From a virus, in IMG/VR virus record IMGVR_UViG_3300044653_000055, positions 1-23,211 of that record: a stretch of DNA of 23,211 bases, one strand, 5' to 3'. Positions 1-23,211 of this stretch are shown here, piece by piece; positions within the stretch are counted from its first letter, which is position 1; every line of letters starts with the position of its first letter. A program made the position numbers and the translations under genes. The notes under the pieces are model-generated. The model did no database searches and had not been told where the DNA came from. It saw nothing but the letters and a program-made list of their open reading frames with translations.

Positions 1-2
1 GG

Positions 3-203
3 ACCGGGGGTGGACCGCTCGTGCCGATCACCTACAACCCAAGTGATCGTCTCCTGTTCTCAGTCCGCGGGTTGTGGACTAACCAGGACGAGTGGTCGCT
101 CTCTGGAGATCCTAGGGCCCCGAACCGCTTCTATGTTGGGTACGTCATCGAGGTTCCAGGGCCTACGAACAACGACTATCTTACTTTCCAGACGACAATG
201 TAG
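3..203 (+). CDS. C-terminal fragment of a structural-type protein, paralogue of the next gene
   Basis: The reading frame is open from the left edge, so the true start lies outside the window; about 66 residues are visible, ending at TAG 201-203. The visible part aligns without large gaps to the end of the gene at 206-769. Shared features are a GG-x-x-LVP start, an RGLWT motif followed by two residues and DE, an LSG motif, a VG-(Y/W)-V segment, a final (D/Q)YYL/DYL-type segment and a Q-T ending. The two genes are two bases apart, so this is a tandem duplication. The GTG at position 21 could be read as a start, but homology continues upstream of it. The function is not recognised. The position before the portal gene and the beta-rich composition suggest a virion protein, which is inference. 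Confidence 0.75.
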   Translation, partial: TGGGPLVPITYNPSDRLLFSVRGLWTNQDEWSLSGDPRAPNRFYVGYVIEVPGPTNNDYLTFQTTM

Positions 204-205
204 CC

Positions 206-769
206 ATGCCTTTCCCTCCCCCGCCAGGCAGCTTCGAAATCGATTTTCACGGGATCGACCTGATTCGGGGACGGGATTGCGTCATTTTCTCCAAGGGGCC
301 GGCGCACAACGTGGCCGTTGACGCAAATCTGATCTCCGGGGGGTGGCCGGGAGGCCAGGGGGCTCAGTGGTCAGCGTCCGATGCGGACGAACCGACGGTG
401 ACGTATTCCGCCGGGCTGTTTGGAGGGTTTCTCATCTGGGGTTCTGATGAGTCGGCTGACCAGTATACGGCGATGACGGGGCAACAACTCGTCTATGGTC
501 ACGCCGTCCTCATGACGGGCAGGGCTGTGATCTCGACCTCCAGTTACGAGCGATACACGTACGCAAGTCGGATTGGCGGTTCGAGCCTCGTCCCATTGGT
601 GTACCAGCCCCACCAGGTGCTCTACTTCTCCTTGCGGGGTCTGTGGACTTACGAGGATGAGATGACTCTCTCTGGCGCATCTTTCGCACCCGCGTATCAT
701 GTGGGGTGGGTCTGCCAGCTACCGAAGCCCATCAACCAATACTACCTGGGGATTCAGACGAGGCTCTAA
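206..769 (+). CDS. Hypothetical structural-type protein (187 aa), tandem paralogue of the preceding gene
   Basis: It starts at ATG 206, two bases after the previous stop, so it is probably translated by re-initiation; no strong Shine-Dalgarno is visible. The protein begins with a Pro-rich run and is otherwise Gly-, Ser-, Tyr- and Trp-rich, with no signal peptide or membrane helix, as expected for a beta-rich virion protein. Its last 65 or so residues match the partial gene at 3-203, which defines a C-terminal domain centred on an RGLWT motif followed by DE and LSG. Its stop TAA overlaps the next start as TAATG. I do not recognise the family. A head-fibre, neck or adsorption role is possible from context only. 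Confidence 0.8.
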   Translation: MPFPPPPGSFEIDFHGIDLIRGRDCVIFSKGPAHNVAVDANLISGGWPGGQGAQWSASDADEPTVTYSAGLFGGFLIWGSDESADQYTAMTGQQLVYGHAVLMTGRAVISTSSYERYTYASRIGGSSLVPLVYQPHQVLYFSLRGLWTYEDEMTLSGASFAPAYHVGWVCQLPKPINQYYLGIQTRL

Positions 770-1224
770 TGCCGTCCCGCAGCCCTCACAACATGTCGGT
801 CGAGGAGATCATTGGCGAAATTGGCCAGCTCCGTGAGGGTATTGACATCTCCTCTAGACGGATCACGGAGCTATCTCGTAGCCTGTATGACCGAATGCGG
901 CGGAACGATCGTTATCGAGTCGCCACCAATGGAGAGCGAAACGACGCCACCAACATCTACACGACGTACGCCAACCTTTGGTTGCGTTTTGGGGGCATCG
1001 TTCAGCAGGGCCTACAGCGCACCCGGCAAGCTGATCGGATTTTGCGGTTGCTTCCCGAAGAGGAGACCCCCCGAAGGGTCGCACAAGATGCGAATCCCCC
1101 TCCGGCCCCCATGCAAGAAGCACAAACCGTGCCGGCCTCTTCTCCCTTTGAAGATTTTATCACTGTGTATGGGGAGGAGATGATGCGCGATGCCTCCCCC
1201 GCCGACGGGCAACGGGAACGGTAG
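769..1224 (+). CDS. Small helical hypothetical protein (151 aa) upstream of portal
   Basis: I chose ATG 769 because it overlaps the preceding TAA in a TAATG junction, typical of coupled translation; the frame is open further upstream but that part lies inside the previous gene. Residues 9 to about 90 are charged and helix-prone (the VEEIIGEIGQLREGID segment looks like a coiled coil). A Pro/Ala/Gln linker follows, then an acidic tail. The last 35 bases overlap the start of the portal gene. No family is recognised. Its place directly before the portal suggests a terminase- or portal-associated role, but this is a guess. Confidence 0.75.
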   Translation: MPSRSPHNMSVEEIIGEIGQLREGIDISSRRITELSRSLYDRMRRNDRYRVATNGERNDATNIYTTYANLWLRFGGIVQQGLQRTRQADRILRLLPEEETPRRVAQDANPPPAPMQEAQTVPASSPFEDFITVYGEEMMRDASPADGQRER

Positions 1225-3055
1225 TGGTCGTAGGACGTTTTCCAACGTTCCTCTGCGCCAGCCCGTAGTTGCCCCTCAACAACAAGGCCGACAATCCCCG
1301 CCGAGCGTTGCTCACGGGGAATACGGCAATCGAGTGATGCCACTCACGCCCCGAGAGCGCGAGGCTCGAAGGCTTCAGCGTAGCTCCCGTACAGCAGCAG
1401 CGGTCCCGAGAACGGCTGCCTTTGGGATCGATCCTGTTGGGAGTGCCAATACGGTCCAGTCCGGATCGTCCTCGTTCTTCAGTCCCCAGCTCTCGACCGA
1501 CTTCCTGGAGTTGCCGCAATCGCTTCGCGAGAAGCGAGAAATCTACCGGCACTTCTACAACTCCGATCCTCTCGTGGGGCAGGCCATTGACCTGCACACT
1601 GAGCTGCCACTCTCGAAGACACGGCTCACGCAGCCCAAGCCAACGACCTGTCCGAAGGGGTTCGAGTCGCCTGACAGCTACGGCAAGTACATCCTCTGGT
1701 TTTTTGAGAATTGGAGCCGGAAGGCTCGTCTCTTTCACCACCTGATCACTGCGGTCCACCACTACTGGCTCGATGGGTCCATCTTCATCTTCGCCGAGGA
1801 TTCGACCGTCGATGTGCCTCAGGACGTAGGGTACGAGCAGCGCCAGATCGGGACCCGATCGGTGGTCACTGACGAGGGGGAACCCCGCGAAGAGCCGGAA
1901 TACGGCTGGGTGGAGAAGACGGACCGCGAGGCCCAGGAACTTGCCTATTACCAGCGGCACTACAAGGGTTGGGACAAGCTCATTGTCCTCCCTATCGATC
2001 AGGTGAAGGTCACGACCTATTCCTTCACGGACAAGTGCCGCATCGAGCTGGTCCCCTCGGATCGGGACAGAGCACTTATCGAGCAGGCCAAGATCGGCAA
2101 CGACCCCATCGCTGAGCAGATGGTGGAAGAGATCCCCGAGGAAGTTCGCGACTACATCTCCTCAGGCCGCCTCATCCCTCTGGGGACCGATCCCGAGGAG
2201 GGCTCCTTCTGCTACCATCTGGCTGGTCGCCGGGGCGCGGGCGAAGAACTGGGTCAGAGCATCCTCGACCGCTGCTTGCGCCTCTTGTACTACAAGGAGA
2301 AGCTGCGCCAGGCTCAGACGCAGATCGCTTCTCGCGCGATGACCCCCAAGCGCATCGTGTGGGCAGAGGACATCTCGCTATCCGACCTCGAAGAGTTGCG
2401 GGAGCAGGTGGACCTCTCGCTTGTCGATCCCGACTACTCCATCACCGCGAACTATGAGGTGCATTGGGAGGAGATGGGGTCAAAGGACCGTCTCCTCGAC
2501 CTGTCGGGCGAATATGAGCTGGTCAACAAGGAGCTGTATGCCGGTCTTGGGGTGACTGAGAGTCTTCTCAGCGGCGAGACCCTCTACAGCGGCGACCGAC
2601 TCAAGCTGGAGGTCATCAACACCCGCTACATGTTTCTCCGGGAGATCCTTCAGGAGTACGTCCAGGAGTATCTCTTCAAGCCTGTAGCCCGGCGCAAGGG
2701 CTTCGTCGAGAAGAACGAGTGGGGTGAGGAAGTTGTCCTCTCCCCCGGGCTATCCTTCACGCGCCTCCCGCTTCGGGACAGCCAGGACACATTCGATGCA
2801 CTGCTCAACCTCTACCAAAAGGGGTCCCTCAGCATCGACGTCATCTTGGAGCTGTTCAACATCGACCCAGAGGACACGAAGCAAAAGCTCCAGAAGGATC
2901 AGTGGACGGTCAACGAGGCGACCTTCAACGAAGTCACCCGTGCTGTCTACGGCGGACTTGCCGAGAAGATCATCGACGGAAGCGACGTTCAAGACAGGGT
3001 CATGAAGGGTCTCGGGCTCAAGGCCAAGAAGGCCGAGCCCGACAATCGCTTCTAG
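1190..3055 (+). CDS. Portal protein
   Basis: Portal proteins form the twelve-subunit ring at one capsid vertex through which DNA is packaged and to which the tail attaches. The 621-residue product has the usual portal size. After a low-complexity N-terminus comes a segment typical of portals, FYNSDPLVGQAIDLHTELPL (about residues 120-140), followed by beta-rich wing-type sequence. A long helical part from about residue 350 contains YYKEKLRQAQTQIASRAM, a turn with GLGVTESLLSGE and helices ending in EYLFKPVA, a common portal crown arrangement. ATG 1190 has a GGAGGAG site about ten bases upstream and lies within the previous gene. The presence of scaffold, protease and capsid genes downstream supports the call. 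A terminase is not in the window. The subfamily is not resolved by eye. Confidence 0.85.
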   Translation: MPPPPTGNGNGSGRRTFSNVPLRQPVVAPQQQGRQSPPSVAHGEYGNRVMPLTPREREARRLQRSSRTAAAVPRTAAFGIDPVGSANTVQSGSSSFFSPQLSTDFLELPQSLREKREIYRHFYNSDPLVGQAIDLHTELPLSKTRLTQPKPTTCPKGFESPDSYGKYILWFFENWSRKARLFHHLITAVHHYWLDGSIFIFAEDSTVDVPQDVGYEQRQIGTRSVVTDEGEPREEPEYGWVEKTDREAQELAYYQRHYKGWDKLIVLPIDQVKVTTYSFTDKCRIELVPSDRDRALIEQAKIGNDPIAEQMVEEIPEEVRDYISSGRLIPLGTDPEEGSFCYHLAGRRGAGEELGQSILDRCLRLLYYKEKLRQAQTQIASRAMTPKRIVWAEDISLSDLEELREQVDLSLVDPDYSITANYEVHWEEMGSKDRLLDLSGEYELVNKELYAGLGVTESLLSGETLYSGDRLKLEVINTRYMFLREILQEYVQEYLFKPVARRKGFVEKNEWGEEVVLSPGLSFTRLPLRDSQDTFDALLNLYQKGSLSIDVILELFNIDPEDTKQKLQKDQWTVNEATFNEVTRAVYGGLAEKIIDGSDVQDRVMKGLGLKAKKAEPDNRF

Positions 3056-3082
3056 TTCTCCTATCGGCAAACGCTACACACA

Positions 3083-6000
3083 ATGTACCGCGGAGCGACC
3101 AAAGACCATTACGAGCGTGATACGGAGGAGACCGAGCGTCTCATCCGAGAGTCGCCCAAGGTTAAGCCGCCCCGCAGGGACCTGCGCCGGGAGCGCACGG
3201 AGACCGATCGAGACCCGGATATTGACGACGATCCTGACATCTCCAAGGACAAGGATCTGTCCCTCAACTACAAAACTATCGGGGGGTCTGAGCGGGTTGT
3301 TGCTCGGTACCTGTACGGGTATGACCCCACTGTTTTGCATGTAGCGGCCCGGGCTATGAGGGCCGATATCGATCGTAACGACTATGTAGCTGTTATCAAC
3401 AAGGAGACGGGCGAGAGCACGCACGTTAAGCAGGACACACTCAAGGGTCCCGACGGGGCCAAGTACAAGGTCATCAAGGAAGAGGAAAAGAAAGGACCTA
3501 CAGACGACGATTCGGCCAAAGTGCTGGAACTGGCGGAGAAGGAGCCTCGCCTGAAAGGGTTCCTCAATACGCTGGCTGACCCAAAGCACAAGGAGCACAC
3601 CACCCTTACTTCTTTGACCAGCGTCACCCTCGACAGAGTTCTCAAGGGCATTGACTTCCCGCCCAGTATCAAGACGGTTGGGGATCTTCAGGCTGTCGTT
3701 CAGGCGGCCCTAAAGAAGGGCTCTCCGAAAAAGGAAGGCCCCAATAAAGCACCTCGCAAGCCGTCACCGCCGAAGGCCCAGCCCGAAACACCCCACGAGG
3801 AGAAGGCAGCTCCCCCTGGCCCGAAGCCCACGACCGATAGTGAGCCTTCTGCTCCGGTTGAGCACCCTAAGCCTCCGATCAAACCAGCGCCGGATGACGA
3901 CTACGAGTACGGTGCCCCGTCTGGTGAGGAGAAGGCAGCCCTCCAGAATTGGATCTCAGAGGGTGGGCACAACAAACCAGATTTCAAGGCGTGGGCCGAC
4001 AAGCAGAAGACCATCAGCGAGCAGGACGGTAAGCTTCTCTTCAGGACGAAGGGCAAGGCTCGGGTACCATTCGAAGAACTCTCGACAGCCGACCAACAGA
4101 AAGTCAAGAGTCAATTCGAGAAGGACACCAAGACTGATCGAAACGTAGAGGCCATCAAGGGGTTTGCTCAGGACCCGGAGACGCGCAAGACACTCCAGGA
4201 TTTGGCCAATCCAGAGAGTGAACTTCGGAAGCGTCTGGAGTCAACCGCTAGAGAAGAGCACCTCGATCTTTCGGAAGCAGACATTGCCAAGACTCTCCCA
4301 GGTCTTGCCCACCTCAAGTTTCCTGAGACGTTTTCCTCAGCGCAGGATGTTGTAGATGCTGCGGAGAGGATTCTTAGTAAGCCCGCGGAGCCTCACCGTG
4401 AGCCAGTTAGCAAGCAAGAGGAGCAGCGCGCTGAGGCGGCTATTGAGGAATCCCTTCCGCAGGAGTTCGTGGAACACATCGCGGGGATGCGCCTACACCC
4501 CAATCAGGTGAACTCTCTTCTCAGCGCGTACAAGGCGTCGATGAGTGTGGACGTTCCCGACGATGAGGTTCTCACGTCCGCTGGATATCAGCTCGACCCA
4601 GATAAGATCGAACCCCCCGATCATGCATACGTCAACGGCAAGAAAACCTCTTTTGACGACCTGACACCCGAGCAGAGGTCTGAGGTTTACGATCGCCACA
4701 AGATGCAGGTCTTGGCGACCAGCATGGCTGCTAAAAAGAGGCTTGAGGGTAAGTTCGCTTTCACCGGACTTCCTGCCGGGCCGGCGAAGATTATCGCTGA
4801 GACGGTACTCAAGTCGAAGGGTCGCCCGCTCGCGGATCAGGCCGTACAGGACTTCTTCCATACCTCCCTGGCCACCAGTTTCGCTAGCAAGCCCCTGGAC
4901 GACAAGGAGGTCAAGGAACTCTTCAAAACGGTCCAGGATAACCCGGCAGCAAGGAAGCTGGTCGCTGCCTACGTACAGGCGTCCTCCTATGCACAGGCCC
5001 GGGACCAGTTTCTCAGCCCGAACGCTCATGGTCCCAACCGAATCACCGAGCACGATGATCCAGCTAAGCTCGCCAAGAAGCTTCAGCGTGCTAGCGACTT
5101 CCTGAAAGAGAAGACGAAGGATCTGCCCCCCGATACAGTGGTGGTGGACCCCGCGATGGCTTTCCGCAACCGCGTGATCGATCGCATGTCTTACTTGGCC
5201 CCAGAGCGAGTCCCGTACATCCGTGGGTACCTCAAGGACTACGAGATGCACGATTACGAAGCCAAGAAGAAGCAGGCCGAGAAGCTCACGAAGGACTTCG
5301 ACAAGGCCTATGAGAAGGAGAAGAAGGCTCGGGAGGAGGAGTTGGGGAAGGCCGGGAAGGGACATGATCCCTACCGTGAGCTTGCGAACCAAGAGGAAGA
5401 CGACATTCTCGCCCGGTTGGCGAAGAAGGGGATTTCCCGTCCGAAAGTCCCAGCGGAACCTCCTGAGTATGATGCCTGGAAGAACAAGAACGAGGTTTTG
5501 GACAGCGCCAAACGCTCATTTGGGTGGCTTCATGGCCTGCTGAAGGACAGGTCCAAAAAGCAGAAGGAACGGAAGGATCTCTCGGAGGCCCGGGATGAAC
5601 GGCTGAAGGAAGAAGAGCGCCTGTCTGAGGACGGGGGTCCGACACCCAAGCAGGCGTCCCTGACAACCGCGGACCGGGCTCTTGTCCGTCACCTCCTACC
5701 ACGGATGGAGGATCGAGTGGCCTTTCGGGCGACGATGGGGCCCTCCTATTCTTCTTATTCTCGGGGTTGGGCGATGGGAGACTCATCATCTGGCGTCCGT
5801 ACGGCCCTCTACTGGGGTCAGGAGCCGTACGTGGATACCCAGCCCTACCCGGGGTGGCAGCAACTTCACGCCCGGGACTTCAGCCAGACGGACTTTGACA
5901 ACGTGTTGATGGCCGCCCAGGAGTGGCTTAAGTTGCCGGTGTTGCGTCGGGAGATTCGGGGACTGTACCCAGACACCCAGCTTCGGGCGGCGCTCGATCT

Positions 6001-6511
6001 GGCCATCCGCGACCACGAGAACGGCAAGTACTCCGGGGGTCTCTACCCTACGGTTTACAACGAGCTACTCGCCCGGCTCTCCAACCAGCCGGGCCCCTAC
6101 GAGCTGCTCACAACCACACCCGACGACGTCCCTGTCGCCGGGACCAAGAACGCGGGCAAATCCACTTATGGGGATCTCACGGAGAGAGGATCGAAGATCA
6201 TGAAGGCATCGGCACAAGTTCGTTTGTTCGCCTCGCGTGCTGCTTCTGGGACGCTGGACCCCGAGCTGGCGTTCGACCTGGCGTCGTTCGCCGATCATCT
6301 GGCGGCGGAGGAGGCTCAGGCTGGGCAGGAGCAGGCGGGCCAACAGCAGGCGCCGGCTCAGGTCGAGCAGCAGAAGCAGGCCGCCATCCGTGTGGCCGCG
6401 ACGCAGGTCAACAAGTTCAACGCCGTCAAGGCGATTGTCCTGAAGCAGGCGACAACCTACCCGACCCTTCGGGAGGTGTTCGTCCCCATTCTTCAGGCCC
6501 TCAAGAGCTGA
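3083..6511 (+). CDS. Large charged virion-type protein (1142 aa), function unknown
   Basis: This is the longest gene in the window, directly after the portal. It is very hydrophilic and rich in Lys, Glu and Asp, with no membrane segment. A Pro/Lys-rich disordered linker lies at about residues 213-275. Two similar helical modules can be aligned at about 147-212 and 353-432; both run through a short leucine-rich helix, an (A/L)-(D/N)-P turn and a closing helix with V-(Q/D)-AA. Coiled-coil-like charged helices occupy about 690-850. A distinct C-terminal domain rich in Tyr, Gly and Trp begins at about 855, and the end is Gln/Ala-rich. No clear Shine-Dalgarno precedes ATG 3083. A head-internal or portal-associated protein processed by the downstream protease is plausible, but no family is recognised. 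Confidence 0.85.
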   Translation: MYRGATKDHYERDTEETERLIRESPKVKPPRRDLRRERTETDRDPDIDDDPDISKDKDLSLNYKTIGGSERVVARYLYGYDPTVLHVAARAMRADIDRNDYVAVINKETGESTHVKQDTLKGPDGAKYKVIKEEEKKGPTDDDSAKVLELAEKEPRLKGFLNTLADPKHKEHTTLTSLTSVTLDRVLKGIDFPPSIKTVGDLQAVVQAALKKGSPKKEGPNKAPRKPSPPKAQPETPHEEKAAPPGPKPTTDSEPSAPVEHPKPPIKPAPDDDYEYGAPSGEEKAALQNWISEGGHNKPDFKAWADKQKTISEQDGKLLFRTKGKARVPFEELSTADQQKVKSQFEKDTKTDRNVEAIKGFAQDPETRKTLQDLANPESELRKRLESTAREEHLDLSEADIAKTLPGLAHLKFPETFSSAQDVVDAAERILSKPAEPHREPVSKQEEQRAEAAIEESLPQEFVEHIAGMRLHPNQVNSLLSAYKASMSVDVPDDEVLTSAGYQLDPDKIEPPDHAYVNGKKTSFDDLTPEQRSEVYDRHKMQVLATSMAAKKRLEGKFAFTGLPAGPAKIIAETVLKSKGRPLADQAVQDFFHTSLATSFASKPLDDKEVKELFKTVQDNPAARKLVAAYVQASSYAQARDQFLSPNAHGPNRITEHDDPAKLAKKLQRASDFLKEKTKDLPPDTVVVDPAMAFRNRVIDRMSYLAPERVPYIRGYLKDYEMHDYEAKKKQAEKLTKDFDKAYEKEKKAREEELGKAGKGHDPYRELANQEEDDILARLAKKGISRPKVPAEPPEYDAWKNKNEVLDSAKRSFGWLHGLLKDRSKKQKERKDLSEARDERLKEEERLSEDGGPTPKQASLTTADRALVRHLLPRMEDRVAFRATMGPSYSSYSRGWAMGDSSSGVRTALYWGQEPYVDTQPYPGWQQLHARDFSQTDFDNVLMAAQEWLKLPVLRREIRGLYPDTQLRAALDLAIRDHENGKYSGGLYPTVYNELLARLSNQPGPYELLTTTPDDVPVAGTKNAGKSTYGDLTERGSKIMKASAQVRLFASRAASGTLDPELAFDLASFADHLAAEEAQAGQEQAGQQQAPAQVEQQKQAAIRVAATQVNKFNAVKAIVLKQATTYPTLREVFVPILQALKS

Positions 6512-6557
6512 TGGTCCGCCTCCCCAGGTGACCCCCCAACGAAGAAGGATCCTACCG

Positions 6558-7013
6558 ATGATGCCCAAATTCGCCAAGCAGGAAGCCAACGCGATCGTCT
6601 TCCGGCTCGACAAGATGGCCCACGCCATCCAGGCCAACCACAAAGCCTGGGGGATGCCGTTCGATACGGCCAAGGCGCTCGTCAACGCGCTCGATCAGAC
6701 AGCAGACGAGGTTGAGGTCGCCACCTTCGGTGCCGAGTCCCTCGCCCAGCGCCAGGTCGAGGTCGCGAAGCAGATTCAAGCCCGCCAGAACGGTGGTGCC
6801 CAACAGCGCACGGCCGAGGTTATGCACCGCGAGCCAGATGAGCCGTACATGAAGTCGTTCGATACGAACCCCAACACGGTGCAGATCGAGGCGGATGAGC
6901 CGTACATGAAGATGTACGGTCAGGGGGATCAGTCGTCGGCTGTGCTTCATGGTGTGTCCACCTCGGGCCGCCCTCTCACGCCACACAAGAACGACTCTCC
7001 TTCGCCGGTCTGA
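6558..7013 (+). CDS. Small hypothetical protein (151 aa) with duplicated DEPYMK motif
   Basis: I chose ATG 6558 because AAGGA at 6545-6549 stands eight bases upstream; a GTG at 6528 is in frame but has no such site. An ATG at 6561 is an equally placed alternative. The first 85 residues are helix-prone and contain a hydrophobic patch. The C-terminal third is disordered-looking and holds two copies of DEPYMK encoded by identical 18-base stretches 57 bases apart. It sits between the large charged protein and the gene at 7041, in the head module. No family is recognised; a minor virion or assembly protein is a contextual guess. Confidence 0.75.
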   Translation: MMPKFAKQEANAIVFRLDKMAHAIQANHKAWGMPFDTAKALVNALDQTADEVEVATFGAESLAQRQVEVAKQIQARQNGGAQQRTAEVMHREPDEPYMKSFDTNPNTVQIEADEPYMKMYGQGDQSSAVLHGVSTSGRPLTPHKNDSPSPV

Positions 7014-7040
7014 TACAGCGCTTCAAGAAGGAGGGACAGA

Positions 7041-7781
7041 ATGGGCATTGACTACTGGTCCCTCACCAAGGAATTCGCCGCAGGCGACATGGTGCAGCGG
7101 TTTGCTCCTGGTCAGGGAGGGTACTCCCTGTCCCCGTTCCTGGGTCGGGTTACGGTAGTCCATCGTGGGCTCGGGGTTCTGGACATCCAGTTCCCGTATG
7201 GGAGTGAGAGACTCTTCCCAGACGACATCGTGAAGGTTCACCCAGCATCCTCAAGCTGGTTTCCACCAGCGCTCATGGACCAGACGTACCTGACCCTCGA
7301 CACCCAGAAGGCGCGCGAGCTGTGGGCATCGGCTGCCGCGCTCAAGCTCTGGAGGACGACCGAGGTTCCGCAGGGGTTTCATTTGGACCTCGCCCGCCTC
7401 TGGACGAAAGGGGCTAGCGAGGTTCAGGCGTACGACGACCTGTGGCGTAAGTACGCTGCTTATGGGGCAGCCGACGATGACATCAAGGACGAGGCGGGCA
7501 AATTCTATCTCGTCGGGCGCAACTTGGCGTCAGCGTTCGTTCAGGAGTTTGCCCGACGGAGCGCGGCATACTGGGTGGCACAGAATCGCCAGTACCGCGT
7601 GACCAAGAAAGAGCATGTGGGTCGGACGCCACTCTGTCCGAAGTGTGGGACAGCCCTCAAGAAGACCACGTACAAGATGGACAAGGGTGCCAAGCACCGT
7701 CTGTTCGCCTGCCCCAAGGATCTCTTCCTCATCAAGCAGGACTCCATTCTCGGTCCCTCAGGCGAGCCGGTCGAGTGGTGA
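7041..7781 (+). CDS. Hypothetical protein with C-terminal zinc-ribbon-like motif (246 aa)
   Basis: A strong AAGGAGG at 7028-7034 precedes ATG 7041 by six bases. Residues 10-70 look like a small beta-barrel (GDMVQRFAPG, GRVTVVHRG, LDIQFPYG), similar in style to KOW/SH3-type folds. The middle is helical and Trp/Tyr-rich. Near residue 199 a CPKCG knuckle is followed about 25 residues later by FACPKD. Only three cysteines are visible in this motif, so either a His or Asp completes the metal site or the ribbon is degenerate. It lies directly before the prohead protease and is probably cotranscribed with it. The function is not recognised. Confidence 0.8.
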   Translation: MGIDYWSLTKEFAAGDMVQRFAPGQGGYSLSPFLGRVTVVHRGLGVLDIQFPYGSERLFPDDIVKVHPASSSWFPPALMDQTYLTLDTQKARELWASAAALKLWRTTEVPQGFHLDLARLWTKGASEVQAYDDLWRKYAAYGAADDDIKDEAGKFYLVGRNLASAFVQEFARRSAAYWVAQNRQYRVTKKEHVGRTPLCPKCGTALKKTTYKMDKGAKHRLFACPKDLFLIKQDSILGPSGEPVEW

Positions 7782-7811
7782 TGGATAGTCCGTTTCTGAG
7801 GAGAGATAGTC

Positions 7812-9332
7812 GTGGCTAGGTACAAGTACGCCAATGCGGAGGTGACGAAGGCTTCCGTCGGGGAGTCTGATTGGGATCACATCCGTCGTCAGGCGCTCGC
7901 CCCCGCGATGGACTTTCGTCAGAAGACTGCGAAGGTCATTCTCCAGGAGTACGAGCCGAAGGATTTCCTGCTCACTCATTGCACCATCATCGCGTCGGTT
8001 GACTGCGAGCCTGTCAACCAGCCGCTTGGTCGGAGCATGGTGGACGGCTTCCAAATCGATCGGAAGTACGCCGACTACTATGTCACGCCGCAGTCCGCGC
8101 AGTACATCAACAACAACAACGATTGCTGGGAGCGCAAACTCCTCCTCGCGTGCTTCAAAACATTCATCGGCGCGGAGAACTACGTCGAGCACATCCAGAT
8201 CCCCGAAATGTCCAAGGGGAAGATCATCGACGCTGCCGCTCGCAACATCGGCGATTCGATTTACGTGGACATCCTCATTGCGACCAATCGCAAACATGGG
8301 TCGTTGTGTGAGGCAATCACCACCGGGAAGATCGGCACGCTCTCTATGGGGTGCTCGGTCGAATTCACCACGTGCACCAAGTGTGGCAACGTCGCCGAGG
8401 ATGAGACCCATCTCTGTCCTCACATTCGCTACTTCAAGGGCAAGGAGTTCGTCGACGAGTTCGGCAACACCCGCAAGATCGCAGAGCTGTGTGGGCATAT
8501 CGAGGCGGAACCCGGCTCTGTCAAGTTCATTGAGGCGTCTTGGGTAGCCAATCCGGCCTTCACTGGTGCTGTTCTCCGAAATATCCTGAATCCCGAAGAA
8601 GTTCAGGATCTCGGCAAGAAGATGCAGATCGCTTTCGCGCAACAGACCCCACGGTCAACGATGGACCTTGCGGCGATGCATAAGGCGGCTCGGTCTGTCG
8701 GTGCAGGCGTTAGTGTCGACCTCCTTCGTCTCGCACAGGATCAGGGAGATGATCAGGGTCAAAGTCAGGGGCAGAGCCAAGACGCTCCTCCTCCTGCCCC
8801 GGCTCCTGTAAAGGACCCCCTCCACAAGGCTGTTGGGGATCTCGCAGATGTCATTCGCGAGCAGGCGATCGAGAAGATTCGTCAAGAAATCGGACAGCAG
8901 GAGTCCGCCAAACTTCAGGGGATTCCCGAGGACCAAAACGACACCCTCATCAAGTCCGCGATGAAAGACCCCAAGTGGCGCCGCATCGGCCAACTTGTGT
9001 TGAGTATGTACAACAACTCTAGTGCGGCCCGCACGATCCTTGCCGGCCTCATTCTCCACAAGTCTGGGGGATGGTCGGCAGTCAAGAAGGGCAGATTCAC
9101 GGGGCGCCAAATTCTCGCCGTTTCACGTGTGATCGACAAGATGACTCGTCGTTCTTCCATGGCTGGAGAAGGACGAGTCTATCAGACCGTGATCGCCGTG
9201 GGCGGGATGTCCCCTTATGGAGATGTAGAGACCTACTTGGCGGCTTGTCGTCAAGTACTTGGCCGGCCCCTTACCGGCACAGAGTCGGGAGCGCTACTCG
9301 AAAAGGGTAGACTGTACTCCTTGGGGTCATGA
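7812..9332 (+). CDS. Prohead maturation protease with C-terminal extension
   Basis: The product resembles the T4 gp21-type prohead serine proteases that cleave scaffold and capsid proteins during maturation. The conserved core runs through VEHIQIPEMSKGKIIDAA (candidate catalytic His127), an IYVDILIATNRKHG strand, GKIGTLSMGCSVEF (candidate nucleophile Ser178), and FIEASWVANPA (candidate acid Glu241). Between Ser and Glu lies a zinc-knuckle-like insert with Cys188, Cys191, Cys202 and His204, a pattern I recall from related phage proteases. From about residue 275 the protein continues for 230 residues with a Gln-rich linker and a basic helical domain, which could be a fused scaffold or delivery segment. 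The start is GTG 7812, with GAGGAG about eight bases upstream. The catalytic assignment is inference from motif order. Confidence 0.8.
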   Translation: MARYKYANAEVTKASVGESDWDHIRRQALAPAMDFRQKTAKVILQEYEPKDFLLTHCTIIASVDCEPVNQPLGRSMVDGFQIDRKYADYYVTPQSAQYINNNNDCWERKLLLACFKTFIGAENYVEHIQIPEMSKGKIIDAAARNIGDSIYVDILIATNRKHGSLCEAITTGKIGTLSMGCSVEFTTCTKCGNVAEDETHLCPHIRYFKGKEFVDEFGNTRKIAELCGHIEAEPGSVKFIEASWVANPAFTGAVLRNILNPEEVQDLGKKMQIAFAQQTPRSTMDLAAMHKAARSVGAGVSVDLLRLAQDQGDDQGQSQGQSQDAPPPAPAPVKDPLHKAVGDLADVIREQAIEKIRQEIGQQESAKLQGIPEDQNDTLIKSAMKDPKWRRIGQLVLSMYNNSSAARTILAGLILHKSGGWSAVKKGRFTGRQILAVSRVIDKMTRRSSMAGEGRVYQTVIAVGGMSPYGDVETYLAACRQVLGRPLTGTESGALLEKGRLYSLGS

Positions 9333-9376
9333 GTTTCTTTCTATATTCCCGCTGAGAGCGAAGAAGAGGCCCCGAC

Positions 9377-11041
9377 ATGCGTGCACGCACCACCTGGAAC
9401 CAGCAAGAGATCCTGACTCGGGCAGCCTCGTCCAGCCCGACGGCCGCCACCACTCGTACGGCAGATCCGTACGCAATGAACCAGGACCACCTCAAGCAAC
9501 AGCCCCCTGGGGACAAGTACCTGACGGGGGATCCAAGTGCCTTCGCAGAGGATGTCACCACCCCGAACAACTGGGAGGTGGAGTACTCGGGTGGTGCGGT
9601 CAAGCGTGACGAGATCGGGTTGCCCGAAGATCGTCCCGACACTTTCAACCACCCCGAGAGGACCGCTTCGATGAGCCACGATCTCCTCCTCAAGAAGGCG
9701 GACCTCTCGGTGCGCATCGCACGTCGGATGCTGGGCACCAACGCCCCCGAGACCGCGATCGAGGAGCAGGCGGCGACGTTCATGCGCCTCCCCGACGCAG
9801 AGGTCATCAACACGTACAACCGTCTCGCCAACGAGATGCCCCCTCAGCTCCAGAAGGCACAGGAGCAGCAGGCTGCCAAGAAGGAGTCTGAGGACGAGGT
9901 CCAGGAGCAGGCCAAGCAGGCTGCTCTCCGTGGTGACAAGAAGGCGTTCGACGTCGCTCTCACGAAGCTCGTCGGGATGCGCAAGGCGAATGACCCCCAG
10001 CAGCAGGCACCGGCACAGCAGCAACAGCAGCAGGCTGGTCAGCAGCAGGATCAGCAGCAACAGGCTGGTCAGCAGCAGTCGGCCTGGTATGACACCAATG
10101 CCCCACGCCCGGGTCACCCTGGCAAGGACACGGGTCCGCACGCTGGTCAACAGCAGCAGGCCCAGGGTCAGCAGCAGATGCCCCCTGCTCAGCAACAGCA
10201 ACAGTCTGGTCAGCAGCAGATGCCCCCTGCTCAGCAGCAGTCTGGTCAGCAGCAGACCCCGCCCGACCACATGCAGCAGCAGGCGCAGGGTCAGCAGCCC
10301 CAGGGTGTCGAGGCCCAGGTTCAGCAGATGATCGAGCAGGCCGCTCAGCAGATGCAGATGCAGGCTCGGCATGCGAACGGGCAGCAGATGCCTCCAGCTC
10401 AGCAGCAGCAAGCTGGTCAGCAACAGCAGCAGGCCGGTCAGCAGCAAGCTGGTCAGGGCCAGGGTCAGCAGATGCCACCTGCCCAGCAGCAACAGCAGTC
10501 TGGTCAGCAGCAGCAAGCTGGTCAGGGTCAACAGATGCCTCCGGCTCAGCAGCAGCAAGCTGGTCAGGGTCAGCAGATGCCTCCGGCTCAGCAGCAGGCT
10601 TGTGGCCCCATGATGCAGCAGGCGAGCGATGACGCGCTCATCGACCAACTGCTCATGCCGGGTGGCGGTGGTTCCGCTCCCGCGCCCGGATCCATCGCCG
10701 AGATGGACATCCAGATGGAAGCCCCATCGATGGACATTGGGGACGTGAGCTTCCAGCCGGGCGAGGACGACATGCTCCGCCAGCTCTTCTCGAACGACGA
10801 GGCGATGGCAGCGCAACAGGCCCAGCAACAGGGCCAGGATCAGGGCCAGCAGGGCCAGCAGGTTCAGGCGAACATCCGTACGGCAGCTCTTCGTACGGTG
10901 GGCACCCGCCCGACGGCTGGTGTTTCTCGCATCGGAGGAGCAGGCGCTCCTCCCAGCCGTGGCCAGGACGTCGACAAGCTCACCTCCCTGTGGGCATCGG
11001 CTCCAGACGTTCGTGAGGTCTTCGGTCTCAAGACGACCTGA
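9377..11041 (+). CDS. Probable scaffold/head assembly protein with long Gln-rich repeat region
   Basis: The 554-residue product lies between the protease and the decoration and capsid genes, the usual place of a scaffold. The N-terminal 200 residues are charged and partly helical. Residues of about 205-413 are a low-complexity region of QQQ, AGQ, SGQ and PPAQ blocks, including about six copies of QQMPPAQQQ. The C-terminal 140 residues are acidic and end in a helix-like DKLTSLWASAPDVREVFG segment, a plausible capsid-binding end. A modest purine-rich stretch (AGAGG at 9365-9369) precedes ATG 9377. A Gln-rich disordered middle is unusual for a scaffold. Alternatives are an internal head protein or a tape-measure-like spacer. 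Confidence 0.7.
   Translation: MRARTTWNQQEILTRAASSSPTAATTRTADPYAMNQDHLKQQPPGDKYLTGDPSAFAEDVTTPNNWEVEYSGGAVKRDEIGLPEDRPDTFNHPERTASMSHDLLLKKADLSVRIARRMLGTNAPETAIEEQAATFMRLPDAEVINTYNRLANEMPPQLQKAQEQQAAKKESEDEVQEQAKQAALRGDKKAFDVALTKLVGMRKANDPQQQAPAQQQQQQAGQQQDQQQQAGQQQSAWYDTNAPRPGHPGKDTGPHAGQQQQAQGQQQMPPAQQQQQSGQQQMPPAQQQSGQQQTPPDHMQQQAQGQQPQGVEAQVQQMIEQAAQQMQMQARHANGQQMPPAQQQQAGQQQQQAGQQQAGQGQGQQMPPAQQQQQSGQQQQAGQGQQMPPAQQQQAGQGQQMPPAQQQACGPMMQQASDDALIDQLLMPGGGGSAPAPGSIAEMDIQMEAPSMDIGDVSFQPGEDDMLRQLFSNDEAMAAQQAQQQGQDQGQQGQQVQANIRTAALRTVGTRPTAGVSRIGGAGAPPSRGQDVDKLTSLWASAPDVREVFGLKTT
9990..10615 (+). repeat. Gln/Pro-coding low-complexity repeat tract
   Basis: This in-frame tract consists of CAG/CAA runs interrupted by GGT, ATG-CCN-CCN and GCT codons. 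Near its end two adjacent 42-base units at 10514-10555 and 10556-10597 differ at one base and encode QAGQGQQMPPAQQQ twice. Less exact copies lie upstream. The pattern fits growth by slippage or unequal recombination. Confidence 0.85.
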
Positions 11042-11057
11042 AGTCTCAAGAATCTCC

Positions 11058-11089
11058 TTATAGGGGATCCCCAAGTGGATCCCCTATAA
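11058..11089 (+). promoter_or_regulatory. Perfect 13-bp hairpin between scaffold and decoration genes
   Basis: TTATAGGGGATCC at 11058-11070 pairs perfectly with GGATCCCCTATAA at 11077-11089 around a six-base loop. No T-run follows on the plus strand, so it is not a standard intrinsic terminator. It could act as an RNA-processing or stability element, or as a partial terminator that sets the ratio of scaffold to capsid transcripts. Confidence 0.6.
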
Positions 11090-11090
11090 C

Positions 11091-11138
11091 GGGGCAGATG
11101 AAAATCAGATCAGAACGGACACCCAGCGACTCTGCCCC
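11091..11138 (+). promoter_or_regulatory. Inverted repeat just upstream of the ribosome binding site of the decoration-like gene
   Basis: GGGGCAGA at 11091-11098 is complementary to TCTGCCCC at 11131-11138, enclosing 32 bases. The right arm ends two bases before the AAGGAG ribosome binding site at 11141. Together with the 13-bp hairpin it makes a structured leader for the decoration and capsid genes. No clear sigma70-type promoter is visible in the same gap. Confidence 0.4.
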
Positions 11139-11158
11139 CCAAGGAGATAGGTAATCAC

Positions 11159-11800
11159 ATGACCACCTACGCCATCGGCGGCCAGTCCTCGGGTGATTTC
11201 CGGGAGACCAGCTCTCGTGTGCAACTCCTCCACGTCGTGACCCGCAATGCTGTGGGTGTCCTGACGCCGGACGCGTTCACTCAGGCGAACCCCCCGAACG
11301 TCACAACCGAGGTCTCGACCACCCTTGCAACGATCACCAAGGTCGGCGTGCTCGGAGGCACCTACGCCTTCACACGCCCAGACTACGGCAATGGCTTCCA
11401 CGGCGGTCCGCCGAAGCCCTCCGGTTCCTACACGACCGGGTCGAAGACTCTCGGGATCTTCATGAACGACTCCATCGGCAATGCGTACGAGAACACCCCT
11501 GGCGTGGCCAGCGGGCGTGGACCGTATGTGTCCGGTGTTGGCGGCACTGTCGGCAACTCGCTCTACGAGACCAAGGTGCAGATCACCCAGGGTGGAAACA
11601 CCGCTGGCACGGCGATCACCTACGCTGCCGGCAACCTCCTCTACGCGTCCGTCAACGGACTCGTGACCAACACCGTCACGGACTCGTACGAGCAGAACGC
11701 ACCCTCGTGGGCCTCCACGAATCCGACGACCATCGTCGGTGTCGTGAAGGTCGCCCCTGACGCCAACTCCTCGCTCCTCGTCTACGACACGAGGATCTGA
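11159..11800 (+). CDS. Probable capsid decoration (head-stabilising) protein
   Basis: The 213-residue product is Gly/Thr/Ser-rich and beta-prone, without transmembrane segments. It ends in a TIVGVVKVAPDANSSLLVYD segment followed by TRI. A GVVK...AP...L.YD ending is reminiscent of lambda-D-like decoration proteins, and the gene sits immediately before the capsid gene, where such proteins are usually encoded. AAGGAG at 11141-11146 precedes ATG 11159 by twelve bases. The similarity is judged by eye from pattern and position, so another minor capsid or head-fibre role is possible. Confidence 0.6.
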   Translation: MTTYAIGGQSSGDFRETSSRVQLLHVVTRNAVGVLTPDAFTQANPPNVTTEVSTTLATITKVGVLGGTYAFTRPDYGNGFHGGPPKPSGSYTTGSKTLGIFMNDSIGNAYENTPGVASGRGPYVSGVGGTVGNSLYETKVQITQGGNTAGTAITYAAGNLLYASVNGLVTNTVTDSYEQNAPSWASTNPTTIVGVVKVAPDANSSLLVYDTRI

Positions 11801-11834
11801 GCCCAGACCCCAAGAGGAGCGAAAGAGAACCGCC

Positions 11835-12713
11835 ATGAGCCAGGTCGACAACACCCTCAAGCAGCAGATCATCAGCGAGTACATTCGTACGGCCGCAGGG
11901 CGTGCGAAGCTCGCTGCTTCGATGATCCAGCCGCTCCGTCTTCGCCGTGACTACACGGCGGTAGGCCGCAAGACCTTCCTGGTCGAGCAGCTTCCCGACG
12001 GCGCGCTGCCGATCTACGACAAGGACCCGGACGTGACAGCGTACGTGGTCGGTGAAGAAGGCGAGAACATCCTCGCCATCCAGAAGCCGCGCCGCGTGAT
12101 CTTCCCGCTGTTCGAGGTCGCCTCGAACCCGGAGATCCCGCTGACCCAGATCAAGGAGCGTCGCTTCGACCTCATCGAGCGCGCCCAGGATCTCGCCAAG
12201 GCACAGATCCAGGCTGCCGAGGACGAGCGCGTCTTCGCAGTCCTCGACTCGATCGCCGTCTCGGGCTTCGACACCTTGCCGGGTCAGACGAACCCCGACG
12301 TTGCTGTCGTGGCCCCCATCTCGCCGAGCGTCCTCGCTGATGCCTTCGCTGAGATCGAGCGCCAAGACCTCCGGGTCGCTCGCATCTACATGAACGCGAC
12401 CGACTACGCGGACATCCGCAAGTTCGGTCGGGACATCCTGGACATCGAGAGCCAGGCCGTCCTCCTCAAGACCGGCCTCCAGGCCGTGCTCTGGGGCGCT
12501 CAGATCATCATCTCGCGCCTCGTGCCCGTGGGCTTCGTCTACGTGTGTGCAGAGCCCGAGAACTTCGGCCGCTTCCCGGTCCGCACCGAGCTGACGGTGC
12601 TTTCGGCCGACGACCCGAAGGCACGTACGATCGGCTTCTCCTGTTTCGAGAACGTCGGCATCGGGGCGTTCAACCCCAGGGGCCTCACCCGCCTCGTGGT
12701 CACCCGCATCTGA
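11835..12713 (+). CDS. Major capsid protein (HK97 fold expected)
   Basis: The 292-residue product has the layout of an HK97-type major capsid protein. It has a helical N-terminal arm, then VFPLFE-type strands (RRVIFPLFEVASNPEIPL), a long spine-like helix (RRFDLIERAQDLAKAQIQAAEDE), an A-domain with MNATDYADIRKFGRDILDIE, and a C-terminal beta segment with RTELTVLSADDPKARTIGFS. I recall this last block from capsid proteins of several large phages. Codon use is strongly GC-ending, as expected for a highly expressed gene. It follows the decoration-like gene by 34 bases and is closed by the intrinsic terminator downstream. The N-terminal SEYIRTAAGRAKLAA may be a processing region for the protease, which is inference. 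Confidence 0.88.
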   Translation: MSQVDNTLKQQIISEYIRTAAGRAKLAASMIQPLRLRRDYTAVGRKTFLVEQLPDGALPIYDKDPDVTAYVVGEEGENILAIQKPRRVIFPLFEVASNPEIPLTQIKERRFDLIERAQDLAKAQIQAAEDERVFAVLDSIAVSGFDTLPGQTNPDVAVVAPISPSVLADAFAEIERQDLRVARIYMNATDYADIRKFGRDILDIESQAVLLKTGLQAVLWGAQIIISRLVPVGFVYVCAEPENFGRFPVRTELTVLSADDPKARTIGFSCFENVGIGAFNPRGLTRLVVTRI

Positions 12714-12740
12714 CGAATACGGCTGAATAGCCCAGGCATT

Positions 12741-12780
12741 GAGAGCCGTCTCGGGAGACCGAGGCGGCTCTCTGCTTTTG
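12741..12780 (+). terminator. Intrinsic terminator after the major capsid gene
   Basis: GAGAGCCGTCTCGG at 12741-12754 pairs with CCGAGGCGGCTCTC at 12759-12772, a 14-bp stem with a single G-U wobble and a GAGA (GNRA-type) loop. It is followed by TGCTTTTG. It lies 27 bases after the capsid stop, a standard place to end the head transcript. Confidence 0.9.
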
Positions 12781-12841
12781 TGCTTCTTGACACAAATGCT
12801 CCTAACCCAAAGGTCTCTACAACCAGCTCCGCTAAGACTCT

Positions 12842-12855
12842 TGTGTTACAACACA
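12842..12855. promoter_or_regulatory. Short palindrome upstream of the small Ala-rich gene; possible operator
   Basis: TGTGTT-AC-AACACA is a near-perfect dyad in the 94-base gap between the terminator and ATG 12875. It stands just before the ribosome binding site AGGAGG at 12858-12863. A TTGACA lies at 12787-12792 but no good -10 box stands 16-18 bases after it. The gap must hold a new promoter if the terminator is efficient, but I cannot place it. Confidence 0.3.
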
Positions 12856-12874
12856 GCAGGAGGTCTGGAACACC

Positions 12875-13213
12875 ATGACCCTCGATCAGACTGTTCAAGC
12901 GCTCGCTTCTGCCAGCCAGGCCCTTCGGGCGGCACAGAACGACTATATGACGAAGAACGGGCTCTGGGAGTCCGCCCTGAATGCAAAAGGACTCTTGCCG
13001 GCCCGACGAGTAGGGAGATCAGGTAAGCACTCACCTCTTCCGCCTCCTCCCGTCAACCCTGATCTGAACGCTCTTGCGGCGGCTGTGGTGGGCTCCAAGA
13101 TGGCGCTACAGGCGGCACAGACTGTCTATAGCTCTGCCAAGACAGCGCATGATGCAGCGATGGCTGCGGCTGGTGTGGTAGCGTCTGTGAACTTGACCAC
13201 GGCTTCGTCCTAG
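12875..13213 (+). CDS. Small Ala-rich helical protein with internal duplication (112 aa)
   Basis: ATG 12875 is preceded by AGGAGG at 12858-12863. The protein has two similar helical halves, at about residues 4-40 and 69-106. Each carries an LA(S/A)A...ALRAAQ or ALQAAQ helix, an aromatic residue, a second helix and a small-residue end. A basic, Pro-rich linker (residues 42-62) joins them. It is the first gene after the capsid terminator and is followed five bases later by the uracil-DNA glycosylase gene. No family is recognised; small helical-hairpin proteins of this type can be structural or DNA-binding, but nothing decides this. Confidence 0.7.
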   Translation: MTLDQTVQALASASQALRAAQNDYMTKNGLWESALNAKGLLPARRVGRSGKHSPLPPPPVNPDLNALAAAVVGSKMALQAAQTVYSSAKTAHDAAMAAAGVVASVNLTTASS

Positions 13214-13217
13214 AGAG

Positions 13218-13898
13218 ATGTCTCGATGTCTCGGTGTAAACCGAGACATGCATCCTTCGTGGAAGGCCTCGCTTGCCACTGAGTTTCGCCAACCCTACTT
13301 CGAGAAGCTTCGGGATTTCGTTCGAGACGAGCGGCGGGCCCACACAATTTTTCCTCGGGAGGGGGAGGTTTTCGCGGCCTTTGATGGTCCTTTCGACGCC
13401 GTTAAGGTCTGCATCCTCGGTCAGGATCCCTACCACGGACCAGGGCAAGCCCATGGGCTTGCGTTTTCCGTTCGCAAGGGCATGCCCATACCCCCAAGTC
13501 TCCTGAACATCTACAAGGAATTGGGGACGGACGTGGGGTTCAAGTCACCAGGTCACGGCTGCCTTCAGGAGTGGGTGGATCGAGGGGTGCTCCTTTTGAA
13601 CACCTCGCTGACGGTCCGGGCGCACGAAGCTGGGAGTCATTCAGGGCAGGGATGGGAGCGGTTTACGGACGCGGTCATCCGGGTCCTCGCAGACCGTGAC
13701 AAGCCGGTGGTCTTCGTGCTGTGGGGGTCCCACGCTAAGAAGAAGGTAGCCTTCCTTGACCCAGTGAAGCATACGGTGGTGTCGTCCGCGCACCCATCCC
13801 CGCTCTCGGCTCACGCAGGGTTCTTCGGGAGCCGGCCTTTTTCGACGGTCAACCGAGCGTTGGGGGACGAGGCTATCGACTGGCAGCTCACCCCCTAA
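13218..13898 (+). CDS. ung: Uracil-DNA glycosylase, family 1
   Basis: The enzyme removes uracil from DNA by cutting the N-glycosidic bond. All family-1 motifs are intact: the water-activating loop GQDPYHGPGQAHGLAFSV, the PPSLLNIYKEL segment, LLLNTSLTVR with the uracil-binding Asn, LWGSHAKKK, and the leucine loop HPSPLSAHAGFFG. The length is close to the 229 residues of E. coli Ung. Two starts are possible. ATG 13218 gives ten extra residues and sits four bases after the previous stop. ATG 13248 begins MHPSWKASL, which corresponds well to the N-terminus of the family, but it is partly inside a 10-bp hairpin. Neither has a strong ribosome binding site. The stop overlaps the convergent minus-strand gene by four bases. 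A phage copy may repair deaminated cytosine in the phage DNA. Confidence 0.95.
   Translation: MSRCLGVNRDMHPSWKASLATEFRQPYFEKLRDFVRDERRAHTIFPREGEVFAAFDGPFDAVKVCILGQDPYHGPGQAHGLAFSVRKGMPIPPSLLNIYKELGTDVGFKSPGHGCLQEWVDRGVLLLNTSLTVRAHEAGSHSGQGWERFTDAVIRVLADRDKPVVFVLWGSHAKKKVAFLDPVKHTVVSSAHPSPLSAHAGFFGSRPFSTVNRALGDEAIDWQLTP
13226..13249 (+). promoter_or_regulatory. 10-bp GNRA hairpin at the start of the uracil-DNA glycosylase gene
   Basis: ATGTCTCGGT at 13226-13235 pairs perfectly with ACCGAGACAT at 13240-13249 around a GTAA loop. The right arm contains the first two bases of the alternative start codon at 13248. It would hide that start in RNA, or form inside codons 3-11 if translation begins at 13218. 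Confidence 0.5.
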
Positions 13899-14251
13899 TC
13901 TTCATCTTCCACCGCTTCGGGAAGTTGAGGGATAACAGCGTGATGGGTTCTGAACTCTGTGGGGTTGGCGAAGACTTTCTCCCGGTCGGTGGGCAGGCGA
14001 AGAATCTTCGGATCCCGGGGAGTCTTGCAGACGTTGGCGCGGTAGATAGCGATGCCCGCACACTGGACGCCGGTGAGCGTATGACACTCGACCTCGCACT
14101 CCCCATGCGCAGCCAGCACCCATTCCTCGGCGCTCATGGCACCTAGCCACCCATTAAGGGCAGCCCGTGCCCACGGACAATCCGAGCACGGTTTCTTGTG
14201 CTGGGTTGTGGCAGGGACCGCTTCCTCGGAGGAAATAAGTTGGAGTCTCAC
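13895..14251 (-). CDS. Cys-rich DUF6283-like protein (118 aa)
   Basis: The minus-strand gene starts at GTG 14251, overlapping the upstream stop as GTGA, and ends in a four-base overlap with the convergent uracil-DNA glycosylase gene. The sequence PCSDCPWARAALNGWLG, then HGECEVECHTLTG, QCAGIAIYRAN and VCK, fits small phage and actinobacterial proteins assigned in my memory to DUF6283 (CPW, CH and CAG landmarks). Six or more conserved-looking cysteines and a His suggest metal binding. The biochemical role is unknown. It is probably cotranscribed with the gene at 14248-14748. Confidence 0.75.
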   Translation of the reverse strand: MRLQLISSEEAVPATTQHKKPCSDCPWARAALNGWLGAMSAEEWVLAAHGECEVECHTLTGVQCAGIAIYRANVCKTPRDPKILRLPTDREKVFANPTEFRTHHAVIPQLPEAVEDED

Positions 14252-14748
14252 TTGTCCATTTCCGCCATGGCACGCTCTTCCTGCTCCAGCTTGTAGAGAA
14301 CGTTGAAGCCGTAGTTGAACTGTTCTTCGTCCTCCTTGTCTTGGGCGATGGTGTTCTGGCGGATGACGGGCTCCGCTTCTGCTGCGGTCGCCTTGCGGAT
14401 GCCCACGTCGTTGCCGTAGACGAAGTGGATGGTCTCGGTGTCCATCGACCAGACGAGCGCGATGGGTTTGTTATCCCGCAAGACCATGGTCACGTCGCAG
14501 GTAAGTGCGTTCCACGGAAGCTCCTCGCCCACTGCGAGTCGGATCTGACCAAGACCTGCGGGCTCTACGGGCTCCCCGAAGTCGCCAATGCGGAATAGGT
14601 TCCGAACGGATTCGACCGCTGCTTCGGGAGATGGGGCGTAGACGGCCTGGGCACCGAACTTGGGGTTCTCGTCGAGGCACCCATCGGGGACCATGACCCA
14701 GTGCTGGTTCTCGATCGTCATCGGGTGGCTGCTCGTCATCAGGTGCAT
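14248..14748 (-). CDS. Hypothetical protein (166 aa), minus-strand island
   Basis: ATG 14748 is preceded on the minus strand by AGGAGA at a spacing of about seven bases. In-frame Met residues at positions 4 and 10 are alternatives. The protein is soluble, with mixed alpha/beta composition and an acidic helical C-terminus. The AQAVYAPSPEAAVESVRNLF segment resembles the short strand-helix units seen in many small phage proteins. It overlaps the downstream DUF6283-like gene by four bases. No family is recognised. A conserved element shared with the gene at 14801-15175 lies upstream. Confidence 0.75.
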   Translation of the reverse strand: MHLMTSSHPMTIENQHWVMVPDGCLDENPKFGAQAVYAPSPEAAVESVRNLFRIGDFGEPVEPAGLGQIRLAVGEELPWNALTCDVTMVLRDNKPIALVWSMDTETIHFVYGNDVGIRKATAAEAEPVIRQNTIAQDKEDEEQFNYGFNVLYKLEQEERAMAEMDK

Positions 14749-14767
14749 GGCTGGTCTCCTGCCGCTC

Positions 14768-14795
14768 CTACAAGGTTAGGGGTACGCCGATCAAA
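14768..14795 (-). promoter_or_regulatory. Conserved upstream element, copy 1
   Basis: On the minus strand this reads TTTGATCGG, two bases, TACCC, seven bases, TGTAG. The same arrangement recurs at 15183-15209 before the other minus-strand transcription start. TTTGAT and TGTAGG are 17 bases apart, like a -35/-10 pair, though the second box is a weak match to the consensus. It may be a phage promoter or a regulator site. Confidence 0.45.
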
Positions 14796-14800
14796 ACTTA

Positions 14801-15175
14801 TCAGGGCAGTCGCTTGAACCCACAACCCTCGACCATCCACAGGACGTCGTCCTTCTGGACGATGTCACCGACGGACATCGACGTGTGTTGCAGCCCGAGA
14901 CCCCGGATGAAGCCGTTCGCTTGCCCCTGCGGGCTCCACTGCTCCCCCTGCATCATCATCCAGACCTCTTCGGGGTGATCCGTGTCGAGCGTACCGACAC
15001 AGGTGTGCGTGCCCTCGATCGTCGCGATTGTCGGAAGGGGGATGCCCTGCTTCACGAGCCATTCGGATCCGAAGATACCGTCCCGGAAGAAGGGGGGCTT
15101 CATGTACCAGACCGTGGTGGTGCCGGTGCCGTAACGGGGATCGAGGCTGCCTGCGATGTCTTTGAGCGTGCTCAT
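14801..15175 (-). CDS. YodL-like domain protein (124 aa)
   Basis: I chose ATG 15175 because AGAGGGGG stands directly upstream on the minus strand; the frame is open eleven codons further but those codons overlap the conserved upstream element. The C-terminal half has the pattern LGLQHTSMSVGDIV...LWMVEGCGFKRL, matching in style the YodL-like domain, whose ending typically reads H-(T/S)-(M/L)-S-(V)-GD(I/V)V followed by a GF. The N-terminal part VWYMKPPFFRDGIFG is a motif I associate with small phage proteins, without known activity. Function unknown. It is the first gene of the minus-strand set. Confidence 0.75.
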   Translation of the reverse strand: MSTLKDIAGSLDPRYGTGTTTVWYMKPPFFRDGIFGSEWLVKQGIPLPTIATIEGTHTCVGTLDTDHPEEVWMMMQGEQWSPQGQANGFIRGLGLQHTSMSVGDIVQKDDVLWMVEGCGFKRLP

Positions 15176-15182
15176 GCCCCCT

Positions 15183-15209
15183 CTACAGCCGCGAGGGTAA
15201 CCGATCAAA
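15183..15209 (-). promoter_or_regulatory. Conserved upstream element, copy 2
   Basis: On the minus strand it reads TTTGATCGG, one base, TACCC, seven bases, TGTAG, the same blocks in the same order as copy 1 with one base less between the first two. TTTGAT and TGTAGA are 16 bases apart. It ends seven bases before ATG 15175, so a sigma70-type reading would give an almost leaderless transcript. Confidence 0.45.
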
Positions 15210-15311
15210 GGTCCGGGTCGATTTCTATCCGCGGGGACGATAATACACTTTTGCTTTTGCTTACGGGGGACCCTCGTCGGTTTTCGTCCCCATTACCCCA
15301 GGAGCAAAAGA
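15210..15311. promoter_or_regulatory. Divergent intergenic region with inverted repeat
   Basis: This gap separates the minus-strand island from the plus-strand gene at 15312 and should hold promoters for at least one direction. GGGGACGA at 15233-15240 is complementary to TCGTCCCC at 15284-15291, and its GACGA can also pair with TCGTC at 15274-15278. GATAAT at 15238-15243 is a good -10 match on the plus strand, without a clear -35. AGGAG at 15300-15304 is the ribosome binding site of the next gene. Confidence 0.4.
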
Positions 15312-16559
15312 ATGGACCCCAATCAGATTCGGTTCAGGACGGGCGAGCAGATCGTCTTCACGGCAACACGCAACTTCGCTCTCGGCAACACCGGAGCAAC
15401 CATTTCCAAGGGGTCCGAGGTGCTTTTCGACGGATCGACCGTCGAGTTTGCGGGCCAGACCTTCTCCTTTCCGCAGCTCCGTGGTGCCATCAAGCTCGAC
15501 TGGGTTGTGATGGCTGAGCACTACGATGAGAACGACCCGAACTACGGGCGTCCCGAGCGTGCGAACATCCAGGTGCGCCATGCGACGAAGGGGGGCAACC
15601 CTCTGGCTCCTCAGCCGAAGATGACCATCTCCACGACCGAGAGCGATGAGCGCGAGGTCATGAGCGTCAAGGGACACGCGGAGCAAACTCGTTCGGCCAA
15701 CAAGACCTACGTCCGCGGCAACCCTGTGAACGTAGCTCGACCTGGAGAGACCGTCTTCACGAGGAACGGTTTCGAGGTCGTCGAGGCTCAGGACGGGGTT
15801 GAGGTTCCGGGTCGGACGTTTGCGACCAACGACCTCACGGGCGAAAAGGCACGCGGCGTTCGGACGGATCTCACCGCTGAGGCAGCCGCTCGGGCTCTTC
15901 GGGTAGCCCATACCGTGCAAGTTCAACCAGGTCAGGGCATCACGATGGAGGAGCGTCTGGCACAGATGTCCGAGGGGGAGCGGGAGGTCTACCTCGCCGA
16001 GCGTGCCGCTGATCGTGAGGCGACCATCGCGGCGATGCCCCCGGAGCAGCAGGCAGCCGAGCGCGCCGCTCAGGTGATCCGTGAGCGCAAGATCGTCGGC
16101 AGCGTCCGCAAGGCGGCCCCTCAGCAGACAGAGGGGATGCTTATCACGCCCGACGTGGGGCATGGTGTGGAGATCGCCGATCCTGTTGGGATGGGGTCGG
16201 GGAAGCCCAAGGAAGATGTTATCTTCGAGGACGGCATCAAGTTCACTCGCACCAATGGGTCCGCCCGCCACATGCAGGAGGCGCAGAACCGCGCGACCCA
16301 GGCCCCACAGCAGGCTGCTGCGCCCATCCGTTCGTCTCTGCCTGAGGCGCCGGCCGAGGTTCGCAAGATGATCGCCAAGGCGGTTTGCGCCGACTTCCCG
16401 GACGATTACAACTTCGCCCTTCCGGTCAAGAAGCGCATGGCGCGTCTCCAGGCGGACTACGAGAATCGTTCAGACGTCATCAAGGCTGTTTTTGCCGCCG
16501 AGGGCGATGAGATGAAGGGGCTCCTCATGCAGGAGTTCCCCCAAGCGTTCCAGCAGTAG
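15312..16559 (+). CDS. Conserved-looking phage protein of unknown function (415 aa)
   Basis: ATG 15312 follows AGGAG at a spacing of seven bases. The N-terminal 75 residues form a beta-rich module (RTGEQIVFTATRNFALGNTG, a KGSEVLFDGSTVEF strand pair and the FPQLRGAIKLDWV end), which I associate with proteins found near capsid genes in large phages. A long charged middle has Glu/Ala-rich helices (about residues 190-265). The C-terminal 70 residues form a compact helical domain ending in LLMQEFPQAFQQ. No catalytic motif is visible. It restarts plus-strand transcription after the island. A head or neck component is a reasonable guess. Confidence 0.8.
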   Translation: MDPNQIRFRTGEQIVFTATRNFALGNTGATISKGSEVLFDGSTVEFAGQTFSFPQLRGAIKLDWVVMAEHYDENDPNYGRPERANIQVRHATKGGNPLAPQPKMTISTTESDEREVMSVKGHAEQTRSANKTYVRGNPVNVARPGETVFTRNGFEVVEAQDGVEVPGRTFATNDLTGEKARGVRTDLTAEAAARALRVAHTVQVQPGQGITMEERLAQMSEGEREVYLAERAADREATIAAMPPEQQAAERAAQVIRERKIVGSVRKAAPQQTEGMLITPDVGHGVEIADPVGMGSGKPKEDVIFEDGIKFTRTNGSARHMQEAQNRATQAPQQAAAPIRSSLPEAPAEVRKMIAKAVCADFPDDYNFALPVKKRMARLQADYENRSDVIKAVFAAEGDEMKGLLMQEFPQAFQQ

Positions 16560-16579
16560 GCGGTAGAGAGAGGGATCAC

Positions 16580-16666
16580 GTGCCGGGAAATGGGGTTGCG
16601 GGGGCGAAGGCTCTCGCGACCCCTTGCTCTTTGGCCCTATTCCTCTTGTTCATTGCCTCCGGGTGA
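16580..16666 (+). CDS. 28-residue hydrophobic mini-ORF coupled to the next gene
   Basis: GTG 16580 stands a few bases after a purine-rich GAGAGAGGGA site. The peptide begins with a Gly/Ala/Lys-containing segment and ends in a hydrophobic stretch, CSLALFLLFIASG. Its TGA (16664-16666) shares its last base with the ATG at 16666 of the next gene, a TGATG junction. That next start has no ribosome binding site of its own, which fits coupled translation through this mini-ORF. It may be a leader peptide or a tiny membrane peptide. Its expression is unproven. Confidence 0.45.
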   Translation: MPGNGVAGAKALATPCSLALFLLFIASG

Positions 16667-17565
16667 TGTCGGCACCGACGAACGATGGTTGTATGCGCCG
16701 GGAGGCCTCATCGGCAACCGGGCAGAACAGGACTGCGTCCATCTCGGTCTTCCTCGTGGAAGAACTTGGGGATGCTCGGGTCCGGTGCGAGCAGCTCAAG
16801 AAGTACGTCGACGATGCGATGGATCTTGTTGAGAACTCGACTCACCGGGATCACTTTTTCGAGGTTGCCGGACACTTGCTCCATGGCATCCCCGAGGTGC
16901 TATTCAAGCTGGAGAAGGCGTTGGAGGCGGCCTCGATGGCAGCCGGACGCATCGACTACGAGGAAATCAAGGAGCGCCTCAAGCCCGAGAAGGTCGAGGA
17001 GCTGGAGAAAGCTCTCCAAGATGTCCGCATCCGCCGACTGCACCGATCCGAAGGGGATACTCAAAACGCTCCCCCTGTCAAACAGAACGAAAAGGAGACT
17101 CACACCGCCATGAACGCCAAGATCGCTGCCCAAGAACTTGTTGCAATGGCCGCGCATGTCGAGCGAACAGGCTCGGTGCCGATGGCCAACCTGGTTTCGC
17201 TCATCGCCAAGCTGGAAAAGGGCAAGCGTCAGGCTTCGGCTTCTGGTGCATCCCCCGAGAAGGTCGCTGGGTACTTCCGGGCGATGGCGGACACGCTCAT
17301 CAAGTCCTCTACGGAGACCGATCCCGCGAAGAAGCCGAGCCGTTTCGCTCTGGCGCAGTCGCTCCGTCGTGTTGTCGCAGATCAAATGCCGATGACCTCC
17401 GCCCAGATCGCCGCGCAAATCTACCAGACGGCCAACTCGCCCGAGGAAGTCAAGAAGAAGTTCAAGGAGCAGAACCCCAACATGAGTGAGGCGGACTTGG
17501 AAGCGGCGGCGACCATGTGGTCCAAGCACAAAGATGTTGTGAAGGACATGCACCAAGAGCAGTAG
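16666..17565 (+). CDS. Two-domain helical phage protein (299 aa) with possible nested start
   Basis: I chose ATG 16666 because it overlaps the stop of the 28-residue mini-ORF as TGATG; the in-frame TTG at 16624 has no support. The first domain, up to about residue 125, is charged and helical (HRDHFFEVAGHLLHGIPEVL, then a KLEKALEAA helix and KPEKVEELEKALQDVR). A hydrophilic linker leads to a second helical domain beginning MNAKIAAQELVAMAAHVE, encoded from an in-frame ATG at 17110 with AAGGAG at 17092-17097. The spacing of twelve bases equals that of the decoration-like gene. The gene could therefore also yield a separate 151-residue product. No family is recognised. Confidence 0.75.
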   Translation: MSAPTNDGCMRREASSATGQNRTASISVFLVEELGDARVRCEQLKKYVDDAMDLVENSTHRDHFFEVAGHLLHGIPEVLFKLEKALEAASMAAGRIDYEEIKERLKPEKVEELEKALQDVRIRRLHRSEGDTQNAPPVKQNEKETHTAMNAKIAAQELVAMAAHVERTGSVPMANLVSLIAKLEKGKRQASASGASPEKVAGYFRAMADTLIKSSTETDPAKKPSRFALAQSLRRVVADQMPMTSAQIAAQIYQTANSPEEVKKKFKEQNPNMSEADLEAAATMWSKHKDVVKDMHQEQ

Positions 17566-17585
17566 TAACGGTGTAGGGGTCTCGT

Positions 17586-18494
17586 GTGGTGCAGCCTAAC
17601 ACTATCTTGGGATACGTCTATCTTGTCACGAATCTCGTGAACGGAAAGAAGTACGTCGGTTGCACCAAAGTGTCTGTCGAGCACAGGTGGCGCCAGCACC
17701 GAAGCGCCGCCAGGAAGGGAAGCCTCCTGGCGATCCACGCAGCCCTACGGAAGTACGGGAAAGACAGCTTCAAGGTAGAGATTCTTGAAACAGTTAGGGG
17801 CAGGCATGACGAGCTGCTACTTGCTGAAGTACGTCAGATCGCAGCCCACAACTGTGTCTCTCCGGCGGGCTACAATCTCACGAACGGGGGGGAAGGTGTG
17901 GACTTTCTGGTTCCCGAGGTACGCACAAGGCACGCCGAGAGCGTAAAAAGTCGATCTGCGAATCCAGACTGGCAGCGGAGAACTGCTGAAGCCAATCGAA
18001 GAAAGGTCACGGACCCCGACTGGCTCGTGGCAACTACTGAGGCCAACCGAAGGAAGGCCCTAGATCCCGAGTGGCAGCAGGCCACCACGGAGGGCGCTCG
18101 TAAGCGTTCAATCGATCCTGCGTGGCAACGAAACGTCGCTCTAGGTGCTATTAAAAGGGCGGCTGACCCTGACTGGCGAAAGGCAAACCTGGAAAGTCTA
18201 CAGGAGCTTCATGCCGAGCCCGCGTTCGTTATGGCGCATGCCGAGGGGATACGAAGGCGGGCCCTGAATCCTGAATGGCTCAGGAATGTGGCTGAAGCAG
18301 CTCGACGTAGGGCGCTTGACCCTGAATGGCTTGGGAAGAGCACAGATAGCCTACGCAAGGCGCATGCTGCGCAATCCGCCAGGGCCCTAGCGATAGACGC
18401 TACGGTCAGTTCAAAAGAGAGGTCCCGTAGGGTAGGGAATCGTGAAGCTGTTCGACGCTACAGGGCCAGAAAGAAGCTTCAGGCATCATCATGA
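17586..18494 (+). CDS. GIY-YIG homing-type endonuclease with eight 17-aa repeats
   Basis: GIY-YIG enzymes cut DNA, and free-standing phage copies usually act as homing endonucleases that spread their own gene. The catalytic domain covers residues 9-104: GYVYL (9-13), YVG (23-25), the Arg-containing RWRQH (34-38), the catalytic Glu81 in AEVRQIAAHN, and YNLTNGGEG. From residue 126 to 261 come eight consecutive repeats of exactly 17 residues, each starting with (D/N/E)P-x-(W/F) and ending in a basic cluster, probably the DNA-binding arm. A basic tail follows. GTG 17586 has only a weak TAGGGG site; GTG 17589 is an alternative. The stop overlaps the next ATG by four bases. It sits among structural genes and is probably mobile. 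Confidence 0.88.
   Translation: MVQPNTILGYVYLVTNLVNGKKYVGCTKVSVEHRWRQHRSAARKGSLLAIHAALRKYGKDSFKVEILETVRGRHDELLLAEVRQIAAHNCVSPAGYNLTNGGEGVDFLVPEVRTRHAESVKSRSANPDWQRRTAEANRRKVTDPDWLVATTEANRRKALDPEWQQATTEGARKRSIDPAWQRNVALGAIKRAADPDWRKANLESLQELHAEPAFVMAHAEGIRRRALNPEWLRNVAEAARRRALDPEWLGKSTDSLRKAHAAQSARALAIDATVSSKERSRRVGNREAVRRYRARKKLQASS
17961..18368 (+). repeat. Eight tandem 51-base coding repeats in the endonuclease gene
   Basis: Eight units of 17 codons follow one another without a gap. Each begins with (Asp/Asn/Glu)-Pro-x-(Trp/Phe), has Ala/Glu in the middle and Arg/Lys near the end. The bases have diverged far more than the spacing, so the protein period, not the DNA, is kept by selection. 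Confidence 0.85.
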
Positions 18495-19432
18495 CTCGCG
18501 TCGTCTCTCTTCAACAACCGCTAGTGATCCGGCCTGCTTATGGACAGGCAGGACTTCCATCGGCAGTGAGCATTGGGGGTGTCCCCATCCAAGAGTATGC
18601 CCGCACCAAGGGCCTTGGTTCCGGTCCTGTAGCCGAGTCTGGCCTTCCAAAGGGCGATCCAGGGGGGAAGGGCATCAAACTCGACAAGGACATCCCTGGA
18701 GAGTCGACTTTCGACAAGCCCGAGGAAGATGTCCGACAGTTTGACAAGACCGAGCCGGGATCGATCTACCGGATCGACGGTCCTGACGACATGGCGAGGC
18801 CTCAGGATCAGCCGGACGGGGACGAGCGGCATCACGAGGACTTCAAGCCACGTATAGAGCCCGAAGACTCGAAGCCGACCGAGGAGATTACCAAGTACCC
18901 GTACAGGGACGGATTGCCCCACCAACATTTCGCGAGTGAACAGAATGAGTTCGTCGTTGGACTCTATCTCGCCGAGCGGGCCCACACCCTCAAGATCGTG
19001 CCTGGTAACAGAGTCCTCGTTGCGACGCGCCCTGATGAGGTCATCACGGGACTGAACCCCCAGTTTGCTCAACGGGCGAAGTCCTGCTCGGTGTCTATGA
19101 AGCGGGCGGACATCGGCAACCTCCGTTGGCTTTTCTCGGTCAACTGTGGCAATGGCCCCAAGGTCGTCAAGTTGAAGGCGTTCCGCGCAGCGAATGTGGT
19201 GCGGATCGGGAAGATGGATGTAGACCTTGCCTGCTCTTGTCCAGCGTGGCAGTGGCTTGGCCCAGAGCACCACGCCAAGGGTAATGATTACCTGGATGGG
19301 AGCCCTAGGGGAACAGCATCCACCCCTGTTATCAGGGATCCTCAGGGTATCAACCGCGTCTGCAAGCACGTCGCTGCGGTGCTTTCGTTTGTCCAGGATT
19401 GGCAAGTCAAGCCGACCCCAAAGAAGAAATGA
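18491..19432 (+). CDS. SWIM zinc-finger-like phage protein (313 aa)
   Basis: ATG 18491 overlaps the endonuclease stop as ATGA. The N-terminal half is disordered-looking and acidic, with Gly/Pro/Asp-rich sequence. From about residue 150 a folded domain appears, including LYLAERAHTLKIVPGNRVLVATRP and RWLFSVNCGNGPKVVKLKAF. It ends in a CSCPAW motif near residue 247 and VCKHVAAVL near residue 291. This is the CxC...CxH signature of SWIM zinc fingers, which bind DNA or protein, here with an insert of about 40 residues containing GPEHHAKGN and PRGTAS. I recall similar long-insert SWIM proteins in other large phages. Function unknown. If the endonuclease is a newcomer, this gene's original upstream neighbour was the gene at 16666. 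Confidence 0.8.
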   Translation: MTRVVSLQQPLVIRPAYGQAGLPSAVSIGGVPIQEYARTKGLGSGPVAESGLPKGDPGGKGIKLDKDIPGESTFDKPEEDVRQFDKTEPGSIYRIDGPDDMARPQDQPDGDERHHEDFKPRIEPEDSKPTEEITKYPYRDGLPHQHFASEQNEFVVGLYLAERAHTLKIVPGNRVLVATRPDEVITGLNPQFAQRAKSCSVSMKRADIGNLRWLFSVNCGNGPKVVKLKAFRAANVVRIGKMDVDLACSCPAWQWLGPEHHAKGNDYLDGSPRGTASTPVIRDPQGINRVCKHVAAVLSFVQDWQVKPTPKKK

Positions 19433-19439
19433 GAATCAG

Positions 19440-19898
19440 ATGCCCCTCTACACGGTCCAGTGCCAGGTCTGCGAGAAGCAGGGAACCCAGAAGCTCACCT
19501 TCGCTGAATACGATGAGGTCAAGGCTCAGAAGCGAGACGTGTCCTGCCCGCACTGCGGGGGATGGGCGAACATCGTCTTCGATCCTGGCAATGTGAACTT
19601 CGTCCTCAAGGACGGCGAGAGTGGGGGTTGGATCTCGAAGGCAGGCAGGGAGAACACGTTCCGGCGGAGGCACAACGTCGAGGTAAGCCGGCGGCAGCGG
19701 GACCATGCTCCTCGCACCACGCTCCAGCCTAACTTCCAGGGAGGGCTCACCGGAACCTGGAAGACGGCTCAGGAAGCGGCGTTCGAGACTCGTTACGACG
19801 AGGTCAAGCAGGAGCATGGCGCTCAGGTGGCTGTGCAAGCCGCAACGGAAGCCGCGCGGACATATGATCCTCTTGTGAATCGTCAGGTGACGCGATGA
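19440..19898 (+). CDS. FmdB-like zinc-ribbon phage protein (152 aa)
   Basis: I chose ATG 19440, seven bases after the previous stop, because the protein then begins MPLYTVQCQVC, the usual N-terminus of FmdB-type zinc ribbons. Cys8 and Cys11 pair with Cys36 and Cys39 of SCPHCGG. A FVLKDGESGGWISKAG segment follows, similar to the Phe and GGW strand seen after the ribbon in this family. A basic RRRHNVEVSRRQRDH stretch and a helical C-terminus complete it. The four cysteines should bind one zinc. FmdB-like ribbons were first linked to gene regulation; in phages the role is unclear. The stop overlaps the next start as ATGA. Confidence 0.75.
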   Translation: MPLYTVQCQVCEKQGTQKLTFAEYDEVKAQKRDVSCPHCGGWANIVFDPGNVNFVLKDGESGGWISKAGRENTFRRRHNVEVSRRQRDHAPRTTLQPNFQGGLTGTWKTAQEAAFETRYDEVKQEHGAQVAVQAATEAARTYDPLVNRQVTR

Positions 19899-20545
19899 GC
19901 AACTACCGGATTTTCAAGATCCCGCGTCGGCGGCCCCACATCGTCGACTTGTACGCGCCGCTGACGCAGGGACTCGATCAATTCGGATACCGTGTCAAGT
20001 GGGCCTCCAACTTCGACGGTTCTTTTGCGGTCATCATCAACTCGACCAACGTCGGGTTCTTGGACCCCAATGTGAATCGCATGCGGATCGAGTCACAGCC
20101 AACGACGGGCACGGACGTGCGTATCGTCTTCGACCCGACGAGCTATGGCATCACGGACACCCAGAGCTTCTGGCTTCAGTATGCTCAGGTGATCGGGGGT
20201 GTTGAGACCACGGTCAGCGCCCCCACGCTCATCCTCCCTGACTCGGCCAACAAGGGTCAGGGGATCGTCACCATCCAGGGGAACGCGCCGAGCGGGGCCG
20301 CTAGCGCAAATTCCCTCCAGCTCGATCTCCCGTTCCTTATGCAGAACATCGAGATCACCAACAACGACTCGTCGAACACTCTCTACGTTTCGACCGAGCA
20401 GGGTGGGCCCGAAGTACCTGTAGGTCCGAAACTCGGGTTCTATGGCTACCAAGCGATCTGGGCATCGCAGGGAAGCATCTGGGTTCGAGGGGGCGGAGGA
20501 GCGGTGAATTTCTCGGCAACGATGACCCTCTCCTTCCCGCGGTGA
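19895..20545 (+). CDS. Beta-rich virion-type protein (216 aa)
   Basis: ATG 19895 overlaps the preceding stop by four bases. The protein has alternating beta-prone segments (FGYRVKWASNFDGSFAVIIN, TGTDVRIVFDP, FWLQYAQVIGGVETTV), followed by a second domain with NDSSNTLYVST, GYQAIWASQGSIWVRGGGG and a FSATMTLSFP end. There is no signal peptide or membrane segment. The N-terminal part resembles fibronectin-like or Ig-like repeats of tail proteins, and the C-terminal part resembles small cap domains at subunit ends. It heads a set of beta-rich genes, so a tail, neck or adsorption component is likely. No precise family is recognised. Confidence 0.75.
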   Translation: MSNYRIFKIPRRRPHIVDLYAPLTQGLDQFGYRVKWASNFDGSFAVIINSTNVGFLDPNVNRMRIESQPTTGTDVRIVFDPTSYGITDTQSFWLQYAQVIGGVETTVSAPTLILPDSANKGQGIVTIQGNAPSGAASANSLQLDLPFLMQNIEITNNDSSNTLYVSTEQGGPEVPVGPKLGFYGYQAIWASQGSIWVRGGGGAVNFSATMTLSFPR

Positions 20546-20566
20546 GTTCTTGGAGGAGGCTCGTGA

Positions 20567-20893
20567 GTGTATCTCATCAACCCGCTCTCCCTACAGATCG
20601 CCAGCACGCTCTTCATCCAGATCGGTCGGTTCAGGGCAGCGCAGGGACTTGTAGGACCAAAGGACGGAGCCAACGAGTCGTTCACGACGCCGGGTCTGGA
20701 GAAGTTCGTCCACAACCTGCCTTTTCTGGACATCTCCGTCTACTACAACGGCGTGCGCCTCGCCCTTCTCGACGACTACATGGTTGCGGAGAGCGGAGGC
20801 ACAGGAACGGGCTTCGACACGATCATCATGAACGTGCCGCCGTTCGCCAACGACCACCTTTTCGCCGACTACATCATCCAGCCGACGCCCTAG
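20567..20893 (+). CDS. Small beta-sandwich virion-type protein (108 aa), paralogue of the next gene
   Basis: GTG 20567 has GGAGGAGG at 20552-20559, about eight bases upstream. Residues from about 24 on align with the C-terminal half of the next gene. Shared blocks are KDGAN or KNGAN, F-x-T-(T/P) and the FVH segment, then a strand with YYNGVRL or WHNGRRL, ESGG-x-GTGFDT, and an ending with ADY. The NG-x-RL...ESGG-x-GTGFDT pattern is like small beta domains in phage tail and baseplate proteins. The two genes arose by duplication. This copy is the short form, with only about 23 residues before the domain. Confidence 0.75.
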   Translation: MYLINPLSLQIASTLFIQIGRFRAAQGLVGPKDGANESFTTPGLEKFVHNLPFLDISVYYNGVRLALLDDYMVAESGGTGTGFDTIIMNVPPFANDHLFADYIIQPTP

Positions 20894-20925
20894 TCCCTTT
20901 CTCAGCCACGTAAGGAGGGACCTCC

Positions 20926-21459
20926 GTGGCCGGGACGTACGTTCGCTACCGTCAGATTCGGGTTGCCGACAACCAAGCGGATCAGGCGACCCCTACTCAA
21001 ATTTCTGGTGCGTTGGCGAATTCCGTCACCCAGGAAGACCTCCAGTACTACTACCTGAGCCGTCTCAACCAGATCATCTTCGGCACAGCCTATCCGTCCC
21101 ACCATTGGTACGAGGACTTTCTCTCTGAGGGGATCCTCTCGCTGAAGGATCTCTCGAACCTTGCACCGACGAAGTTTCGTACGGGGGTTCCGCTCGTAGG
21201 GCTCAAAAATGGTGCCAACCGAATCTTTCAGACGACTCCCGACTACTTCGTACACGACCCGACGGGAACTGGTCGAGACATCGAGGTCTGGCACAACGGT
21301 CGGCGGCTCATCCTTACGGCAGTCCCCGATCCGAGCCAAGGGGACTTTATCGTCTCCGAAAGCGGAGGAGTGGGGACAGGCTTTGACACGGTAACCCTTT
21401 TGACATTCGCTCCAGTGGGTAAGTCCACGCTCGTGGCCGATTACGCATTGGCCTCATAG
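20926..21459 (+). CDS. Virion-type protein with same beta domain (177 aa)
   Basis: GTG 20926 is preceded by AAGGAGG at 20912-20918 with seven bases between. The first 80 residues are specific to this protein and partly helical, with QEDLQYYYLSRLNQIIFG and a YPSHHWYEDFLSEG segment. Residues of about 84-176 repeat the domain of the preceding gene: VGLKNGANRIF, VWHNGRRL, FIVSESGGVGTGFDT and LVADYA. The combination of a linker-like N-terminus and a beta domain suits a connector or tail-tip subunit, but the exact role is unknown. Confidence 0.75.
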   Translation: MAGTYVRYRQIRVADNQADQATPTQISGALANSVTQEDLQYYYLSRLNQIIFGTAYPSHHWYEDFLSEGILSLKDLSNLAPTKFRTGVPLVGLKNGANRIFQTTPDYFVHDPTGTGRDIEVWHNGRRLILTAVPDPSQGDFIVSESGGVGTGFDTVTLLTFAPVGKSTLVADYALAS

Positions 21460-21472
21460 CTAGGAGTCTCCG

Positions 21473-23211
21473 ATGGCCGGTCAATTTTCGAGATTCAACG
21501 CGATCGATCAGCTTCTTGACGTCGCTGGATCAGAGCGCCAGGTCAACGATCGGCTCCTTACGGACGAGACAGGTGGGTTTGGCTCTCCGGTCATTCTCAA
21601 CTCCGGTGCCACCGCCACGATCACGGCATTTGGCACGCCGAATCTGACTGTTGGGGGTCTGGCCGGCATGTCAGCCGCCAGTGTGGGCAGTCTCCTGTCG
21701 ATCCGGGGCGCAGCTCTTGCTGGCAACAACGGGGTCTTTACGATCACGTCGTTCATCACCGCGAACAGCGTTCAGGTGAGCGATGTGGGTGGATACTTCC
21801 CAGATCCTAACTCTGGTAGCCTGGAGTGGGAGAACTACAACGCCGGCAACACGGCAACCATCTCGGCATTTTCTGGCGGACTCGTGACTCTCACGGGCTT
21901 GCTCAACATGAGCCAGAACTCGGTCGGGCACTTCTTGACTATTTCTGGGGCGGCCACCGCTGCCAACAACGGCACCTTCCTCATCGTTGCCTTCATCTCG
22001 GCTACGAGCGTTCAAGTCTCCAACGCCAGCGGTGTGTTCCCGGACACCAATAGTGGTGCCATCTCCTGGGTGGAAAAGCTTCCATACAGCCTCAATGACG
22101 ATCTCGACTTCGAGCGCTCGGACCGTACTTACATCAAGGGCGTCAACTACGATCAGCCCGTCCCAACGTACACGCGGCCGACGCTCACAGGAGTGCAGGT
22201 TCCGGCGAACCTCGCCAACATCGCCGGCAAAACGCTGGATGCGTTTGCCCGCTCAGTCAACCGGGGCCAGTTCAACTGGCCTGTCGAGGTCACCCTTACT
22301 GACATCTACGGATCTGGGTCGCTCAAGCACTCGGACAACGTGGACCAGACCGGCGTGCCTGTTTTCGATGCGGGACCCTTTACAGGGGACTACAACTCTT
22401 GTTTCGTCGAGGTCACCAATGCCACGACAGGCGACGAGTTGGAAGTTCAGGCCGGCGGTCACAAGGGGGAGAGAATCTTTGGAGTCACGTACAACGGGTC
22501 CTCGACCTCCCCCAACTCCGTTGAGATCCACTGGTTCTCGGCACCCCCTGGCTCCAACATCGTCACCAGTTCGACGGCCTATTCCTGGGAGAAGGGTGCG
22601 GCAACCGGGACTAATTCCGGATCTGGGACTCTTACGGTAGTCCCAGGGACCAGCGGTGTGTCGGCCATCACGGGGTTTTCGGGAACCACGTTCAGCTCCG
22701 GCACAGACGTCGGCAACTGGATCGTTTTCACGGGGTTCACGAACGCCAGCAACAACGGCACCTTCGTGATCATCTCGGTCCAGAGCGCTACGGCCATCAC
22801 GGTCCAGAACCACGCTGCAATCGCCGAGACCTCGGGCGCAGGTGCAGTGACCTACACGGAGTACGCGAAGCTGGTCCCGACGTTTGTGGATCTCACCTAT
22901 GGGTACAACGAGCGGCTCGATCTGCTCGATCAGAACGCCTGGCGTTTCCCAATGGTGTCGGGTCTTGTGGCGGACTCGGATCTTCGTCAGGACATCAACG
23001 ACATCCAATCGACGGGCGGGTGGGCGGATGGGACGACGAACCTCTCGACGTACCTGACGAACACGGGCAACTACTACCCGTTTTCAACGCTTGCTGGGGG
23101 AGCGGGAGATACGGTGGTCTCTGCGCTGAATGCGCTGAATGCTCAATTTGGCAACCTGACATTCACGGGATCCTACTTGACTAACGGGGAGACCATCACG
23201 GCAGCTCTCCA
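21473..23211 (+). CDS. Large repeat-bearing tail-type structural protein, 3' end outside window
   Basis: The frame opens at ATG 21473, with AGGAG at 21462-21466, and has no stop for 579 codons to the right edge, so the gene is longer than seen. Three related beta modules of about 75-80 residues lie at residues of about 45-120, 124-202 and 384-464. Each carries a conserved core of the form NNG-x-F-x-I followed by a short strand and S-(V/A)-(Q/I)-V-x-N, and the first two end in NSG-x-(L/I)-x-W. Between modules two and three lies a different domain (a VPANLANIAGKTLDAFARS helix and an FDAGPFTGDYNS segment). After module three, an Asp-rich helical part begins with a TYGYNERLDLLDQN-like segment. 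Such repeats occur in tail and baseplate proteins; a large virion protein is likely. Confidence 0.8.
   Translation, partial: MAGQFSRFNAIDQLLDVAGSERQVNDRLLTDETGGFGSPVILNSGATATITAFGTPNLTVGGLAGMSAASVGSLLSIRGAALAGNNGVFTITSFITANSVQVSDVGGYFPDPNSGSLEWENYNAGNTATISAFSGGLVTLTGLLNMSQNSVGHFLTISGAATAANNGTFLIVAFISATSVQVSNASGVFPDTNSGAISWVEKLPYSLNDDLDFERSDRTYIKGVNYDQPVPTYTRPTLTGVQVPANLANIAGKTLDAFARSVNRGQFNWPVEVTLTDIYGSGSLKHSDNVDQTGVPVFDAGPFTGDYNSCFVEVTNATTGDELEVQAGGHKGERIFGVTYNGSSTSPNSVEIHWFSAPPGSNIVTSSTAYSWEKGAATGTNSGSGTLTVVPGTSGVSAITGFSGTTFSSGTDVGNWIVFTGFTNASNNGTFVIISVQSATAITVQNHAAIAETSGAGAVTYTEYAKLVPTFVDLTYGYNERLDLLDQNAWRFPMVSGLVADSDLRQDINDIQSTGGWADGTTNLSTYLTNTGNYYPFSTLAGGAGDTVVSALNALNAQFGNLTFTGSYLTNGETITAAL

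What the first reader, a model, noticed from the sequence alone, without database searches (positions are those of the whole stretch)
17586..18494. GIY-YIG endonuclease with eight exact 17-residue repeats wedged between structural genes
The catalytic domain looks intact, but the DNA-binding part is replaced by eight units of exactly 17 residues. A constant period with strongly diverged bases suggests a modular array in which each unit may contact DNA, as in other repeat-based DNA-binding proteins. The four-base overlap with the next gene and the 20-base gap before it suggest a precise insertion.
Basis: partly seen in the sequence, partly recalled or inferred. Interest (0 to 1): 0.6.

Follow-up and report, generated by a model that had tools for sequence, protein, structure and literature searches.

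The report
Phage homing endonuclease, helical NUMOD3-like repeats
This is a selfish DNA-cutting gene sitting neatly between two genes of a giant-phage relative; its tail of eight 17-residue repeats is a much-changed version of a known DNA-binding repeat, and relatives of the gene have invaded four neighbouring spots of the same gene cluster.

Summary
ORF 17586-18494 (302 aa) has a GIY-YIG domain (residues ~1-104) with its catalytic residues intact, eight units of exactly 17 residues (124-259; 0 of 20,000 shuffles reach the period-17 signal) and a basic C-terminus. It is a free-standing homing endonuclease of a jumbo-phage lineage (capsid 83% identical to a 485-kb uncultured phage, 38% to Bacillus phage G). 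Sixteen genes of this family (window included) occupy four sites in the same operon: three gene junctions and one split gene. In many relatives the window's junction is empty (gap about -3 to 17 bp), so the gene was inserted cleanly there. One copy lacks the N-terminus and one is frameshifted, as the homing cycle predicts. The array does not replace the DNA-binding part. It is probably that part: a NUMOD3 tandem (whose normal period is also 17) in which the glycine linker has become helical. Profiles align in register without gaps (0 of 100 permuted controls reach the score); Pfam misses it. The predicted model is a rod of 16-residue helices. Unit-specific residues kept between orthologues lie on one helix face (p = 0.0003, small sample, post hoc). 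DNA contact by each unit is inferred, not shown.

The parts
17586..18494 (+). Free-standing GIY-YIG homing endonuclease gene, 302 aa, GTG start
17586..17897 (+). GIY-YIG catalytic domain, residues 1-104; Y23, G25, R34, H38, E81, N97 invariant in the 15-member family alignment
   Evidence: model matches I-TevI catalytic domain, Z 12.3, 2.1 A over 91 residues
17955..18362 (+). Array of eight 17-residue units, residues 124-259, consensus A-A-D-P-E-W-R-K-x-x-A-E-A/G-x-R-K-R; diverged NUMOD3-type units predicted as 16-residue helices with a one-residue break
18363..18491 (+). Basic C-terminal helices, residues 260-302; conserved R-R-x-R-x-R-E-x-x-R-x-x-x-A-x-K motif resembling a bZIP basic region
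17566..17585 (+). 20-bp gap between the upstream stop and the endonuclease start: left edge of the insertion
16624..17565 (+). Upstream host gene (unknown function), directly adjacent to the downstream gene in many relatives
18491..19432 (+). Downstream host gene with a weak SWIM-type zinc finger; its start overlaps the endonuclease stop (ATGA)

Best explanation
This is a free-standing GIY-YIG homing endonuclease gene. The enzyme cuts genomes that lack it at or near the junction of the two flanking genes, and repair from the donor copies the gene in, between one stop codon and the next start codon, so neither host gene is harmed. The N-terminal I-TevI-like domain cuts. The 17-residue array is a diverged NUMOD3 tandem that has become a kinked helical rod. 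Together with the basic C-terminal helices it most likely lies along the target DNA and sets where the cutter acts. Shown here: gene, domains, array, empty and occupied junctions, decayed copies, purifying selection on a relative's array. Inferred: that the array contacts DNA, that the target is this junction, and that the gene is still active.
For: Catalytic domain: Pfam, PHROG homing endonucleases, I-TevI fold Z 12.3, invariant catalytic residues. Mobility: 16 related genes at four sites in one operon, with the window's junction empty (gap about -3 to 17 bp) in more than 30 locus records, including the nearest relatives L184 and L185; one copy splits the downstream gene (L236); L036 lacks the GIY motif and L048 is frameshifted; copies group partly by site. 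Array: hhalign puts it in register with NUMOD3 tandems without gaps (82%, score 21.3; 0 of 100 column-permuted controls reach it, best 11.5); the best match falls in the predicted register for 16 of 24 NUMOD3 anchors; relative L108 holds both unit types in one array, with NUMOD3 called by Pfam, and the model shows short helices plus linkers for NUMOD3 units and 16-residue helices for the others. Selection: dN/dS about 0.16 in both the catalytic domain and the array of L078/L084.
Against: Pfam calls NUMOD3 in none of 15 family members. The array's net charge is only +6 over 136 residues. No DNA complex could be modelled. No target site or activity is demonstrated. pTM is 0.37, so the overall shape of the rod is uncertain. 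The reversed-profile control scores 15.5, so part of the NUMOD3 similarity is generic amphipathic-helix composition.
Confidence: 0.8

Rival explanations
1. The gene is a homing endonuclease, but the array is a rigid spacer or a protein-protein (dimer) rod; DNA recognition lies in the basic C-terminal bZIP-like helices.
For: The C-terminus is far more basic than the array (12 against 3, versus 26 against 20). The unit-specific helix face is partly hydrophobic (W6, and A/V/L/M at 10, 13, 14). Pfam bZIP_2 matches 4 of 15 members.
Against: The array aligns in register with NUMOD3, a DNA-binding module. Residues on one face differ from unit to unit but are kept between orthologues, which a plain spacer would not need. 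The conserved C-terminal R/E pattern differs from the bZIP signature and there is no zipper.
Confidence: 0.25
2. The 17-residue array is unrelated to NUMOD3 and arose independently as a helical repeat.
For: No family member is called NUMOD3 by Pfam; the glycine of NUMOD3 is missing; part of the profile score comes from helix composition (reversed control 15.5).
Against: Same 17-residue period, gap-free register, permuted controls far lower, and arrays with both unit types in one register (L108).
Confidence: 0.2
3. The gene is domesticated: kept as a phage function (for example excluding rival phages) rather than as a mobile element.
For: It is old at this junction (39% identity between window and L091 at the same junction) and relatives are under purifying selection.
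Against: Patchy presence, several sites, decayed copies and a gene-splitting copy fit recurrent homing better. The two roles can coexist.
Confidence: 0.1

Closest known systems
I-TevI (phage T4 GIY-YIG homing endonuclease; 1ln0, 1mk0)
   Same: Catalytic fold and residues (Z 12.3, 2.1 A, 29% identity); extended C-terminal DNA-binding region that includes a minor-groove-binding helix (PMC1564403)
   Different: Free-standing, not in an intron; no zinc finger or helix-turn-helix found by Pfam; eight repeated units instead of single modules
NUMOD3 (Pfam PF07460) tandem arrays in phage GIY-YIG enzymes
   Same: 17-residue period, gap-free register, acidic or polar N-cap, E12, basic residues near the unit end
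   Different: Glycine linker lost, Trp at position 6, unit predicted as a 16-residue helix with one break; not recognised by Pfam
T4 Seg enzymes (SegA-SegG), free-standing phage homing endonucleases
   Same: GIY-YIG genes placed between conserved genes, nearly all in the direction of their neighbours (PMC2988022); SegE_GIY-YIG model matches
   Different: Array architecture; several copies of one subfamily in one operon
Tetrasphaera phage TJE1 orf35 ('putative SegB homing endonuclease')
   Same: Same unit type (ASDPAWIARNAEQATDV, AKDPVWLSKTREASRKR) and a 1-base overlap with the next gene
   Different: Fewer, less regular units; 28% identity; different C-terminus
HEG islands around phage structural genes (PMC10448857)
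   Same: Several homing endonucleases bracketing one gene cluster
   Different: Here one GIY-YIG subfamily occupies four sites in one operon; that paper deals with T5orf172 and HNH types

Membership tests
GIY-YIG nuclease superfamily | GIY...YIG motifs followed by catalytic Arg, Glu and Asn | tested here: met
   GYVYL/KYVG, R34, E81, N97 conserved in the family alignment; Pfam above cut-off; I-TevI fold
Free-standing homing endonuclease | Own ORF between host genes, with relatives lacking it at the same junction | tested here: met
   Empty junctions with gaps of about -3 to 17 bp; window insert 926 bp
Free-standing homing endonuclease | Not within a self-splicing intron | tested here: met
   No Rfam match in window, L236, L198 or L184 at gathering thresholds; both flanking ORFs are complete
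Free-standing homing endonuclease | Site-specific cleavage of the empty allele and biased inheritance | not testable with these tools
   Needs enzyme assay and phage crosses
NUMOD3 (PF07460) | Match to the Pfam NUMOD3 model | tested here: not met
   0 of 15 family members match, against 12 of 15 distant relatives. Not filed as NUMOD3; called a NUMOD3-like variant
NUMOD3 (PF07460) | Tandem units in 17-residue register with SxE...K.SEA-like pattern | tested here: met
   hhalign 82%, gap-free, 0 of 100 permuted controls; mixed array in L108
NUMOD3 (PF07460) | Conserved glycine ending each helix | tested here: not met
   Position 16 is K/R in 69% of units; model has 16-residue helices
bZIP transcription factors | Basic region followed by a leucine zipper | tested here: not met
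   Basic-region-like match in 4 of 15 members only; protein ends after the basic region, no zipper

The most novel reading that the evidence does not exclude
The array is a repeat-based DNA reader: each 17-residue helix reads a short stretch of DNA through one face, and the residues at positions 1, 6, 7, 10, 13, 14 and 17 of each unit carry its specificity. New sites would be reached by changing, adding or losing whole units, which would explain the different arrays at the different sites.
Probability: 0.12. Interest if true: 0.8.

Novelty: new variant of a known kind. Interest (0 to 1): 0.42.

Why it matters
It links two unit types in one evolutionary series, from linker-separated NUMOD3 helices to a near-continuous helical rod, inside a single family of natural site-specific nucleases. 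The family offers orthologous arrays with different unit counts at known junctions, so whether unit number and unit residues set the DNA target can be tested directly. It also shows one endonuclease subfamily at four sites of one operon in jumbo phages.

Tried and rejected
1) Insertion into an intron: no Rfam match. 2) A true bZIP protein: the window's match (22.8 bits, cut-off 22.3) is not general and there is no zipper. 3) Recent repeat expansion: unit DNA is only 16-34 of 51 identical, and units match their orthologue better than their neighbours. 4) Search of bacterial genomes with the protein: no relative confirmed. 5) An array-only profile for finding other proteins with this array failed because no stretch was conserved enough; so whether the array occurs with other nuclease domains is untested. 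6) The helical-moment test over positions 1-17 in naive order was not significant (p 0.32); it became significant only in the helix order given by the predicted model (p 0.0003; one clade alone 0.0002, two others 0.07 and 0.10 with the same direction). This was decided after the first test, so treat it as a lead. 7) Structure-library matches to the array itself are generic long helices (vault, flotillin, SFPQ; large rmsd) and were ignored. 8) RNA structure over the start codon: not unusual (z -0.8). 9) Promoter scan: nothing beyond chance. 10) Published work on this repeat variant: the six papers in the held library that mention NUMOD3 show nothing of the kind in title or abstract (not read in full); subscription journals are not covered.

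Full report
What is there. ORF 17586-18494 encodes 302 residues. Residues 1-104 are a GIY-YIG domain that models onto the I-TevI catalytic domain with Z 12.3 and 2.1 A over 91 residues. The residues invariant in the 15-member family alignment include Y23, R34, H38, E81 and N97. Residues 124-259 are eight units of exactly 17 residues; no shuffle in 20,000 reaches the period-17 score. Residues 260-302 are basic (12 K/R, 3 D/E).

Where it sits. The window is a 23,211-bp virus fragment. Its major capsid protein (11835-12713) is over 90% identical in dozens of IMG/VR contigs, some over 500 kb, 83% identical to a 485-kb uncultured phage and 38% to Bacillus phage G: a jumbo-phage lineage. The endonuclease lies between genes 16624 and 18491. 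In many relatives those genes abut, with gaps of about -3 to 17 bp and no insert, including L184 and L185, whose 18491 gene is 63-65% identical to the window's. The insert runs from just after a stop codon to the next start codon (ATGA overlap), harming neither gene.

A family on the move. Sixteen related genes, the window's included, were found at four sites of this operon: six between 15312 and 16624 (site A), eight between 16624 and 18491 (site B), one between 18491 and 19473 (site C), and one inside 18491, which it splits into two ORFs (site D, L236). The contig behind L198 carries four of them. L036 lacks the first GIY motif and L048 is broken into two frames. In the tree, copies cluster partly by site (four of the six A copies group with 91/85 support), as expected if they home to the same site and only now and then move to a new one. 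The end of gene 15312 next to site A is among its most conserved stretches; at site B conserved patches lie on both sides (KDVVK before, QPLVxRPxYG after). These are candidate targets, not shown ones.

What the repeats are. Many phage GIY-YIG enzymes carry tandem NUMOD3 units with the same 17-residue period; Pfam recognises NUMOD3 in 12 of 15 distant relatives but in none of the 15 family members. Profiles of two consecutive units from each set align without gaps and in register (hhalign 82%, score 21.3). Scrambling the column order within units never reaches this (best of 100: 11.5); reversing gives 15.5. The distant relative L108 has both types in one array: its NUMOD3-type units (the protein is called NUMOD3 by Pfam) model as helices of 11-13 residues plus a linker, its DP-type units as 16-residue helices with a one-residue break, just like the window's. 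So the window's array is best read as NUMOD3 whose glycine linker has become helix. Because Pfam membership was tested and not met, I call it NUMOD3-like, not NUMOD3.

How it may work. NUMODs are DNA-binding modules tethered to phage nucleases (PMC3943268), and I-TevI's binding region includes a minor-groove helix (PMC1564403). By analogy the rod and the basic C-terminus lie along the target and place the cutter. Supporting hints: the array of L078/L084 is under purifying selection (dN/dS about 0.16, as in the catalytic domain); in these two proteins each unit matches its orthologue (11-16 of 17) better than other units. Residues that differ between units but are kept between orthologues (positions 1, 6, 7, 10, 13, 14, 17) fall on one side of the predicted helix (p 0.0003, strongest angle 95-100 degrees per residue; three clades point the same way, one significant alone). 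That face is partly hydrophobic, so it could be a protein contact instead of a DNA contact. The test was refined after seeing a null result in naive order, so it is a lead only.

Known or new. Free-standing GIY-YIG genes between conserved phage genes are known from T4 (PMC2988022), and clusters of homing endonucleases around structural genes are known (PMC10448857). A cultured phage, TJE1, has a gene with the same unit type. What is new here, as far as the held sources show, is the helical-rod variant of the NUMOD3 array, its place in a series with ordinary NUMOD3, and the occupation of four sites of one operon by one subfamily.

Noticed in passing
window 11835-12713; loci L024-L103: The major capsid protein is over 90% identical across dozens of contigs up to 529 kb while neighbouring proteins are only about 35-80% identical: either extreme constraint or frequent exchange of the capsid gene.
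   Followed up: partly
L236:3603-5498: A family endonuclease splits the 18491-type gene into two ORFs, each with its own start; no intron found by Rfam.
   Followed up: partly
L070:16356-17857 and L071: The 18491-type gene is also split in two here, without an endonuclease but with about 180 extra residues at the end of the first half; possibly the scar of an older insertion or a natural domain boundary.
   Followed up: no
window 13218-13898: Uracil-DNA glycosylase gene just downstream of the capsid gene; present in some relatives, inverted in L070/L071, absent nearby in others.
   Followed up: partly
window 13895-15208: Three ORFs on the minus strand interrupt an otherwise plus-strand gene cluster; probably an inserted module.
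   Followed up: no
window 16592-16623: Strong 14-pair terminator-like hairpin between genes 15312 and 16624, at the junction that is site A in relatives.
   Followed up: no
window 18491-19432 and 19470-19898: Weak SWIM zinc-finger and zinc-ribbon matches in the two genes downstream; their functions are unknown although conserved across the lineage.
   Followed up: partly
window 20567-20893 and 20926-21459: Neighbouring proteins that look like tandem paralogues: the C-terminal part of the second matches the homologue of the first in L001 and L003.
   Followed up: no
L107:3001-3936: A more distant enzyme with the same tryptophan-type 17-residue units (seven scored above 13 bits), on a contig not tied to the jumbo-phage family.
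   Followed up: partly
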